This document shows positions 1 to 64,000 of a stretch of 64,000 nucleotides of DNA, in pieces. The notes beneath the pieces were generated by a model. The model ran no database searches, was not told the origin of the DNA, and saw nothing but the letters and a program-made list of their open reading frames with translations. The position numbers and the translations under genes were made by a program. This stretch comes from Spirochaetota bacterium (GTDB taxonomy: Bacteria > Spirochaetota > Spirochaetia > Treponematales > UBA12059): positions 62,001-126,000 of the forward strand of contig JAKLDN010000005.1 of assembly GCA_022703505.1 (NCBI GenBank), read 5' to 3'. How positions within the stretch are numbered: position 1 is the first letter of the stretch; every line of letters starts with the position of its first letter.

Positions 1-309
1 GGCCCGGAAGACCCGCTGGAACAGGTCCAGGCTCGACTCGGAATCCCCCACCTGCCGGGCGAACTCGGCGACCGTGATGCCGACGTGCCGGGGCGCCTCC
101 AGGATGCGGGAAAGACGGGCATCCAGGACGGCGGTGGTCTCCAGGACCAGACGCTCCACGACCCCGCCCATGGAAGCCCGGGAAGCCAGGACGTACAGCG
201 TCCAGGAGGCCGCGAAGCCCAGGAGCACGAGGGAGGCCAGGGGCAGGAGGATGGCCGTGCGGAGGCTGGAGCCCCGCCGGGGTCCGGGAATCTCGGGAGC
301 CGCTGCCAT
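1..309 (-). CDS. Membrane sensor-like protein, N-terminal part (cut by window start)
   Basis: The frame is open from an ATG at 309 to the window edge, giving 103 residues with no stop. After a short Pro/Arg-rich N-terminus there is one clear hydrophobic helix (about residues 17-40, rich in Leu/Ala/Val), followed by a hydrophilic, apparently helical segment that would lie outside the membrane. This is the usual beginning of a membrane-anchored sensor (histidine kinase, cyclase or chemoreceptor), but the domain that would decide is outside the window. There is no Shine-Dalgarno; a TATACT hexamer (316-321) ends 6 nt before the ATG, so the mRNA may be leaderless. Function unknown. Confidence 0.7.
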   Translation of the reverse strand, partial: MAAAPEIPGPRRGSSLRTAILLPLASLVLLGFAASWTLYVLASRASMGGVVERLVLETTAVLDARLSRILEAPRHVGITVAEFARQVGDSESSLDLFQRVFRA

Positions 310-315
310 GGCGTC

Positions 316-321
316 AGTATA
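316..321 (-). promoter_or_regulatory. -10-like TATACT, 6 nt before the ATG at 309
   Basis: The minus strand reads TATACT, then GACGCC, then ATG. A transcript starting about 7 nt after the -10 box would begin at the start codon itself. The best -35 candidate at 17 bp spacing (TTCCCC, 339-344) is weak. The same arrangement recurs at other genes in the window. Confidence 0.5.
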
Positions 322-497
322 TGCATATTCGAGAATTTGGGGAACCGGTTCGGAGAATCGCGGAGGAACGCGGAAGCGATTGTGACACCCGGCCGGTACT
401 CCGGGCGGCCGGCATCCTTACAGGCCCTTTACCCGTCCGGAAGGCTTTGGTAGCTTATACCCGTAGGCCCGGGGGAACCGTCGGGCCGGGGGCGAGC

Positions 498-701
498 GTG
501 AAGATCGTATTGAACCACAACCCGGAGGATATTCCCGGGGAATCCCTGACCATCCGCCAGATCCTGGATCTCAAGGGCTGGAGCTTTCCCCTGATCATCG
601 CCCGGGTGGACGGGACCCTGGTGGAGCGCAAAGACTGGGATTCCGTCGTGGTCCGGGACGGCTCGGTGGTGGACCTGCACCACTTGGTCAGCGGGGGCTA
701 G
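498..701 (+). CDS. thiS: ThiS-like sulfur carrier protein
   Basis: A 67-residue ubiquitin-fold sulfur carrier. It starts MKIVLN and ends in the diagnostic C-terminal Gly-Gly that is adenylated by ThiF-type enzymes and thiocarboxylated to donate sulfur for the thiamine thiazole ring. The inner segments (RVDGTLVERKDW, RDGSVVDLHHLVSGG) match the family. The start is a GTG at 498; the longer upstream frame has no family resemblance. No thiF, thiG or thiH lies nearby, so this is an orphan carrier that could also serve another sulfur-transfer pathway (MoaD or thiouridine type). Its stop codon TAG is the first part of a large hairpin (700-740). Confidence 0.85.
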   Translation: MKIVLNHNPEDIPGESLTIRQILDLKGWSFPLIIARVDGTLVERKDWDSVVVRDGSVVDLHHLVSGG

Positions 702-780
702 CGGGGTTCTGACAAGCTCCGAGCTTGTCAGAACCCCGCTATGCAATTTCTCGAAAAGCTCACGCTTTTCGAGAAATTGC
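700..780. terminator. Double-hairpin element between convergent thiS and the HEAT-repeat gene
   Basis: Hairpin A (700-740) is a near-perfect palindrome whose arms start AGCGGGGTTCTGACAAGCTC and include the thiS stop codon. Hairpin B (743-780) has perfect 17-bp arms beginning GCAATTTCTCGAAAAGC and a 4-nt loop. There is no T-tract. The element sits between convergent genes and probably ends transcription in both directions. The junction ATGCAATT..CTCGA and the outer AATTGCGACA recur, reverse-complemented, in the element at 22293-22428, which marks both as members of one repeat family. Confidence 0.7.
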
Positions 781-784
781 GACA

Positions 785-918
785 CCCGGGATCGGGTTGA
801 ATCTGAAGGATCTTTAATATCCCGTACCGAATCCTGTTCATCCGAACTTGATCCCGTCAATCCTGTCAAAAGTTTGATCCCAAGCCCCTGATTCTCCGTG
901 CTCTCCGTGAGCTCCGTG
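785..918. repeat. Short-tandem-repeat remnants behind the HEAT-repeat gene
   Basis: Three copies of CTCCGTG with a 9-bp period (894-900, 903-909, 912-918) lie behind the stop codon of the minus-strand HEAT-repeat gene. Before them (828-875) are degenerate copies of an AATCCTGTTCATCC / ATCCTGTCAA type repeat. No coding potential is visible here. The second family reappears at 28006-28125. Confidence 0.6.
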
Positions 919-955
919 GTTTATTCCAGAAATAGGATCCCTTCCAGACACATCG

Positions 956-2140
956 TCACCATTTCAGGTTCTGCAGGGCGTCCTTGGCGGCCTTCTTGAT
1001 GGAGTCCGGGTACTTGAGGTAGCCGATGTACAGAAGGTAATCGAAGGCCACCTTGTCCCCCAGGATGCCCAGGTTGCGGATCACCGCCATCACGGTCTGC
1101 TCGTCGAAGACCTTGCCCTGCTCGGTCTCGGTGTTGATCAGCTGGAGGTAGAGGGACAGGGTCTGGGCGGCTTCCGGGGTACCCATGGCGCCCAGGCAGG
1201 CCACGGCCTCCAGCAGGGAGCCCTTGGTCGCTTGGCTCCGGTTGAACAGGGACAGGACGTCGTAGAAGTGCCGGATCGCGGCGGGGGACGCCCTCTGCCA
1301 TTTCCGCTCGGTCAGCTCCCGCACGGCCTTGTACCGCATCTCCCGCACGGCCTCGGTCTCCACGGCGTTCCCGCTGGAGTAGCCGATCCCGGCGCTCAGG
1401 GCCGCCTCGGCCAGGGCCGCCCGCTGGTCCCCCGTGAAGCCCGGGTTGGAAAGCCCCGCGTCCAGGGCGGCCCGCTTCTCCAGGGCCGTGTTGCGCTCTA
1501 TGACCTGGACCAGGTAGCCGTGGTAATCCCCCTTGAGCCCCGCCAGGGCCGCGGAGGCCTTCTGGGTCACGTCGACCCGGTACCCCGCCACGAAGGCGGA
1601 GAACAGGACCGGGAAGGACGAACCGTCCCCCAGGCGGCCGAGGGCCTCGATACACGCCTCCAGGGTCGGGTAGTCCGGCTGGGAGCCGGACCGGAACAGG
1701 GTCGTCTGGGCTCCCAGGTAGGCGTTGAGCCGTTCGATGAGCCTCGGGTTGTCCTGGGCCGTCTCCCCCAAGGCCAGGAGGATGGGAACCCGGACGCTGT
1801 TTTCCCGGAAGGTCTGGAAGAGGTCCCACAGGGATTCCGCGGCGGGCACGTACTTGTATTTCCGGATCATCTCGGCGGAGACGATGGCGATGTCCCGCAT
1901 GACCAGGTCGGATTCCAGGAGGGAGGCGTTCCCCAGGACGAATTTCACCGCCGTCTCGTACAAGGGCCCCATGTCCACGCCCTCGTAGCCCGCGGCCTCC
2001 CGGAGGAGCTCCAGCTTGGTTCCGAGGCTGGAGCGCACGAAGTTCCTCTGGAAGGTCTCGATGATGGCCTTGGTGTCCTGGGCGAGGGCCGAGCCCCCGG
2101 AGACGAGCAGGATCAGGACCGCGGCGAGAATTCGCACCAT
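956..2140 (-). CDS. Secreted HEAT-repeat-like protein
   Basis: A 394-residue protein with a Sec signal peptide (MVRILAAVLILLVSGGSALA, cleavage after ALA) followed by an almost entirely alpha-helical body. Helical pairs repeat (RDIAIVSAEMIRKYK, RVPILLALGETAQDN, LEACIEALGRLGDGS, LLEAVACLGAMGTPEAA, AVIRNLGILGDKVAF), the pattern of HEAT/armadillo scaffolds. HEAT proteins bind other proteins; no catalytic motif is present. The start is the ATG at 2140, behind AAGGAG and directly before the signal peptide. It lies downstream of the PilZ gene on the same strand with a 128-bp gap, probably in one transcript, so a role with that protein at the envelope is plausible but inferred. Confidence 0.8.
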   Translation of the reverse strand: MVRILAAVLILLVSGGSALAQDTKAIIETFQRNFVRSSLGTKLELLREAAGYEGVDMGPLYETAVKFVLGNASLLESDLVMRDIAIVSAEMIRKYKYVPAAESLWDLFQTFRENSVRVPILLALGETAQDNPRLIERLNAYLGAQTTLFRSGSQPDYPTLEACIEALGRLGDGSSFPVLFSAFVAGYRVDVTQKASAALAGLKGDYHGYLVQVIERNTALEKRAALDAGLSNPGFTGDQRAALAEAALSAGIGYSSGNAVETEAVREMRYKAVRELTERKWQRASPAAIRHFYDVLSLFNRSQATKGSLLEAVACLGAMGTPEAAQTLSLYLQLINTETEQGKVFDEQTVMAVIRNLGILGDKVAFDYLLYIGYLKYPDSIKKAAKDALQNLKW

Positions 2141-2142
2141 GA

Positions 2143-4185
<2,043 letters not shown>

Positions 4186-4244
4186 ACGGCCGGGCCGCCT
4201 CCGGGAACTATGCAGGTCCGGGGTTTGACGTTATTCTTTTCCCC

Positions 4245-4619
4245 ATGAGACCCTCCGACCGGCTCCTTTCCGACCTGGACGACTGGGCGGGCCGCACCGC
4301 CCGGGACCCCGAGGCGCGGCGCTTCGAGTCCCTCAAGGCCCTCCTGGGCCGCTCCCTCCGGGGCATCCCCGGGGACCTCCTGGCCGGCATCGCGGAGCGC
4401 TGGTCCGCCCTGACCCGGGGTCCCGGTGGCGCCGCCCGCGCCCGGGCCTGGCTGGACGCCGTTTGCCTCCTGGCCCTGATGGACTACCAGGACGATCCGC
4501 CCCTGGAGCGGGAGGACTGGGAGGAGATCCGGGAACTCTTCTCCGCCGAGGGGGAGACCCTGGACATGGACCTTCTGAGCTACGTCCTGGAGCGGGTCCT
4601 GGACCACGGGGGCTTCTAA
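4245..4619 (+). CDS. Small conserved-looking acidic protein, unknown function
   Basis: A 124-residue soluble protein, predicted mostly helical, with no signal peptide or membrane helix. I do not recognise the family. The C-terminal half is strongly acidic (LEREDWEEIRELFSAEGE). It is separated from the methyltransferase gene behind it by a single base, so the two are almost certainly translated together and may work together. The start is preceded by TTCCCC rather than a Shine-Dalgarno, with a TATTCT hexamer (4232-4237) 7 nt ahead, consistent with a leaderless mRNA. The codon pattern is the same as its neighbours, which supports it being a real gene. Confidence 0.65.
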   Translation: MRPSDRLLSDLDDWAGRTARDPEARRFESLKALLGRSLRGIPGDLLAGIAERWSALTRGPGGAARARAWLDAVCLLALMDYQDDPPLEREDWEEIRELFSAEGETLDMDLLSYVLERVLDHGGF

Positions 4620-4620
4620 C

Positions 4621-5385
4621 GTGGCGGACCGGGGGACGGAGTGGTTTGAGGACGAGGAGTTCTGGGACGTCTTCGCCCCCCTCATGTTCGACGAGAACCG
4701 CTGGGCCGAGGTCCCCGGGGTCGTGGACGCGATCGAGCGTCTGACGGGCGCCTCCCCGCCGGGCGCGGTCCTGGACGCCTGCTGCGGCCCCGGGCGGCAC
4801 AGCCTGGAGTTCGCGGGCCGGGGCTACCGGGTCACCGGGGTGGACCTCATGGACTCCTACCTGGAGGCCGCCCGGGAGAGCGCCCGGGACGAGGGCCTGG
4901 ACATCGAGTTCCTTAGGGCGGACCTGCGGGAGTTCCGGCGGCCCGGGGCCTTCGACCTCGCCGTGAACCTCTTCAACTCCTTCGGCTACTTCGCGGACCC
5001 CGCCCAGGACCTGGGGATGCTCCGCAATATCCGGGAGTCCCTGAAGCCCGGGGGCCGCTTCGTCCTGGAGATGCTGGGCAAGGAGACCGCGGTCCGGGAC
5101 TTCACCGAGGGCGAGTGGTTCGAGCGGAACGGCTGGACCGTGCTGACCGAATACTCCGCGGTCGGGGCCTGGGAGGGGATGCGGAACCGCTGGATCCTGA
5201 TCCGGGGGGCCGAGCGGATCGAGCGGACCTTCGTCCAGCGGCTCTATTCCGGCACCGAGATGGCGGCCCTCCTGGCCCGGGCGGGGTTCGGGGAGGTCCG
5301 GATCCTCGGCTCCCTGGACGGCGCGCCCTACGACCGCAAGGCGGAGAGCCTCGTGGCCCTTGCGTTCCCGGAGGGCTCCGGGTAG
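4621..5385 (+). CDS. Class I SAM-dependent methyltransferase
   Basis: A 254-residue cytosolic methyltransferase with a Rossmann fold. Motif I is VLDACCGPGRHS (about residues 50-61). The acidic residue ending strand 2 (GVDLMDSYLEAA) binds the SAM ribose, and the motif IV region FDLAVNLFNSFGYF and the post-motif LKPGGRFVLEM are typical. These features place it with small-molecule methyltransferases of the Methyltransf_11/25 type; the substrate cannot be read from sequence. The GTG start at 4621 lies one base after the stop of the 124-residue gene, so translation is probably coupled. The N-terminal EWFEDEEFWDVFAPLMF segment resembles a substrate lid found in this subgroup. Confidence 0.85.
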   Translation: MADRGTEWFEDEEFWDVFAPLMFDENRWAEVPGVVDAIERLTGASPPGAVLDACCGPGRHSLEFAGRGYRVTGVDLMDSYLEAARESARDEGLDIEFLRADLREFRRPGAFDLAVNLFNSFGYFADPAQDLGMLRNIRESLKPGGRFVLEMLGKETAVRDFTEGEWFERNGWTVLTEYSAVGAWEGMRNRWILIRGAERIERTFVQRLYSGTEMAALLARAGFGEVRILGSLDGAPYDRKAESLVALAFPEGSG

Positions 5386-5522
5386 AATCCGGTCCTCGAG
5401 CCATGCCGAAGCCTTGAGTGGCCACCCAGGCTCCGAACCGCCTCCCGGACGGCCCCTCCGGCCTCCGCGGGCGGATCCCCGAATCGCCGCGCCCTCCCGG
5501 AGCGCGGCCGCGGAGCGTCGGC

Positions 5523-7139
5523 ATGCCCCTACCCCTCCTGCTCGTCGCCCTGTACCTCCTCGCGGTGGGCCTTGTCGGCTCGGCCGCCGCCCGCGGGACC
5601 TGCCGCGGCACCGACCCCGGCGCCCGCCGGGACTACGTGCTGGGCGGTGCGCGCTCCGGCCCCCTCCTCCTGTTCGCCACCCTGGCGGCCACGAACTTCT
5701 CCGCCTTCACCGTGTTCGGCCTGTCCGGCGCGGGGTACAGGATCGGCTGGGCGTATTATCCCGCCATCGGGTTCGGCACGGGGCTCATGGCCGCGGCCTT
5801 CCTGTTCCTCGGCATTCCCCTGCGCCGGCTCTCCGCGCGGAGGGGATACCTGACCCCGGCAGACTTCCTGCGGGACCGCTACGGGAGCCCCGCCCTGGCC
5901 AAAGCGTTCTCCCTCTGCCTGGCCGCGGTCACCGTTCCCTACCTGGCGGCCCAGGCCGTGGCGGGAGGCCGGATGATCTCGATCCTGACGGGGATCCCCT
6001 ATCCGGCGGCCTCCCTCCTGCTCGTCGCCGTGACGGCCTTGTATACCTGCCGCGGGGGATTCCGGGCGGTCGCGGCCACGGACGCCCTCCAGCTGGCGGT
6101 CCTGGCCGCGGGAGCGGCCGCGGCGTTCGCGGCCGTCCTCGGGATGGCGGACGGGTCCGCGGCGGCCCGGCTCCTCGCGTCCTCGCCGGCCCACCTCTCC
6201 CGGGACGGCGCCGGCGCCGGGGTCGGACTGGATCGCCTGCTCGGGCTGTGGCTGTTGTGGTTCCTGGCGGATCCCCTCTTTCCCCAGATGTTCCAGAGGT
6301 TCTACGCGGCCCGGGACGACGAGAGCCTCCATCGGGCCGCGATCCTCTACCCCCTCATCTGCGGGATCCTGTTCTTCCTGACCGTCGGCGTCGGCGTCGC
6401 CGGGGCGGCCCTCCTGCCGGGGTTGCCGCCGGCGGAATCCGAGCAGGTCTTCCCCCGGCTGGCGGCGATCCGCGCGGAGCCCCTGGCGGGCGCCCTCTTC
6501 GCCCTGGCCGCGGTCTCCGCCCTCATGTCGACCCTGGACTCCCAGCTACTGTCCCTGTCCTCGATGATCGTCCAGGACTTCGCGCCCTCGGGGGCCCGAT
6601 CCCGCCGGACCGACGCCGCCCTCGTCGCGGCCCTCGCCCTGCTGGCCTGGATCGCGTCCCTCTCCCCGCCGGACCTCATACTCGATGCCCTGACCGGGAT
6701 CGCTTTCCCGGCCTACGCCGTCCTCGCGCCCCCGGTGTGGGCGGGGGTGTACGGGCGCCGCGCGAACGCCCGGGGGGCGGCCGCCGCCCTGGCCCTCGGC
6801 CTTGCCCTGGTCGTCCTGGAGTCGGCCGGACGCCTGACCTTCGGCCCGGTTCCGCCCGCGGCCGTGAACCTGGCCGCCCAGGCCCTGGTCCTGGCCGCCT
6901 TCGGCCGGGCGGACGGCCGGAGGGAGCCGCCCGCCCCCCGTACGGGCATCCTCCCCCGGTTCCGCCCCGGATGGCTCGCCGCGCTGGCCGCGACGGCCGC
7001 CCTGGGGACCGTCGCCTGGGAGTACGGGGTCCCGCCGGTCCTGGTCGGAGGCGTCCCCCGTTGGGTCTGGCTGTCCGCGGCCTCCTGCGGGCTCCTCGCC
7101 CTCCTCATCGCGTGCTGGAAACCCGAGCCCCCGGCCTAG
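5523..7139 (+). CDS. Sodium:solute symporter (SSS family)
   Basis: A 538-residue permease with about 13 transmembrane helices, the size and layout of the SSS (SLC5) family that couples Na+ entry to uptake of sugars, proline, pantothenate or carboxylates. Recognisable family stretches include RDYVLGGARSGPLLLFATLAA near the N-terminus, LTPADFLRDRYGSP after helix 2 and SALMSTLDSQLLSLSSMI, where the STLDSQL pattern carries Na2-site residues. I chose the ATG at 5523 because the first membrane helix starts right there and a GGAG precedes it; the longer frame from a GTG at 5418 adds an implausible Pro/Arg-rich tail. The substrate is not determinable. It stands alone on the plus strand. Confidence 0.85.
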   Translation: MPLPLLLVALYLLAVGLVGSAAARGTCRGTDPGARRDYVLGGARSGPLLLFATLAATNFSAFTVFGLSGAGYRIGWAYYPAIGFGTGLMAAAFLFLGIPLRRLSARRGYLTPADFLRDRYGSPALAKAFSLCLAAVTVPYLAAQAVAGGRMISILTGIPYPAASLLLVAVTALYTCRGGFRAVAATDALQLAVLAAGAAAAFAAVLGMADGSAAARLLASSPAHLSRDGAGAGVGLDRLLGLWLLWFLADPLFPQMFQRFYAARDDESLHRAAILYPLICGILFFLTVGVGVAGAALLPGLPPAESEQVFPRLAAIRAEPLAGALFALAAVSALMSTLDSQLLSLSSMIVQDFAPSGARSRRTDAALVAALALLAWIASLSPPDLILDALTGIAFPAYAVLAPPVWAGVYGRRANARGAAAALALGLALVVLESAGRLTFGPVPPAAVNLAAQALVLAAFGRADGRREPPAPRTGILPRFRPGWLAALAATAALGTVAWEYGVPPVLVGGVPRWVWLSAASCGLLALLIACWKPEPPA

Positions 7140-7196
7140 GCCGCGTCCCGAGTCCTGAGTCCACATTCACCCGACCACAGGCCACCGTTTCCCGAT

Positions 7197-7225
7197 TTGC
7201 TTTCCCTAATTTCAGCCGATATACT
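7197..7225 (+). promoter_or_regulatory. Sigma-70-type promoter of the LysM gene
   Basis: TTGCTT (7197-7202), a 17-bp spacer and TATACT (7220-7225) form a good vegetative promoter inside a locally AT-rich patch. Transcription would start near 7232, leaving a leader of about 70 nt before the LysM ATG at 7302. Confidence 0.7.
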
Positions 7226-7301
7226 TAGATAATTAACGAATGGCTCGCGCGTCGGCCGGCCCCCGCCGGCACGCGCACGCTGCGGGCCGATGGAAGGCAC
7301 C

Positions 7302-8531
7302 ATGTCGGATAGGAACATCGGTATAAAGCTGGCCAACGGCCAATTCTACCCCATCCTGGAGGACGGGAAGCCCGCCCGCAAGCGCCTGGTCGTGACCACC
7401 GTGAAGGACGACCAGCCGAGCGTGCAGATCGACATGTACCGCGGCTCCGGCGAGACCGCGGCGTCGGCGGCGTACATCGGCAGCCTGGTCATCGAGAACA
7501 TCCCTCCCCGCCCCAAGGGCGAGCCGGACATCCGCCTGGAGCTCTCCCTGGACGAGGGGGGGGAACTGCTCGCCTCCGCCCGGGAGGAAGCCTCCGGCGA
7601 GAGCCAGAGCCTCCGGGTCTCCCTGCAGGCCCTCTCGGAGGAGGAGAAGTACGAGATCCCGGACTTCGAGTTCGAGGAGGAGTCCCGGGAGGCCGCCACG
7701 ACGGACACGCTGCCGGACCTGGAGTCCGCGGAGTTCGAGGTCCCGGAGATGGCCGGTCCGGAATCCCCGGAGGCCGTCCCGAAAGCGCCCGATCTCGAGG
7801 ACGCCGGCCCGGCCGAGGACCTCCTGTCCGAGGAGGGCCCGGAGCCCGCCCCGGAAGGCGGGGAATCCTATATCGGACAGTCCGAGGAATCCTTCACCCT
7901 GGAGGAGGAAGCCGAGGAGGCGTCCTTCGGGGAGCCCTTCCCCGAGGATGCTTCCTTCGAGGAGCCCTCCTTCGAGGAGTCCCCCGGAGGGCCCGGGACG
8001 GTCGCCAATCCCTTCGAGGACGAGGAACCCGCTCCGAAGCCCGCACCCGAACCGAAGCCCAAGAAGGAGCGGGGATCCGGTCGGGCGCTCTGGATCATCC
8101 TGATCGTCCTGGCGGCCCTGGCCCTGGCCCTAGGCCTCGGACTGATCATCTACCGGTGCGTCACGGCCCCGAAGCCGGCCGCGGCCTCACAGCCCGCCGC
8201 TCCCGCGGCCCAGCCGGCACCGCAACCGGCACCGGCCCCCGCGGTCCAGCCCGCGCCGGCCCCCGCGGCCCAGCCGGCCGCCCCCGCCCCGGCGGAGCCC
8301 CCCAAGGCCCTGCCCGCGGGCATGGCCGCCTACGTGCGCCCCGAGGTGGCCGCGCGGCCGGGCATGAAACCCGGCGTGAACTACAAGATCCGATGGGGGG
8401 ACACCCTCTGGGACCTCTCCTACGTCTTCTACCGGGATCCCTGGCTGTATCCGCGCATCGCCCGGGCCAACAAGATCCGCAACCCGAACCTGATCATCTC
8501 CGGCCGCACGATCTGGATCCCCCCCCGGTAA
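7302..8531 (+). CDS. DnaK-substrate-domain / transmembrane / LysM protein
   Basis: A 409-residue protein with an unusual order of parts. Residues about 5-105 resemble the beta-sandwich substrate-binding domain of Hsp70 (ILEDGKPARKR, TVKDDQPSVQIDMYRG, IENIPPRPKGEPDIRLEL, LLASAREEASGE, each alignable with DnaK), without any ATPase domain. Then come a long acidic Glu/Pro linker (to about 255), one transmembrane helix (about 262-285), a Pro/Ala linker and a C-terminal LysM-like domain (last 50 residues, YKIRWGDTLWDLSYVFYRDP...NLIISGRTIWIPP) that would bind peptidoglycan outside. The ATG at 7302 is preferred over 7290 because GGAAGG lies just before it. A lytic transglycosylase gene follows 34 bp downstream. 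It may link cytoplasmic clients to the wall, which is inference. Confidence 0.85.
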   Translation: MSDRNIGIKLANGQFYPILEDGKPARKRLVVTTVKDDQPSVQIDMYRGSGETAASAAYIGSLVIENIPPRPKGEPDIRLELSLDEGGELLASAREEASGESQSLRVSLQALSEEEKYEIPDFEFEEESREAATTDTLPDLESAEFEVPEMAGPESPEAVPKAPDLEDAGPAEDLLSEEGPEPAPEGGESYIGQSEESFTLEEEAEEASFGEPFPEDASFEEPSFEESPGGPGTVANPFEDEEPAPKPAPEPKPKKERGSGRALWIILIVLAALALALGLGLIIYRCVTAPKPAAASQPAAPAAQPAPQPAPAPAVQPAPAPAAQPAAPAPAEPPKALPAGMAAYVRPEVAARPGMKPGVNYKIRWGDTLWDLSYVFYRDPWLYPRIARANKIRNPNLIISGRTIWIPPR

Positions 8532-8565
8532 GGGAGGGCAGGCCGCCGGAGGACGAGGAGCCCGT

Positions 8566-10893
8566 TTGAGTCGATCGAGCGTTTCGAGCCCCGTGAAAGG
8601 CCCGCGGCACCCGCCGCGAGCCTTTTTATTCTACCTCATCGCGGCCGCGGCCCTGACCGGATCCTGCGAGGATCCCATGGTCCTGGGCGTCCGGGCCCAC
8701 GAGCTCCGGGACCGGCTCCTGGCCGGGGACCGTTCCCTCGTCCTGTCCGCCCCTCCCGAGCGCCTGGCCGAGCTGGCGCGTCTGGGACCCGGGGCCCTGT
8801 ACTACGCGGCCCGGGCGGCGGGCCTCGGGGGAGACCCCGAGCGGGAAGCCGTCCTCCTGGACCTGGCTTCCCGGAAGGAGGCGGGGCTCTTCCGCAGGAG
8901 GGCCTGGGAGCTCCTTCCCGAGGCCCTCTACCGGAAGAAGGACTGGCCGGGGCTCCTGGCCTTCTCCGAGCGCCAGGCCCAAGCGGGGATCGACGACTAC
9001 CTCCCCCGCCGGCGCCGGGTCGAGGCCCTGGCCTCCCTGGGCCGCCTTCCCGAAACCCGGGCGGAGCTGGACGCCCTGGCCGCCGCCTGGCCCGACCGGG
9101 CCGCCCGGGACGAGGCCCTGCTCGCGGGCCTCCGGATGCGGGCCGCCGAGGATCCCGGGGAACGCGCCGCCCGGATCCGGGAGCTCTTCGCCCTGGCCTC
9201 CCCCCGGACGGAGGATCTGGAGGCCGCCCTGGGCGCCGCGGAAGCCCCGGCGGCCGCCCAAGCCGCGGCCCCGGACGCGGCGACCGGCGGAGCGGATCCC
9301 TCGGCCTTCTCCGAAGGGGAGCTGGCCCTCTTCCGTATGCGGCTCCAGATCGCGCGCCGGGACTACGGGGCCGCCTACCGGGCCCTGGCGCCGGCACAGG
9401 CCCTCCTGTCGCCCGACCTGCCCCGGGCCTATCTTTCGGACGCGGGCAAGGCCTATCTCTACGCCCCCGCCCCGGCGGAGGGGATCGCCGCGATGACGGC
9501 CCTGGAAACCGCCGCCGCGCAGGGGTCGGCCGGAACCCCGGCTCAAGCGGGCGGCGAGGCCGATCCCCGGGAGGCCCTCTTCATCGCCGTATTCTACCGG
9601 GCCCGGATGCTGGCCCGCCTGGAACGCAAGGCCGAGGCGGCCGCCGAGTTCGGACGGGCCTGGGAGCTGGCCGTATCCGGGGAGGACCGGGACGCCGCGG
9701 CCTGGTACCGGACGGACGGCCTCCTTCCCGGCGGCCGCCGCGAAGCCGCCGCCTGGCTCGCCCGGACCGCCCCCTCCTGGCACAACCCCGCGTCCTTCGC
9801 GGACATCCTGGAACGCCTGGCCCGGGAGGCTCTCCTGGCCAAGGACGGCGCGACCCTGTACACCCTGCGCACCGAGGTGGCGCCCAGGATGAGTCCCCGG
9901 GCGGCATTCCGCCTCGTCTACCTGGCCGGCCGCGCCGCCGAAGCCGGGATCGCCCCGCCCCGGGCCTCGGACGGTACGGCCCCGGACCCCGGGGAGTACG
10001 CACGGCAGGCCTTCGAGGAGGTGCGGGCCCGGAGCCCGGAACCCTACTACCGCCTCCTGTCCGCCCACCGGCTGGGACTCCCCCTGGTCGAGCTCCCCCC
10101 GTCCCGCCCCGTCGAGCCCCGGAAGCCGGAATCCCGGTCCGCCCGGGACCTTCGGCGCTCGGGACCGGACCCCGAGGACTACCTGGCCGGGTTCGCCCTC
10201 TACGGGCTGGCGGACCTGGTCCCCCAGGAAGTCCGGGCCCTGGAAGGATCCCCCGACCAGCCGGACCCGGAGACCCTGCGCCGACTTGCGGCCCTCCTCC
10301 GGGACCGGGGATACCCGGCGGCCTCCATGCTCGTGGTGAACCGCCTGTTCGAGACCCCCGGCTACGAGGCCTCCCGGGAGGACTGGGAACTTCTCTGGCC
10401 CCGGCCCTGGCCCGCGGAGGTCTCGGCTTCCACGGCCGCCTCGGGGATGGAGGAGCATATCCTGTACGGGCTCGTTCGATCCGAGAGCTTCTTCCGCCCC
10501 GCGGTCGTCTCCCGGGCCGGGGCCGTGGGCCTGGCCCAGCTCATGCCGGCCACGGCGGAGGAGACCGCGCGACGGCTCCGCATGGGCTCCTACGACCTGG
10601 AGAATCCGGCGGACAACCTCCGCCTGGGCAGCGCCCACTTCGCGGGTCTGCTCCGGGCCCTGAACGGCCGGGTCCTGCCCTCGGTCTTCGCCTACAACGC
10701 GGGGCTCTCGCGGATGCGCCAGTGGGAGCGCGCGGCCCCGGGCTTCCCGGACGACCTTCTGCTGGAATCCCTGTCCATCGAGGAGACCCGCCAGTACGGC
10801 CGGAACGTCCTCTGGGCCTCCGTGGTCTACGGAGTCCTCCACTACGGACTCGACGCCGAGGGGGCACTGACGGGGATGTTGAAAGACCGTTAG
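8566..10893 (+). CDS. Soluble lytic murein transglycosylase-like protein
   Basis: A 775-residue exported protein. A hydrophobic N-terminal segment ends in a Cys (LTGSC), so it may be a lipoprotein, though the lipobox is not canonical. A long Ala/Leu-rich helical superhelix of TPR-like repeats (about 40-590) precedes a C-terminal SLT domain. The SLT motifs are present: catalytic Glu640 in VRSESFF, then SRAGAVGLAQLMPATAEE, NLRLGSAHFAGLL and VFAYNAGLSRMRQW. The enzyme cleaves the MurNAc-GlcNAc bond of peptidoglycan, forming 1,6-anhydro-MurNAc. The TTG start is supported by GAGGAG 5 nt upstream. It follows the LysM gene, a natural cell-wall pairing. An Ala/Pro-rich insert near residue 225-245 is probably a linker. 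Confidence 0.88.
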   Translation: MSRSSVSSPVKGPRHPPRAFLFYLIAAAALTGSCEDPMVLGVRAHELRDRLLAGDRSLVLSAPPERLAELARLGPGALYYAARAAGLGGDPEREAVLLDLASRKEAGLFRRRAWELLPEALYRKKDWPGLLAFSERQAQAGIDDYLPRRRRVEALASLGRLPETRAELDALAAAWPDRAARDEALLAGLRMRAAEDPGERAARIRELFALASPRTEDLEAALGAAEAPAAAQAAAPDAATGGADPSAFSEGELALFRMRLQIARRDYGAAYRALAPAQALLSPDLPRAYLSDAGKAYLYAPAPAEGIAAMTALETAAAQGSAGTPAQAGGEADPREALFIAVFYRARMLARLERKAEAAAEFGRAWELAVSGEDRDAAAWYRTDGLLPGGRREAAAWLARTAPSWHNPASFADILERLAREALLAKDGATLYTLRTEVAPRMSPRAAFRLVYLAGRAAEAGIAPPRASDGTAPDPGEYARQAFEEVRARSPEPYYRLLSAHRLGLPLVELPPSRPVEPRKPESRSARDLRRSGPDPEDYLAGFALYGLADLVPQEVRALEGSPDQPDPETLRRLAALLRDRGYPAASMLVVNRLFETPGYEASREDWELLWPRPWPAEVSASTAASGMEEHILYGLVRSESFFRPAVVSRAGAVGLAQLMPATAEETARRLRMGSYDLENPADNLRLGSAHFAGLLRALNGRVLPSVFAYNAGLSRMRQWERAAPGFPDDLLLESLSIEETRQYGRNVLWASVVYGVLHYGLDAEGALTGMLKDR

Positions 10894-10904
10894 GCGGCCG
10901 GCCC

Positions 10905-11288
10905 TTACGCGGCCAGGGAGATCAGGGAGCCCGGGGGCAGGCCGAGGCTCGGGGCGTAGGGGCCGCTCCGGGCGGCCAGGGCGTGGGCCTCCCGGCCGTA
11001 CTGCTCCAGGAGGGCGTCCACCCGGTCGGAGCTGATCAGACCGGAGCTTTCCCGGGCCGTCAGCGGATCGGATTTGAGGCTGGAAAGCCGGTCGATCAGG
11101 GTGTTCAGGATCTTGAGGCGGTCCACCGAGGACGCCCGGCCTTCGCCGGCGGCGACTCCGGAGACATGCTCGAAGTGGGCGTAGATGACCTGGCTGCTGG
11201 GCACGGGGATGGAGACGCGGCCGGGCGCGCTGTACCGGGACAGCATCACGGCGAGGGGCAGGCTGTACGCGGAATCGATCGTCTGCAT
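10905..11288 (-). CDS. Conserved hypothetical protein, 127 residues
   Basis: A small soluble protein without signal peptide. It contains MLSRYSAPGRVSIPVPSSQ and VIYAHFEHVSGVAAGEG followed by a helical segment (RLKILNTLIDRLSSLKSD). The segments look like a conserved domain rather than random translation, but I cannot name the family or function. It has an excellent ribosome site (GGAGGAGA before the ATG at 11288) and its own promoter with a perfect TATAAT box. It converges with the transglycosylase gene with only 11 bp between stops. Confidence 0.7.
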   Translation of the reverse strand: MQTIDSAYSLPLAVMLSRYSAPGRVSIPVPSSQVIYAHFEHVSGVAAGEGRASSVDRLKILNTLIDRLSSLKSDPLTARESSGLISSDRVDALLEQYGREAHALAARSGPYAPSLGLPPGSLISLAA

Positions 11289-11330
11289 CGCTCTCCTCCA
11301 TACTCATTATCGGAGGAACCGAGCGCTTTG

Positions 11331-11361
11331 ATTATACGACGAAATAAGCGTGCGGGATCAA
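11331..11361 (-). promoter_or_regulatory. Promoter of the 127-residue hypothetical gene
   Basis: On the minus strand a perfect TATAAT (11331-11336) is preceded at 19 bp by TTGATC (11356-11361), which overlaps the stop codon of the upstream Sua5 gene. The leader would be about 35 nt and carries a strong Shine-Dalgarno. Confidence 0.55.
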
Positions 11362-12368
11362 GTTTTTTTGCTGGCCTTGTAGAGCCGGTCGTTGACCGCG
11401 GCGCCCAAGCCCGCCTCCGGGACCCGCTCCGCCCATAACTCCTCGCAGTCCCCCGAGTCCAGGTCGTGGAGGAGGTCGAAGAGGTTGGCCGCGGCCTCCA
11501 CGGGATCCCCCGCCTCCGAGAGGACCCGGATTTCCGCGAACCGGGCGGCGGATTCCTCCAGCCGCCTGCGGCTTTCCGCGTCGAAGACCAGGGCGGCAGC
11601 CCGGCCCTTCGGCCGGGCCGCGGAAAGCCCTCCCGCGGGCGCCAGCCGCAGGGCCCGGCGGGGGGCGTAGTGGTTGGCCAGCTGGCCCGGGGCCTTGGGC
11701 GCGGGATCCGTCCGGTCCAGGACCTCGATCCCCGGCGCCACGGTCCTCAGGCGCTCCAGGGACAGCCCACCGGGGCGCAGGACCCGGGGGGCCGGGCCGG
11801 TGACATCCACCACCGTGGACTCCACCCCCACGGGACAGCGCCCCCCGTCCACGATCAGGTCCACCCGGTCCCCCAGCTGGGCGGCCACGTGCTCCGCCCG
11901 GGTCGGGCTCAGGTACCCGAAGGGGTTGGCGCTAGGCGCGGCCACGGCCCCGGTGGACAGCTCTATGAGGGCCCGGGCCACTGGGTGGTTCGGGAGGCGG
12001 ACCGCCACGGTGGGAAGCCCGCTGGTGGCCAGGTCGGGGACCCGGGGGCGCTTGGGCAGGATCAGGGTGAGGGGGCCGGGCCAGAACTCCTCCATGAGAT
12101 CGCAGGCGGCTCTACGGGCTTCCGGGACCAGGGCACCCAGGTCCGCGACATCGTCCAGGGCGGCAAGGGCGGCGATATGCACGATGAGGGGGTCGAAGGC
12201 GGGGCGGCGCTTGGCCTCGAAGATCCTCGCCAGGGCGCGGGTGTTCCAGGCGTCCCCCCCGAGGCCGTAGACCGTCTCCGTGGGGAAGGCCACGAGGCCC
12301 CCCGAGGCGAGGATTTCGGCGGCCCGCCGCAGGTCGGCGTCGGAGGTCGCGATGATCTCCACGGGCAT
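11358..12368 (-). CDS. L-threonylcarbamoyladenylate synthase (Sua5/YwlC type)
   Basis: A 336-residue full-length Sua5. Residues about 1-210 form the YrdC/TsaC domain (GGLVAFPTETVYGLGGDA, KRRPAFDPLIVHI, EEFWPGPLTLIL, VAVRLPNHPVARALI, PSANPFGYLSPT, VESTVVDVTG); the rest is the Sua5 C-terminal domain joined by the linker APGQLANHYAPRRALRL. The enzyme makes threonylcarbamoyl-AMP from Thr, bicarbonate and ATP, the first step of t6A formation at position 37 of ANN-decoding tRNAs. The ATG at 12368 lies 2 bp after the purE stop, so both are in one operon. Nothing is missing in the active-site motifs. Confidence 0.93.
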   Translation of the reverse strand: MPVEIIATSDADLRRAAEILASGGLVAFPTETVYGLGGDAWNTRALARIFEAKRRPAFDPLIVHIAALAALDDVADLGALVPEARRAACDLMEEFWPGPLTLILPKRPRVPDLATSGLPTVAVRLPNHPVARALIELSTGAVAAPSANPFGYLSPTRAEHVAAQLGDRVDLIVDGGRCPVGVESTVVDVTGPAPRVLRPGGLSLERLRTVAPGIEVLDRTDPAPKAPGQLANHYAPRRALRLAPAGGLSAARPKGRAAALVFDAESRRRLEESAARFAEIRVLSEAGDPVEAAANLFDLLHDLDSGDCEELWAERVPEAGLGAAVNDRLYKASKKT

Positions 12369-12370
12369 CC

Positions 12371-12907
12371 CTAGATCCGGGAGAGGAGGGCTTCCGGACC
12401 CTCCTCCTCCAGGCGACTCGCCTTGTCCAGAACCTCGGCGGCACGGGCGGCCGACCAGGCCCGGAGGCGCTCCGCCAGGTCCGGGCGGCGGCTCGCCAGG
12501 ATGCGGGCCGCCAGGAGACCGGCGTTCCGGCCCCCGTCCACGGCCACGGTGGCGACGGGGATGCCCGGGGGCATCTGCACGATGGACAGGAGGCTGTCCA
12601 GGCCGTTGAAGGCCTTGGAGCGGACGGGCACCCCGATGACCGGAAGGTCCGTCAGGCTGGCGCACATGCCCGGGAGGTGGGCGGCCCCCCCGGCGCCCGC
12701 CACCAGGACCTCCAGGCCCCGCTCCCGGGCTTCCTTCGCGTACCGGTACATCCGGTCCGGGGTCCGGTGGGCGGAGACGATGGTCGTCTCATGGGGGACG
12801 CCGAGCTCCTCCAGGATCCGGGAAGCCTCGGCCATGACCGGGAGGTCCGAGTCGCTGCCCATGATGATGCCGACCAGGGGGCCCGAGCCGCCGTGGGGTT
12901 CGTCCAT
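12371..12907 (-). CDS. purE: N5-carboxyaminoimidazole ribonucleotide mutase
   Basis: A 178-residue class I PurE that moves the carboxylate of N5-CAIR to C4, giving CAIR in purine synthesis. The signature [13 protein letters not shown] near the N-terminus binds the phosphate. [13 protein letters not shown] carries the catalytic His/Arg, and [13 protein letters not shown] and [26 protein letters not shown] complete the active site. No purK is adjacent. The ATG at 12907 lacks a Shine-Dalgarno; a TACTAT hexamer (12914-12919) stands 6 nt before it, behind TGCCCC, so the transcript may be leaderless. A four-copy GTGAATA repeat (12922-12949) occupies the -35 zone. Confidence 0.95.
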
Positions 12908-12913
12908 GGGGCA

Positions 12914-12919
12914 ATAGTA
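12914..12919 (-). promoter_or_regulatory. -10-like TACTAT, 6 nt before the purE ATG
   Basis: The minus strand reads TACTAT-TGCCCC-ATG. There is no Shine-Dalgarno, and the region where a -35 box should lie is filled by the GTGAATA tandem repeat. It fits the leaderless pattern seen elsewhere in the window. Confidence 0.45.
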
Positions 12920-12921
12920 CC

Positions 12922-12949
12922 GTGAATCGTGAATAGTGAATAGTGAAGA
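12922..12949 (+). repeat. Tandem repeat GTGAATA x4 upstream of purE
   Basis: Four 7-bp copies (12922, 12929, 12936, 12943; the first and last with one or two changes). They lie directly upstream of the purE promoter and are related, in inverse orientation, to the 8-bp array at 13010-13073. Confidence 0.8.
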
Positions 12950-13009
12950 GGTGTTCAGAACGGCTACGGCGGACGGGTCGGCGGAATGTCTCCAGATTCC
13001 CGTCCGCTC

Positions 13010-13073
13010 CCATTCACCCATTCACCCATTCACCCATTCACCCATTCATCCATTCACCTATTCACCCATTCAC
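13010..13073 (+). repeat. Tandem repeat CCATTCAC x8 abutting a stop codon
   Basis: Eight consecutive 8-bp units with two single-base variants (CCATTCAT at 13042, CTATTCAC at 13058). On the minus strand the array reads GTGAATGG and begins one base after the stop codon of the B3/B4 gene (stop at 13075-13077). Confidence 0.9.
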
Positions 13074-13074
13074 T

Positions 13075-13755
13075 TCACACAATCTTCCACCCCGCCTCCC
13101 GGGCCCCGCAGTCCTCCCGCAAGATCCGGGCGAAACGGTCCGCGCAGGCCTCCAGGTCCGCCTTGGGGTCCGTGAGGGGGGCGTAGACCACCCCCGCCAC
13201 GTCCCGGGCGGCCTCGAAGACCTTGGTGGCCATGGCGTCCTTCACGGGGTTGCCGCAGGCCTCCCAGGCGTCGCCGACCCGGCGGCGGATCACGATCAGG
13301 TCCTCCAGGTCGATCTCCTGACCCGAGGGATTGAAGACGAAGCTCTCCCCCGGACCGCCCCGGGAAAGCTGGAGGAGCGGGCCGGTCTTCCCGAGGTCGA
13401 AGACGCTGGCCGGGTAGCCCCAGCGCAGGCTGACCTCGTTGTTGGCGTCCACGGGACCGTTCACGATCGGGAAACAGCCCTCCAGGGCGGCGGCCAGGAG
13501 GTACTCGCTGGAGGGCTTGGACCTGCCCGCGGGCTTGTAGGCCCCGAAGCGGAGCATGTTCCGGACCGCGGCCTTGCGTTCCGGGGCCAGGAAGCCCTCC
13601 CCCGCCGCGGCCACCTGGCCGAGCAGGGCGGCCAGGGACGCGGAAGGCCCGGCGCTGGGCGGGCAGGAGGCCAGGCCCAGGCCCCAGACCAGACCCACAC
13701 GGATCTTCCGGGGCTCCAGGGAGGGATCCACCGTCAGTTCGGGAACGCCGGTCAT
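13075..13755 (-). CDS. B3/B4 (PheT-like) domain protein
   Basis: A 226-residue soluble protein built around the B3/B4 fold found in the beta subunit of phenylalanyl-tRNA synthetase and in free-standing proteins of many bacteria. Family features include SEYLLAAALEGCFPIVNGPVD followed by VSLRWGYPASVFDLGKTG and NPSGQEIDLEDLIVIRR, then a basic region and MATKVFEAARDVAGVVYAP. Stand-alone members are thought to bind amino acids or tRNA, but their role is not settled. Its ATG overlaps the stop of the aminopeptidase gene (ATGA, 13752-13755), so they are co-translated. The stop codon borders a tandem repeat array. Confidence 0.8.
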   Translation of the reverse strand: MTGVPELTVDPSLEPRKIRVGLVWGLGLASCPPSAGPSASLAALLGQVAAAGEGFLAPERKAAVRNMLRFGAYKPAGRSKPSSEYLLAAALEGCFPIVNGPVDANNEVSLRWGYPASVFDLGKTGPLLQLSRGGPGESFVFNPSGQEIDLEDLIVIRRRVGDAWEACGNPVKDAMATKVFEAARDVAGVVYAPLTDPKADLEACADRFARILREDCGAREAGWKIV

Positions 13756-15158
13756 CGATTCCCCTTCCATTCCGAGCCGACCGCGGCTTCCAGGGCCGCG
13801 GCGTCCTTGTCGAAGGGGCCGCCCAGCTTCCGGGCCCCGGCATCCGTGACCAGCCAGTCTTCCTCGTTCCGCATCCCGCCCACGGACACCCACTCCTCGA
13901 TCTTCGGGTACTCCAGGAAACCGCGATGGAGCTTCTCGGCCTTCCACTTGGCGATGAGGGGGGCGATGAAGTAGATCCCGGGCTCCACGGTCACCGTCAT
14001 GCCGGGCTTCAGGGGTTTGGCCAGGCGAAGGGATCGGAGACCGAACTGGGGGCTCTTGGGCTGGCCGTCGTACCCCACGTTCACCTCCCCTAGGCTCTCC
14101 AGGTCGTGGACGTCCAGGCCGATCTGGTGTCCCACCCCGTGGGGGAAGAAGAGGGCGTGGGCCCCTGCGGCCAGGGCCTCCTCGGTGTTCCCCCGGGCAA
14201 GGCCCAGGGCCTTCATCCCCGTGAAGATCTCCCGGGCCGCCGCGAAGTGGACGTCCCGATAGGGAACCCCGGGGGCGATGGAGTCGGTCGCGGCCCGGAA
14301 GGCGGACAGGAGGATCTCGTAGATCTCCCGCTGGCGGGGATCGAAGCGGCCGCCCGCGGGGAAGGTCGTGGTCAGGTCCCCGGCGTAGCCGTCCACGGTC
14401 TCGGCGCCCATGTCCATGAGGAAGAGGTCCCCCTCGGCGAGGGTGCCGGAATGGTCGTGGTTATGGAGGACCGAACCCCTCGTGGTGGCGATGACCGGGA
14501 AGGCCAGGCCCGCGCCTCCCGCGAGGGCGACTTCCGCGGCCCGGGCGGCAAGCTCGGATTCCCGGACGCCCGGACGGGCCCGGGCCAGCACGGCCCGGTG
14601 CATGTCCGCGGAGAGGTCCGCGGCGGCGTCCATCCGCTCGACCTCCCGGGGCTCCTTGATCTCCCGAAGGGCGATGACCGCCCGGATCAGGTCCCCGGAC
14701 GCCTTGGTTTCCACCGCCTTCGGGGGGATCCCCAGGATCTCGGAGAGCTCCTCCCGGTGCTCCGCCCGGTAGGGCGGGAGGAAGTGGAGGGGTTTCGCGG
14801 AACCCGCCGCGCCGGCCAGGGAGGCCCGGGGCCGGACCCCGTCCAGGCCCGCAGCCTCCGCGAGCTCCCGGAGGGAGGGCCGGGGGCCCGTCCAGATCAC
14901 GTCGTCCAGGGAGAGCTCCTCCCCGTACAGGACGGATTTCCCCGTCTCCAGGTCCAAGGTCAGGGCCAGGTCCGGCTCCGGGATCCCCGCGAAGTAGAGG
15001 AAGGAGGAATCCTGCCGGAAGGGATAGGCGTTGTCCGCGTAGTTCATCGGGCTCTCGCGGTTGCCCAGGATGAGGACCGTGCCCGAGGAAAGGCCCCGGT
15101 CCGCCAGGGACCGTCTCAGGGCTTCCCGCCGTCGCTTGTAGGCGCTTGAGTCGAACAT
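13752..15158 (-). CDS. pepP: Xaa-Pro aminopeptidase (M24B)
   Basis: A 468-residue cytosolic aminopeptidase P, which removes an N-terminal residue preceding proline. The N-terminal domain (about 1-170) is the AMP_N type (RQDSSFLYFAGIPEPD). The C-terminal pita-bread domain has all five metal ligands: the Asp residues in LMDMGAE and GYAGDLTTTFP, His in HGVGHQIGLDVHD, and Glu in VEPGIYF and near GGMRNEEDWLVT. The catalytic HNHDHSG segment is also present. The ATG at 15158 lies 8 bp behind the CBS/ATPase gene, and the gene overlaps the B3/B4 gene by 4 bp, giving a three-gene operon. Nothing looks degraded. Confidence 0.93.
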   Translation of the reverse strand: MFDSSAYKRRREALRRSLADRGLSSGTVLILGNRESPMNYADNAYPFRQDSSFLYFAGIPEPDLALTLDLETGKSVLYGEELSLDDVIWTGPRPSLRELAEAAGLDGVRPRASLAGAAGSAKPLHFLPPYRAEHREELSEILGIPPKAVETKASGDLIRAVIALREIKEPREVERMDAAADLSADMHRAVLARARPGVRESELAARAAEVALAGGAGLAFPVIATTRGSVLHNHDHSGTLAEGDLFLMDMGAETVDGYAGDLTTTFPAGGRFDPRQREIYEILLSAFRAATDSIAPGVPYRDVHFAAAREIFTGMKALGLARGNTEEALAAGAHALFFPHGVGHQIGLDVHDLESLGEVNVGYDGQPKSPQFGLRSLRLAKPLKPGMTVTVEPGIYFIAPLIAKWKAEKLHRGFLEYPKIEEWVSVGGMRNEEDWLVTDAGARKLGGPFDKDAAALEAAVGSEWKGNR

Positions 15159-15166
15159 GGCCTATC

Positions 15167-16090
15167 CTACGCTCGATCCGGCTTGAGCGCAAACCCCACT
15201 CGCACGGAGGTACCGCGGCCGGGGGCGGACTCGATGGTAAACTCGTCGGCGCTCCTGCGGGCGTTCGGCAGGCCCATCCCCGCCCCGAAACCCAGGGACC
15301 GGATCCACTCGTCCGCCGTGGAATACCCTTCCCGCATCGCCTGGTCCAGGTCCGGGATCCCCGGGCCCCGGTCCTCGGCGCGCACCTCGGCGCGGCCCGG
15401 TTCCAGGGTGAAGGTGATGGTGCCCCCCACCGAGTGGATGACCTGGTTCAGCTCGAGCTCGTAGCTCGCGACGGCCACGCGGCGGATGATCGCGGGATCC
15501 ACCCCCCGGTCCTTGAGGGCTTTCTTGATGGCCCCGGAAGCCCGGCCGGCGTTCTCGAAATCGTAGCGCACCGTGGAGAAGGCCAGGCGGACCGTCTCGC
15601 CTCCGGGAGGCTCGGCGTTCTCCTTGAGCCGGGACTCCAGGCGCTCCACCTCCCGGTTCATCTCCACCAGGAGGGACCGGATGATGTCCGTGGGGGTCAG
15701 GATCCCGACGAGCTTCCCGGATTTGTCCAGGACCGGGAAGCGGCCGTACCGGTAGCGCTGGTGGTAGGTGATGGCGAAGGTCAGGGGCATGTCGTCCTCC
15801 AGGACGATCACGGACCGGGTCATCCGGCCTTCGGCCCTCTCCCCGATCCAGCCCCCGTCCAGGGCGGACAGGATGTCCCCGATGGAGACGATCCCGACCA
15901 GGCGCCCGGCTTCCACGACGGGCACCCCGGAGAAGCCCCGGTCCCGCATGGCTTCCTGGATGGACCGGAGGGTGTCCCCGGGGGCCGCGGTGACCGGGTC
16001 CGGGGTCATGACGTCCTTAACCTTCAGGCGATAGATGAGCTCCAGGACCACCTGGGGTCCCGTGTCGGTGTTGATGGGGATCGCGTCCAT
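15167..16090 (-). CDS. CBS-pair / anti-sigma-type ATPase protein
   Basis: A 307-residue cytosolic regulator. Two CBS domains come first (KVKDVMTPDPVTAAPGDTL...GFSGVPVVEAGRLVGIVSIGDI and a second pair member ending GILTPTDIIRSL), then a short coiled segment and an RsbW-like HATPase_c domain (ELELNQVIHSVGG as N box, EDRGPGIPDLDQAM, GFGAGMGLPNARRSADEF as G box). CBS pairs sense adenine nucleotides; the ATPase part resembles serine kinases of partner-switching systems. Such proteins often occur near DRTGG and PHP genes, and such a pair lies at 28.2-29.3 kb. I use the ATG at 16090; a TTG at 16126 with AGGGG before it is an alternative. It heads the pepP operon. Confidence 0.85.
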   Translation of the reverse strand: MDAIPINTDTGPQVVLELIYRLKVKDVMTPDPVTAAPGDTLRSIQEAMRDRGFSGVPVVEAGRLVGIVSIGDILSALDGGWIGERAEGRMTRSVIVLEDDMPLTFAITYHQRYRYGRFPVLDKSGKLVGILTPTDIIRSLLVEMNREVERLESRLKENAEPPGGETVRLAFSTVRYDFENAGRASGAIKKALKDRGVDPAIIRRVAVASYELELNQVIHSVGGTITFTLEPGRAEVRAEDRGPGIPDLDQAMREGYSTADEWIRSLGFGAGMGLPNARRSADEFTIESAPGRGTSVRVGFALKPDRA

Positions 16091-16135
16091 GCCCCGGATT
16101 GTGGCACGGATGAAGTCGTTTGGCAAACGTGACCC

Positions 16136-17554
16136 CTAGGGCAGACCCCGCAAACCCCACCAGGCCGGATACAGGAAGGCCGCGGCCGCGGCGGAGACCA
16201 GGGTCAGGGCCAGGCCGAACCGGAACACCGTCCCCCGGCCGTAGCGTCCCGCCTCGGCGCCCAGGAGCAGGACCACGTGGTGGAAGGGCAGGAGGAACTG
16301 GGTTGTCACGGAGACGAAGACCAGGAAGGCGACGGCCTCCGGGACTCCCGCCCCCTCCCCGACGGCCCTGAAGGCCGGGACCAGGACGGAAAGGGTGGTC
16401 ATGTTGCTGCCCAGGACCATGTGGCCCGCCATGGAGACGCCGACGGTTCCCAGGGCCAGTCCCGGGGACCAGGCCCGCGGAAGGAGGGCCGCCAGGGCGG
16501 GGAAAATCCTGGCCGCTGTCCCGCTCCCCTCGAGCACGGCCCCTATCGAGGACGCGGCGGTCAGGAACAGGAGGAGCCCGGGATTGACGGCCTTGAGGTC
16601 CTTCGGCTCCAGGAGACCCAGGACGAACATCGCCCCCGTGCCCGCGGCGGCGATCCAGACCCCCCGTATCCCGTGCAGGCCCTCCAGGGCCCAGGCCGTC
16701 AGGACCAGGCCGATCAGGACCAGGTTCCGCCGGTCCGCCGACGAAAGCCGGGACGAGGCCGGGGCTGTCGCAGGAATGTCCGAGGCCGGCCTGCCGGTTC
16801 CCTCGGTCCGCGACGTCTCCGCGCCGCGGGCGTACTCCCGCCAATCCCTCCGCGCCATGAGCAGGAAGACGACCAGGGCCAGGGCCATGTGGACAAGCCC
16901 CGGGACCAGGAGCCGGGCCGTCCAGCCGCTCTCGCCCATGGACAGGCCGGAGAAGTTCAGAAAGGCGGGATTCAGGATCAGGTCCCCCCGGAGGAACAGG
17001 TTGTTCGCCAAGGCCGAGAACAGGTGGAGGGCGAACAACAGCCGCTCCTTCAGGCGGGCCGGAAGCCCCCGGGCCTCCAGGCACTCCGCGAAGATCCCGG
17101 ACAGGATGATCACCCGGGAAAAGGGCTGGGGGATGAGGAAGACGAAGGCGGCCGAGGACAGGATCATGGCCGCCAGGAGCCGCCCGGGGGTTCCCGCCCG
17201 GCGGTCCAGGACGGGGAGTAGCAGCTTTCGGGCCAGGCCGCTCTTCACGATCCCCTGGGAGACCAGGAAGGCCAGGACGATGACGGGGAAGGACTCGGAC
17301 AGGGGAAAGCGGAAGACCGACGCGGGAGCGGTCCGGCCGAAGGCCAGGAAGACGACCAGGAGGAACGCCGAGACCAGGGCTTTCGAAGCCGCTCCGGCGG
17401 TCCAGAAGCCCACGGCCAGAACGAGGGCCGCCGCGACGACGGTCTGCCCCGGGTCTAGGCCGAGGGGACGGAAGACCAGGACCGCCGCGGCGGGAAGGAT
17501 CCCACCCAGGGACTTGGCCGCGAGGCCGCCGAGCTTTCGAGGTTCGATCCGCAA
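16136..17554 (-). CDS. SLC13-family permease
   Basis: A 472-residue membrane protein with about 12 helices in two inverted halves. Stretches such as SESFPVIVLAFLVSQGIVKSG in the first half and NPGLLLFLTAASSIGAVLEGSG, MVLGSNMTTLSVLVPAF in the second fit the SLC13/ion-transporter superfamily, which moves di- and tricarboxylates, sulfate or other anions with Na+ or H+. The classical SNT substrate motif is not clearly conserved (GSNMTT in the second half is nearest), so the substrate is open. The start is a TTG at 17554, the only start near the first helix, with GGGAAGGGA just upstream. It follows the ABC exporter operon after 55 bp and may be read through from it. Confidence 0.75.
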   Translation of the reverse strand: MRIEPRKLGGLAAKSLGGILPAAAVLVFRPLGLDPGQTVVAAALVLAVGFWTAGAASKALVSAFLLVVFLAFGRTAPASVFRFPLSESFPVIVLAFLVSQGIVKSGLARKLLLPVLDRRAGTPGRLLAAMILSSAAFVFLIPQPFSRVIILSGIFAECLEARGLPARLKERLLFALHLFSALANNLFLRGDLILNPAFLNFSGLSMGESGWTARLLVPGLVHMALALVVFLLMARRDWREYARGAETSRTEGTGRPASDIPATAPASSRLSSADRRNLVLIGLVLTAWALEGLHGIRGVWIAAAGTGAMFVLGLLEPKDLKAVNPGLLLFLTAASSIGAVLEGSGTAARIFPALAALLPRAWSPGLALGTVGVSMAGHMVLGSNMTTLSVLVPAFRAVGEGAGVPEAVAFLVFVSVTTQFLLPFHHVVLLLGAEAGRYGRGTVFRFGLALTLVSAAAAAFLYPAWWGLRGLP

Positions 17555-17609
17555 TCCCTTCCCGCTCCCGGGCCGCCCCTATCGGACCCGGAACGCTCGG
17601 CGGCCCGGG

Positions 17610-18383
17610 CTACTCTATCCTTTTCCGGTACTTCCCGTACAGCGCGGCGATCCAAAGGGCGCTGGTTCCCAGGCCCGCGACCAGGGCGATCCCGGACCGC
17701 GAGTTCCGCCCCAGCATGAGCTCCGCGGCCCAGTACTGGGGGAAGGGCCAGGCCGCAATCCGAAGAGGCAGGGCCAGGAGTACCGCCAGGGGAGCCAGGT
17801 CCAGGCCCCCCAGGGCCTTGAGGACCGATAGGCCCTCCACCTTGTCCGCCGCGAAAGCCGCCAGGAAGAGGCCGAAGAAGGCCGCCTGGGCCGCTCCGAT
17901 GGCCGCCGCCCCGAGCTCCCGGCCGAGGTCCGGCCTCCCCAGCCCGAGGGCCCGGGCGGCCAGGACGCCCGCCAGGAAGGCCGCGGCGGAAAAGAGCCCC
18001 AGCCGGGCTCCCAGGTATCCGGCGCGGCCCGCGGGGGTCACCCCCCAGTACGCGGAGACCCCGTCGTCCCGGTCGTCCAGAAGCAGGAAGCCCGCGGCCA
18101 TGCCGTAGAACATGCCGGGGAAGAGGAGGACCACGGCCCGGACGAGGTCCGCCCAATCCAGGAGGCGGAAGCCCAGGGCCCGCTCCAGGAAGCCCGAGAG
18201 GAGGGGCACCGCGAAACGGAGGACGAAGGCGGCCAGGAAGGGGATGAACGGGATGAAGGCCAGCAGGGGATCCCGGGCCAGCATCCGGATGTCCGCCGCG
18301 GCCAGGCGGGCCAGGTTGCGCGATACGCCGACGATGGGCTCCGTTCGAGCCTGGTCGGTGCCGGCGGGTTCTCGGCTTTCCAT
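17610..18383 (-). CDS. ABC transporter permease (second)
   Basis: A 257-residue membrane protein with about six helices and a soluble N-terminal tail. LFPGMFYGMAAGFLLLDDRDDGV followed by a VTPAGRAGYLGARL segment is typical of ABC-2 type permeases of the fluoroquinolone/antibiotic exporter type, in which two different permeases pair with one ATPase. The start at 18383 follows GGGGGAG and lies one base behind the preceding permease. It is the last core gene of the tetR-ATPase-permease-permease operon. The exported compound is not known. Confidence 0.8.
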   Translation of the reverse strand: MESREPAGTDQARTEPIVGVSRNLARLAAADIRMLARDPLLAFIPFIPFLAAFVLRFAVPLLSGFLERALGFRLLDWADLVRAVVLLFPGMFYGMAAGFLLLDDRDDGVSAYWGVTPAGRAGYLGARLGLFSAAAFLAGVLAARALGLGRPDLGRELGAAAIGAAQAAFFGLFLAAFAADKVEGLSVLKALGGLDLAPLAVLLALPLRIAAWPFPQYWAAELMLGRNSRSGIALVAGLGTSALWIAALYGKYRKRIE

Positions 18384-18384
18384 C

Positions 18385-19089
18385 TCACTCCCCCTTCGCG
18401 GCACGGACCGCGGGACCCAGGATCAGGGCCGAGGCCGCCGCGGTCCAGGCCAGGGCGGCCGCCGCGCCCGCGGCCAGTTCGGCTCCGGGAACGGGGGCGA
18501 ACGCCGCCCGAGCCCAGAGAAAGGATCCCTCCGTCGGGGTCCATCGGGACAGGGCGGCCAGCCACCCCGGTATCCAGGGCTCCGCGGCGTAGCGGAGGAT
18601 CGGCAGGGACAGGACCAGGAAGATCGGGATGGTCCCCACCAGGAAGCGATTCACGGTCCGGAGCCGCAGGGCCAGGGCCGCCCCGATCAGGGCGGAAGGC
18701 GAGCCTCCGGCTATGACCGCGACCGCCAGGGGCAGGGGCCGGAACCCGAGGCCCCGGTTGGACAGGGCCACCGCCGCTGCCATGCCGAAGGACAGGACCG
18801 AGAGATTCGCGGTCTTGACCAGGAAGTAGGTCCAGGGCGGCAGGGGGGAGACGAAGAGGGCCCGGAAGGTCCCCTGTGCCAGGTCCAGGCAGACGCTGGC
18901 GCCCGCGAAGAAGAAACAGAAGAAGGCCGCGTCGCTCCAGGCCAGGACCGGCAGGGCCGCGTCCGCCCAGGATGCCGGGAACGCCGAGAGGACGGCCGCG
19001 TAGACCAGGGCGACGACCAGGTACGCGATGGCGAAGCCGTGCCGCCACAGGAGGCGGAAATCGTTACGGATGAAGGGAAGGAGATTCAT
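18385..19089 (-). CDS. ABC transporter permease (first)
   Basis: A 234-residue membrane protein with six predicted helices and the short cytosolic N-terminal helix (LLPFIRNDFRLLWRHGF) usual in ABC-2 permeases. Segments such as DLAQGTFRALFVSPLPPWTYFLVKT correspond to the cytoplasmic coupling helices that contact the ATPase. Its ATG overlaps the stop of the ATPase gene (ATGA, 19086-19089), and the second permease starts one base after its stop. With the 257-residue permease it would form the heteromeric membrane channel of an exporter controlled by the TetR protein at the head of the operon. Confidence 0.82.
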   Translation of the reverse strand: MNLLPFIRNDFRLLWRHGFAIAYLVVALVYAAVLSAFPASWADAALPVLAWSDAAFFCFFFAGASVCLDLAQGTFRALFVSPLPPWTYFLVKTANLSVLSFGMAAAVALSNRGLGFRPLPLAVAVIAGGSPSALIGAALALRLRTVNRFLVGTIPIFLVLSLPILRYAAEPWIPGWLAALSRWTPTEGSFLWARAAFAPVPGAELAAGAAAALAWTAAASALILGPAVRAAKGE

Positions 19090-19952
19090 GCCAGCTCCCT
19101 TCCCGTCAGCTGGAGGAATATTTGGTCCAAGCTGGAATCCAGGGTGCGGACCCCCAGGAGGCCGGGTTTCCTCAGCTCCGCCCGGAAGGCTTCGTCCTCC
19201 GCCAGGCCGTCCAGGGGGTACTCCGGGGAGAGGAGGGAGGGCCCGTCCCGCTCCGGAGCTTCCCGCTCCACGACCACGGCGCGTTTCCCGTACCGGCGCT
19301 TCAGGGCGGCCGGGGAGTCGCAGGCCGCGATCCGCCCGTCCACCAGGAAGGCCACCCGGTCGCAGGCGGCATCCGCGGCGGCCATGTCGTGGGTGGTCAG
19401 GAAGACCGCGGCTCCGGCGGCGGCGCGCTCCCGGACGAGATCCCGGACCGTCCGGGCGTTGGCGGGGTCCAGGCCGCTCGTGGGCTCGTCCAGGAAGAGG
19501 ACCCGGGGGCGGTGGATCAAGGCCCGGATCAGGTTCAGGCGCATCTTCATCCCCTTGGAGTATTCCGCCACCCTCCGGTCCGCGGCCTCCGCCAGCCCCA
19601 GGCGTTCCAGGAGTTCCCTAGGGTCGTCCTTGGGCCCCGGATAGAAGGAGGCGAAGAGCTCGAGGTTCTCCCGGCCCGTCAGCTTCTGGTAGAAACAGGG
19701 AAACTCGAAGGCCGCCCCCACCCGGGACCGGTAGGCCCCGTCCGCCCGGGAGGCCTCGATCCCCGACACGGCCGCCCGCCCGGAGTATCCCCCCAGGGAT
19801 CCCAGGAGTATCCTCTGGGTGGTGCTCTTCCCCGCCCCGCTGGGGCCCAGGAACCCGAAAACCTCCCCGGCGGCCACGGAGAAATCTACGCCCCGGACCG
19901 CCTCGGCCTTGGCCCGGGGGTATGTGAACCGCAGACCCTTCACCTCGATCAT
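19086..19952 (-). CDS. ABC transporter ATP-binding protein
   Basis: A 288-residue ABC-2 type ATPase. It has Walker A (GPSGAGKST), a Q-loop region, a somewhat altered signature (EYSKGMKMRL in place of LSGGQ, common in drug-exporter ATPases), Walker B (RVLFLDEPTSGLD) and the H-loop (TTHDM). About 80 residues follow the core, the C-terminal extension seen in antibiotic and lantibiotic exporters. The ATG at 19952 follows GGGGGAGGTG and overlaps the tetR stop by 4 bp; its own stop overlaps the next permease. It drives export of an unknown compound by the two permeases. Confidence 0.92.
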   Translation of the reverse strand: MIEVKGLRFTYPRAKAEAVRGVDFSVAAGEVFGFLGPSGAGKSTTQRILLGSLGGYSGRAAVSGIEASRADGAYRSRVGAAFEFPCFYQKLTGRENLELFASFYPGPKDDPRELLERLGLAEAADRRVAEYSKGMKMRLNLIRALIHRPRVLFLDEPTSGLDPANARTVRDLVRERAAAGAAVFLTTHDMAAADAACDRVAFLVDGRIAACDSPAALKRRYGKRAVVVEREAPERDGPSLLSPEYPLDGLAEDEAFRAELRKPGLLGVRTLDSSLDQIFLQLTGRELA

Positions 19953-20560
19953 GCCGCACCTCCCCCTGCCGCCAGGGCCCGGGCCAGGCCCCGGGCCGTC
20001 ACGCTCCGCACGGCGCCGCCCACTTCCTCCGGGAACTCCCCGAGGCCCGCGGCCACAAGGAATACCGCGTAGCCCGCGGCGCCGACCTCCGCGTCCCGGA
20101 CACCCTCGGCCAGGAGCCCCTCCCGCCGCCACTCCTCGGCGATCCGGGCGACCGCCCGGGCGTCCCGGGCCTCATGCTCCCGGATCCGCTCCGGGGGCAG
20201 GGCCCGGGCCAGGCGTTCCACGGTCCGCATGTCCATGCGTCGAAGCGCGGGCTCCGAGGAGGCCATCTCGAAGGCTTCCGTGAAAGCCCTCTCCAGTCGC
20301 TCCGCCGGGGAACCCGGGCCCGCCACGGCGCCCGCGAACCGCCCACGGTATCGGTCCTCGATGGATTCCAGGGCCTCCAGGAAGAGGTGTTCCTTTGTCG
20401 GGTAGAAGGCGTAAAAGGAACCCTTCGCGATGTCCGCGGCCCGAGCCAGGCTTTCCACGCTGGCCGCGGTCAGGCCCCCCCGGGCCAGGGCGTCCAACGC
20501 CGCGGCCCGGAGCCGCTTCCGGATCGTATCCCGTTCCCTCTCGCTGAATCCCGCCGGCAT
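19949..20560 (-). CDS. TetR-family repressor of the ABC exporter operon
   Basis: A 203-residue regulator. The N-terminal helix-turn-helix is canonical (ARGGLTAASVESLARAADIAKGSFYAFYPTKEHLF, about residues 28-62), followed by the variable helical ligand-binding domain. It heads an operon with the ABC exporter and overlaps the ATPase gene by 4 bp, so it most likely represses its own operon and releases on binding the exported molecule. The ATG at 20560 has AAGGAGG at ideal spacing. A perfect 10-bp inverted repeat 65 bp upstream (20625-20656) overlaps a -10-like TATAAA and is the likely operator. Confidence 0.9.
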   Translation of the reverse strand: MPAGFSERERDTIRKRLRAAALDALARGGLTAASVESLARAADIAKGSFYAFYPTKEHLFLEALESIEDRYRGRFAGAVAGPGSPAERLERAFTEAFEMASSEPALRRMDMRTVERLARALPPERIREHEARDARAVARIAEEWRREGLLAEGVRDAEVGAAGYAVFLVAAGLGEFPEEVGGAVRSVTARGLARALAAGGGAA

Positions 20561-20624
20561 GCGGCCTCCTTGTTCCATCGACCCCGCCCGATTCGCCGGG
20601 AACGGCCCGGGGTGATCGTGCGCG

Positions 20625-20656
20625 CATATGACCATTTATACCAATCTGGTCATATG
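20625..20656. promoter_or_regulatory. Palindromic operator/promoter of the tetR-ABC operon
   Basis: Perfect inverted repeat CATATGACCA (20625-20634) / TGGTCATATG (20647-20656) with a 12-bp spacer. On the minus strand the spacer holds TATAAA, a -10-like box, so a bound repressor would cover the promoter. It lies upstream of the TetR gene that starts at 20560. Confidence 0.75.
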
Positions 20657-20863
20657 GTAAATCATACATGGATTCCCGTCAAGGGGGAGCGGATGGCACG
20701 GCGGGGCCGCGGCCGATCCCGGGTCCCGGCCGGTCTCGTGCACGATATGCGAACTACACATACTGCCGGCCCGGGACCACCTATGCGAACTTCAGATAAC
20801 ACGCCGACCCCGTGATATATACGAAGTGCGGCCCGGCAAGCTCCGGATCCGCCCCTAGACCCG
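20657..20863. other. Non-coding stretch with a spaced direct repeat
   Basis: Part of a 524-bp gene-free interval (20561-21084). I see no credible coding frame. The sequence TATGCGAACT occurs twice (20746-20755 and 20782-20791), 36 bp apart and in the same orientation, in an otherwise GC-rich context. It could be a binding-site pair; nothing else is recognisable before the hairpin cluster at 20864. Confidence 0.4.
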
Positions 20864-21010
20864 CCTAGGAGTTTGTCGGGCTTGCCCACGAAAATAATAG
20901 AAAATCGCATTTGTGCGATTTTTCTACCTTGCAAACTCCAAAGGAGCCGGATAATCGGGTTTTTTTGCGCCTATCGGCGCTAAAAACCACAAGTCCGACA
21001 GGCTCCTAGG
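20864..21010. repeat. Composite nested-hairpin element
   Basis: The outer ends are related inverted arms (CCTAGGAGTTTGTCGG at 20864; its partner ends ...CCGACAGGCTCCTAGG at 21010). Inside are two sub-elements. One is bounded by GGAGTTTG/CAAACTCC and carries a hairpin of AGAAAATCGCA type around 20899-20926. The other is bounded by AGGAGCC/GGCTCCT and carries a GCGCC-TATC-GGCGC type hairpin around 20968-20980. Runs of A and T lie inside. The plan matches the stop-codon-linked elements at 700, 22293 and 55746, but here it stands between the divergent tetR and ompA-like genes. Confidence 0.65.
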
Positions 21011-21038
21011 AATCCCTTGGGATTTGAAACCCTCCCTG

Positions 21039-21068
21039 TTGCCAGTAGTTTCCAGGATGACCGATACT
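21039..21068 (+). promoter_or_regulatory. Promoter of the OmpA-family gene
   Basis: TTGCCA (21039-21044), an 18-bp spacer and GATACT (21063-21068), 16 nt before the ATG at 21085. The leader contains the GGGGGT ribosome site. Confidence 0.6.
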
Positions 21069-21084
21069 AGTCTTGGGGGTAGCC

Positions 21085-22278
21085 ATGAAACGGTGGACCG
21101 CGGCCTTCGTTCTCGCCTGCGCGCTCGTGTCCGGACTGGCGGCGGAACGGTTCGAGCACAAGTTCCGTGCCGGGGAGAAGTACCGCTTCCTCTCCACCGC
21201 CGAGGAGGATGTCTACTACAACCGGGCATTCTCCCACCATGCGGAGATCGTGAACAGGATTTCCTTCGAGGTCCCGCAGGCGTTCGAGGACGGCTCGGGC
21301 CTCCTGCGGGGAGAGTTCACCATGTCGACCCGGGTGAAGGGTCTGGAAGCCTTCGTCGAGGACCAGCGCTACGAATCCGAATACCGCCTGACCCGGAACG
21401 GGATCTATGACATCGCCCCCCGGTTCTACATGCCCGTGGTCCGGAACGTTCCCACGTTCCCGGACCGGGACCTGGCCCCCGGGGACACCTGGGCCGCTCC
21501 CGGGGAGGAGAAGCACGACTTCCGCAAAGAATTCGGGATCCCCGATCCCTTCGTCATCCCCTTCAACGCCGGCTACACCTACGTCGGCCCGGAGACCCGG
21601 GACGGGATCGACGTACGGGTGATCAAGGTCTCCTACACCATCTTCCACCGCCCCCCGGAACCCCTGATCCACTCCGGAATCTTCCCCACCCAGATAGCGG
21701 GCTGGTCCGAGCAGACCCTCTACTGGGACCCCCTGCGCGGGGGACTCCACTCCTATGAGGAGCGCTTCCAGTTCGTCTTGGAACTGTCCAACGGGACCAC
21801 CGTCGAATTCCGCGGGAAGGCCGCCTCCCGGATGCTGGAGGCCCCGCCCCTCGACCGCGAGGCTCTGACCCGGGAGCTCCAGGAGGCCACGAAGGACCTG
21901 GAAAACGTGACGGTCCAGGCCGGGGACGAGGGTGTGACCATCACCATCGAGAACGTCCAGTTCGAGGCGGACTCCGCGCGCCTCCTGCCTTCGGAACAGG
22001 AGAAGCTCGGGCGGATCGCGGAGATCCTGAAGGCCTATCCCGAGCGGGACATCCTGGTGGAGGGGCACACCGCCCTGGCGGGCACCGCCGCGGGTCGTCA
22101 GAAGCTCTCGGTGGAGCGGGCCGCCGCCGTGGCGGACCGACTCGTCCGCCTGGGGGTCCGCACCCCGGATCGCATCGTAGTCCGGGGCTGGGGCGCGGAA
22201 CGGCCCATCGACACGAATTCCACCGAGGCGGGGAGGTCCCGGAACCGCCGGGTGGAGATCACCATCCTGGAAAATTGA
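21085..22278 (+). CDS. OmpA-family envelope protein
   Basis: A 397-residue exported protein. A signal peptide (MKRWTAAFVLACALVSGLAA) is followed by a beta-rich domain of about 240 residues with many aromatic residues that I cannot assign to a family. The C-terminal OmpA/MotB domain (about 280-397) has the peptidoglycan-contact motifs: IENVQFEADSARLLPSEQEKL, ILVEGHTALAGTAAGRQKLS, ERAAAVADRLVRLGV and GAERPIDTNSTEAGRSRNRRVEI. It probably anchors an outer-membrane or periplasmic assembly to the wall. The start at 21085 is set by the signal peptide. Its stop is followed by a triple-hairpin element shared with the convergent M16 gene. Confidence 0.88.
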   Translation: MKRWTAAFVLACALVSGLAAERFEHKFRAGEKYRFLSTAEEDVYYNRAFSHHAEIVNRISFEVPQAFEDGSGLLRGEFTMSTRVKGLEAFVEDQRYESEYRLTRNGIYDIAPRFYMPVVRNVPTFPDRDLAPGDTWAAPGEEKHDFRKEFGIPDPFVIPFNAGYTYVGPETRDGIDVRVIKVSYTIFHRPPEPLIHSGIFPTQIAGWSEQTLYWDPLRGGLHSYEERFQFVLELSNGTTVEFRGKAASRMLEAPPLDREALTRELQEATKDLENVTVQAGDEGVTITIENVQFEADSARLLPSEQEKLGRIAEILKAYPERDILVEGHTALAGTAAGRQKLSVERAAAVADRLVRLGVRTPDRIVVRGWGAERPIDTNSTEAGRSRNRRVEITILEN

Positions 22279-22292
22279 TCCCGGCGGCGGCC

Positions 22293-22428
22293 TAGCAGGG
22301 TGTTGAAAAAGGCTACAGAGCCTTTTTCAACACTACCTTAATGTCGCAATTGCGCAGAGAACCGCAAGGTTCTCGAGCAATTGCATAGCAGGTTGTTGAA
22401 ATGCTTCGAGTATTTCAACAACCTGCTA
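22293..22428. terminator. Triple-hairpin element between convergent ompA-like and M16 genes
   Basis: Three consecutive stems. Hairpin 1 (22300-22333) has perfect 15-bp arms GTGTTGAAAAAGGCT with a 4-nt loop. Hairpin 2 (22346-22384) has nested arms GCAATTGC and GAGAACC around GCAA. Hairpin 3 (22386-22428) has perfect 17-bp arms TAGCAGGTTGTTGAAAT. The last stem lies four bases behind the M16 stop codon. Hairpins 2 and 3, read on the minus strand, match the layout at 700-780, and hairpin 3 shares CAGGTTGTTGAAAT with the element at 48480. Confidence 0.75.
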
Positions 22429-22432
22429 GGCC

Positions 22433-25306
22433 TCAGTCCCAGCCGAGGACGAAAACAGCGGCCCTATCCGGGACCAGGAGGCGTGCGGCAGGGGCCTTCG
22501 GCCGGTCCGGGGAGGAGCCTTCGAGGGTCTCATCCGCATTCCGGGGGATACGCCGCGGCGTGCCCCGTCCTCCCGCGCCGCCGGCCGCCCGCTCGGCGAT
22601 CAGCCCGTCCAGGAGTTTCCGGTACACCGCCTCGTCGTCGTCGGCCGCCCGGGAGAATCCGGAGGGAGCGTCGTCCGAGCCGGCACCCCCGGCACCGAAG
22701 GCGGCCACCTCCCGGAGGACCTCCTCCGCCAGGGCCCGGGCCCGGCCGGGTGCCGCCTCTAGCTCGATCCGGAACTCCCCGGAGCCGGGTTGGTCCGGCC
22801 ACTCCTCCCAGACGCAGTACACGTCGTAGGTGTCCGCGAGATCTTCCCGGATACGGCGGAAGAGCCGGGTCTCCAGGGCGCGAGCCAGGGGTTCCAGTCG
22901 GAGGGCGTCGGAATCCGAGAGGCCCCGGAGAGGCCACAGGACGAGTATCCGGCCCCGGGGATGGTTCCCGGAATCGATCCCGCGCAGGCCCGGCGCAGGG
23001 GCGGGAGGCGGCGGCGGGACGGGCTCCCGGATTCCGGCTGCCGGGAGGGCTCCCAGGTGCTTCCGGGCCGAGCGCTCGGCTTCGGCGAGGTCGAAGTCCC
23101 CGACCGCCAGGAACTCGAAGTCCCCGGGATTTCCGAAGCGGTCCTCCCAGGCGGCCCGGATCGCCTCGGCCGTCCAGGTCTCGAGCTCCGCGGGATCCGC
23201 GCGGGCGGGATCGGACGACTCCACGACGGCCCGGAACTCGGCCTCGGGGCCGGCCTCCAGCCGGAGCTCCTCGGCCCGGGCCGCCGCGGCCTTGCGGAGG
23301 GCGCCGGGATCCGGTGCGGGGGGCCGGAAAGAGGCGGCCAGCAGGCGGAAGAGGAGATCCAGGTCCCCGGAACCGCCGTCGACCTCGACCGTTTCCTCCC
23401 GAAAGGCCGTGTCGGCCCGCCAGGCTGCCCAGGTGCCCGCCAACGCGGCCCGCAGGTCCGCGGTCGAGTGTCCCGGATACCCCGCCCGGGCCAGGATCGC
23501 GGGCACCTCGTCCGCGGCGGCCCGGCGGGCGGCGGGAACGGCGGCCAGCCCCCCGGGGGACCAGGCGCCCAGGTAGGCCCAGCCCTCGCCGGAGCCGGTA
23601 GCCCGCATCCGAACCCGGATCCCGTTCGCCAGGACCAGGTCGACCGTTCCGTCGGGAAGCACTACCCGGGTCGAGGCCCGGGCCCGCGGGATTCCGGCAC
23701 CGCCCCCCTCTCCGGAGCTCGCGGAAGACCCGGTCCCGGAAAGCACCCCCGACGCGGCCGGCTCGGTGCCGCGCCCGGAACCCCGCCGGAGGGCGGTCCC
23801 GACGCTCCGCCCCTCGCCGAGCCCCTCCAGGTAGGCCGAGGCCAGATCCCCGTCCCCGGGGTCTCCCGTCCCGGGACGGACCACGGACAGGATCCCCGCC
23901 TCGAGATCCGGAAGATCGCCCCGGGAAACGCCCGGAGCCGGGGCATCGCCCGCCAGGGCGGCTCCTCGCAGCCGGGCCTCCAGGTCGTCCGCCCGGCCCG
24001 GGTCCAGGGAGGCGTCTCCATAGAGGAACTGCCGGATCGCGGACTCGACCGCCTCGTAGGCGTCGGGATCCGGGTACGGAAGGGTCAGGCCGGCCTCGAG
24101 GGTCGCGGTATCCGCTTCCTCGGGATCTCCTCCGGAGGCCCGCAGGGCCCCGAGCTCCCGGCCCAGGGAACGCAGGGCCTCCGGCTCGGACCCGGGCGGA
24201 CAGGACACGGACACCCGCCACAGGCGCTCCCCGAACCGGTCCTCCCGGCGCTCCGAACCCAGGTAGATCCACGGGACCGAGGGGTCGGCCCCCAGGTCCG
24301 CCAGGCGCCCCGCCAGGATCCTCTCCGAAAGGCGGGCCCGGTACTCGACCGCCCAGTCCGCCCTGGTCCGGAGGGCCCGGGCGGGTTCCCGGAACGCGAG
24401 GCTCAGCTCCGTCCGGGTCCGGCGGGCGTCCCGGTCCCGGATCACCCGGACGCCCGGCCGCGGATCGGACTTCAGGAGGGCCGGCGCCCGGACGGGCCGG
24501 GACCGGCCTTCGAGGTCCGCAAAGGCTTCCGTCAGGGCCCGCCGCGCCTCCGGGGCCTCGAAGGGGCCCGCGGCGATCACGGCCATTCGGCCGGGAAGGT
24601 ACTCCCGGAGGTAGAAGGCCCGGAGGGACTCCGCCGAGGCCGCCTGCACCGACTCCGGGATGCCCAGGATGCCCCGGTCCGCCAGGGGTGTGCCCCCGTA
24701 CAGGGCTTCCTCCTCCCTCGCCGCCGATCTGTCCTCAGGGGTGTCGTACTCCCGCAGTTCCGCCCGGATGACGCCTTTCTCCCGTTCGACCTCCCCCGGT
24801 TCGAGGCTCAGTTCCGAGGCCCACTGCCGCAGGATTCCGAAGCCCAGGGCCAGGGCGTCCCCGCGGTCCGGGGGGAGTGCGGCCGGGAGCTCCAGGTGGT
24901 AGACCGTGCAGTCCGGGTAGGTGAAGGCGTTGAGCTCCAGGTCGAGGCCCCCGTCCAGGGAGCCCAGGAGGTCGTCCAGGGTATTCCCGGGGTAGGCCGC
25001 GGTCCCGTTGAAGGCCATGTGCTCGGTGAAATGGGCGTAGCCCCGCTCCTCCTCGAGTTCCCGGGCGGAGCCCGCCGCTACGACCAGCCGGAACACCAGG
25101 CGATCCTCGGGCCGCTCCGTCGGGCGCAGGTACCAGGACAGCCCCGAGGGGAGGGAGCCTATCGCCAGGCCCCGGTCCGGGGGGAGGGCGCCGGAGTTCC
25201 CGGTGAAGGAGCACAGGGCCGCGGCACCGGCGAACGCCGCCGCGGCCGCCGCACGGGCGGTTTTTCGGGCGGCGCCCCGGCGGGGGGCGGTTCGAAGCCC
25301 GATCAC
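22433..25306 (-). CDS. M16-family zinc metalloprotease (pitrilysin-like)
   Basis: A 957-residue, two-lobed M16 peptidase of the PqqL/pitrilysin type. A basic and hydrophobic N-terminus suggests export. The inverted zinc motif HxxEH is intact at residues 92-96 (HFTEH), and the distal Glu ligand lies in GEVEREKGVIRAEL (about 172-176). Family stretches such as GLDLELNAFTYPDCTVYHLE and FYLREYLPGRMAVIAAG follow; the second inactive lobe lacks the motif, as expected. An Ala/Gly/Ser-rich linker (about 515-555) separates the lobes. It degrades peptides, substrate unknown. The GTG start lies 4 bp behind the thioesterase gene, so the two form an operon. The stop is next to a hairpin cluster. Confidence 0.88.
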   Translation of the reverse strand: MIGLRTAPRRGAARKTARAAAAAAFAGAAALCSFTGNSGALPPDRGLAIGSLPSGLSWYLRPTERPEDRLVFRLVVAAGSARELEEERGYAHFTEHMAFNGTAAYPGNTLDDLLGSLDGGLDLELNAFTYPDCTVYHLELPAALPPDRGDALALGFGILRQWASELSLEPGEVEREKGVIRAELREYDTPEDRSAAREEEALYGGTPLADRGILGIPESVQAASAESLRAFYLREYLPGRMAVIAAGPFEAPEARRALTEAFADLEGRSRPVRAPALLKSDPRPGVRVIRDRDARRTRTELSLAFREPARALRTRADWAVEYRARLSERILAGRLADLGADPSVPWIYLGSERREDRFGERLWRVSVSCPPGSEPEALRSLGRELGALRASGGDPEEADTATLEAGLTLPYPDPDAYEAVESAIRQFLYGDASLDPGRADDLEARLRGAALAGDAPAPGVSRGDLPDLEAGILSVVRPGTGDPGDGDLASAYLEGLGEGRSVGTALRRGSGRGTEPAASGVLSGTGSSASSGEGGGAGIPRARASTRVVLPDGTVDLVLANGIRVRMRATGSGEGWAYLGAWSPGGLAAVPAARRAAADEVPAILARAGYPGHSTADLRAALAGTWAAWRADTAFREETVEVDGGSGDLDLLFRLLAASFRPPAPDPGALRKAAAARAEELRLEAGPEAEFRAVVESSDPARADPAELETWTAEAIRAAWEDRFGNPGDFEFLAVGDFDLAEAERSARKHLGALPAAGIREPVPPPPPAPAPGLRGIDSGNHPRGRILVLWPLRGLSDSDALRLEPLARALETRLFRRIREDLADTYDVYCVWEEWPDQPGSGEFRIELEAAPGRARALAEEVLREVAAFGAGGAGSDDAPSGFSRAADDDEAVYRKLLDGLIAERAAGGAGGRGTPRRIPRNADETLEGSSPDRPKAPAARLLVPDRAAVFVLGWD

Positions 25307-25310
25307 GGCA

Positions 25311-25736
25311 TCAGGGAGTCCGGCCCGCGGCCCGGGCGTCCGCCTCCGCGGTCAGGCGGGTCAGGTCGAACTCGTAGGGCATCTTGGTGGGCCGGCCCTC
25401 GCTATTGACGAACCCCCAGTCCAGGTCCGCGACGGCCAGGACGGCGTCTCCCCGGCGTACGACCTGGCGCATACGGCCGCTCAGCTTCCGGGACGTGACG
25501 GTCTCGGATTCAATCGTCAACTCGTCCTCCATGAAGGCCGGGGACTTGTACTCGATGCAGACCTTGGTGACGTAGAGTCCGTACCCCGCGGCGATGAGAC
25601 CCTTGTAATCCAGCCCCATGGCATGGAGGAGCTCGCCCCGGGCCACCTCCAGGTAGTGGAGGTAGTTGGCGTTGTTCACGTGCCCGTAGGCGTCGCACTC
25701 GTAGGACCGAACGGTCAGTTTCGTGACGTGGATCAT
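25311..25736 (-). CDS. Acyl-CoA thioesterase (4HBT hotdog fold)
   Basis: A 141-residue single hotdog-domain protein of the YbgC/4-hydroxybenzoyl-CoA thioesterase family. The catalytic signature RSYECDAYGHVNNANYLHYL (Asp then Gly-His-Val-Asn and Tyr) near residue 10-30 is complete, and KVCIEYKSPAFMEDELTIESE is the usual core strand. It hydrolyses a short- or medium-chain acyl-CoA, which one is unclear. It is the first gene of an operon with the M16 protease. There is no Shine-Dalgarno: a CATACT hexamer (25743-25748) precedes CGCCCC and the ATG, so the transcript may start at the start codon. Confidence 0.88.
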   Translation of the reverse strand: MIHVTKLTVRSYECDAYGHVNNANYLHYLEVARGELLHAMGLDYKGLIAAGYGLYVTKVCIEYKSPAFMEDELTIESETVTSRKLSGRMRQVVRRGDAVLAVADLDWGFVNSEGRPTKMPYEFDLTRLTAEADARAAGRTP

Positions 25737-25742
25737 GGGGCG

Positions 25743-25748
25743 AGTATG
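25743..25748 (-). promoter_or_regulatory. -10-like CATACT, 6 nt before the thioesterase ATG
   Basis: Minus strand CATACT-CGCCCC-ATG without a Shine-Dalgarno. No good -35 is visible. It belongs to the leaderless pattern discussed in the findings. Confidence 0.4.
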
Positions 25749-25864
25749 GCGGAATCGGGCCGTTTCCGCTACAGTGGCCGGAACGCCGCGGCCCGCGCCG
25801 GACCCCGTACCGAGGGGAGCCCGGGCGACTTTCCCGCATCCTTCCCGCGGCGGCCGGAGGCACC

Positions 25865-26782
25865 ATGCGTCCCTTCCTGGACGATCTCGCTCCCGCCGAG
25901 CTCCGGGTCCTGGCCCGGATCCGCCTGGCGGTGACCGCCCGACTCGTGGCCGCCGCGGCCCCCCTGGACCCCGCCGTCCGGGAACTCTCCGCCCGCCCCT
26001 TCCGCCTGGCCCTAAAGGTTCCCGGCCTTCCCCGCGCCCTGGTGGCCGGCCTGGACGGCCGAGTCTCGGCCTGGGCCGGAGGGGAGGCCCCGCCCCTCCG
26101 TCTGCCCGCGGACCTCACCCTACTCTTCCCCTCGGCCCGGGACTGCGCCCGGGTCCTGGACGGGGTCCCGGGCAGGGTCCTCCCCGTCCCGGGCGGCTTG
26201 CACGCGGGCCGGGCCCTCCGGTTCTTCCGGGCCGCCGCGGCCGCCGCCCCCCGGATCCTCAAATCCCCGGAAACCCCGCCGGCGGTACGGGCGGCCCTCC
26301 TTTTGGAAGCGGCGGTGTCCGCCCTGGTCGAGACCGCCGCCGCGGACCCCTACGTAGCCCCGAAGTTGGAGCACGCCCCGGACGGCCTCGTGGTCGTGGA
26401 TGCCGGGGAGGGGGTACGCCGGGCTCTTCGGAAGGAGGGCACCCGGCTCCGGCTGGTGCCGGTTCCCGGAGAGGACCCCGGATCCGCCGGGGCCGAGCCG
26501 CCGGACGGGACGGATCCGGCGGGCGCGGGCCGGCCCGGCGGAGGCCGGGCGGAAGCCGCCCGGGCGGATGCCGTCCGAATCGACGCGATCCTCGCCTTCC
26601 GGGATCCGGGGGCGGCGGTGGCCGTCCTGTCCGGGAAAAAGTCCGCCGTCACCGCCCTGGGGGCCTGCGAGGCCTCGATCCGGGGTCTCGTGCCCCTGGT
26701 GCAGGGGCTCTTCGCGGTCCTGGACCGGGCTTCGCGTTACCTGGCCGTCAAGGCCGACAAGGAGGCCGGACATGGCCGCTGA
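25865..26782 (+). CDS. Unknown protein with SCP2-like halves, paired with an aminotransferase
   Basis: A 305-residue soluble Ala/Arg/Leu-rich protein. Two regions (LPADLTLLFPSARDCARVLDG...LRFFRAAAAAA and RIDAILAFRDPGAAVAVLSGKKSAVTAL) have the strand-helix pattern of sterol-carrier-protein-2-like domains, but the match is by eye only. Between them is a Gly/Pro/Ala-rich insert (about 200-235) that is probably disordered. It overlaps the aminotransferase gene by 11 bp, so the two are translationally coupled and probably act in one pathway. I do not recognise the function. The ATG at 25865 follows GGAGG. Confidence 0.6.
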   Translation: MRPFLDDLAPAELRVLARIRLAVTARLVAAAAPLDPAVRELSARPFRLALKVPGLPRALVAGLDGRVSAWAGGEAPPLRLPADLTLLFPSARDCARVLDGVPGRVLPVPGGLHAGRALRFFRAAAAAAPRILKSPETPPAVRAALLLEAAVSALVETAAADPYVAPKLEHAPDGLVVVDAGEGVRRALRKEGTRLRLVPVPGEDPGSAGAEPPDGTDPAGAGRPGGGRAEAARADAVRIDAILAFRDPGAAVAVLSGKKSAVTALGACEASIRGLVPLVQGLFAVLDRASRYLAVKADKEAGHGR

Positions 26783-28004
26783 CCGCTTCGCACGATCCAA
26801 GGCCGTCTTCGAGCGGGCCGCCCGGGTCATCCCCGGCGGCATCTACGGGACCAAGAGCCCGGGCTTCCTCCTGCCCGGCAAGTTCCCCTACTACATCGAG
26901 AGCGCCTCGGGGTCCCGGATCACGGACGCCGACGGGAACGTCTTCGTCGACTACCTCTGCGGCTTCGGGAGCCAGATCGTGGGCTACGGCAACCCCGCGG
27001 TGGAGAGGGCCGGGTCCGAGCGCTCCGCCCGGGGCGACCTCCTCAACCAGCCCTCCCCCCTGATGGCGGACCTCGCGGAGCGCCTGGTCTCCCGGATCCG
27101 GGGCATGGACTGGACGGTTTTCGCCAAGAACGGCACCGACGCCACCACCCTGGCGGTCTCCCTGGCCCGGGTGCACACCGGCAAACGGGTCGTGATCGCC
27201 GCGGAGGGGGCCTACCACGGGGCGGCCAACTGGTGCTCCTCGAACCTCTTCCCAGAGCTGGCCCCGGACCGGGCGGACGTGGCCCTATTCCGGTACAACG
27301 ACCTGGAGGGTCTGGAAGCCCTCTTCCGGCGGCACCGGGGGAACGTGGCCTGCGTGATCCTGACCCCCCACCACCACCCCGCCTTCCGCCCCCAGGTCCT
27401 GCCGGATCCCGAGCTCTACCCCACGGTTCGCCGCCTCTGCCAGGCCGAGGACGCCCTCTTCGTGATGGACGACATCCGGGACGGATTCCGCCTCCACCCC
27501 GAGGGAAGCCACGTCCGCTTCGGCGCCGAGCCCGACCTGGTCTGCGTGGCCAAGGCCCTGGCCAACGGCTGGCCCCTGGCGGCCCTCCTGGGCACCGGGC
27601 GGGTTCGATCCGCGGCGGACTCCTTCTTCATCACCGGCACCTACTGGATGTCCGGGGCCCCCATGGCGGCCGCCCTGGCCTGCCTGGACGAGATGGAACG
27701 CATGGGCGGCGTCGGACGCATGGAGGCCCTGGGCACGGCCCTGCGGGAGGGACTGGAATCGGCGGGGCGGGAGGCGGGCTTCAGCGCCCGGGTCTCCGGA
27801 CCTGCGGCCATCCCCTACCTCACCTTCGACGAAGACCCCGACCTCTACCTGAACCAGCGCTTCTGCGGAGCCATGGCGGACCGGGGTTTCTTCCTGCATC
27901 CCCACCACAACTGGTTCGTATCCCTGGCCCACTCGGAGGCGGACATCGCGGCCACCGTCGAGGCCGCCCGGGAGGTCTTCGTGGAGATGAGCGGTGAACG
28001 ATAA
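26772..28004 (+). CDS. Class III PLP-dependent aminotransferase (GSAM-like)
   Basis: A 410-residue fold-type I enzyme of the class III/glutamate-1-semialdehyde aminomutase group. The N-terminal segment RVIPGGIYGTKSPG, VDYLCGFGSQIVGYG, FAKNGTDATTLAVSLAR (phosphate-binding), the stacking GAYHGAANW, VMDDIRDGFRLHP (the Asp that pairs with the PLP nitrogen) and DLVCVAKALANGWPLAALLG with the Schiff-base Lys are all present. No hem genes are nearby, and it is coupled to an unknown SCP2-like gene, so it is more likely an aminotransferase or aminomutase of a special pathway than HemL. The ATG at 26772 follows GGAGG inside the previous gene. Confidence 0.85.
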   Translation: MAADRFARSKAVFERAARVIPGGIYGTKSPGFLLPGKFPYYIESASGSRITDADGNVFVDYLCGFGSQIVGYGNPAVERAGSERSARGDLLNQPSPLMADLAERLVSRIRGMDWTVFAKNGTDATTLAVSLARVHTGKRVVIAAEGAYHGAANWCSSNLFPELAPDRADVALFRYNDLEGLEALFRRHRGNVACVILTPHHHPAFRPQVLPDPELYPTVRRLCQAEDALFVMDDIRDGFRLHPEGSHVRFGAEPDLVCVAKALANGWPLAALLGTGRVRSAADSFFITGTYWMSGAPMAAALACLDEMERMGGVGRMEALGTALREGLESAGREAGFSARVSGPAAIPYLTFDEDPDLYLNQRFCGAMADRGFFLHPHHNWFVSLAHSEADIAATVEAAREVFVEMSGER

Positions 28005-28005
28005 T

Positions 28006-28125
28006 TCCAACAAGATGGACAAGATGAAGAAGGATGAACAAGATCAAAGGATACGTTGATCCTCAATTCCATCTCCCATCCTGTTAATCTTGTCCTATCA
28101 TGTTCATCCTGTTGGATCTAGGGTT
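28006..28125. repeat. Degenerate AACAGGAT / ATCCTGTT tandem repeat
   Basis: The plus strand runs AACAAGATGGACAAGATG, then GGATGAACAAGATC, and after a short AT-rich middle turns into the opposite orientation (ATCCTGTTAATCTTGTCC, TTCATCCTGTTGGATC). The result is an imperfect long inverted repeat made of short tandem units. It begins a few bases after the stop of the aminotransferase. The same family occurs at 828-875. No gene is seen to 28187. Confidence 0.75.
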
Positions 28126-28187
28126 CCAAATCGCTCCTGATGTATGCCCGTGGTGAGTTCCTGATATGTGCTATTGGATATAAAAGT

Positions 28188-28949
28188 CTATCGACCATTA
28201 GACGGCGGAAGCGTCTCCCAGTAGGGCCGGGCACGGCCCGCGGCCAGGGCCTCCCGCAGGGCTTCAAGTCGAACGGTACCGTCCCCGGAGCGCCAATCCT
28301 CGGGGAGTTCGAGGACGAAGGGCCGGCGCCCGACGTGCTCGGGGTGGTGGGCGTCGGATCCCGAGATCACCGGGTAGCCCCGCGCCTCGCCGCGGACCTG
28401 CGGATGCAGGGCCTCCACGGCGGCGTAGGGCCCCTCGGGGAGGAAGCCCAGCTGGGCCAGGGCCCCGAACGCGAGGCGGTCGATGTGGGCGGGGATCACC
28501 AGGGCGCCCCGGCTGTCCGCCTCGAGGCAGAGCTCGTCCCAGCCCAGGTCCAGGGCCGCCCCGAGGTAGAGCACCGGGAGGTCCAGGACGTTGTCCTCCG
28601 CGTCCACCACGGCCTGATCCCCCAGTAAGCGGGGATCGTAGGGCAGACGGGGCAGGTGCCCCTGCAGGAATTCCGAAAAAGCGAGGGACTCCTCCACCGT
28701 TGCGAAGAGAGCGAGGACGTGGGCCTCCTCGGCGCTGGTCGCCTCCACGCCGTAGAGGGCGGCCAAACCCTCCCGGCGGCAGCACGCCCGGAAGGCCGGG
28801 GCGTTCCGGGCGGAGTTGTGGTCCGTGAGGGCCACCAGGTCCAGACCCCGGTCCCGGGCCCGGCGGGCCAGGACGGCGGGGCTCAGATCCAGGCTCCCGC
28901 AGGGGGAAAGGCAGGAGTGGTTGTGCAGGTCCGCCCGGACGAGGGGCAC
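28188..28949 (-). CDS. PHP-domain phosphoesterase
   Basis: A 253-residue protein of the PHP superfamily (histidinol-phosphatase-like metal phosphoesterases). Metal-binding motifs are complete: RADLHNHSCLSPCG at the N-terminus, LVALTDHNSARN, the Glu in YGVEATSAEE, GALVIPAHIDR and VISGSDAHHPEHVGR. Such stand-alone members hydrolyse small phosphates such as nucleotides. The GTG start is preceded by GGAGGCGGGC and lies 12 bp behind the DRTGG gene; the pairing of PHP with DRTGG proteins is common in anaerobes and hints at nucleotide-linked signalling. The substrate is not readable. Confidence 0.9.
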   Translation of the reverse strand: MPLVRADLHNHSCLSPCGSLDLSPAVLARRARDRGLDLVALTDHNSARNAPAFRACCRREGLAALYGVEATSAEEAHVLALFATVEESLAFSEFLQGHLPRLPYDPRLLGDQAVVDAEDNVLDLPVLYLGAALDLGWDELCLEADSRGALVIPAHIDRLAFGALAQLGFLPEGPYAAVEALHPQVRGEARGYPVISGSDAHHPEHVGRRPFVLELPEDWRSGDGTVRLEALREALAAGRARPYWETLPPSNGR

Positions 28950-28961
28950 CGCCCGCCTCCG

Positions 28962-29303
28962 CTACGGCGCGTCCCCGCGCAGGGCGGCCCAAAGACGGCC
29001 GGAGACCTCGAACTGGGTCTCGGAGGTCGAAAAGAGGGGGATGCCCTCCGCCCGGGCGGCCTCGACCATGTCCGGGGGTACGGGCCGGTCGTTGCAGAGG
29101 ATCACCGCCGCCAGCCCCAGCATGGAGGCCACGGCCACGGTGTTCTTGTGGGCCTGGATCGTGATGAGCGCGTACCCTTCCCCGGCCTTGCTCATGACGT
29201 CGGACAGCAGATCGGAGGTATAGCCCCCCCGAATCTCCTTGGACGCCCATCCGTCGTACACGGGAGCGCAGGGGATCGCGGCGGGCAGGTCGGACGTCTT
29301 CAT
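28962..29303 (-). CDS. DRTGG-domain protein
   Basis: A 113-residue single-domain protein. The stretch GGYTSDLLSDVMSKAGEGYALITIQAHKNTVAVASMLGLAAVIL is the conserved core of the DRTGG fold (named after the region next to CBS domains and phosphotransacetylases), here with GGYTSDLLSDVM in place of the eponymous motif, as in the hydrogenase-linked subfamily. In other genomes it neighbours PHP, anti-sigma ATPase and iron hydrogenase genes; the PHP gene follows here, and a CBS/ATPase gene occurs 12 kb away. It probably senses a nucleotide; the function is not proven. The start at 29303 follows GGAGGC. Confidence 0.82.
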   Translation of the reverse strand: MKTSDLPAAIPCAPVYDGWASKEIRGGYTSDLLSDVMSKAGEGYALITIQAHKNTVAVASMLGLAAVILCNDRPVPPDMVEAARAEGIPLFSTSETQFEVSGRLWAALRGDAP

Positions 29304-29434
29304 GGTTGCCTCCGTCGGGCGAATGCGTAAATTTTTATCTATTGTACGGAAAACCGGCGGCCGAGGGAAGCCCCGGAGGCGGGGGCCGCCCTCCTTGTCC
29401 GGCCGCCTAGGCCGTGGTAGATTCCTTCCATCGG
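29304..29434. promoter_or_regulatory. Divergent promoter region between the DRTGG gene and the riboswitch
   Basis: An AT-rich island (about 29318-29350, with TTTTTATCTATTGTAC on the plus strand) probably holds the promoter of the minus-strand DRTGG gene (TACAAT on the minus strand). The promoter for the riboswitch transcript should lie between there and 29434, but I cannot fix it. Confidence 0.4.
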
Positions 29435-29548
29435 ACGGGGAGTAGCCCGCCGCCGGGCCGCGGGTCCGGCGGAAGAACCCGCCGTCAGGACGGAGCCTTC
29501 CCGGCTCCCGGCGGTTCGAGTCCCGGAAACGGGACGGGGCAAGACCGT
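29435..29548 (+). ncRNA. yybP-ykoY manganese riboswitch aptamer
   Basis: The layout fits the yybP-ykoY class. The closing stem P1 is ACGG (29435-29438) with CCGT (29545-29548). Just inside are the two invariant loops, GGAGTAGC (29439-29446) and GCAAGA (29539-29544). Between them are P2 (CCGCCG/CGGCGG), then AACCCGCCG pairing with CGGCGGTT around the conserved GTCA and a GGAGCC/GGCTCC hairpin, and finally GTCCCG-GAAA-CGGGAC just before the second loop. This class binds Mn2+ (with Mg2+) and usually turns on metal-homeostasis genes. A GC-rich stem (ACGGGCGCGCCCGT, 29547-29560) follows the aptamer and probably takes part in switching. The gene starts at 29628. Confidence 0.88.
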
Positions 29549-29627
29549 ACGGGCGCGCCCGTTTCGGCGCGTCGAGTACGGGTCCGTTCCCGAGCCGGAG
29601 CGGAGCCTTCGCGAGGAGGATGCCTCC

Positions 29628-30926
29628 GTGAAGATCTTCATCCTGGCCGTGGCCGCCGCCATGTACGGCCTGGTCATCGTGTTTCCCCACCGCAAATCCG
29701 TCGTCGCCCTGGCCTCTGCCGCCGCCCTCCTGGCGGCGGGATTCCTGATTCCCGGGGAAGGCGGACTGACCCTCCGCCGCGCCCTGCTGGAGCTGGTGAA
29801 CTGGAACATCCTGGCCATCTACGTCGGAAGCCTGGTGATCGCGGACCTCTTCATCTACTCCCGGGTCCCCGCGGTCCTGGCGGACCGGGTGGTGGAGAAG
29901 GCCCCGACCCTGGGGATCGCCATCACCGCCATCCTGGTGATCACGGGCCTGGTCTCCGCCTTCGTGGAGAACGTTGCCACCGTCCTCCTCATGGCCCCCA
30001 TCGCCCTTGCCATCTGCCGCCGGATGGAGCTGGATCCCGCCCCCTTCCTGATCGGACTCGCGGTGATGGCCAACCTCCAGGGCACCGCGACCCTCGTCGG
30101 GGATCCCCCCTCCATGATCTTCGCCAGCTATGCCGATTACGGATTCAACGACTTCTTCTTCAAGGACGGCCTGCCGTCCATCTTCTTCGCCGTCCAGGCG
30201 GGGGCCCTCGTGGGTGCGCTCTACTTCTTCGTGTACTTCCGGAAGCTCGGGAAGGTCCGGATGGACCTCCCCTACGAGCGCATCGTCTCCTGGGTCCCCA
30301 CGATCCTCCTGGTCGCGATGATCGCGGGACTGGCCCTGATCTCCTTCCTCTCCGGGGAGGGCCTCCACGCGACCTCGGGGCTCCTCTGCCTGGCCCTCGG
30401 CTTCGCGGGCCTGCTCTGGTTCGTGTCCATCCGGAGGGAGCCGGCCTCCAAGGCCGTGGACCTGGTGAGGCGCCTGGACTGGGAGACCATCCTCTTCCTG
30501 ATCGGGGTCTTCATCGTGGTGGGAGCCATCGGGGACGCTGGCATCCTGGACGACGTCGCAACCTGGATGAGCGCCGCGATCGGAGGCCGCGTCTTCCTGG
30601 GGTTCGCCGCCGTCGTGGCCGTCTCGGTCCTGATCTCGGGCTTCGTGGACAACGTGCCCTACATCATCGCCATGCTCCCCGTGGCCGGGAAGCTGGCCTC
30701 CTCCGCGGGGATGCCCGACGAGGTACTGATGTTCGGGCTCCTGATCGGGTCCTGCCTGGGGGGCAACCTGACCCCCTTCGGGGCCTCCGCCAACGTCGTG
30801 GCCGTGAGCCTGGTGAAGAAGGCGGGCCGGCACGTGGGCTTCCTGGAATGGGTCCGGATCGCGGGCCCCTTCACGGTGCTCACCACGATCGCCTCGGCCC
30901 TCTTCGTCTGGTTCGTCTGGGGCTGA
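29628..30926 (+). CDS. Ion-transporter-superfamily permease (ArsB/NhaD/CitM-like) under riboswitch control
   Basis: A 432-residue membrane protein with about 11-12 helices. The family hallmarks are present twice, once per inverted half: VSAFVENVATVLLMAPIA with ANLQGTATLVGDPPSMIFAS, and ISGFVDNVPYIIAMLPV with LGGNLTPFGASANVVAVSL. Relatives move arsenite, Na+/H+, citrate or other anions. The yybP-ykoY riboswitch directly upstream argues that this member handles Mn2+ or protects against it, a role not usually assigned to this family as far as I know. The GTG start at 29628 follows AGGAGGA. It converges with the DUF819 gene. Confidence 0.85.
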   Translation: MKIFILAVAAAMYGLVIVFPHRKSVVALASAAALLAAGFLIPGEGGLTLRRALLELVNWNILAIYVGSLVIADLFIYSRVPAVLADRVVEKAPTLGIAITAILVITGLVSAFVENVATVLLMAPIALAICRRMELDPAPFLIGLAVMANLQGTATLVGDPPSMIFASYADYGFNDFFFKDGLPSIFFAVQAGALVGALYFFVYFRKLGKVRMDLPYERIVSWVPTILLVAMIAGLALISFLSGEGLHATSGLLCLALGFAGLLWFVSIRREPASKAVDLVRRLDWETILFLIGVFIVVGAIGDAGILDDVATWMSAAIGGRVFLGFAAVVAVSVLISGFVDNVPYIIAMLPVAGKLASSAGMPDEVLMFGLLIGSCLGGNLTPFGASANVVAVSLVKKAGRHVGFLEWVRIAGPFTVLTTIASALFVWFVWG

Positions 30927-30980
30927 GGCCGGCCCCGGATACGCCGCGGGTCCGGAATCCGCGGCCGTCCGCTACTCCGC

Positions 30981-32129
30981 CTACCCTCCCGCGAGGATCC
31001 GCACCGCCTGGGCCAGGGCTATGCCCAGGTAGTTGCCCACGGCGTAGCCGATGACCCCCGTCGTGATCCCCGCGGCGATGACCCGCCGGTTCCCGATGGC
31101 CACCGCCGCGACGCCCACGAAGGGCGGCGAGCATATCGCGGACACGGAGACCGCCAGGGTCGTGTCCACGTCGATGCGGAACAGGGCGGACAGGAGCACG
31201 TGGAGCAGGAAGGCGCCGAACAGGGTGAGGGCGGTGAAGAGGAACACCGCGGGTGCCGCCCCGAAGAGCCGGGAGAAGTTGCCCATGGCCCCCACGGCCA
31301 CGCAGAAGACGTACAGGATGTACTCCCCGAGTTCGAAGGTCTTCGGCGTGTTCCGGATCTTCGGGACGAGGGAGGCGGCCAGGCTCAGGGTGGTGATGGC
31401 GAGGATCACCGTCGCGGTCTCCCAGTCCTTGGGTACCAGGAAGGACAGCCCGAGCCCCGCCGCGACCACCAGGACCGCCAGCCCGAAGGCCGCGGCCAGG
31501 GGTCCCCGGGTTCCGCGCCGGACCAGGTCGCCCAGGCGCGTCGGGGGCGGCTGAATGTCCGCCGACTCCGGGCCCCCCGCGGCATAGGCGGGCAGGAAAC
31601 GCCCCAGGAGAGGCTTGGCGGCGGTCATCACGAAGAAGAGGTAGACCGCGGACAGGACGATGTCCGAGGCGTGGACCGCTAGATAGAGATTCTGGTCCAC
31701 CGCCAGGGCCGTCTTGAGGGCCGCCAGGTTGGGAGTCCCGCCGGTATACAGGCCCACCAGGAGGCCCGTTAGCTTCCAGGACTCGCCGCCCGCGGGATTC
31801 AACAGGAAGACGGCGGCCGCGGACACCAGGGCCACGGAGACACCCGCCAGGACGAAGGACAGCCCCGCCCGGCCCGCCAGGCTCCTCCACTTGGAGAGGT
31901 CCACGGAGAACAGGAGGAGGGGAATGGAGAGGGCCACGGCGGCGGTGGAGATCCCGTCCAGGACCCCCGCGACCCGGTCGGGCAGGATGCCCAGGTTCCC
32001 CAGGACCAGGCCCGCGACGTAGCAGACGATCACGGGGCTCCATTCCCGGAAGAGGGACACCCTCTCCTTCAGGATCAGGGCGATGCCGGGGAATACGAGG
32101 GCGAAGGCGGCTACGGCGGCTTCGGGCAT
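30981..32129 (-). CDS. DUF819-family membrane protein (YjcL-like)
   Basis: A 382-residue protein with about 10-12 helices. Family stretches are easy to see: VIVCYVAGLVLGNLG, AVALSIPLLLFSVDLSKW, GLYTGGTPNLAALKTAL, ASDIVLSAVYLFFVM, ILYVFCVAVGAMGNF and SVSAICSPPFVGVAAVAIGNR. DUF819 proteins are predicted transporters of unknown substrate, related in fold to carboxylate carriers. The ATG at 32129 has AAGGAG upstream. A GC-rich stem (CCGCGG copies around 30945-30965) separates it from the convergent transporter gene. No partner gene is adjacent. Confidence 0.85.
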   Translation of the reverse strand: MPEAAVAAFALVFPGIALILKERVSLFREWSPVIVCYVAGLVLGNLGILPDRVAGVLDGISTAAVALSIPLLLFSVDLSKWRSLAGRAGLSFVLAGVSVALVSAAAVFLLNPAGGESWKLTGLLVGLYTGGTPNLAALKTALAVDQNLYLAVHASDIVLSAVYLFFVMTAAKPLLGRFLPAYAAGGPESADIQPPPTRLGDLVRRGTRGPLAAAFGLAVLVVAAGLGLSFLVPKDWETATVILAITTLSLAASLVPKIRNTPKTFELGEYILYVFCVAVGAMGNFSRLFGAAPAVFLFTALTLFGAFLLHVLLSALFRIDVDTTLAVSVSAICSPPFVGVAAVAIGNRRVIAAGITTGVIGYAVGNYLGIALAQAVRILAGG

Positions 32130-32162
32130 GGGGGGACTCCTTGGGGGGGAAGGATAGCCTGA

Positions 32163-32306
32163 GGGACAGTGGACTGTAAACGGTGGTCGGTGGACGGAAG
32201 TGAGCCTTTACTGCGTATACTTGACTACGCTTCGGCGTTCAAGGTGTCCGCCGCGGTAGTCTCATTTCCGTTTACCGTCCACGGTTCACCGCTCACCGAC
32301 CAGACA
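32163..32306. repeat. GGTGGACGG/GGTGAACGG-type short repeats in two orientations
   Basis: Plus-strand units CAGTGGACTGTAAACGGTGG and TCGGTGGACGG (about 32168-32197) face reverse-complement units (about 32268-32306, reading GGTCGGTGAGCGGTGAACCG on the minus strand). The second block overlaps the last codons and the stop of the YgiQ gene at 32286. The middle contains a TGCGTA/TACGC inverted stretch. No gene is visible in 32130-32285. Confidence 0.65.
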
Positions 32307-34142
32307 CTTCGGCCCTCTCCCGATCAGGTCCCGGCGGCCCAGGAGCTCCAGGGCCTCCCGCACGAGCTTCCGGTTCTCGGGCTTCCGGTACTGGAGGAGG
32401 GCCCTCTGGAGGGCCCGCTCCCGCTCGCCCCGGGCCACGTAGACCGCCTCGCCCGTGAGAGGATCCCGGCCGGTCCGGAACATGACCGTGGACCGTGTCC
32501 CCGGGGTCGGGTAGAAGTCCTGGACCTGGTCCGGTGAGAACCCCGAGTCCCGAAGGTATTCCGCCAGCTCCAGGGCATCCGCCAGGGTCGCCCCGGGGTG
32601 GGCGGAGATGAAGTAGGGGATCAGGTACTGTTTGAGGCCGTACTCGCGGTTCAACTCGGCGAAGCGCCGGGCGAAGGTGTCGTAGACCCTCCTGGGGGGT
32701 TTGCCCATGAGGGAAAGGACCCGGTCCGAGACGTGCTCCGGGGCTACCTTGAGCTGGCCGGAGACGTGGTGCTCCACGAGCTCCCGATAGAAGCCGTCGT
32801 CGGGGTCCAACATCAAGTAGTCGAAACGGATCCCGGACCGGACGAAGACCTTCCTGACCCCCGGCAGGGATCGGAGGCGACGGAGCACGGCGAGATAGTC
32901 CGAATGGTCGACCTTGAGGGAGGGGCAGGCCTCGGGGGCCAGGCAGCGCCGGTCCGGGCAGGCCCCGTGCTTTTCCTGGCGGGCGCAAGCGGGGGCCCGG
33001 AAGTTGGCGGTGGGGCCGCCCACGTCGTGGATGTAGCCCTTGAATCCCGGCAGGGCCGTCAGGACCCGGGCCTCCCGCTCCAGGGAGTCCGCGGTCCGGG
33101 CCTGGACGATCCTGCCCTGGTGGTAGGCCAGGGAGCAGAAGGAGCAGGATCCGAAGCAGCCCCGGGCCGAGGCCAGGGAGAAGCGGACCTCCTCCAGGGC
33201 AGGAACGCCCCCGAGCCCCTCGTACATCGGATGGGCTGCCCGCTCGTAGGGGGCCTCGTACAGGCGGTCCAGGGCATCCGCGGCCAGGGGGAAGGCGGGA
33301 GGCTCCTGGACCACGAAGCGGCCCTCGGACTCCTCCACGAGAACTTTCCCCGAGTACGGGTCCGCGTTGAGGTGCTGTAGGCGGAAGGACTCGGCGTAGG
33401 CCGCGAACCCCGGCTCCCCCGGGGCGGAGACGGCGGTCCAGGGCGGCAGCTCGACGGCCCCGGCGGGCAGATCCTCCCTCCTAGAGGTTCTCCATGCGGT
33501 CCCCCGGACGCCCCGGATCCCGGGGGCGGGCTCTCCGGCGGCCAGGCGGCGTGCGATCTCGAGGAGGGCCGTCTCCCCCATGCCGTGGACCAGGAGGTCC
33601 GCCTTGGCGTCCAGGAGCACGGACCTCCGCATCGTGTCGGACCAGTAGTCGTAGTGGGAAAAACGTCGCAGGGACGCCTCGATGCCCCCGATCACCACGG
33701 GCACGCCCTTGAAGGCCTCCCGGCACTTGGCCGCGTAGGCGATGACCGCCCGGTCCGGCCGGGCGTTGCGCCGCCCCGCCTTCCCGGGGCCCAGGGTGCC
33801 ATCCCCCCGGAGACAGAGCTCCGGCCGGCCTCCCGGGGCATAGTCGTCCTCGGACCGGGGTTTCCGGGCCGCCGTGTACGAGGAGACCATGGAGTCCAGG
33901 GCCCCCGCCCCGACCAGGAAGGCCAGCCGGGGAGGCCCCGCCAGGCGGAAGGCTTCGACGTCGTCCGGGTCGGGCCGGGCCAGGACCGCGACGGAGTAGC
34001 CTTCGGCCTCCAGCAGACGCCCCAGGAGGGCGGCGGCGAAGGCGGGGTGGTCCACGTAGGCGTCCCCGGTGACGAGGACGAAGTCGGCTTGGGCCATCCC
34101 CCGGGCTTCCAGGTCAACCCGGGACACGGGGAGGAAGGGCAT
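32286..34142 (-). CDS. YgiQ-family radical SAM protein
   Basis: A 618-residue UPF0313/YgiQ protein. The N-terminal domain (VLVTGDAYVDHPAFAAALLGRLLEAEGY, VVIGGIEASLRRFSHYDYWSDTMRRS) is characteristic. The radical SAM cluster motif CxxxCxxC lies in ASARGCFGSCSFCSLAYHQG, followed by GGPTANF and a further cysteine-rich stretch (CARQEKHGACPDRRCLAPEACPS when read with gaps) that could bind a second cluster. The biochemical role of YgiQ is unknown. Its ATG lacks a Shine-Dalgarno and shares a 17-bp palindrome, holding a -10-like TATACT for each strand, with the divergent resolvase-like gene. The stop lies inside a short repeat block. Confidence 0.93.
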   Translation of the reverse strand: MPFLPVSRVDLEARGMAQADFVLVTGDAYVDHPAFAAALLGRLLEAEGYSVAVLARPDPDDVEAFRLAGPPRLAFLVGAGALDSMVSSYTAARKPRSEDDYAPGGRPELCLRGDGTLGPGKAGRRNARPDRAVIAYAAKCREAFKGVPVVIGGIEASLRRFSHYDYWSDTMRRSVLLDAKADLLVHGMGETALLEIARRLAAGEPAPGIRGVRGTAWRTSRREDLPAGAVELPPWTAVSAPGEPGFAAYAESFRLQHLNADPYSGKVLVEESEGRFVVQEPPAFPLAADALDRLYEAPYERAAHPMYEGLGGVPALEEVRFSLASARGCFGSCSFCSLAYHQGRIVQARTADSLEREARVLTALPGFKGYIHDVGGPTANFRAPACARQEKHGACPDRRCLAPEACPSLKVDHSDYLAVLRRLRSLPGVRKVFVRSGIRFDYLMLDPDDGFYRELVEHHVSGQLKVAPEHVSDRVLSLMGKPPRRVYDTFARRFAELNREYGLKQYLIPYFISAHPGATLADALELAEYLRDSGFSPDQVQDFYPTPGTRSTVMFRTGRDPLTGEAVYVARGERERALQRALLQYRKPENRKLVREALELLGRRDLIGRGPKCLVGER

Positions 34143-34146
34143 GGGA

Positions 34147-34163
34147 GGAGTATACTATACTCC
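34147..34163. promoter_or_regulatory. 17-bp palindrome giving -10 boxes for two divergent leaderless genes
   Basis: GGAGTATACTATACTCC is symmetrical about 34155. Each strand reads TATACT (plus 34156-34161, minus 34149-34154), then six C-rich bases, then ATG (34168 plus, 34142 minus). There is no Shine-Dalgarno on either side. The two start codons are only 25 bp apart. It could be a shared promoter core, an operator, or both. Confidence 0.6.
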
Positions 34164-34167
34164 CCCC

Positions 34168-34674
34168 ATGAACCCGGAACCTTATTTCCTGCCCCTGACG
34201 AGTTCCACCCTGGTCCTGGCCGCGGGACTCCTGGCGGCCCTGCTGGCGGTCGTCCTGGCCCTTGGCCTCCTGGTCGGACGGCGCGCCGGCCGCCTGGAGG
34301 CGGAACGGGGCCTTGAAGATCGCATCGCCGCGGAGCGGGAGGACGCGGTGAAGCGGTCCCGGGCGGTCCTGGGGGGCCTCGCGGCGGAGCAGGCGGCCCC
34401 CTACCTGCCCGGCTTTCCCGCCGACCCCGGGGACCTCCGGTTCATCGGCAAGCCCGTGGACTTCGTGGCCTTCGCCGGGGCCTCCGGGGGGGAGGTCCGG
34501 GAGGTCCTCTTCGTGGAGGTGAAGTCCGGTTCCGCCTCTCCCAGCCGGGTCGAGCGCAGCCTCCGGGACGCGGTGCGGGCCGGCCGGGTCCGCTGGGCGG
34601 AGTACCGGGTTCCGGCGCCGGGTGACGCGCCGGTCGCCACACCGGAATTGACCCGGCCCGCCTCCGGCGGCTAG
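34168..34674 (+). CDS. Membrane-anchored Holliday-junction-resolvase-like endonuclease domain (COG4741 type)
   Basis: A 168-residue protein. One N-terminal transmembrane helix (about 13-36) is followed by a coiled stretch and an endonuclease-like domain. The second half has the motifs of the family distantly related to archaeal Holliday junction resolvases: RSRAVLGGLAAEQAAPYLPGF, DLRFIGKPVDFVAF and VLFVEVKSGSASPSRVERSLRDAV, with the Asp and Glu-x-Lys of a PD-(D/E)xK site. Whether the membrane-bound protein cuts DNA is unknown. It starts with a possible leaderless ATG and is followed after 8 bp by aroK, so they are probably co-transcribed. Confidence 0.8.
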   Translation: MNPEPYFLPLTSSTLVLAAGLLAALLAVVLALGLLVGRRAGRLEAERGLEDRIAAEREDAVKRSRAVLGGLAAEQAAPYLPGFPADPGDLRFIGKPVDFVAFAGASGGEVREVLFVEVKSGSASPSRVERSLRDAVRAGRVRWAEYRVPAPGDAPVATPELTRPASGG

Positions 34675-34682
34675 GATTCCCC

Positions 34683-35210
34683 ATGCCCGCGCCTCCCGTA
34701 CCCCCCGCAGCGGCCTCCCTCGCCCTGATCGGCCTCCCGGCCTCGGGGAAATCCACGGTGGCCCGGATCCTGGCCGGCCGCCTGGGCATCCCCGCCCGGG
34801 ATTTGGACCAGGAGATCGCGGACGAGGCGGGACGGGACATCCCCGGGATCTTCGAGGCCGAGGGGGAGGCGGGCTTCCGGGATCGGGAGAGCCGGGCCCT
34901 TCGGGGAGTCGCGGAGGGAGCCCCCTGCGTCCTCGCGGCGGGGGGCGGTGTCGTGGTCCGGCCCGAAAACCGAGAGCTCCTGCGGACGGTGTTTCGGACG
35001 GTCTGGCTCCGGGTCTCCCCGGAAACGGCGGCGGCCCGGGCCGCGGGGGGCTCGCGCCCCCTCCTGGCCGGGGGCGCCCCGGAGGCCCGGATCCGGGACC
35101 TGTACGACCGACGGGCGGCCCTCTACGCCGAATGCTCGATTCTATCCGTGGACACCGAGGGCCGGAGCCCGACGGCTGTGGCGGAGGACATCCTTGACCA
35201 GATCCGTTGA
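34683..35210 (+). CDS. aroK: Shikimate kinase
   Basis: A 175-residue kinase that phosphorylates shikimate at O3. Walker A is GLPASGKST (about residues 17-25), followed by ARDLDQEIADEAGRDIPGIF (the shikimate-contact Asp), FRDRESRALRGV and the substrate loop VLAAGGGVV; the lid carries RPLLAGG. This is step five of the pathway to chorismate. The gene overlaps aroA by 17 bp. aroF, aroB and aroC are in a separate operon at 43.8-46.9 kb, so the pathway is split over two loci. All active-site residues that I can check are present. Confidence 0.93.
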   Translation: MPAPPVPPAAASLALIGLPASGKSTVARILAGRLGIPARDLDQEIADEAGRDIPGIFEAEGEAGFRDRESRALRGVAEGAPCVLAAGGGVVVRPENRELLRTVFRTVWLRVSPETAAARAAGGSRPLLAGGAPEARIRDLYDRRAALYAECSILSVDTEGRSPTAVAEDILDQIR

Positions 35211-36612
35211 GCCCTCGAACGTGGCCGGCGTCCTGAAGGCGCCCTCCTCCAAGAGCTCCCTCCAGCGGGCCCTGGCCTGCGCGGCCCTGGCGCCGGGTGT
35301 CTCGGAGATCGCGGAGGCCACCTGGTCCGCGGACTCCCTCGCGGCCTGCTCCGCGGCCCGGGCCCTGGGTGCCCGGATCGAGCGCGGCCCGGACGGCGCC
35401 TCGGTCCGGGGCATCCCGCCCGCGGCCTTCTCGGACCCGGGGATGCCGGGCGAAGCGCCGCTCGCTCTCCCCTGCGGGGAGTCCGGCACGGCCCTCCGGA
35501 TGCTCACCGCCGTGGCGGCCCTCTTCCCCCGGGAGATCGTCCTTTCCGGCGAAGGCACCCTGACCCGGCGTCCCGTCGGCCCGGTCGAGGAACCCCTGCG
35601 GGCCCTGGGGGCGGAATGCGCCACAACGGGAGGCTTCACTCCGGTTCGGGTGCGGGGCCCCCTCCGTCCGGGCCGGGTCCGGGTGGACGGGAGCGGCAGC
35701 TCCCAGTTCCTCACGGGTTTGCTCATCGCCCTGCCCCTGGCGCGGACGCCGGGATCCGGCGGGGCCCGGGGCGGCGCCGCCCCGGGGTCCCCGGACGCAG
35801 CCTCCGTGATCGAGGTCGAGAACCTCGTGAGCCGAGGTTACGTGGACCTGACCCTGGACGTGATGCGGGCCTTCGGGGTCCGGGCCGAACGCAGCGCGGA
35901 CTACTCGGAGTTCCGTATTCCCGGGGGCCAGACCTACGGTTCCGCGTCGTACCGGACCGAGGGGGACTGGAGCGGGGCCGCCTTCCTCCTGGTGGCCGGT
36001 GCCCTGGCGGCCCGGTTTGAGCCTTTGGAGGTCACGGGACTCGACCCCGCCTCCTCCCAGCCCGACCGGGCGGTCCTGGACGCACTCCGGACCGCGGGCG
36101 CGAACCTGGAGCTCGCGGCCGGCTCGATCCGGGTCCGGGCCGCTCCCCTCCGGGCTTTTTCCTTCGACGCCACGGACCGGCCGGACCTCTTCCCGCCCCT
36201 GGCAGCCCTGGCGGCCTTCTGCGAGGGAACCACGGCCCTCACGGGGGCGGGCCGCCTTCGGGCCAAGGAGAGCGACCGTGCGGCCGCCCTCGCGGAGGAG
36301 CTCGGAAAGCTGGGGATCCGGATCGAAGTGGAGGGAGACCGGATGCTCGTGCGGGGACGGGGATCCGGATCCGCGGGCCGGCCCGGCGGGGAGGCCGGAA
36401 CCTCGAGCCCGGGCGGGACTGCGACCGGCGAGGCATCTGTCGTGGATTCCCGGGGGGACCACCGCATCGCCATGGCCGCCGCCGTGGCGGCCCTGGCCGG
36501 TGCCGGGCCGGTGGAAATCCGGGGCGCCGAGTGCGTCTCCAAGTCCTACCCGGCCTTCTTCGAGGACCTGGCCGCCCTGGGCGCCCGGGTGAGCGGCGCC
36601 GTCGTCCGCTAG
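35194..36612 (+). CDS. aroA: 3-phosphoshikimate 1-carboxyvinyltransferase (EPSP synthase)
   Basis: A 472-residue EPSP synthase that joins shikimate-3-phosphate and PEP. Motifs: LKAPSSKSSLQRALACAAL (Lys/Ser substrate site), LPCGESGTALRMLTAVAA, TRRPVGPVEEPLRALGAE, VDGSGSSQFLTGLLIALPL, YRTEGDWSGAAFLLVAGAL, LRAKESDRAAALAEEL and DSRGDHRIAMAAAVAAL. It is longer than usual because of two Gly/Pro/Ala-rich inserts, one before VIEVENLVSRGYVDLT and one before VVDSRGDHR. I chose the TTG at 35194 because GGAGGA stands 5 nt before it; a GTG at 35221 is possible. A perfect 9-bp hairpin follows the stop. Confidence 0.93.
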   Translation: MTRSVEPSNVAGVLKAPSSKSSLQRALACAALAPGVSEIAEATWSADSLAACSAARALGARIERGPDGASVRGIPPAAFSDPGMPGEAPLALPCGESGTALRMLTAVAALFPREIVLSGEGTLTRRPVGPVEEPLRALGAECATTGGFTPVRVRGPLRPGRVRVDGSGSSQFLTGLLIALPLARTPGSGGARGGAAPGSPDAASVIEVENLVSRGYVDLTLDVMRAFGVRAERSADYSEFRIPGGQTYGSASYRTEGDWSGAAFLLVAGALAARFEPLEVTGLDPASSQPDRAVLDALRTAGANLELAAGSIRVRAAPLRAFSFDATDRPDLFPPLAALAAFCEGTTALTGAGRLRAKESDRAAALAEELGKLGIRIEVEGDRMLVRGRGSGSAGRPGGEAGTSSPGGTATGEASVVDSRGDHRIAMAAAVAALAGAGPVEIRGAECVSKSYPAFFEDLAALGARVSGAVVR

Positions 36613-36613
36613 T

Positions 36614-36635
36614 CCGTCCGGATCGGTCCGGACGG
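36614..36635 (+). terminator. Hairpin behind aroA
   Basis: Perfect 9-bp arms CCGTCCGGA (36614-36622) and TCCGGACGG (36627-36635) around a TCGG loop, starting one base after the aroA stop codon. There is no T-tract, so intrinsic termination is not certain. Confidence 0.5.
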
Positions 36636-36684
36636 TTCGCGGCCGCCCCGGACCGCGGCGTAGGAGGATGTGAGGTAGGAGCGT

Positions 36685-38877
36685 ATGCTTGTCCGCACGA
36701 AAATTTCCTTCCTGACGGTATGCATTCTCGCAGCCCTGGGCGCCCTCTCCCTCTTCGCGGCCCGATGGTTCGTCCTGGGGATATTCGACCGCCTCGAGCG
36801 GGAATCCGCGGCCGGCCAGGCGCTCCGGGCCGCCGCCCTGATACGAACATCCGCGGAAGGGCTCGCCTCCACGCTGGGCGACTGGGCCCTGTGGGACGAC
36901 TCGTACGCGTTCGCCGGCGGTGAACGTCCGGGCTACCCGGCGGAAAATCTCCAGGTCGAGACCCTGGTCAACCTTGACGTGAACCTCGTGGCGTTCATCG
37001 GGCCCGACGCTTCCCGGGTCTACGCGAAGGCCGTCGACCTGACCGGGGGCGTCGAGGAACCCGTCCCACGGGACGTGGTCGAGCTTCTCCGGGGCGGGAC
37101 GTGCGACCTGTCCGATCCCGGGCGTGCGAGCGGCCTCGTGGTGATCGCCGGCCTCCCCTGGCTGGTCGCCGTCTCGCCCGTGCTTCCCACGGGAGGGAAC
37201 GGCACTCCGCGGGGCCTCATGGCCATGGCCCGTCGGATCGACGACCGGTTCGTGGGGACCCTGTCCGGCATCCTGGGACTTCCGGTGTCCGTCACCCCCG
37301 AGGAGGAGCCGCCCGTCCTCGAACCCGAGCCCCGGGCCTTCCCGGAACGAGCCCTCCCGCGCCCGGAGTCCGGCGAGCCGGCGTGGACGGCGGCCGAGAT
37401 CCTCGATCGGAGGACCATCGCGGGGTACGCACGGGTGGAGGGGTACGCAGGCTTCCCGGGAGTCCGGATCCGAATCCTGGAGCCCCGCACCATCCGGTCC
37501 GTGGGAATCCGGTCCTATGTGTACTTCGCGGCGGCCCTCGGGCTCCTCATATCGGCGGCGGCGATCTCCCAGCTCGTCCTGTTCCAGCGCCTCGTTGTCG
37601 AGCGGATCGTCCGGCTCGGCCGCGACCTGGATCTCCTGGACACCCGCGACGATCCCGGCATCCGGATGACGGTCGCCGGAAACGACGAACTCTCGCGGTT
37701 CGCTTCGGCCCTCAACGCGGCCCTCGACAAGCTGGCCGCCGCCCGTTCCCGGCTGGAGCAGGCCCGCCGCGGCGAAGCCCTCGCCGACCTGGCCGGGGGG
37801 ATGGCCCACGAATTCAACAACATCCTTGCGATCATCCTGGGCGCGCTCGAGTCGGCAGGCACCCGGGGCCGGACCGAGGAGGAGCGCGTGAGGCTCCTCG
37901 GGACCGCCCGCACGGCGGCGCTCCGGGGACGCGACATCGTCGATCAGGTGCTCCTGCACGCCCGCACGGCCCGGACGGAGCGCCGGCCCGCCGACCTCCC
38001 GCGCGTCCTGGATGAGGCCCTGGAACAGGTGGCCGTGCTGGCCAAGCCCGGCATCGAGTTCCGACGCCGCTACGCCCCGATGCCGCCGGTTCCCGTCAAC
38101 AAGGGTCTCGTGACCATGTTGGTGTTCAACGTGGTGAAGAACGCCCTGGACGCCATCGGCGCAGGACCGGGAACCGTGTCGGTGTCCCTGGACCCGGAGG
38201 AAGTCGGACCCGGGACCGGGGAGGGGAATCGACCGCCCCCCGGCCGGTACGCCCGACTCAGCCTGGAGGACTCCGGCCGGGGGATGGATCCCCAGGAACT
38301 CGCCCACGCCTTCGATCCCTTTTTCACCACCAAGTCCCCGGGCAGGGGCTTGGGGCTGGGCTTGGCCGTGGTCAAGGGTGTCATGCGTCAGCACGACGGC
38401 CATATCGACGTGTCCAGCGAACCGGGGAAGGGATCCCGATTCAGGTTCTACTTTCCCCTCGGGACTCCCGGCGGAGGACTTCCTCCGGAACCCGAAGGCG
38501 CGCGGTCCCGGGATACGCCCCCTCCCTCGGGCAGGCTGCTCCTGGTCGGGACGGACCCGGCCCTCGCCCTCGCCGAACGGGGACTCGGCATGCTAGGCTA
38601 TGCCGTGCACCGGGCCGAGGACGAGGCGGCCGCGTCCGATCGCTTGAACCGTGGAGTCGACGATATCGATCTCGTAATCGCCGACGAGGGAATCGGGGGG
38701 GTCGGATTGGAGGCCCTCGCCCGGGCCGCGCGGGGCTCGGGGCGTCTCCGGTTCCTGGTGTGCGCGGCTCCCGGCTCCGGTGCGAGTCCGGGTTCCGGCG
38801 TCCACGCGGTGCTGGCGAAACCGGTGCCGATCCGGTCCCTGATCGCCGCCGTCGAGGAGGCCTTGTCGACGCCTTAG
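36685..38877 (+). CDS. Hybrid sensor histidine kinase with CHASE4-like sensor and receiver domain
   Basis: A 730-residue membrane kinase. TM1 (about 8-30), an extracellular CHASE4-type domain (signature DWALWDDSYAF near residue 70), TM2 (about 275-300), a HAMP-like region, HisKA with phospho-acceptor His375 (GGMAHEFNNILAI), an HATPase domain (NVVKNALDAIG, LEDSGRGMDP, FTTKSPGRGLGLGLAVVKG) and a C-terminal receiver with Asp667 (DLVIADEG) and Lys712. The receiver's acidic pocket keeps only one Asp (GTDP), so phosphorylation may be weak. A free receiver gene follows. The ligand is unknown. Leu and Ser codon choice (more CTC, TCG) seems to differ from the neighbouring genes. Confidence 0.88.
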   Translation: MLVRTKISFLTVCILAALGALSLFAARWFVLGIFDRLERESAAGQALRAAALIRTSAEGLASTLGDWALWDDSYAFAGGERPGYPAENLQVETLVNLDVNLVAFIGPDASRVYAKAVDLTGGVEEPVPRDVVELLRGGTCDLSDPGRASGLVVIAGLPWLVAVSPVLPTGGNGTPRGLMAMARRIDDRFVGTLSGILGLPVSVTPEEEPPVLEPEPRAFPERALPRPESGEPAWTAAEILDRRTIAGYARVEGYAGFPGVRIRILEPRTIRSVGIRSYVYFAAALGLLISAAAISQLVLFQRLVVERIVRLGRDLDLLDTRDDPGIRMTVAGNDELSRFASALNAALDKLAAARSRLEQARRGEALADLAGGMAHEFNNILAIILGALESAGTRGRTEEERVRLLGTARTAALRGRDIVDQVLLHARTARTERRPADLPRVLDEALEQVAVLAKPGIEFRRRYAPMPPVPVNKGLVTMLVFNVVKNALDAIGAGPGTVSVSLDPEEVGPGTGEGNRPPPGRYARLSLEDSGRGMDPQELAHAFDPFFTTKSPGRGLGLGLAVVKGVMRQHDGHIDVSSEPGKGSRFRFYFPLGTPGGGLPPEPEGARSRDTPPPSGRLLLVGTDPALALAERGLGMLGYAVHRAEDEAAASDRLNRGVDDIDLVIADEGIGGVGLEALARAARGSGRLRFLVCAAPGSGASPGSGVHAVLAKPVPIRSLIAAVEEALSTP

Positions 38878-38971
38878 TCAGGGTCCTGTCGACAACGACG
38901 CCGCCGACCTTGTCGAAAGCCTGTTTTGCGCGGCGGCCGACCCGAGACGTCGAGCCGCCCCTGGAGTGACC

Positions 38972-39361
38972 ATGGCCATCGAAGTCCTGCTGATCGAAGA
39001 CGACTCAACCCTGGCCGAACTGCTGGGCTCCGCGCTCTCGGAGGCCGGATTCGCCGTCCGGACGGCCGCGGACGGCGCCGAAGGCCTCCGGGTCTTCACC
39101 GAGCGGCCCAGCGAGGTGGTGGTGACGGACATCCTGATGCCCAGGATGGAGGGCTACGAGACCATCATCGAACTGAAGGCGATGAACCCCGGGGTGAGGA
39201 TCCTCGCGATCTCCGGCGGGGGCGTGACCGGCCGCGGCGAGGACATACTCCGCCACGCGTCCATGTTCGGAGCGCACGCGGTCATGAAGAAGCCCATTTC
39301 CCTGGAAGACTTCGTCTCCAAGGTCCGGGACCTCGCCGCCCGGGACGCCTGCATCGGATGA
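38972..39361 (+). CDS. Single-domain response regulator (CheY-like)
   Basis: A 129-residue stand-alone receiver. The acidic pocket is Glu9-Asp10-Asp11 (LLIEDDSTL), the phospho-acceptor is Asp53 (VTDILMPRMEGYE), the switch Ser lies in LAISGGG and the Lys in VMKKPISLEDF. It has no output domain, so it must act by protein contact. It lies 94 bp behind the hybrid kinase on the same strand and is its probable partner. The ATG at 38972 has GGAG 5 nt before it; a GTG two codons upstream is an alternative. It converges with the oxidoreductase gene. Confidence 0.88.
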   Translation: MAIEVLLIEDDSTLAELLGSALSEAGFAVRTAADGAEGLRVFTERPSEVVVTDILMPRMEGYETIIELKAMNPGVRILAISGGGVTGRGEDILRHASMFGAHAVMKKPISLEDFVSKVRDLAARDACIG

Positions 39362-39403
39362 CCCTTCCGGGATCACCCCCGGGGGACGGAGGCCGTCGGA
39401 GCG

Positions 39404-40324
39404 TCACGGTACGCGGACGATCACGTTGCCGCGCTTGTGCCCCTCTTCGACGTACCTGTGCGCCTCGACGATGTCCGCCAGGGCGTAGGTTCGATCGATC
39501 ACGGGCTTGATCCTTCCCGCGGCGGCCAGCTCGCCCAGGGAGACCAGGTCCTCACGTCGAAGTTTCGGCTTACCGTCGTCGACGGAGACGCAGGCCCCGC
39601 CGGGGGCGAGCGCCCGACGGCAGCTCCGAAGGGCGGCGGCGCTCTTCCGCCTGCCCACGGCATCGAAGATCAAGTCGTAGCGCTCCGCCCTCTCCGTAAA
39701 GTCCTCGACCCCGTAGTCGACCACTCGTTCGGCGCCGAGGGACGCGACGAGGTCCGCGTTCGCCCCGCCGCAGACTCCCGTGACCTCCGCACCGAGATGC
39801 CGGGCGATCTGCACCGCCGACGTGCCCACGGCCCCGGAGGCCCCGAATACCAGGATTCGCCGTCCCGCCAAGACCCCGGCCTTTCGAAGGAAGTGGTACG
39901 CCAGGAGACCCCCGTAGGGAAGCGCGGCCGCCTCCTCGTCGCCGAGGTTGACGGGCCGGACGGCCAAGAGCCCGTCTTCGGGCCAGCAGACGTACTGGGC
40001 GTAGGCGCCGAAACGGTACGGGTTGAACCCGAACACGCGATCCCCCGCCTTGAACAAACGGACCTGGGCTCCGACCGAATCCACCACCCCGGAGAGCACC
40101 ATGCCGAGCACGGGCCGCCTGGGAGCGGTCCACCCGAGGGCCAGCCGCGCCATCATCCGGTACGCCGGAGTCAGCAGGAGGCCCCGGACATAGGTATCGC
40201 TCGACGTCACGGCGGTCGCCGCGATGCGTATACGCACCTCGTTCTTCCGGGGGACGGGAGTTTCGAGCTCCACGAGCCGGAGCACTTCGGGCGGTCCGTA
40301 GCGGGTGCAGACCGCGGCGATCAT
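39404..40324 (-). CDS. Medium-chain dehydrogenase/quinone oxidoreductase-like protein
   Basis: A 306-residue zinc-independent MDR protein of the quinone-oxidoreductase/ToxD subgroup. The N-terminal GroES-like domain (YGPPEVLRLVELETPVPRKNEV, PVLGMVLSGVVDSVG, FKAGDRVFGF) precedes a Rossmann domain with the nucleotide-binding AGRRILVFGASGAVGTSAVQIARHLGAEV and FDAVGRRKS. It probably reduces an enone or quinone with NAD(P)H. Its ATG overlaps the stop of the DUF4386 gene (40321-40324), so the two form an operon divergent from a TetR gene. That setting is usual for small detoxification units. Confidence 0.88.
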   Translation of the reverse strand: MIAAVCTRYGPPEVLRLVELETPVPRKNEVRIRIAATAVTSSDTYVRGLLLTPAYRMMARLALGWTAPRRPVLGMVLSGVVDSVGAQVRLFKAGDRVFGFNPYRFGAYAQYVCWPEDGLLAVRPVNLGDEEAAALPYGGLLAYHFLRKAGVLAGRRILVFGASGAVGTSAVQIARHLGAEVTGVCGGANADLVASLGAERVVDYGVEDFTERAERYDLIFDAVGRRKSAAALRSCRRALAPGGACVSVDDGKPKLRREDLVSLGELAAAGRIKPVIDRTYALADIVEAHRYVEEGHKRGNVIVRVP

Positions 40325-41016
40325 CTCGCATCCTCGGAGGCGGCGGGCCGACTGAATCCCCGGGCTATCAACCACACCGCCAGCACCATCTCCTGCAGGA
40401 AGATCGGGAAGTTCAGGACGATCTGGGGCGCCGACATGGGGAGAATGATATGAAAGACGACCAAAATGGAGGCTGTGAAGCCCATCGCCACCGCGACGAT
40501 GCCCCAGCCGGACAGCCAGCGGGGAATGAGCCGGGATCTAAAAAACACGAGGTAGTACAGGAGTCCCGCCGGGTAGAAGGCCAGGGTACCCGCCATGCCC
40601 GCCCAGCTTCGGACCGCCATCAACAAGTCGCCCGAGGCTTGCAGGGAAACCCGGGTCGCCGTGTCCGCCTCCGCGAGTCCCCGGGCCAAGGTTCCCGACG
40701 CCAGCACGGCTATGGCGCCCAGGCTGTAGAGCACCCCCTCGACGAGTCTCAACCCCACGGAACCGAGCGCCAGCCCCTCGCCGTACCGCCTCAGGACGGG
40801 ATACAGCGCGATCGCGATGCTCGCGGACGCGAAGTACGCGACCAGCCCCAGGAGCGCCCCCGCGGCCGTCCGGTCCTGGTTCGCGGCGACCTCGGCGAGG
40901 AAGCCGACCCCCTCGAGGATCGGATCCAGCAGCACCGCCCTGCCGAGGAGGCTTGCCGTCGTGGCGACGATGAAGAGCGCCCCCGCGGCTGCCGCCCGAT
41001 TCCGGTCTCTATTCAT
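40321..41016 (-). CDS. DUF4386-family membrane protein
   Basis: A 231-residue integral membrane protein with six or seven helices. The sequence has the DUF4386 pattern: AAGALFIVATTASLLGRAVL at the start, ALLGLVAYFASASIAIALYPVL, SVGLRLVEGVLYSLGAIAVL, SWAGMAGTLAFYPAGLLYYL and SRLIPRWLSGWGIVAVAMG. The function is unknown; members often sit beside TetR regulators and oxidoreductases, as here. The ATG at 41016 follows AGGAGA. It is the first gene of the operon governed by the palindromes at 41081-41140. Confidence 0.85.
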   Translation of the reverse strand: MNRDRNRAAAAGALFIVATTASLLGRAVLLDPILEGVGFLAEVAANQDRTAAGALLGLVAYFASASIAIALYPVLRRYGEGLALGSVGLRLVEGVLYSLGAIAVLASGTLARGLAEADTATRVSLQASGDLLMAVRSWAGMAGTLAFYPAGLLYYLVFFRSRLIPRWLSGWGIVAVAMGFTASILVVFHIILPMSAPQIVLNFPIFLQEMVLAVWLIARGFSRPAASEDAR

Positions 41017-41080
41017 GTGGTTCTCTCCTGATTCCGAGTCCTCGTCCGCCCCTCCGTCCCCTGCAGGCGCCCCGGTTCGG

Positions 41081-41115
41081 AACACCCGATACTAACAGTG
41101 TTAGCATCGGGTGTT
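41081..41115. promoter_or_regulatory. 35-bp palindromic operator (copy 1 with extended arms)
   Basis: The core CTAAC-AGT-GTTAG (41092-41104) is flanked by a perfect 10-bp inverted repeat AACACCCGAT (41081-41090) / ATCGGGTGTT (41106-41115). Only one pair near the centre mismatches. It lies in the divergent promoter region of the DUF4386 and tetR genes. Confidence 0.8.
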
Positions 41116-41143
41116 GCCAAGCATGTACTAACAGTGTTAGTAT
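41114..41143 (+). promoter_or_regulatory. tetR promoter overlapping the second operator copy
   Basis: TTGCCA (41114-41119) and TAGTAT (41138-41143) are spaced by 18 bp. The second operator copy TACTAACAGTGTTAG (41126-41140) lies between the boxes, so repressor binding would block transcription. The operator cores are 36 bp apart. Confidence 0.65.
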
Positions 41144-41858
41144 GTCAAGGGGTTCCGTACCCGGCGCGGGAACACCCCCGGGAGGTCTGATCATCGTTCG
41201 CTCGACACATACAACGGAATCGCGGGACACCCTGGATCGGGAGCGCGTCCTGCACGCGGCCATGGAGCTCGCGGACGAGGCCGGGATCGAATCGGTCACC
41301 ATGCGAGAGCTCGGCCGAAGGCTGGGGGTCAAGGCGGCGTCGTTGTACAACCACATCGCCGGCAAGGACGACCTTCTCGACGGCTTGATGAACCTCGCCC
41401 TGTCCGGGATCGACATCGCCCTGGATGGTCTCGACTGGAAGGACGCGATGCGGCGCCGGGCGGTCTCAGCGCGGGAAGTCTTCGCACGTCACCCCTGGGC
41501 CGCGGGTCTGATCGACTCCCGCGACCGGAGGGGTCGGGAGAGCCTGGCCTACGTGGACCGCGTCCTGGGCGTGCTCATCCGGGCCGGGTTTTCGACCGCG
41601 GACGCGGCGAACGCGTTCCTCGTCCTCGACAGCTACATCTACGGCTTCGAGCGGCAGCGGCCCGCCGCCCCGGAGGGAAACGGGACGGACGGCACCGGGG
41701 AAGCCCGGGAGATCCTGGCGGCCATCCCGGAGGGCGAGTACCCCTTCGCGGCCCGCGTCGCGGCGGAGTTCTCCGGGAAGCCCTTCGACCGGGAGGCCGC
41801 CTTCGAGTTCGGCCTCGGGCTGATCCTCGACGGCCTGGAGCGTTCCCTGGGACACTGA
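41142..41858 (+). CDS. TetR-family regulator
   Basis: A TetR protein with a clear helix-turn-helix (DEAGIESVTMRELGRRLGVKAASLYNHIAGKDDLLDGLM) and a C-terminal domain of the tetracycline-repressor type (WAAGLIDSRDRRGRESLAY, LVLDSYIYGFERQ). It is divergent from the DUF4386/oxidoreductase operon and most likely controls both directions through the two palindromes between them. The listed ATG at 41142 (238 residues) lies within the predicted -10 box, so the true start is probably later; GGGAGGTCTGATCATCG near 41180 has a ribosome site but no standard start codon. The gene identity is firm, the N-terminus is not. Confidence 0.85.
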   Translation: MSRGSVPGAGTPPGGLIIVRSTHTTESRDTLDRERVLHAAMELADEAGIESVTMRELGRRLGVKAASLYNHIAGKDDLLDGLMNLALSGIDIALDGLDWKDAMRRRAVSAREVFARHPWAAGLIDSRDRRGRESLAYVDRVLGVLIRAGFSTADAANAFLVLDSYIYGFERQRPAAPEGNGTDGTGEAREILAAIPEGEYPFAARVAAEFSGKPFDREAAFEFGLGLILDGLERSLGH

Positions 41859-41881
41859 CCCGGACGCGCGAGGCGGAAGCT

Positions 41882-41906
41882 GCCCGGGAACGGCGGCGGC
41901 CCGGGC
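41882..41906. terminator. GC-rich hairpin between convergent tetR and tyrA
   Basis: GCCCGGG (41882-41888) pairs with the GCCCGGGC at 41899-41906. It lies between two convergent stop codons; no T-tract. Confidence 0.4.
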
Positions 41907-41917
41907 GCCCGGATATC

Positions 41918-42727
41918 CTAGATGCCCCCGGTCCCGGAGGAAACCTCTCCGGCCATCCCCAGGTTGGATCGGAGCCGGGCCAGGAACTTCTGCATCTCCT
42001 CGAAATCCCGCCCCATGATGATGTGGTTCAGGTAGGCCAGCTGGGAATTGATGAGCTCGATCTGCCGGACCGTATGCGGGTTGAACAGGATCTCCGCCAG
42101 GAGACGATCGTCCTCCCCGAGCAGGGACCTGGCGATCTCCAGGTGCTTGCGGAAGTTGGTGCCCGGGGCATCCAGGTTCTTCATACAGGCCGAGAAGACC
42201 AGGGTGGAGGCGAAGGGGGTGGCCAGGGAGTAGGCCACGGTCCGGTCGTGGCCGTCGAAGCTGTCCTCGAAAACCCTAAGGCCCAGGCCCCGATAGAGGT
42301 TCCGGAAAAATTCCTTTCCCTCCTCGCAGGATTCCGTGATGACCACCGCGTTCTCCCCTTCCAGGGACCGCACGTCGGCATGGGTCGGACCGAACATGGG
42401 GTGGGTGGAAACGAAGGGTCGCCCGGTCTCCCGGTAGTACTCCCCGAAGCCGGTCTTCACGGAGGCGATGTCCGAGAGCATGCAGGTTTCGGGCAGGAGG
42501 GGCAGGGTCCGGCGGAACACGTCGATCGTGAATCCCAGGGGCACGCAGTTGACCAGGAGCTCCGGCGCGAAGTCCAGGAGCTCCCCGTCGGTCCGGAGGA
42601 CCTTCACCCCGGACACCCGCTCCGCCCGGCCGCTCTCCGTATCCCGCACCGCCACCTCGTGGGCGGGGGCCAGGGTTTCCGCCAGCCAGGAGCCCATGCG
42701 CCCGGCGCCGAGTATCGCTGTCCTCAT
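41918..42727 (-). CDS. tyrA: Prephenate dehydrogenase
   Basis: A 269-residue NAD(P)-dependent enzyme that converts prephenate to 4-hydroxyphenylpyruvate for tyrosine. The Rossmann motif is AILGAGRMGSWLAETL at the N-terminus. The catalytic core shows NCVPLGFTIDVF, CMLSDIASVKTGFGEYY, RPFVSTHPMFGPTHADV (catalytic His) and VAYSLATPFASTLVFS. No chorismate mutase is fused; that activity is carried by pheA, which ends one base before this ATG (TGACATG). It is the last gene of the aroF-aroB-aroC-pheA-tyrA operon. No ACT domain is seen, so feedback would have to come from elsewhere. Confidence 0.9.
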   Translation of the reverse strand: MRTAILGAGRMGSWLAETLAPAHEVAVRDTESGRAERVSGVKVLRTDGELLDFAPELLVNCVPLGFTIDVFRRTLPLLPETCMLSDIASVKTGFGEYYRETGRPFVSTHPMFGPTHADVRSLEGENAVVITESCEEGKEFFRNLYRGLGLRVFEDSFDGHDRTVAYSLATPFASTLVFSACMKNLDAPGTNFRKHLEIARSLLGEDDRLLAEILFNPHTVRQIELINSQLAYLNHIIMGRDFEEMQKFLARLRSNLGMAGEVSSGTGGI

Positions 42728-42728
42728 G

Positions 42729-43781
42729 TCAAAGCCTCGCTTCGGTGTAGCAGCCCAGCATCCGGAAGTCCCGGGCAAGGGCAGACGCCTCCGACACGGC
42801 CCGGGCTACGCCCGGGTCCCGGTCGGAGCCTTCGAAGTCCAGGAAGATCGCGTAGTCCCCGGGCTCGTTCGGCACGGACTCGATCCGGGTCAGGTTGATC
42901 CCCGACCGGGCGAAGACCTCCAGGACCCGGAAGAGGGCCCCGGCCTTGTCGTCCGTGAAGAAGACCGCGGAGCACTTGTTCCCCCCCGCCTCCGGCGCCT
43001 CCCGGGATAGCACGAAGAACCGGGTCCGGTTGTTCTGGGCGTCCTGGATGCCCTCCTTGATGATCTCCAGGCCGTAAAGCTCCGCGGCGAAGCGCCCCGC
43101 GATAGCCGCGGCCCCCTTGGGCCGGTCCTCGGCGATCATGCGGGCGGCCCCGGCGGTGTCGAAGTGCTCCACCGGGTCCAGCTTGTTCCGTTCCAGGAAG
43201 CGGCGGCACTGGGCCAGGGCCTGGGGATGGGAGTAGGCGGTCCGGATCTCCCGGTGGTCCTGCCCCGGAGCCACCAGGAGGCAGTGGGCCACGGGCAGGT
43301 CCACCGCGGCCACCACCCGGAGCTCCGTGGTCACCAGGATGGAGTTCACCTGGCCCACGATGCCCCCCAGGGTGTTCTCCACGGGGACCACCCCGAAGTC
43401 CAGGCTCCCGTTCCGGACCCCGTCGAAGACCTGTCCGAACTCCGGGAAGGGTATGGCCGCCGCGGCGGGATCCCAGGCCCGGACCGCGGACTCGCTATAG
43501 GCCCCGTGGGTGCCCTGGAAGCCGACCAGCCGGGGGGAGGCGTCCTGAATAGCCCGGCTCTCGGCCAGGATCGAGCCGTAGAGGGCCGTGGTGAACTCCT
43601 CCCGGGCCAGGCACCGGGACCGGGCGGCCACCCGGGCCAGGATCTCCGCCTCCCGGGCGGGATCCCGGGTGCCGGGCTTGAGCCTGCGCGTGAGGATCGC
43701 CTTTTCCATGCGCTCCTCCAGCAGGGACAGGATGCGTGCGTCGATGCGGTCGATGTCCGCCCTCAGCCGTTCCAGGGTCAT
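42729..43781 (-). CDS. pheA: Bifunctional chorismate mutase / prephenate dehydratase
   Basis: A 350-residue P-protein. Residues 1-80 are an AroQ chorismate mutase (RADIDRIDARILSLLEERM, EAEILARVAARSRCL). The dehydratase domain follows with GFQGTHGAYSESA, FGVVPVENTLGGIVGQV, SHPQALAQCRRFL and the catalytic NNRTRFFVLSRE. A C-terminal ACT domain (CSAVFFTDDKAGALFRVLEVFARSGINLTRIESVP) would bind phenylalanine for feedback inhibition. The enzyme turns chorismate via prephenate into phenylpyruvate and also provides prephenate to tyrA. The ATG at 43781 follows GAAAGGAAG; a 50-bp gap separates it from aroC. Confidence 0.95.
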   Translation of the reverse strand: MTLERLRADIDRIDARILSLLEERMEKAILTRRLKPGTRDPAREAEILARVAARSRCLAREEFTTALYGSILAESRAIQDASPRLVGFQGTHGAYSESAVRAWDPAAAAIPFPEFGQVFDGVRNGSLDFGVVPVENTLGGIVGQVNSILVTTELRVVAAVDLPVAHCLLVAPGQDHREIRTAYSHPQALAQCRRFLERNKLDPVEHFDTAGAARMIAEDRPKGAAAIAGRFAAELYGLEIIKEGIQDAQNNRTRFFVLSREAPEAGGNKCSAVFFTDDKAGALFRVLEVFARSGINLTRIESVPNEPGDYAIFLDFEGSDRDPGVARAVSEASALARDFRMLGCYTEARL

Positions 43782-43831
43782 GTCGCTTCCTTTCGGCGGG
43801 TCTCCCGGTTCCCCGGGGCGCCCGTCCGGTC

Positions 43832-44833
43832 CTATCCTTCGATATCCGGGGCCGCGTCGTAGGTCCGGGCCAGCAAGATGAAGTCCGCCAGGCAGACCGC
43901 GCAGGCCGCCTCCAGGACCACCGCGGCCCGGAGGGCGATGCAGGCGTCGTGGCGCCCCGGCACGGAGAGGTCCGTCATCTCCCCGGTCGTGAAATCCAGG
44001 GTCCTCTGGGGCATGCGGATCGAGGAGGCGGGCTTCACGGCGATCCTAACCAGCAAGTCGTTGCCGTTCGTGATACCCCCGTTGGCTCCGCCGGCCCCGT
44101 TCCGGGAGGTCCGGCCGTCCTTGCCGACGATCGGGTCGTTGTGCCCGCTCCCGAGCATCCGGGCCGCGGCGAAGCCGTCCCCGAACTCCACCCCCCGGAC
44201 CCCGGGCACGGAGAATAGTGCCCCGGCGATCCTGCCCTCCACGGGGTCGAAGAAGGGCTCCCCGAGCCCCGCGGGAAGCCCCCGGACCCGGACCTCCACC
44301 AGGGCCCCCACGGAGTCCCCGGCCTCGGACGCCCGGCGGGCGGCGGCCTGGACGTCGGTGTCCCCCCCCGCCTCCAGGATCCGGGTCTCCAAGGCGACCC
44401 CGGGCAGGAGTTTCTTGGCCACCACCCCCGCAGCGACGAGCCCCGCGGTGATGCGCCCGGAGAAATGCCCGCTCCCCCGGGGGTCCTGGAAGCCCCGGTA
44501 CCGGACGGAACCCGTGAAGTCCGCGTGCCCCGGCCTAGGGACCGAGGCCAGGGGGGCGTAGTCTTCGGACCGGGTGTCCGTGTTCCGGAAGATCAGGCAG
44601 AGGGGGGTGCCCGTGGTCCGGCCCCGGTAGAGGCCGGAGAGGATCTCCGGCCGGTCCGGCTCCCGCCGGTCCGTGGTGCCCGCGGCCCCGGAGCGGCGGC
44701 GGGCCAGGTCCGCCTCGAAGTCCTCGGGCGCCAGGGCCAGCCCGGGGGGTACCCCGTCCAGGGTCACCCCCACGGCGGGGCCGTGGGACTCCCCGAAGAG
44801 GCTCACCTGGAAGATCCTACCTGTCGTGTTCAC
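43832..44833 (-). CDS. aroC: Chorismate synthase
   Basis: A 333-residue FMN-dependent enzyme that makes chorismate from EPSP. Signatures: VSLFGESHGPAVGVTLDGVPPG, SGLYRGRTTGTPLCLIFRNTDTRSEDY, PRPGHADFTGSVRYRGFQDPRGSG (with the catalytic His and Arg), GITNGNDLLVRIAVKPASSI and PGRHDACIALRAAVVLEA. The GTG start overlaps the aroB stop (GTGA), so translation is coupled. It is slightly shorter than many homologues but complete. It is the third gene in the operon. Confidence 0.95.
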   Translation of the reverse strand: MNTTGRIFQVSLFGESHGPAVGVTLDGVPPGLALAPEDFEADLARRRSGAAGTTDRREPDRPEILSGLYRGRTTGTPLCLIFRNTDTRSEDYAPLASVPRPGHADFTGSVRYRGFQDPRGSGHFSGRITAGLVAAGVVAKKLLPGVALETRILEAGGDTDVQAAARRASEAGDSVGALVEVRVRGLPAGLGEPFFDPVEGRIAGALFSVPGVRGVEFGDGFAAARMLGSGHNDPIVGKDGRTSRNGAGGANGGITNGNDLLVRIAVKPASSIRMPQRTLDFTTGEMTDLSVPGRHDACIALRAAVVLEAACAVCLADFILLARTYDAAPDIEG

Positions 44834-46011
44834 GGCGCCTCCCGTACGAAATCTTCCAATTCGGCGAGCCCGATCGGCTCGATTTCCACGGATCCCGGGG
44901 CCCGGGGCAGGGCGAAAAGCACCACACTCCCGGACCGCTTCTTGTCCGCGGACAGGGCCCGGGCGACGGCATTGCGGAAGGCCGCGGGGTCCGCGAGGGT
45001 CTCGGCCGAACCGGGACCGCCGAGGCCGTCCGGAGCGGCGGCCGCGTCCTCAAGGGCCGCCATCCGGGCCTCCTCCAGGGACCTCGGCACGCCCAGGCGT
45101 CCGAGGAGATCCAGGATCCTGCGGGCATCCTCTCCGCAGCCTCCGCGCCGGGCCGCGAGTCCCAGGGCGCAGGCCAGTCCCGCGGCCACGCACTCCCCGT
45201 GGGGCAGGCCCGTGACGGCCTCCACGGCGTGCCCGATCGTATGGCCCAGGTTGAGCTTGCGCCGTTCCCCGGACTCCCGGAAGTCCGACTCCACGATCCG
45301 GGCTTTCATGCGTATCGAGCGTTCCAGGACCTCCGCCAGGAGGGCCGGGTCCGAGGGAAGTCGGAAGGCCGCACCCGCGGGCCGCGCGGGGATCGCCCGC
45401 TCCAGCAGGTCCAGGTGCTCCGGCCCCTCGATCACGGCGTGCTTGACCGCCTCCACGAGGCCCCCCGCGGCTTGCCTGGCGGGCAGGGTCGAAAGCACGG
45501 AGGGATCGACCAGGACGAAGCGGGGAAGGCGGAAGGATCCGACCAGGTTCTTGCGGCCCCCGAAGTCGATCCCGTTCTTGCCCCCCACCGAGGCGTCTAC
45601 CATGGAAAGGATCGTGGTGGGTGCGAAGCCGAAGTCCAGCCCCCGCATCCAGGTGGAGGCCGCGAACCCGGCCAGGTCCGAGACGGATCCGCCCCCGACC
45701 GCAAGGACGGTCCCGTCCCGGCCCAGTCCGAGCTCCAGGAAACGCCGGTAGACCGACTCCAGGCAGGAAAGGCTCTTGGCGGCCTCCCCCCTCGGGACCT
45801 CCACGATCCGGTCCGCGGGATAGGCGGTCGGGACGTGGCGGCGGACGAGGCCGTCCGTCACCACGACGGTCCGGTCCGGGGCGGCCAGGTCCGGGAGGCG
45901 TGCCGCCGGGGAGAACAGGATCCGGGAGTCCCCCGCCTCGGTCGTAAGGAGGATGTCCGGAACGGCGCCGGGGGACGCCGGACCCGCGGCTGCCCCGCCC
46001 AGAGGGCTCAT
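44830..46011 (-). CDS. aroB: 3-dehydroquinate synthase
   Basis: A 393-residue NAD- and metal-dependent enzyme that cyclises DAHP to 3-dehydroquinate. [20 protein letters not shown] binds [56 protein letters not shown] (metal Glu region), [25 protein letters not shown] (metal His) and [11 protein letters not shown] complete the site. It has a small extra loop ([15 protein letters not shown]) near the end. The ATG overlaps the aroF stop by 4 bp, and its own stop overlaps aroC. Confidence 0.95.
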
Positions 46012-46850
46012 GGGGCCGCGGTCTCCGCCGCACGGGCGTCCAGGCCCGCCATGGTCTCGCGCAGGATCTCCAGCTTTCGCATGAGCCGGCCGAATGCCTC
46101 GGGGGTCAGCTGCTGGTCCTTGTCGCTCCAAGCCGAGGGCGGGTCGATGTGGACCTCGATCTCCAGGCCGTCCGCCCCGGCCACCAGGGCGGCCAGGCTC
46201 ATGGGCTCGATCAGGCCCAGGACGCCGGTGCCGTGGGAGGGGTCCACCAGGACGGGCAGGTGGCTGACCATCTTGACCGCCGGGACGATGGAGAGGTCCA
46301 GGGTGTTCCGGGTGTAGGTCTCGAAGGTGCGGATCCCCCGCTCGCAGAGGATGACGTTGGGGTTCCCCTCCGCCAGGATGTACTCCGCGCAGTTGAGCCA
46401 CTCCTCCAGGGTGGAGTACATCCCCCGCTTGAGGAGGACCGGGCGGCCGGACTTGCCCGCTTCCCGGAGCAGGGAGAAGTTCTGCATGTTCCGGGCCCCG
46501 ATCTGCAGGACGTCCGCATACTCCCCCACCCAGGACACGTCCCGGGTGTCGATCACCTCGGTGATGATGGGAAGCCCCGTCTCCCGGCGGGCCTTGTCCA
46601 GGATCTTGAGGCCCTTGAGTCCCAGGCCCTGGAAGGAATAGGGCGAGGTCCGGGGCTTGAAGGCCCCGCCCCGGAGCATCTTGGCCCCCGCTTCCTTGAC
46701 GGCCACGGCGGTCCGGACGACCTGGTCCTCGGACTCCACGGCGCAGGGGCCGGCCACCACAACGAACTCCTCCCCCAGGCGGACCCCCCGGACCTCGATC
46801 ACGGTCCGGGCCCCGGGCTCCTTGGCCCCGGCCAACTGCAGGTTCTTCAT
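46008..46850 (-). CDS. aroF: 3-deoxy-7-phosphoheptulonate synthase (type I beta)
   Basis: A 280-residue DAHP synthase of the compact AroF/KDO8PS-like class, which condenses PEP and erythrose-4-phosphate. Motifs: [119 protein letters not shown] (metal His) and [14 protein letters not shown]. It lacks an N-terminal regulatory domain, so it is probably not allosterically controlled by its own chain. It heads the aromatic operon and is divergent from an aminotransferase gene. Confidence 0.95.
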
Positions 46851-46884
46851 CCCGATCCTCCGCCGGAATTTCCCGGCACCATCC

Positions 46885-46913
46885 TTGCATAATCGTCCGC
46901 ACGACCGTATACA
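46885..46913 (+). promoter_or_regulatory. Sigma-70-type promoter of the aminotransferase gene
   Basis: TTGCAT (46885-46890), a 17-bp spacer and TATACA (46908-46913). The leader is about 45 nt with GGAAGGA before the ATG at 46965. The aroF promoter must overlap the same 114-bp interval (GATTAT, 46889-46894 on the minus strand, is a weak candidate), so the two promoters may compete. Confidence 0.65.
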
Positions 46914-46964
46914 CTAAGCCCGGGCGGACCGGCCTGAACCGAAGTCCGCCGGAAGGACGGCCCC

Positions 46965-48179
46965 ATGCCCGGACTCTCCGAACGCACCCGGACCCTGGAA
47001 CCCTCCCGCACCATCGCCATGAACCAGCGAGCCCGCGACCTGGCCGCCTCGGGCCTGGACATCGCGGACCTCACGGTCGGGGAGCCGGACTTCCACCCCC
47101 CCGAGAACGTACGGGCCGCCGCGGCCCGGGCCATCGCCGAGGGGGCCGACCGCTATACCCCCGTGGCGGGTTACCCCGAGCTCCGGGAAGCCGTATCCCG
47201 GAAGCTCCTCCGGGAGAACGGCCTATCGTATCCCGCCTCCCAGGTCATGGTCTCCTGCGGGGCCAAGAGCTGCCTTTCCAACGCCGTCCAGGCCCTCGTC
47301 GGCCCCGGGGACGAGGCTATCATCCCCGTCCCGGCCTGGTCCACCTACGCCGAGATCGTGAAGCTGGCCGGGGGTGTCCCGGTCCTCGTCCCGACCTCCG
47401 CCGCGGAGGGCTACAAGCTCCGCCCCGAGCGACTGGCCTCGGCCCTCACCTCCCGCACCCGGCTCCTCGTCCTCTGCTCCCCCTCGAACCCCACCGGCGC
47501 GGTCTTCACCCGCCCGGAACTCGAAGCCCTGGCCGCCGTCCTGGAGCGCTTTCCGGAGACCTGGGTCCTCTCGGACGAGGTCTACGAGCGCATCCGCTAC
47601 GTCCCCGAGGTCCCGAGCCCCGCGGCGATCCCCTCCCTGGCCGACCGCTGCGTCACGGTCAACGGCCTGTCCAAGTCCCACGCCATGACGGGCTGGCGGA
47701 TCGGCTTCCTGGCCGGACCCCGTCCCCTGGTGGACGCCTGCATAGCCCTCCAGGGCCAGACGACCACCTGCGCCTCCTCCATCTCCCAGAAGGCCTCCCT
47801 GGCAGCCCTGGAAACGGAGCCCGCCGTGATCGACGCCTTCGTGGCCGCCTTCGCCCGGCGCAGGGAACGGGCCGCCGCGGCCCTCCGCTCGATCCCCGAG
47901 GTCTCCCTCGTGGACCCCGACGGCGCCTTCTACCTCTTCCCGGACCTCTCCGCCTTCCTGGGCCTTCCCTGGAAGGACCGCGCCCTGGAATCCTCCGACG
48001 ACCTGGCCCTCTTCCTCCTGGAGGAAGCCCGGGCCGCCTTCGTGCCCGGCTCCGCCTTCGGCCCCGGGGCGGAGGGCTGCGTCCGCATCTCCTTCGCCGC
48101 CTCGGACGAACGGATCGACGCGGCCCTGGGGCGGACCCGGGCCGCCCTGGAGGGCCTGCGGGCCGGAGCCTTCGCCTAG
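46965..48179 (+). CDS. Class I pyridoxal-phosphate aminotransferase (aspartate/aromatic type)
   Basis: A 404-residue fold-type I aminotransferase. DIADLTVGEPDFHPPENV, DRYTPVAGYPELREAVSRKL, VSCGAKSCLSNAVQAL, PVPAWSTYAEI, LLVLCSPSNPTGAVFTRPEL, WVLSDEVYERIRY, NGLSKSHAMTGWRIGFLAG (PLP Lys) and GCVRISFA (substrate Arg) are all conserved. This is the Ib/I-gamma aspartate aminotransferase group, whose members often also accept aromatic keto acids or prephenate. Standing divergent from the aromatic operon, it could supply the last transamination to Phe and Tyr; that role is inferred. Confidence 0.9.
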   Translation: MPGLSERTRTLEPSRTIAMNQRARDLAASGLDIADLTVGEPDFHPPENVRAAAARAIAEGADRYTPVAGYPELREAVSRKLLRENGLSYPASQVMVSCGAKSCLSNAVQALVGPGDEAIIPVPAWSTYAEIVKLAGGVPVLVPTSAAEGYKLRPERLASALTSRTRLLVLCSPSNPTGAVFTRPELEALAAVLERFPETWVLSDEVYERIRYVPEVPSPAAIPSLADRCVTVNGLSKSHAMTGWRIGFLAGPRPLVDACIALQGQTTTCASSISQKASLAALETEPAVIDAFVAAFARRRERAAAALRSIPEVSLVDPDGAFYLFPDLSAFLGLPWKDRALESSDDLALFLLEEARAAFVPGSAFGPGAEGCVRISFAASDERIDAALGRTRAALEGLRAGAFA

Positions 48180-48479
48180 GGGCCGGGCGCTCCCGGGCGC
48201 GCCACCGGAATACACCTCGCCATCGGCCGGTCTACCGGGGCTCACCCCGCCCGGCCGTGCCGCGAAGGAGCCCTGCTAGCGATAGAGGAGATAAAAGTAA
48301 AAGGAATAGGGATGGGATCGACAGGGGGATGAGGCGGTTGGATTGTTGGCGTCCCGGCCGCTGTCGCGGCGGGCGGCGGATCCTTCCGGTGCCATGCCCG
48401 GGAAGCTAGCACGCCGGGAAAAAAGAATCAAGTTACTTTACGGAGAAACTTTCGAAACCCGAAACGGTTCGCCCCCTTA
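48180..48479. other. Gene-free interval between convergent aminotransferase and chemoreceptor genes
   Basis: About 300 bp without a credible gene. It contains a less GC-rich, purine-rich strand segment (GATAGAGGAGATAAAAGT around 48280) and two GCTAGC copies (48275 and 48404 region). I see no RNA-gene pattern. It ends in the hairpin attached to the chemoreceptor stop codon. Confidence 0.5.
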
Positions 48480-48516
48480 CAGGTTGTTGAAATGCCTCGA
48501 GCATTTCGACAACCTG
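48480..48516. terminator. Stop-linked hairpin of the chemoreceptor gene
   Basis: Arms CAGGTTGTTGAAATGC (48480-48495) and GCATTTCGACAACCTG (48501-48516) with one mismatch and a 5-nt loop. The element directly abuts the chemoreceptor stop TAG (48517-48519 on the minus strand). The arm is nearly identical to hairpin 3 of the element at 22293-22428. Confidence 0.75.
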
Positions 48517-50652
48517 CTAGACCTTGAATCGGCCCATCCGCTCGGTCACCGCGCCGATCCCGTCCCGGTTCCGGACGGTCAGGTCCGCGGTCAGGTTGGA
48601 AGCCTGGGAGACCTCCGCCGCCCCGGAAGCGATCTCGGTCATGCTGTGCTCGATCTCCACGCTGGCGTCCAGGAGGCGCTTCATCTCCCCGATCACGGCG
48701 TCCGCCCCCTCCCGCATCTCCCCGGCCCCGGCCCGCACCTCGTCGGTGATCTCGTGGATCTGGTTCAGGGCCTCCAGGACCTGGGCGGATCCGGCAGACT
48801 GCTCCGCCATGGCCGCCAGGATGCCCTCCTCGACGCGGCGGATCTCCTCGATCTTGTCCACCAGGGCCGAGAACCGGGCGGCGGATTCGTCCGCGGAACT
48901 CACCACCGCGGCGATGGCCCCGGAGATCTCCCGGACGTCCCCGGAGATGGCCTTGGACTGCCGGGCGGCGTTCTCCGCGAGCTTGCGGATCTCGTCGGCC
49001 ACCACCGCGAAGCCCCTCCCGGCCTCGCCGGCGTGGGCCGCCTCGATGGCGGCGTTCATGGCCAAAAGGTTGGTCTGGGCCGCGATGGAAGCGATGAGGG
49101 CGTTCGCGTCCCCCAGGCGCTCGGACCGGTCGGCGATGCCCTTCACGTCCTGGACCGTCCGGTCCAGGACGGACTTGCCCTCCCCCGCGGACTGGGTCAG
49201 CCGGACGTACTCCCCGCCCAGGCGCTCGATGTTCCCCGTGACGGAGCGGACGTTGGCCACCATCTCCTCGATGGACGCCGAGGAATTGGCCACGGCCTCG
49301 GACTGGCGCTCGATCACACGGTTCAGGGAGCGGAGGTTCTCCACGATGCGCTCCACCGTGGCGGAGGACTCGGTCACCCCGGCGCTTTGGTCCACGGTGC
49401 GGCGTCGGACGCTTTCCACGTTGGCGCTGATCTGTACCGCCGCGGAGGCGGTCTCCTCCATGGTCGCGGACAGCTCGGCGCCCACGTCCGATAGGGCCGC
49501 GGCGGCTTCCCGAATCTCCCGCACCATCCGGGCCAGGGCTTCCTGGAAGTCGTTGAAGTACCCCGCCAGCTGTCCCAGTTCGTCCCGGGTCTTCACGGCG
49601 ATCCGGGTGGTCAGGTCCCCGCCTCCCTGGGCGATCTCCCGGAGGGAGGCCGACACGGACCGTGCCGACCGGACCACGGACAGGATCACAGCCAGGGCTA
49701 AAAGGGCGACCACGGTGTATCCTGCGGCTACGGACACGGTCACGACCAGGAAGGTCTTCCGGCCCTCCGCGGCGTAGGCCCGTGCGACGCCCAACTGCTG
49801 GTCGATCTCCGCTTGGATCGTGACGGCCAGCATGTCCACAAAGGCGGTCAACTGGGCGTAGAACTGGTCGTCCTTGAAATCGTAGTTTCCCTGGCTGTAG
49901 GACATGTAGATCCTGCGCACCGCGCCCTCCGCGAGCCTTCGGGCGGACAGGTCCCGAAGGATGCCCAGTGCGGACTGCCCGGCGGTGAGGGATATCGCGG
50001 GGGAATCCAGGTTCACGATCATGCGGGCCAGGGTATCCAGCAATCCCGTCGCCTCTCCCAGGGTCACGGGTTGGCCGCTCTCCAGGATGGGGGGGATCAC
50101 GGTACGGAGGATATGGGCCGCGTCCTTGGCTTCCTCCAGGAGGATGATGGTGGAGACGGGGGAGCCGAACTCCGTGCCCCGCTCCTCCTGGGCGATGAGG
50201 GGCATGATCGCCGTCAGGGCGCCGAGGCTGATGGAGTAGAGGTTCCGGAAGGACACGTACTTGTTGCCCGGGTCCACCCGGGTCCGGAAGTCCGCCACCG
50301 AGTCGATCCCCCGCTGGGCCTTCTCCTTGACCACGTCGGGAATACGGGACGCCATCATGCGGGTGACGAAATCGGAGACCTTGGTATCCGTCTCCTGGTA
50401 CTGGGCGTCCAGCTCGACCTTCATCGCCTTTCCGCTCATGTAGAGCTCCGCCAGGGCGCGCTCGTCCTCGAGTTCCTGGATCAGGATGGAGGCGGAACGC
50501 AGAAGCTCCAGATTCCGGACGCTCTCCCCGAGTCTGCGAGAATCCTCGGAGACGCCCAGGACGATGACCGCGGCGAAACCCAGGCCGATCAGGATCGAGA
50601 CGGCCAGGGGGACGATGAGCTTCCATCGGAGGGAAACGGATAGAGTCTTCAT
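48517..50652 (-). CDS. Methyl-accepting chemotaxis protein with NIT-like sensor
   Basis: A 711-residue transmembrane chemoreceptor. TM1 (about 10-33), a large helical periplasmic domain with ILIQELEDERALAELYMSG, the mark of the NIT (nitrate/nitrite-sensing type) domain, TM2 (about 300-325), a HAMP domain (LREIAQGGGDLTTRIAVKTRDELGQLAGYFN read in parts) and the signalling domain with the conserved hairpin tip IAAQTNLLAMNAAIEAAHAG. It would feed the CheA/CheW pathway controlling motility; no che gene is in the window. The ATG at 50652 lacks a Shine-Dalgarno; TATACT lies 7 nt ahead. The stop codon is the start of a hairpin. Confidence 0.92.
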   Translation of the reverse strand: MKTLSVSLRWKLIVPLAVSILIGLGFAAVIVLGVSEDSRRLGESVRNLELLRSASILIQELEDERALAELYMSGKAMKVELDAQYQETDTKVSDFVTRMMASRIPDVVKEKAQRGIDSVADFRTRVDPGNKYVSFRNLYSISLGALTAIMPLIAQEERGTEFGSPVSTIILLEEAKDAAHILRTVIPPILESGQPVTLGEATGLLDTLARMIVNLDSPAISLTAGQSALGILRDLSARRLAEGAVRRIYMSYSQGNYDFKDDQFYAQLTAFVDMLAVTIQAEIDQQLGVARAYAAEGRKTFLVVTVSVAAGYTVVALLALAVILSVVRSARSVSASLREIAQGGGDLTTRIAVKTRDELGQLAGYFNDFQEALARMVREIREAAAALSDVGAELSATMEETASAAVQISANVESVRRRTVDQSAGVTESSATVERIVENLRSLNRVIERQSEAVANSSASIEEMVANVRSVTGNIERLGGEYVRLTQSAGEGKSVLDRTVQDVKGIADRSERLGDANALIASIAAQTNLLAMNAAIEAAHAGEAGRGFAVVADEIRKLAENAARQSKAISGDVREISGAIAAVVSSADESAARFSALVDKIEEIRRVEEGILAAMAEQSAGSAQVLEALNQIHEITDEVRAGAGEMREGADAVIGEMKRLLDASVEIEHSMTEIASGAAEVSQASNLTADLTVRNRDGIGAVTERMGRFKV

Positions 50653-50659
50653 TGGGGAC

Positions 50660-50665
50660 AGTATA
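50660..50665 (-). promoter_or_regulatory. -10-like TATACT, 7 nt before the chemoreceptor ATG
   Basis: Minus strand TATACT-GTCCCCA-ATG, no Shine-Dalgarno; TTTCTC (50683-50688) is a weak -35 at 17 bp. Leaderless candidate. A locally AT-rich divergent region (50690-50740) also serves the SDR gene. Confidence 0.5.
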
Positions 50666-50783
50666 CCCCCAGATCCGGATTCGAGAAAGCATTGAATCTC
50701 TAATATGGTGAATACCGTATATCCGGCGGTATGGTATGATCGACCCGCGGGGCAATTCCCCGGGTAGAAACGGAGGGTCGCGG

Positions 50784-51665
50784 ATGTCGGATGGAACCGG
50801 AAGCCCGAGGGGCGGGGTCTGCGTTGTCACGGGAGCCACATCCGGCATCGGGCTGGCCGCGGCCTGCGCCCTGGCGCGGCTGGGAGCCCGGGTGATCGGG
50901 GTGGGGCGGGACGCCGGTCGGGCCGGGGCCGCCCTCCGGCGGGTCGAGGCCGCGGCCGCCGAGTCCGGGGCGCCCGCTCCCTCCTTCGAGCTGGCGGACC
51001 TGTCCAGCCTGCGGGAAACCCGGGCGCTGGGGGAACGGCTGGCCTCCGGGTCCGGGGGGATCGACGCCCTGGTGAACTGCGCGGGGGTCTTCACCTCCCG
51101 GCGGACCCTGACCCCGGAGGGCCTGGAGACCCAGTTCGCCGTGAACCACCTGGCCCCCTTCCTCCTGACCACGACCCTCCTTCCCCGCCTCCGGGCCGCC
51201 CCGGACGGCCGGATCGTCGTCGTGAGCTCCGCCTCCCACCGCTTCGGGCGGATCCGCTGGGAGGATCCGTCCCGGGCCCGGGGCTATACCGGCCTGGGCG
51301 CCTACGGGCAGTCCAAGCTGGGGAACGTCCTCTTCGTCCGGGAACTGGCGCGCCGCCTGGGCTCCGGATCCTCCGTCACGGTCTTCGCGGCGGACCCGGG
51401 GCTGGTCCGTACGGACATGGGGCTCAAGCACGGCCCCTCCCTGGCCAGTCTGGGGTGGAGGCTTCGGCGCCGGGCCGGCACATCCCCGGAGGTGCCCGCC
51501 GCCGCCATCGCCCTCCTCGTTGCCTCGCCGGAACTTCGGGGACGCACGGGGCTCTACTGGAAGGACGGCCGGGAGCTCGCCCCCTCCCCGCGGGCCCTGG
51601 ACGCCCGGGCCGCCCGCAGGCTCTGGGACTTGAGCGAGGGGATCACCCGGGAAATCCTCGGCTAG
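50784..51665 (+). CDS. Short-chain dehydrogenase/reductase (retinol-dehydrogenase-like)
   Basis: A 293-residue classical SDR. The cofactor motif TGxxxGIG is VVTGATSGIGLAAACAL, followed by ELADLSSLRETR, VNCAGVF, FAVNHLAPFLLTTTLL, the catalytic Ser (VVVSSASHRF) and YxxxK (AYGQSKLGNVLFVREL). The Arg after the beta-2 strand (GVGRDAGRA) suggests NADP. Proteins with this RIRWED...YGQSKLGN pattern are related to retinol dehydrogenases and WWOX; in bacteria the substrate is unknown. I chose the ATG at 50784 for its GGAGGGT ribosome site; TATGAT at 50735-50740 may be the -10 box. Confidence 0.88.
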   Translation: MSDGTGSPRGGVCVVTGATSGIGLAAACALARLGARVIGVGRDAGRAGAALRRVEAAAAESGAPAPSFELADLSSLRETRALGERLASGSGGIDALVNCAGVFTSRRTLTPEGLETQFAVNHLAPFLLTTTLLPRLRAAPDGRIVVVSSASHRFGRIRWEDPSRARGYTGLGAYGQSKLGNVLFVRELARRLGSGSSVTVFAADPGLVRTDMGLKHGPSLASLGWRLRRRAGTSPEVPAAAIALLVASPELRGRTGLYWKDGRELAPSPRALDARAARRLWDLSEGITREILG

Positions 51666-51743
51666 GCCGGACGCCGGCCCCGGCTTCCGGGACGCCGGAG
51701 GAGCCGGCGCCGGATTTCCTTGCCCCCGCCGTCGGCGCGCCTA

Positions 51744-51777
51744 TATAATTCCGCCATTCGATGGAGGGCGACGGGTG
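51744..51777 (+). promoter_or_regulatory. Promoter and 5-codon upstream ORF of the two-component operon
   Basis: TATAAT (51744-51749) is a perfect -10 box. An ATG at 51761 opens a five-codon frame (Met-Glu-Gly-Asp-Gly) whose TGA stop (51776-51778) overlaps the GTG start of the kinase at 51775. The frame contains the kinase's Shine-Dalgarno GGAGG. Translational coupling through this mini-ORF is possible. Confidence 0.5.
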
Positions 51778-53577
51778 ACCGAAGGGCGATGGGGCATCAG
51801 CCAGAAATTCATACTCTTCATCTCCCTCTCGGTGCTGGTCTTCCTGGTGGGGATCTTCCTGATCACCCGGAACGTCCTGGGGGACTACGCCCTGGCCACC
51901 GCGGACGAGCTGTCCGAGACCATCCTGGACCAGACGGACAAGCGCCTGGGCCAGTTCTTCGAGGAGATGGAGCATCTGGCCCGGGGGCTGGCGGGAACCC
52001 GGGCGGTGCTGGACGCGGACGAGGCGGCCATGGGGGACCTCTTCGTGGCCACGGTCCTGCCCCGGGCGCGCTACCTCCGGGCGGTCTACCTGGGCACCGA
52101 GGACGGACGGATGTTCGAATGGGGAACGGGCAAAGGCTTCGTCGATTACCGGCCTAGCTTCCCGCCGGGCTACGATCCCCGGGTCCGGCCCTGGTACCGG
52201 ACCGCGATCGAAAAGGGCGATTTCGCCATTTCGGACCCCTACATCTACGCCAGCGTCGACGACATCGGAATCACCTGCGCCCTGCCGGTGACGGGTCCGG
52301 ACGGATCGAGGGTCGGGGTCCTGGGCCTGGACATCCTGCTGGAGGACCTGCGCAGGATCCTGGAAGGCCTGGAGATCCCCAAGCAGGGGAAGGCCCTCCT
52401 GGTGAGCTCCACGGGGGTCGTCGTGGCCAGCCAGTTCCCCGGGGACCGGGCCGCCGACCCCAGCCAGAAGGGCTTCGCCCTGCCCTTCTCCCTGGAGGAG
52501 ATACGGGGACCCGCGGGTTCCTTCACCGCCGGGATCGAGGGGGAGGAGACGCACTTCGTCTACAAGAGGACCTCCCGGGCGGACTGGACCATCGCCGTGG
52601 GCATGCCCCTGGGGTCCATCCTGGAATCCATGCGCAGCCTCCTCAACATCATCAGCATGGTGGAGATCATCCTGATGCTCATGCTCACCCTGGCCCTGGC
52701 GGGCATCACGGGGCGGCTCATCCTCTCGCCCCTGGCCGGGATCGTGGCGGTGATCAACCGACTGAAGGCCGGGGACAAGGCGGCCCGAGTCCAGGTCCGG
52801 TCCGGGGACGAGTTCGGCGTCCTGGGCGACGAGTTCAACATGCTGGTGGACGAGGTGGACGGGTATTCCCGGAACCTGGAGGAGAAGGTCCGCCAGCGGA
52901 CCGAGGAGATCTGGCAACTCCAGAAGGAAAACACCCAGCTCCGGGTGGCGGAGGAGCGCCGCCGGATCTACCGGGACATGCACGACACCATCGGGGCCAA
53001 GCTGACGAACATCTTCTTCTGCGGCGGGGTGGCCAAGGACCAGGCCAAGGAAGGGCCCGCGAAGCTCCGGGAGATGCTGGAGCGGATCGAGGAGAACTGC
53101 CTGGAAGCCGTGGCCAGCCTGAGGGGCATCGTGCAGGGCATGCACGAGGACGACCGCATGGGCTCGGACCTGGTGAAGTTCGTGTCCGCGGGGATCCGCC
53201 AGCGGCTGGAGTCCCGGGACATCGACTTCGACTGCCGGATCCGGAACCGCAGGGCCCTCCGGGATCTCGGGGACGAGCCGCGCACGGAGATCGAGAAGGT
53301 CCTGGAGGAGCTGGTCAGCAACACCCTGAGGCACTCCGGGGCGTCCCGGGTCCGGCTCCGGCTCTCGTCAGGATCCCGGGGCATCCTGCTGCGGTTTTCC
53401 GACGACGGCGTGGGCTTCGACCCCGCGGAGACCCGGGCGGGGTCCTTCGGCCTGGCGAACGTCCGGTTCCGGGTGGAGCGGCTGGGGGGGAAGGTTTCCG
53501 TGCGCTCGGTCCCAGGCCGGGGGGTCGAATACTCGGCCCTGCTTCCCGCCCGAGGGGAGGACCATGAAGACCGATAG
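51775..53577 (+). CDS. NarX/DegS-type sensor histidine kinase with periplasmic dCache-like domain
   Basis: A 600-residue kinase. TM1 (about 10-32), a periplasmic Cache domain (FPPGYDPRVRPWYRTAIEKGDFAISDPYIYASVDDIGITCALPV, read in parts, is the dCache_1 core that binds small carboxylates or amino acids), TM2 (about 280-305), HAMP, a coiled segment and a HisKA_3 dimerisation domain with His403 (YRDMHDTIGAKLTNI), then HATPase (ELVSNTLRHSGAS, DDGVGFDP, FGLANVRFRVERLGG). It overlaps the response regulator gene by 14 bp. A dicarboxylate/glutamate symporter gene follows the pair, suggesting that the sensed ligand is the transported substrate (inference). Confidence 0.9.
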   Translation: MTEGRWGISQKFILFISLSVLVFLVGIFLITRNVLGDYALATADELSETILDQTDKRLGQFFEEMEHLARGLAGTRAVLDADEAAMGDLFVATVLPRARYLRAVYLGTEDGRMFEWGTGKGFVDYRPSFPPGYDPRVRPWYRTAIEKGDFAISDPYIYASVDDIGITCALPVTGPDGSRVGVLGLDILLEDLRRILEGLEIPKQGKALLVSSTGVVVASQFPGDRAADPSQKGFALPFSLEEIRGPAGSFTAGIEGEETHFVYKRTSRADWTIAVGMPLGSILESMRSLLNIISMVEIILMLMLTLALAGITGRLILSPLAGIVAVINRLKAGDKAARVQVRSGDEFGVLGDEFNMLVDEVDGYSRNLEEKVRQRTEEIWQLQKENTQLRVAEERRRIYRDMHDTIGAKLTNIFFCGGVAKDQAKEGPAKLREMLERIEENCLEAVASLRGIVQGMHEDDRMGSDLVKFVSAGIRQRLESRDIDFDCRIRNRRALRDLGDEPRTEIEKVLEELVSNTLRHSGASRVRLRLSSGSRGILLRFSDDGVGFDPAETRAGSFGLANVRFRVERLGGKVSVRSVPGRGVEYSALLPARGEDHEDR

Positions 53578-54223
53578 CGGAACCGGCCGCACCGCCGTGG
53601 CCATCGTGGAGGACGAGCGGGAGGTCCGGGAGGGCCTCCGGTACTTCCTGGGCCTGGACGAGCGTATCCGGGTGGCGGGCAGTTTCGGCCGGGCGGAGGA
53701 TTTCCTGGCCTGGATGGCGGAAAACCCCGAGCCCGACATCGTCCTCATGGACATCCACCTTCCCGGGATGGACGGGATCGAGGCCACCCGGGCGGTGCTG
53801 GAAAGGCACCCGGATCTCGTGGTCCTCATCCTCACCATCTTCGAGGAGGAGGACAAGATCCTGGACTCCATCAAGGCCGGCGCCAAGGGCTACATCCTCA
53901 AGAACACCAAGCCCGAGCAGCTCCTGGAGCAGATCCTGAGCGCCAAGGCCGAGGGCTCGCCCATCAGCCCCACCGTGGCGCGCCGCATCCTGGAGGAGCT
54001 CCGCAGGGGCGGCACGGGAAAGGCCGCGGACTACGGCCTCACCCCACGGGAGCGGGAAGTCCTGCGGGACATCGTGGACGGCCTCACCTACCGGGAGCTG
54101 GCGGAGCGGCACCACATCGCCGGATCCACCGCCAAGAAGCACATCCTCCACATCTACCAGAAGCTGAACGTCTCCTCCAAGGCGGAGATCGTCCGCAAGG
54201 CCCTGGACGAGCGGCTGATCTAG
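53564..54223 (+). CDS. NarL/FixJ-family response regulator
   Basis: A 219-residue transcription factor. The receiver domain has Glu-Asp-Glu in IVEDEREV, phospho-acceptor Asp63 (IVLMDIHLPGMDGIEAT), the Thr in ILTIFEEED and Lys in AKGYILKN. The LuxR-type helix-turn-helix (GLTPREREVLRDIVDGLTYRELAERHHIAGSTAKKHILHIYQKLNV, in parts) completes it. It is the cognate partner of the overlapping HisKA_3 kinase. The likely target is the symporter gene 222 bp downstream. The start at 53564 (MKTDSG) fits the family and overlaps the kinase gene. Confidence 0.92.
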   Translation: MKTDSGTGRTAVAIVEDEREVREGLRYFLGLDERIRVAGSFGRAEDFLAWMAENPEPDIVLMDIHLPGMDGIEATRAVLERHPDLVVLILTIFEEEDKILDSIKAGAKGYILKNTKPEQLLEQILSAKAEGSPISPTVARRILEELRRGGTGKAADYGLTPREREVLRDIVDGLTYRELAERHHIAGSTAKKHILHIYQKLNVSSKAEIVRKALDERLI

Positions 54224-54445
54224 ATCGGGAATTCGGGCCCGGGCCCGGACCCGGGGGAATGCCGGGCCGCGGGGTGCCGCTTGGACCGAAGGGTGTACGC
54301 GGAGCCGAACCGAACGCGGCCCGCACGTAAATATACTCCCTTTGGTGCATATCGGGCTTCGGAATTCAGCCTTACACTGGGGTGATTCCGTCCGCGCCGC
54401 CCCCCGGGGATCGGCCGGACCATCCTCGATTTCCCGGAGGCATGT
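54224..54445 (+). promoter_or_regulatory. Regulatory region ahead of the symporter gene
   Basis: A GC-rich inverted stretch (GGGCCCGGGCCC, about 54235-54246) lies just behind the response regulator stop. Further on, TATACT (54332-54337) is the best -10 candidate, about 108 nt before the ATG. I see no certain regulator site; the region is long enough to hold one. Confidence 0.4.
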
Positions 54446-55750
54446 ATGGCGGAAGGCAAGAAAGGCGCGCTGGGCTGGTACTTCAACTCCAACCTGCTCA
54501 CGCGCATCCTGATCGGTCTCGTATTGGGCGCGATCGTCGGGATCATCCTGGGCTTCACGCCCGGGGCGGTGAAGGGCTACGTAAGCTTCGTCCAGCCCTT
54601 CGGGGACCTCTTCGTCCGGCTGCTCAAGATGATCGTCGTACCGGTCATCCTCTTCTCCCTGATCGCCGGTGCGGCCAGCATCGCCCCCTCCCGCCTGGGC
54701 CGGGTGGGCGTCAAGATCATGGTGTACTACCTGTTCACCTCCGCCCTGGCCGTCCTGATCGGCCTGGTGTTCGCGAACATCTTCCAGCCCGGCGCGGGCT
54801 TCAACATCGTGGGAGCCGCGGACATCAAGGGCAAGGAGGCCGTAGTCCAGCCCCTTGCGACGATCCTGCTCAACATCATCCCGACCAATCCCATGGAGTC
54901 CCTGGCCAAGGGCGACGTCCTCCCGATCATCTTCTTCGCCGTGGTCTTCGGCCTGGGGATCTCCTTCGTGAAGGACTCCAAGACCCCCGCCATCGCCAAG
55001 GGCGCGGACATGCTCTTCGACGTCTGCAACGCCGCCGCGGAGACCATGTACAAGGTCGTGAAGGGGATCATGCAGTACGCCCCCATCGGCGTGTTCGTCC
55101 TCATCTCCATCGTCTTCGCCCAGCAGGGACCCAAAGCCATCGGTCCCCTCCTCATCGTGACCCTGACGGTATACCTGGGTCTCCTGGTGCACCTGGTCGG
55201 CGTGTACGGAGGATTCCTGGCGGTCTACAAGCTCGGGCTGATCAAGTTCCTGAAGGGCGCCAACGAGGCCATGGTGACGGCCTTCGTCACCCGGTCTTCC
55301 AGCGGCACCCTGCCCATCACGTTGCGGGTCGCCGAGGAGAAGCTGGGCATCCCCCGGGCCACCTCCTCCTTCACCCTGCCCCTGGGCGCCACGATCAACA
55401 TGGACGGCACGGCCATCTACCTGGGCGTCTGCGCCATGTTCATCGGCTACGCCATCGGCCGGCCCCTGACCTTCAATCAGCAGCTGACGGTGATCATCAC
55501 CGCCACCCTGGCCTCCATCGGCACCGCCGGCGTCCCCGGAGCCGGAGCGATCATGCTGCTCATGGTCCTCGAGTCCATCGGCCTCAAGGTCGAGGCGGGC
55601 AGCGCCGTGGCCGCCGCCTACGCAATGATCCTGGGCATCGACGCCCTCCTGGACATGGGCCGCACCTGCCTGAACGTCACCGGCGACCTGGCCGGAACCG
55701 CCATCGTGTCCAAGACCGAGAACGAGCTGGACCTGGCCAAATGGCGCTAA
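54446..55750 (+). CDS. Dicarboxylate/amino acid:cation symporter (DAACS family)
   Basis: A 434-residue GltP/GltT/DctA-type symporter. Hallmarks are intact: [22 protein letters not shown] (helix 2-3), [21 protein letters not shown] (serine-rich hairpin HP1), [22 protein letters not shown] (NMDGT sodium site in helix 7), [22 protein letters not shown] (HP2) and [18 protein letters not shown] (helix 8 with the Asp and Arg that choose the substrate). The Arg in DMGRTCLN suits acidic amino acids or dicarboxylates. It takes up glutamate, aspartate or C4-dicarboxylates with Na+ or H+. The ATG at 54446 follows GGAGG. Its stop codon lies in a triple-hairpin terminator. Confidence 0.93.
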
Positions 55751-55837
55751 GTCGGCGATAGCCGACTTAGCGGCAAGGAAGCCCTTCGGGCTTCCTCGAT
55801 TGCTAAAAAAGGGCCGCCCCGAGGGGCGGCCCTTTTT
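55746..55837. terminator. Triple-hairpin bidirectional terminator
   Basis: Hairpin 1 (55746-55771) has perfect arms GCTAAGTCGGC and includes the symporter stop codon TAA. Hairpin 2 (55773-55803) has arms GCAA/TTGC around AGGAAGCCC-TTC-GGGCTTCCT. Hairpin 3 (55806-55837) has GGGCCGCCCC arms with an A-tract and a T-tract, a true intrinsic terminator that would work in both directions for the convergent symporter and chemoreceptor genes. Confidence 0.85.
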
Positions 55838-55892
55838 CCCTGCGGTCCCGCTACGCGGTACACGGACACCGGTCCGCTCCCAACGCCCCCCG

Positions 55893-57533
55893 CTACACGT
55901 AGATCCCCACGTAGACGAAGAGGTCCGTGTCCGGGACGGCCTTCACGTAGGTGAGCTTGTCCTGGACCCGGCCGGTGAGGGGATTGTTCCACTTGTACTC
56001 GGTCCAGCCCTCCCCCAGCTTCCCGGCCCCCAGGATGCGCTCGCCGATCCGTACCCCGTCGGGATCCACGAAGCCCAGGATGCTCTGGCCCTTGTTCTCC
56101 GGCTTGGGGGGATAGATGACCCAGCGGCCCTCTCCGTCCACGACGCAGGCGTAGATGTCCCCGAAGCGGAAGCGGCCTTCCGACAGGAAGGTCCTCTCCG
56201 CGGCCTCCAGGCCGTTCTCCGCCAGGTACCGGGCGGCCTGGATGGTCAGGGACTTGGCGTCCTGGCTGGTCTTCCGGGCGATGAACTCGAGGAAGCCGTC
56301 GACTTCCTTCCGCAGCCCACCCCCCTCCTCGGCGATCCGGCCCGCGATCCGGTGGATACCTTCGGCTAAAGACTCCGTCTCACCCACCTCCGCGGCCAGG
56401 CCCCGGGCGCCGGATCGGACCTGCTCGTTGGCTGCCGCCAGGCCGGCGGCGCCGGACTCGACCCGTCCGACCGCGGCCTCCTGGCTGGTCACCGCGGCGG
56501 CGACCCCGGAGATCACCTCGTCCAGGCGCCCCACGGCCTCCTTGGTCGCGGAGCTCGATTCCCGGGCCCGTCGGGCCCCCGCCTGGACACCGTCGATCAG
56601 GGCCTTGATGTCCAAGGTGGCCTTCCCCGTCTGGGCCGCGAGCTTCTTCACCTCCCCGGCCACCACGGCGAAGCCCCTGCCCGCGGAACCCGCCCGGGCC
56701 GCCTCGATGGCCGCGTTGAGGGCCAGGAGGTTCGTGCGCTCGGCGATCTCGTCGATCAGGCCCACGATCTCCCCGATCCGGACCGTGGACGCCTCGAGCT
56801 CCTCCACGGAGCCGGTGGCGCCCGCGATCGCGGAAACCGCGGTCTCGGAGATCTCGGAAGTGCGGTACATCTCCCGGCTGATGCGGCCCGCGGATTCCCG
56901 CAGGTCCCGCAGGGCGGCCGTCACCTCCGAAAGGATCTCGGAAACCGCCGACGCGGCGGTCTCGACCTCCCCGCCCGTCCCGCGGGTCCGCTCCGAAGCC
57001 TCCAGCAACCTGTCCGCGGAGGACCGCACCTCCTCCAGGGTGGCGTCCACGGTCGAAAGGCGGGACCGCACGGAGGCGTCCAGGCGGACCTTGAGTTCCT
57101 CCCGTTCGTGGGCCGCCGCGAGATCCCGCTCGGTCTCCATGGCCGAAGCCCGGCGCTGGGCGGATATCCGCTCCCGGTCGGCCCGGATCCGGACCGCCAG
57201 GTCCTCCGCGGAGACGAGTCCGTCCTTCCCCGAGCCCGCGCCGTCGGGGCCGGGGGATTCGGCCGTTCCCTCGGCCCCCAGGGCCTCCCCGATCTCGGCC
57301 AGGGTACGTTCCCGGATCCGGTCCGGCAGGCGGGCCAGGCCGCGGGCCAGAAGCGCCGCGGCCGCGAACAGGACAGCCCCGGCGGCGGCAGGAAGCAGGG
57401 GCGAGGCCGGGACTCCCGGAACGCCCGGGATCCCCGCGGCCGCCCGGGCCAGGCAGGCGCCCGAGGCCAGGCAGGCGGCCGCGATCAGCCCCAGGCGCGC
57501 GGAGAGGCGCGCCGATGTTCGTCGAGTTTTCAC
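55893..57533 (-). CDS. Chemoreceptor with two N-terminal helices and a C-terminal Cache_2-like domain
   Basis: A 546-residue methyl-accepting protein with an unusual order. Two transmembrane helices with a short Pro/Gly loop (about 13-64) leave no room for a periplasmic sensor. A coiled region and the signalling domain (tip [20 protein letters not shown]) follow. The last about 110 residues match a Cache_2 sensor ([56 protein letters not shown]), here in the cytoplasm after the signalling domain. I take the GTG at 57533: TTGCGG-17-TATCAT lies 7 nt before it and gives a leaderless start. A TTG at 57569 would extend the frame into that promoter. Confidence 0.88.
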
Positions 57534-57540
57534 GGAGAGG

Positions 57541-57569
57541 ATGATAAACCGATACAGGAAAACCCGCAA
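57541..57569 (-). promoter_or_regulatory. Promoter of the Cache-tailed chemoreceptor, leaderless
   Basis: On the minus strand TTGCGG (57564-57569), exactly 17 bp, then TATCAT (57541-57546) and seven pyrimidine-rich bases (CCTCTCC) before GTG (57533). It is the most complete example of the leaderless arrangement in the window. Confidence 0.65.
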
Positions 57570-57604
57570 CGGGGAATCGACCGCGGTCGATGACCGTGGT
57601 CATT

Positions 57605-58690
57605 TCATCCCCCGGCGAATTTCCTTCGGAGCCACCGCCCCGCCGCCCCCAGTACCCCCAACCCCGCGGCGTACAAAACGGCCAGTATCCCCAGACGCCT
57701 CCGGTACAGGTTTCGGTCGTACACCCGGTAGACCCGGGATTCCCCGATCTCCGGGAAGGGGGAGGGATCCCAGGGCAGGCCGTAGTCCCGGGCAAGGGCC
57801 CGGAGATTCAGCAGGTGGATCACCGGCACGCCCCGGGCGGCCATCCCGAAGACCGCCCCCGTACCCGAGGCCGAAAGGTTTCCAGCGTCGTTCACGCCCG
57901 GGGCGAGTTCCAGGGACTCGGCGTCCTCCCCGATATTCGCCGAGGCTCCCCCGACGTTCACGAAGGCCGCGCAGGTCCGGCCGTCCAGGAAGGCGTCGTA
58001 CAGGGCCAGGCGTTCGGCCACGCCGTCCTCCAGGGAACGGGGGTCCAGGAACCGGAGCCCCGACCGGGAGATTTCCCGGGAAAGGAGGCGTCGGCCCTCG
58101 GGCTGCATGTCCGAACCGGTGTCCCCGCCGCCCCCCAGGGAGACGGCCCGGATCGGGTACCCCAGGACGGGCTGGGCCGCCTCGTGGATGCGGAGATAGG
58201 AGAATCCGGGGACGTTGGCTCCCCAGGAGGAGGCCCCAAGGGACGCGACCAGGGCGACGTCCAGGTCCAAAGCCCGGGCCGCGGAGAGGACCGCCAGGGA
58301 CAGGCCCGGGAAGGAGCCGGAGGCCCCGACCGCGATGGCGTCCCCCCGTTCCACCCCCGCTTCCCGGAGCAGGAGGACCGCCAGGGCCGCCGCGTCGGGA
58401 CTCGCGGAAGTCCGCTTGGCCTCCAGGTCCCCCAGGGAGGTGGTCGTCTCGGAATACTCGACGCCGACCAGGCCCGTCCGGTTGGGATCCCGGAGGATGT
58501 CGAGGTCGAATCCCGCGGCGGCCCGGGCGGCTCGCACCCTCTCCGCCGCGTCCCGCATGAGTTCCGCGGCCCGGACCATCTCGTCGTAATGGGGGGAGGG
58601 AGCGTAGGCGGTGATCCGCCGCTCCACGGAAAGGGCGGCGGCGGACAGGAGGGCGGCAAGGATCCACAGAATAGTCCGGGCGGATTTCAA
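57605..58690 (-). CDS. pgsW: Poly-gamma-glutamate system protein (PgsW-like)
   Basis: A 361-residue membrane-anchored protein with an N-terminal helix (about 8-24) and a C-terminal hydrophobic segment (about 335-355). The central domain has PNRTGLVGVEYSETTTSLGDLEAKRTS, AIAVGASGSFPGLSLAVLSAA, VALVASLGASSWGANVP, SLGGGGDTGSDMQ and AFVNVGGASANIGE, the pattern of the proteins that accompany pgsB and pgsC and are called poly-gamma-glutamate system protein. Its exact role is unknown. It lies 10 bp behind pgsC. The operon ends here, convergent to no gene; the next minus-strand gene is a chemoreceptor. Confidence 0.82.
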   Translation of the reverse strand: MKSARTILWILAALLSAAALSVERRITAYAPSPHYDEMVRAAELMRDAAERVRAARAAAGFDLDILRDPNRTGLVGVEYSETTTSLGDLEAKRTSASPDAAALAVLLLREAGVERGDAIAVGASGSFPGLSLAVLSAARALDLDVALVASLGASSWGANVPGFSYLRIHEAAQPVLGYPIRAVSLGGGGDTGSDMQPEGRRLLSREISRSGLRFLDPRSLEDGVAERLALYDAFLDGRTCAAFVNVGGASANIGEDAESLELAPGVNDAGNLSASGTGAVFGMAARGVPVIHLLNLRALARDYGLPWDPSPFPEIGESRVYRVYDRNLYRRRLGILAVLYAAGLGVLGAAGRWLRRKFAGG

Positions 58691-58700
58691 CGGCGCGGCC

Positions 58701-59135
58701 CTACCGGACCAGGAGGAGGCGGCTAAGGAGATAGGTCACGGTCATCGCGGCGAAGGCCGCGGATCCCGTGACGAGGGTCCCCTGCTTCCGGCAGGCGTCC
58801 GCCAGGAGGCCGGGGACCACGATCCCGACGGCCCGCCATCCCGCGGCTTCGGGCAGGAGAGCCGGAACGACCAGGCCCGAGGCCAGGGCGGCCAGTCCGG
58901 AAACCGTCACCAGCACGAAGAAGCCCCGGCGGCCGAAGAGGATGAGCCGGGCGGACAGGAACCGGTAGGCTCCGAGGCCGATCGCCGCCGCGGCCGCCGT
59001 GCCCGCGAGGCGCGCCGGCTCCCCGGCGTGGAGGGCCAGGTAGGCGGGCACCACGATGCCGCCCGGGTAGATCCCGGTCAGCTCGTGGAAGACCACGGCC
59101 ACAAGGAATCCGATCAGCAGGGTCTCAGGGTCCAT
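58701..59135 (-). CDS. pgsC: Poly-gamma-glutamate biosynthesis protein PgsC/CapC
   Basis: A 144-residue membrane protein with four or five helices. It begins with the family signature LIGFLVAVVFHELTGIYPGGIVVPAYLAL and continues with helices typical of CapC (RRGFFVLVTVSGLAALASG, VGIVVPGLLADACRKQGTL). CapC forms the membrane part of the poly-gamma-glutamate synthase together with PgsB. The ATG at 59135 lies inside the end of pgsB (11-bp overlap), so they are translated together. The length and topology equal those of known PgsC proteins. Confidence 0.9.
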   Translation of the reverse strand: MDPETLLIGFLVAVVFHELTGIYPGGIVVPAYLALHAGEPARLAGTAAAAAIGLGAYRFLSARLILFGRRGFFVLVTVSGLAALASGLVVPALLPEAAGWRAVGIVVPGLLADACRKQGTLVTGSAAFAAMTVTYLLSRLLLVR

Positions 59136-60312
59136 AGGGGCTGCCTCTCTCGGCGCAGTATTCCACGATCCGGGCACCCGGCCCGGCTATGTTCCCCATA
59201 CCGACGATCCACAGTTCCCCGGGACGCCCTCCCGCCGCCGACCGGAGGATCCCCTCGGGATCCCGGTCCCGGAGGGCCCGGCAGGGGACGCCCCGGGCCG
59301 CTAGGCGCCGCCGGACGGCCCCCGACCGCGGGCCCAGCACGAAGAGCTCCTCCAGGGGCTCCGGAAGTCCCCCTTCCAGGGCCCGGAGCCACTGCCGGGT
59401 GCGTTCCGCACGGTCCTCCCGGAGGTTGAGCAGGCCCGCGGCCCGGGCTCCTGCCGGCTTTCCCGCCAGGGACCGGTCCAGGACCGCCCGGGTGGAGGCT
59501 ACGTCGTTGGCCGCGAAGGCGTTCACGAAGACCCGGACGCGGCCCTCCTCCTCCCAGCGCCAGACCCGGAGGGCCCCCAGGTCCGGGATCGCGGAGGCCA
59601 TGGACCGAAGGGCCGCCGCCCCGTCCAGCCCCAGGGCGAGGCAGGTCTCTAGGGCCAGGCGGAGGTTTTCCTCGAACTCCGCGTAGCCCAGGGCCGGCAG
59701 GAACGGCAGGAGCTCCTCCGGAATCCGGGTCGGGGCGACCCGCAGCTCCGCCCCCGCACGGGCCGCGGCGGCCCTAAGCTCGGGGAGGTCCTCCCCGGAG
59801 GAGCAGACGACCCGGCCTTCCCGGGGCACGGAGCGGGCCAGGGCCCGGGCCACCTCGGACCGAGAGGCCCCCTGCTCCGCCTCGTGGTCGACCCGGACGT
59901 TCGTAATCACGCAAACCCCGATCCCCAGGATCCCGGCGGACTCGACCTCCTGGCACTCCGGCCGCACGCTCATGATCTCCGCGACCAGGGCCTCCGCCCC
60001 CTCGGCCCGGGCCGTCCGGAGGAGCCGCTTCTGCTCCAGGATGGTCGGCGGCCCGAAGCGGGGGAAGTCCCGCTCCGTCCCGTCCGGCAGGATCAGCCGG
60101 GGCCGGGACCCCGTGGTCTTGGCCAGGGTCCTCCGCCCGGAACCCCGGAGGGCCGCGGCGACGAGACGGACGACGCTGGACTTGCCCCGGGTCCCGGTGA
60201 CCCCGATCCGGAGCGGCACGGCCCGGCGGTCCCGGGCGACACGCAGGCGTTCGGCCGCCAGGGCGGCCAGGAAGGCGAGGAAGGACGTTGCGGCGAAGAG
60301 CAGGAGTCGCAC
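59125..60312 (-). CDS. pgsB: Poly-gamma-glutamate synthase PgsB/CapB (ligase)
   Basis: A 395-residue Mur-ligase-like enzyme with one N-terminal membrane helix. The ATP loop GVTGTRGKSSVVRLVAAAL (GTRGKSS at 40-46), TLAKTTGSRPRLILPDG, GPPTILEQKRLL, AEGAEALVAEIMSVRPECQ, VCVITNVRVDHEAEQG and VNAFAANDVASTRAVLDR are all typical of CapB. It activates gamma-glutamyl chains with ATP and adds glutamate. I take the GTG at 60312; a TTG two codons upstream is possible. Neither has a Shine-Dalgarno; a TACTGT hexamer lies 6 nt before the GTG. No pgsA (CapA) gene is in the window. Confidence 0.9.
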   Translation of the reverse strand: MRLLLFAATSFLAFLAALAAERLRVARDRRAVPLRIGVTGTRGKSSVVRLVAAALRGSGRRTLAKTTGSRPRLILPDGTERDFPRFGPPTILEQKRLLRTARAEGAEALVAEIMSVRPECQEVESAGILGIGVCVITNVRVDHEAEQGASRSEVARALARSVPREGRVVCSSGEDLPELRAAAARAGAELRVAPTRIPEELLPFLPALGYAEFEENLRLALETCLALGLDGAAALRSMASAIPDLGALRVWRWEEEGRVRVFVNAFAANDVASTRAVLDRSLAGKPAGARAAGLLNLREDRAERTRQWLRALEGGLPEPLEELFVLGPRSGAVRRRLAARGVPCRALRDRDPEGILRSAAGGRPGELWIVGMGNIAGPGARIVEYCAERGSPYGP

Positions 60313-60318
60313 GGGCAA

Positions 60319-60347
60319 ACAGTACCCGGTCGGGGAACCCTTGTACA
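60319..60347 (-). promoter_or_regulatory. Putative leaderless promoter of pgsB
   Basis: Minus strand TGTACA (60342-60347), 17 bp, TACTGT (60319-60324), six bases TTGCCC, GTG. The -10 match is poor but the spacing is that of the other leaderless candidates. Confidence 0.35.
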
Positions 60348-60414
60348 GGCTGTCCGGGCTGCGGTGGCCCCGGAGGAGCCCCCGAGACTCGGCCGGGACG
60401 GAGCCTCGGTCTGG

Positions 60415-60777
60415 CTAGGTCTCCCGGCCTGCGGTCCCGGCGATGTCCCGGAGCACGCCCCTCAGGTCCTCCAGGGTATAGGGCTTCTCCAGGCAGCGGT
60501 CGAACCCGCTCTCCCGGGCCCGCTCCTCGGCTTCCGCCCCCGATACGGCCACCAGGGCTATCCGGGATCCCCCGGCCCGGATCCGGCGGGCCGCCTCGAA
60601 GCCGTCGACCCCCGGCATGGCCAGGTCCAGGAGGGCGATGTCGTAGCCCCCCGACAGTACCCGGACCACGGCCTCACCGCCGCCGCCCACGGCGTCGGCC
60701 TCCCAGCCGGCGTGGGCCAGCATGCGGACCAGGATCTCGCGGTTGTCCGAGTCGTCGTCCGCGATGAGGGCTTTCAT
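60415..60777 (-). CDS. Single-domain response regulator
   Basis: A 120-residue receiver without output domain. The acidic pocket is Asp7-Asp8-Asp9 (LIADDDSDN), the phospho-acceptor is Asp51 (IALLDLAMPGVDGFE), the switch Ser lies in AVSGAEA and the conserved Lys in CLEKPYTLEDL. The ATG at 60777 follows GGAGGACGGG. It is the last gene of an operon with a beta-lactamase-fold hydrolase (23 bp upstream) and an HDOD protein. No kinase is adjacent. It could deliver a phosphorylation signal to its operon partners, which is inference. Confidence 0.88.
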   Translation of the reverse strand: MKALIADDDSDNREILVRMLAHAGWEADAVGGGGEAVVRVLSGGYDIALLDLAMPGVDGFEAARRIRAGGSRIALVAVSGAEAEERARESGFDRCLEKPYTLEDLRGVLRDIAGTAGRET

Positions 60778-60800
60778 CGTCCCGTCCTCCGCATCCGGGC

Positions 60801-61730
60801 CTACTCCACGGAGTCGATCGTGTAGAGGGTGCCCTCCCGGGACATCTCCACGTTCATCGACGTGCGGCCCCGGAGCCGGGCCTGGTAGAAAATCTCCAGC
60901 TCCTGGAGCTCCGTGTCCGTCCGGTTCGGGTCGTGGTGGAAGAGCAGGAGCCGCTTGACCCCGGCCTTGTGGGCGGCGTTGATGGCGTGCTCGAAGGAGG
61001 AATGCCCCCAGCCGACCTTGCCGGAGACGTACTCCTTGGCGGTGTACTGGGTGTCGTGGACCAGGAGGTCCGCCCCGGACATGAAGGCCAGGATCTTGTC
61101 GTTCTGCTCCCGGGCGGCCTCCTCCCCTTCCCGGGCATAGGCCTCCTCGTACTGGGGATCCGAGGGGTCCGTGGGGAAGACGTTCCGGAAGGGCTCGTTG
61201 TCGTAGAGGGTCACGAAGCTGCGGCCCCGGTACTCGAAGCGGTAGCCCAGGCAGAGGATGGGATGATTCAGGTACTTGGTGGTCAACCAGATCCCGTCCC
61301 CCAGGTCGAAGGTGGCTTCCTTGATCTGCTCGTAGATGATCTTGGCGGCCAGCTCCTCCTGGCGTACCGGCCAGTACCGGTAGGAGAGCTGGGACCCGAT
61401 AACCTTCTCGAGGGGGTCCTCCTCGTAGGTGATGGGGCCCCGGATCCGGAGCTCCGTGCCGGGCACGTAGATGGGCGTGAACATGGGGAAGCCCATGATG
61501 TGGTCCCAGTGGGTGTGGGTTATGAAGATGTCCGCGGAGATCGGCCCCTTGGGGAAGTCGGTGCGCATCAGGGAGTCGCCCAGCTGGCGGATTCCGGACC
61601 CGGCGTCGATGATGATGAGACGCTTGCCGCAGCGGACCTCGATGCAAGAGGTGTTGCCGCCGAACTCGACGGTATCCGGACCGGGGGTGGGCATGGAGCC
61701 CCGGTCTCCCCAGATCTTGACGGTGAACAT
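60801..61730 (-). CDS. Metallo-beta-lactamase-fold hydrolase (phosphodiesterase-like)
   Basis: A 309-residue protein. The MBL motif THTHWDH at residues 71-77 (His72, His74, Asp76, His77) is intact, with further ligands in VHDTQYTAKEY and GWGHSSFEHAINAA. The N-terminus KIWGDRGSMPTPGPDTVEFGG and the segment CIEVRCGKRLIIIDAGSGIRQLG identify the subgroup often fused or linked to receiver domains and related to cyclic-nucleotide phosphodiesterases and RNase Z. The substrate is unknown. It sits between the HDOD and receiver genes, a signalling setting. The ATG follows AGGAG, and TATAGT (61750-61755) could provide an additional internal promoter. Confidence 0.88.
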   Translation of the reverse strand: MFTVKIWGDRGSMPTPGPDTVEFGGNTSCIEVRCGKRLIIIDAGSGIRQLGDSLMRTDFPKGPISADIFITHTHWDHIMGFPMFTPIYVPGTELRIRGPITYEEDPLEKVIGSQLSYRYWPVRQEELAAKIIYEQIKEATFDLGDGIWLTTKYLNHPILCLGYRFEYRGRSFVTLYDNEPFRNVFPTDPSDPQYEEAYAREGEEAAREQNDKILAFMSGADLLVHDTQYTAKEYVSGKVGWGHSSFEHAINAAHKAGVKRLLLFHHDPNRTDTELQELEIFYQARLRGRTSMNVEMSREGTLYTIDSVE

Positions 61731-61767
61731 GGGTTTGTCTCCTGGGAAGACTATAACGGAACGGAGG

Positions 61768-62637
61768 CTATTGAGCCAGACGCAGGAAGACCTTGGCCTT
61801 GTCGATCTCGGCGTTCACGGGGCCCTCCAGTTCCTCCAGGGTCTCCTTGCGGAACTTGAGCTCCTCGAAGACCGAGGGGGGGAGCTTGTCCGGGTAGAGG
61901 TTACCCGAGAAGCCGATGCCCTCCCGGCTGGCGTAGTAGTTGGCCACCGCCACGGTGAGGACCACCTCCCGGTTCTCCCCCTGGTACTCGTCGAAGGCAT
62001 GGTGGTACCGGGCGGCGTCCGAGATGGCCCCGTCCAGGTGCCAGGCCGCCGCGATGAGGGCGCCTGCGTCCGCGTGGTCCAGCTCCAGGGTCCTCTTCTC
62101 CGCCACGTGGAGGGAAACCCGGTCCCGGTCCGCTACGGCCATGGTCCGGACGTACTCCTCCGCCAGGGCGTTGTTCAGGGGGATCTTGCCGATGTCGTGC
62201 AGGAGCCCCGCGGCGAAGTACTCCTCCAGGGACTTGGAATCCACGCCCCGCTTCTTGGCGATCAGCTTGGCGGTCACCCCCGCGCAGAGAGAATGCCTCC
62301 AGAAGCCCTCCATGTTAAGGGCCCGGAAATCCTTGTTCGAGGTGAACTTGTCCAGCACCGCCGTGGAGAGGGCCAGGTTCTTCACCGTGTTGACCCCCAG
62401 CATGATGATCGCCCGGACCAGGCTGGTCACCTGGGTCCCCAGGCCGTAGTACGCGGAGTTGATGAGCTTGAGCACCTTGCCCATGAGCACGGGATCCAGG
62501 GCGATCACGCGGTCCAGGTCGATGGGGCTGGTCTTGGGATTGTTGCAGACTTCCAGGACCTTGGAAACGGTCGTCGGGAGGCTCGGCATGGAACCGATGT
62601 AGTCCCGGACCTTCAGGAGGTTGCTAGTTCCTGCCAT
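61768..62637 (-). CDS. HDOD-domain signalling protein
   Basis: A 289-residue cytosolic protein dominated by an HDOD domain (about residues 10-210): IGSMPSLPTTVSKVLEVCNNP, DLDRVIALDPVLMGKVLKLINSAYYGL, ARAIIMLGVNTVKNLALSTAVLD (near match) and the degenerate HD region AAGLLHDIGKIPLN. HDOD proteins are HD-related regulators found with chemotaxis, two-component and c-di-GMP systems; most lack phosphohydrolase activity, although a HD pair is present here (LLHDIGK). It overlaps the preceding Pro-rich protein gene by 14 bp. The operon runs Pro-rich protein, HDOD, MBL hydrolase, receiver. Confidence 0.9.
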   Translation of the reverse strand: MAGTSNLLKVRDYIGSMPSLPTTVSKVLEVCNNPKTSPIDLDRVIALDPVLMGKVLKLINSAYYGLGTQVTSLVRAIIMLGVNTVKNLALSTAVLDKFTSNKDFRALNMEGFWRHSLCAGVTAKLIAKKRGVDSKSLEEYFAAGLLHDIGKIPLNNALAEEYVRTMAVADRDRVSLHVAEKRTLELDHADAGALIAAAWHLDGAISDAARYHHAFDEYQGENREVVLTVAVANYYASREGIGFSGNLYPDKLPPSVFEELKFRKETLEELEGPVNAEIDKAKVFLRLAQ

Positions 62638-64000
62638 GACCCTTCTCCCGGCGTATGATTTCGATCAATTTTGCCATCTTCGGGGAAACCGGAATCCCGC
62701 AGACCTCCGTGGGCCGGCCCTGGGGATCGAAGACCACCGGGGTCTCCGCCTTCGGCGCGGCGTCGGATTCATCGGAGGGCGCCGCCTCGCCGGAAGCCGG
62801 GATCCGTTCATCCCGGCGCCGGTCCTCCCGGACCCGTCGCGCTTCCCGGCGCCGATCCCCCCCGTCCCGCCGGTCCATCCAGGTCCTGCGTTCCTTGGGG
62901 GTCGCGCGCCGGTCCGCGCCCGTCCTGCGGTCCTCCCCGCGGCGCTCCCCCAGCTTCTGGGCTTCCTTGAGCAGGGACGAGGCCCCGGGCACCGAGCCGT
63001 CCAGGGCCGCGGCGGCCCGGCCCACCTTGTCCTCCGCGGCCCGGCGGACAGACTCGTCCTCGGACTCCAGGTCCCCGTCCCCGAGGGCCTGGATCAGCTC
63101 GTCCATCTTCCGGGAGATCCCGCTGTCCTCCAGTTCCTTCCGCTTGTCCTCCGGGAGGGAATCCGTGAGGCCCTTCAGGTAGGAAAGGAGGTCCGCGATT
63201 TCCTCGCCCTGGCATTCCGGCCGGCCGGAGGCGCAACCCTCGGTTCCGGAACCGCCGTCCGCGGATCCCGGCTCCCCCGGCCCGGTTTCGTCCGGGGACG
63301 GTTCGCCTACCTCCTCCGGGGATGCTTCCGGCTCGGGTTCCGGCTCCAGGGGAGGGCGCTCCGGGGGCTCGACATCGGGCTCCTCCCCCTCCTCGAACAC
63401 GATCTCGGGCTCCTCCTCGCCGAGGTCCTCGTCGTATTCCTCGTACTCCGGCTCCGGCTCGGCCGTCGGAAGCTCGGTCTCCGGGGCGGTTTCCGCTTCC
63501 ACGGGCGGCTCCATCGGCTCCATCGGCTCCTCGTCCACAGGCTCCGGCTCGGGGCGCCGTTGGCGGGGTTCCTCCCGGGGGGCCGGGGGGTAGGCACGGG
63601 GAGGCGGCTGGGGCGGCGGATACGAGGCCTGCGGCGCGTAGGACGGCTGGGGGGCCGGCGCCGGAGACTGGGGCACCGGGGCCTGGGGGGCCGGAGCCTG
63701 GGGCGGCGGCGCGTAGGACGGGGCCGCCTGCTGGGGGGGAGGATAGGACGGCGGCGGATAGGAAGGAGGCGGATAGGGCTGGGGAGGATAGGCCTGGGGC
63801 GTGTACGGAGGGGGCGGCTCCGGGCTCCGGGTTTCCGGGGCATGGGGGGACGGACCTTCCGGTAGCGGAGTCCCGCCTTCCCGGCCGGAGGATTCCTCGC
63901 CCCGGCCCTCTCCGCCCCCTCCGCCTCCCACGGGCGAATCGGCGTAGAGCTCCTGGCCCGCCAGGAGCCGCTCGTCCTCGCCAAGGGGCTCCTCCTCTTC
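62624..64000 (-). CDS. Pro/Gln/Glu-rich protein with DRR repeats (5' end outside window)
   Basis: An open frame of 458 residues from the window edge to 62624. Parts in order: an acidic start, a Pro/Tyr/Gln-rich low-complexity region with many YPPPSYPPP and PAPQ units, a strongly acidic region (EPEYEEYDEDLGEEEPEIV), a helical middle (EEIADLLSYLKGLTDSLPEDKRKELEDSG, in parts), an Arg/Asp region with repeated DRR units (ERRGEDRRTGADRRATP) and a C-terminal segment VCGIPVSPKMAKLIEIIRREKG that looks conserved. I do not recognise the family. It overlaps the HDOD gene by 14 bp and so belongs to that signalling operon. It is probably a scaffold or linker; a GTG at 63931 is a start only if the upstream frame is not used. 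Confidence 0.7.
   Translation of the reverse strand, partial: EEEEPLGEDERLLAGQELYADSPVGGGGGGEGRGEESSGREGGTPLPEGPSPHAPETRSPEPPPPYTPQAYPPQPYPPPSYPPPSYPPPQQAAPSYAPPPQAPAPQAPVPQSPAPAPQPSYAPQASYPPPQPPPRAYPPAPREEPRQRRPEPEPVDEEPMEPMEPPVEAETAPETELPTAEPEPEYEEYDEDLGEEEPEIVFEEGEEPDVEPPERPPLEPEPEPEASPEEVGEPSPDETGPGEPGSADGGSGTEGCASGRPECQGEEIADLLSYLKGLTDSLPEDKRKELEDSGISRKMDELIQALGDGDLESEDESVRRAAEDKVGRAAAALDGSVPGASSLLKEAQKLGERRGEDRRTGADRRATPKERRTWMDRRDGGDRRREARRVREDRRRDERIPASGEAAPSDESDAAPKAETPVVFDPQGRPTEVCGIPVSPKMAKLIEIIRREKGHGRN

Follow-up and report, generated by a model that had tools for sequence, protein, structure and literature searches.

A yybP-ykoY (Mn2+) class leader RNA upstream of an Ion Transporter superfamily permease in Spirochaetota

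Introduction

The substrates of membrane transporters are hard to read from sequence; a riboswitch names its signal directly. MntP and the P-type ATPases are established Mn2+ efflux families in other bacteria, and the genes downstream of the yybP-ykoY riboswitch class are said to have been surveyed by Dambach and by Price, both in 2015. In the solved aptamers of this class, Mn2+ is held by five phosphates and by the N7 of an invariant adenosine, which is A41 in L. lactis and A48 in X. oryzae (PMC6754395). E. coli alx is reported to be Mn-responsive (PMC9603457), and yrbG is listed under the yybP-ykoY riboswitch in V. vulnificus (PMC13274385). Among the transporters that concern us, ArsB binds its neutral substrate As(OH)3 by means of Asn and Ser (PMC13381914). 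In a literature search, the two 2015 class-validating papers lying outside it, no link of the yybP-ykoY riboswitch to an ArsB/NhaD-type permease was found.

Such a combination was proposed, from the letters of the DNA, in the window considered here, that is, the whole stretch of 64,000 nucleotides that was analysed. The original prediction was a leader of the yybP-ykoY class controlling an ion-transporter-superfamily protein, the latter a candidate for a new kind of Mn2+ exporter. This work provides a computational analysis of the RNA, of the permease and of their association across the order.

The Locus

The source genome (3.66 Mb, 14 contigs) is GC-rich (70%); closest to it are metagenome bins that carry the label Spirochaetes or Treponema sp. 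The permease ORF is preceded by a leader about 200 nt long that contains GGGGAGUAGC and GGGGCAAGACC; its part at 29430-29554 is a four-way-junction RNA in which P1.1, P1.2, P2, P3, P4 and L3 are all present. The features of the locus are the following:

29395-29423, forward strand: putative sigma-70-like promoter read from the sequence, TTGTCC (29395-29400), 17-nt spacer, TAGATT (29418-29423)
29430-29554, forward strand: aptamer of the yybP-ykoY (Mn2+) class, alx-like L3 subtype, found by model R2
29432-29438, forward strand: P1.1 5' strand CGGACGG, pairing with CCGUACG 29545-29551 (6/7 pairs)
29439-29444, forward strand: L1 5' side GGAGUA, with the 3' side AAGA at 29541-29544
29445-29448, forward strand: P1.2 5' strand GCCC, pairing with GGGC 29537-29540
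29450-29472, forward strand: P2 hairpin, 10 pairs
29475-29517, forward strand: P3 hairpin with L3, UCAGGACG 29485-29492 facing C29508, inner stem GAGCC/GGCUC
29521-29534, forward strand: P4 hairpin with a GAAA loop
29545-29581, forward strand: competing hairpin, in which the P1.1 3' strand CCGUAC re-pairs with GUACGG 29576-29581
29614-29619, forward strand: Shine-Dalgarno sequence AGGAGG, 8 nt before the GTG and paired in a small hairpin to CCUCC 29623-29627
29628-30926, forward strand: ORF of the Ion Transporter superfamily permease, GTG start, 432 aa, with CitMHS PF03600 and ArsB PF02040 matches

From the position of the predicted promoter, transcription is expected to start at about 29430, just ahead of P1.1. 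The promoter TTGTCC-17-TAGATT was not reported by a strict consensus scan; both congeners have similar hexamers at equal spacing, TTGCCC-17-TAGATT. On the reverse strand, a DUF819 membrane protein (PF05684, 30981-32129) converges on the permease gene.

Class Membership of the Leader RNA

The L1 consensus (GGAGUAGC / GCAAGA) is present in the leader and is flanked by P1.1 and P1.2, with GGGGAGUAGC at 29437-29446 and GGGGCAAGACC at 29536-29546. Both sequences had been described as two invariant loops; they are in fact the two strands of a single internal loop, L1, plus the adjoining pairs. The Mn2+-binding loop L3 (CGUCAGGACG..CCGG), of which the original prediction made no mention, is likewise present. 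Its UCAGGACG lies in the asymmetric loop of P3, and its consensus letters match those of E. coli alx (CGUCAUUACG..CCGG). The invariant, discriminator adenosine is kept as A29490, and the alignment suggests that this residue is equivalent to the Mn2+-ligand adenosine A48/A41.

The Rfam model of the class, RF00080 (177 positions, cut-off 45 bits), which had been suggested as a check along with the original prediction, gave no match to the window leader even at E <= 10, and Rfam scans of the window and the leaders, by gathering threshold and by E-value, assigned the window leader to no class. This silence is weak evidence because the positive controls fail as well: the mntP leader of E. coli reaches 41.6 bits, below the cut-off, and the alx leader is not listed. 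A second covariance model, R2, was built from eight leaders of other spirochaetes, the window and E. coli being left out. These are leaders of type B, one of the two L3 subtypes found when leaders were gathered by pattern and by orthology; the inner P3 loop tip of the training leaders was shortened to 12 nt so that the aligner kept register. R2 scores the window leader at 49.3 bits (E = 2.2e-10, 94 kb searched), the bias term for composition being 10.4 bits, and in the whole genome this leader is its sole match (E = 8.8e-9). The same model finds the E. coli leaders of mntP (39.1 bits, E = 9.3e-8) and alx (29.3 bits, E = 3.1e-5); it also recovers two mntP leaders from spirochaetes, with E of about 2e-6. 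The assignment to the yybP-ykoY class with all main stems is thus borne out by R2; the poor covariance score is limited to the narrow model of Rfam. In 150 simulated windows of equal composition there were zero matches to the full descriptor and zero to the two loops.

The type-B L3, seen also in E. coli alx, reads CGUCANNACG..CCGG, and the type-A L3 is shortened and reads UCAACA(A/G)CCGG..CUGG or UCAACAUACCCGG; the motif C-A-N-N-A is kept, its final A being the likely counterpart of the Mn2+ ligand A48/A41. In type-B leaders 90.1% of cells are paired, against 70.1% in shuffles, and 20 of the 29 pairs change on both sides; type-A leaders show covariation in 13 of 19 pairs. Model R1, built from type-A leaders, recognizes E. 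coli mntP (E = 5e-4) and gives the window leader only 11 bits (E = 1.6), since the latter belongs to the other L3 subtype.

In common with the RF00080 class and the alx and mntP leaders of E. coli, the window leader has the L1 letters, the P1.1/P1.2/P2/P3/P4 architecture and an alx-like L3 with its adenosine, and one model finds all of them. It differs in being GC-rich, in going unrecognized by RF00080, and in preceding an Ion Transporter permease rather than MntP or TerC. We regard the membership of the window aptamer in the class of Mn2+ riboswitches as nearly certain, and by homology the RNA would sense Mn2+. A Na+ riboswitch (DUF1646 motif), prompted by the fit of OadB and Ion Transporter genes, was rejected: that motif has two substructures, P1 and P2, against the four-way junction seen here, and Rfam gave no such match.

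A different possibility is that the aptamer is a yybP-ykoY variant whose ligand has changed to another ion, which the permease would handle. Variants with other metal ligands are called likely by the Breaker group (PMC7266159), and the type-A subtype, with its shortened L3, precedes Na+-linked genes. However, the L3 of the window matches that of alx, reported to be Mn-responsive (PMC9603457), and L1 and the discriminator adenosine are retained. Moreover, leaders of both L3 subtypes are found ahead of this one kind of permease, and MntP is preceded by an RNA closely related to type A. A changed ligand is considered quite improbable.

Expression Platform

Pairing of the P1.1 3' strand into a terminator is the usual ON design. 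The majority of the leader-bearing permease orthologues carry terminators built on this strand; in type-A leaders and in the type-B leaders L117, L120, L122, L125 and L126 it can pair into a terminator that has a U-run. In the window, the competing hairpin at 29545-29581 is followed by no U-run, so there is no intrinsic terminator, and the orthologue leader L118 has a similar arrangement, likewise without a U-run. Since the hairpin competes without a U-run in both, these two leaders probably exert their control at translation or by way of Rho.

The Permease

The permease contains GDPPS, ENVATVLL and DNVPYII, and the original description of it as an ion-transporter-superfamily protein agrees with both profiles and fold. 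The Pfam search gave only CitMHS (PF03600, E = 1.8e-55, 188.8 bits against a cut-off of 31.9), ArsB (PF02040, E = 1.2e-15, 58.3 bits against 22.2, a model broader than the NCBIfam ArsB) and DctM, with no match to CDF, MntP, UPF0016, P-type ATPase or TerC. None of the NCBIfam subfamily models reaches its cut-off: the best match is the magnetosome transporter MamN (83.7 bits against 500), the ArsB models stay far below theirs (58-65 bits against 415-760), and the NhaD model TIGR00775 gives 35 bits against 577. The permease shares its superfamily with the NhaD Na+/H+ antiporters and MamN and scores far under their curated cut-offs.

The AlphaFold model (mean pLDDT 87.5) has as its best fold match the ArsB structure 10tp (Z 42.9, 409 residues, 2.6 A, 18% identity), followed by NaS1, NaDC3, NaCT and others including VcINDY. 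The permease is, by profile and modelled fold, a member of the Ion Transporter superfamily (CitMHS/ArsB/DASS) with an inverted-repeat elevator fold. Its fold and paired hairpin-loop site are like those of the arsenite/H+ antiporter ArsB, but Glu114 and Asp341 stand at the hairpin tips, in contrast to the Asn/Asn/Ser pocket for a neutral metalloid. With DASS/INDY and CitMHS the permease has in common the fold and the Pfam CitMHS match; it differs in that the SNT tips of INDY/DASS are here ENV and DNV, the two serines being replaced by Glu and Asp, a change unfavourable for anions. E114 is nearly invariant among the orthologues and D341 invariant, and N115, N342 and N149 are also conserved.

Judged from sequence and modelled fold, a pair of acidic tips makes a cation the more likely substrate, and would be compatible with Mn2+, Na+ or H+. 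The tips speak against citrate or Mn-citrate as the substrate: the suggestion of a Mn-citrate carrier becomes less likely because Glu and Asp occupy the places of the SNT serines of the DASS anion carriers.

Distribution and History of the RNA-Permease Association

The permease is present in 86 of the 149 genomes of the order, and R1 finds the RNA in 31 of the 149. A recognizable leader precedes the permease in at least 21 of the 86 genomes (15 by R1 and six further of type B). Absence of the leader upstream of orthologues, named at the outset as a finding that would tell against the prediction, thus applies to some of the orthologues and not to others. The leader-bearing orthologues belong to families f1, f2, f3, f4 and f12 and have both L3 subtypes; the link between RNA and permease is recurrent but patchy.

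On a maximum-likelihood tree of 39 permease orthologues, leader status is clustered (8 changes against 15.9 in shuffles). The window lies within a starred clade of eight, comprising six type-B leaders and two congeners without leader. Compared with window 29418-29630, these congeners (L009 and L010) keep the promoter and lack the whole leader, with the start codon directly after the promoter. Transcription in them would then begin on the GTG start codon or right beside it, giving a leaderless mRNA. A deletion between the repeats CCTTCC and CCTCC would seem to account for the losses. The window groups with one of the congeners (99/94), yet the deletion junction is common to both.

These losses raise the question of whether the leader of the window is itself a decaying remnant that exerts no control over the gene in this species. 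Its absence in the two congeners and its lack of an intrinsic terminator would agree with decay; on the contrary, stems and loops are all intact (P2, P3, P4 and L3 included), the competing hairpin is retained in L118, and the promoter is so positioned that the RNA starts just ahead of P1.1. We consider decay very improbable.

Genes downstream of the RNA were read from the loci of the R1 and pattern searches. The transporter families that follow it in relatives are, besides the permease, MntP in sister spirochaetes (L110-L114), a P-type cation ATPase (L067/L068), a Na/Ca exchanger (L073-L075) and, in several Treponema-like genera, an orphan OadB, a Na+-pump subunit. The permease shares with MntP the RNA class found upstream, MntP having it in the sister spirochaetes L110-L114, while the two protein families are unrelated. 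The genome of the window has its own mntP (G000:C10:232298-232768) directly after the upstream gene, and no leader of this class was found before it. Mutual exclusion of MntP and the permease was tested and rejected, as the two co-occur.

Proposed Function

The company that the RNA keeps, MntP and a P-type ATPase, is most simply read as a sign that the permease exports Mn2+, to which we give a chance that is even at best. The candidacy of the permease as a new Mn2+ exporter draws on this and on the recurrence of the pairing across families; what counts against it is that many orthologues have no leader, that the genome possesses MntP, and that the orphan OadB also follows the RNA. Alternatively, the RNA may sense Mn2+ and the permease be a Na+/H+ antiporter of the NhaD kind, or another carrier, induced to bring pH, Na+ or metabolites back into balance when Mn2+ is in excess rather than to export the ion itself. 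The superfamily includes the Na+/H+ antiporters NhaB, NhaC, NhaD and NhaE (PMC9408914), spirochaete switches of the class also precede the Na+-linked orphan OadB and the Na/Ca exchanger, and the acidic tips would fit Na+ or H+ no less than Mn2+. Against this alternative stand the weak match to the NhaD model and the occurrence of the RNA before MntP and P-type ATPases, both of which are Mn2+ exporters elsewhere. It is held to be unlikely, with about one chance in its favour for every three against.

The class of the RNA, its recurrent pairing with the permease, the fold and the acidic site are results of the computation; from them we infer Mn2+ sensing by this RNA, the ON direction in this genome, the substrate of the permease and the direction of transport. 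According to the mechanism proposed, at high cellular Mn2+ the ion would dock L1 on L3 and stabilize P1.1. Otherwise, the P1.1 3' strand would enter the competing hairpin and keep expression down, this hairpin acting as an intrinsic terminator in most leader-bearing orthologues and probably translationally or through Rho in the window and L118. The permease would most likely move Mn2+, or a close cation, outward against H+ or Na+, as an exporter relieving Mn stress beside MntP. That a Mn2+-sensing ON riboswitch controls an elevator-type permease with acidic tips, exporting Mn2+ or a closely related cation beside MntP, is judged somewhat probable. More tentatively, and with the odds slightly adverse, the permease may found a further family of bacterial Mn2+ exporters, with an ArsB/INDY fold and ENV/DNV hairpins, controlled by the Mn2+ riboswitch across spirochaetes and unrelated to MntP, UPF0016, CDF, TerC and the P-type pumps.

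In this way, a well-studied class of switch points to a carrier subfamily without a known substrate that occurs in 86 of the 149 genomes of the order. If the permease exports Mn2+, manganese homeostasis would gain a new protein family, notably in spirochaetes, and the ArsB/NhaD/MamN branch a divalent-metal member. Surveys would undercount the class in such genomes, because the leaders are invisible to the current Rfam model.

Minor Observations at Other Loci

A stand-alone OadB (the beta subunit of the Na+-transporting oxaloacetate decarboxylase, PF03977) follows the leaders L055, L057, L063-L066, L076 and L142, with both L3 subtypes; we know of no Mn2+ role for OadB. At the OadB loci L147 and L148, the two that were read further, the ORFs alongside are differently oriented, and the decarboxylase alpha subunit was not recognized by eye. 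The hit L080 is apparently a chance match within unrelated sequence. The leader L104 (338-463) is of type A and has a terminator; it is separated by 337 nt from the first long ORF found downstream, whose product of 378 aa has the beginning of a lipoprotein rather than of a transporter. Finally, at L053/L133 (G321:C14:150625-153403) a single leader lies ahead of two tandem copies of the permease.
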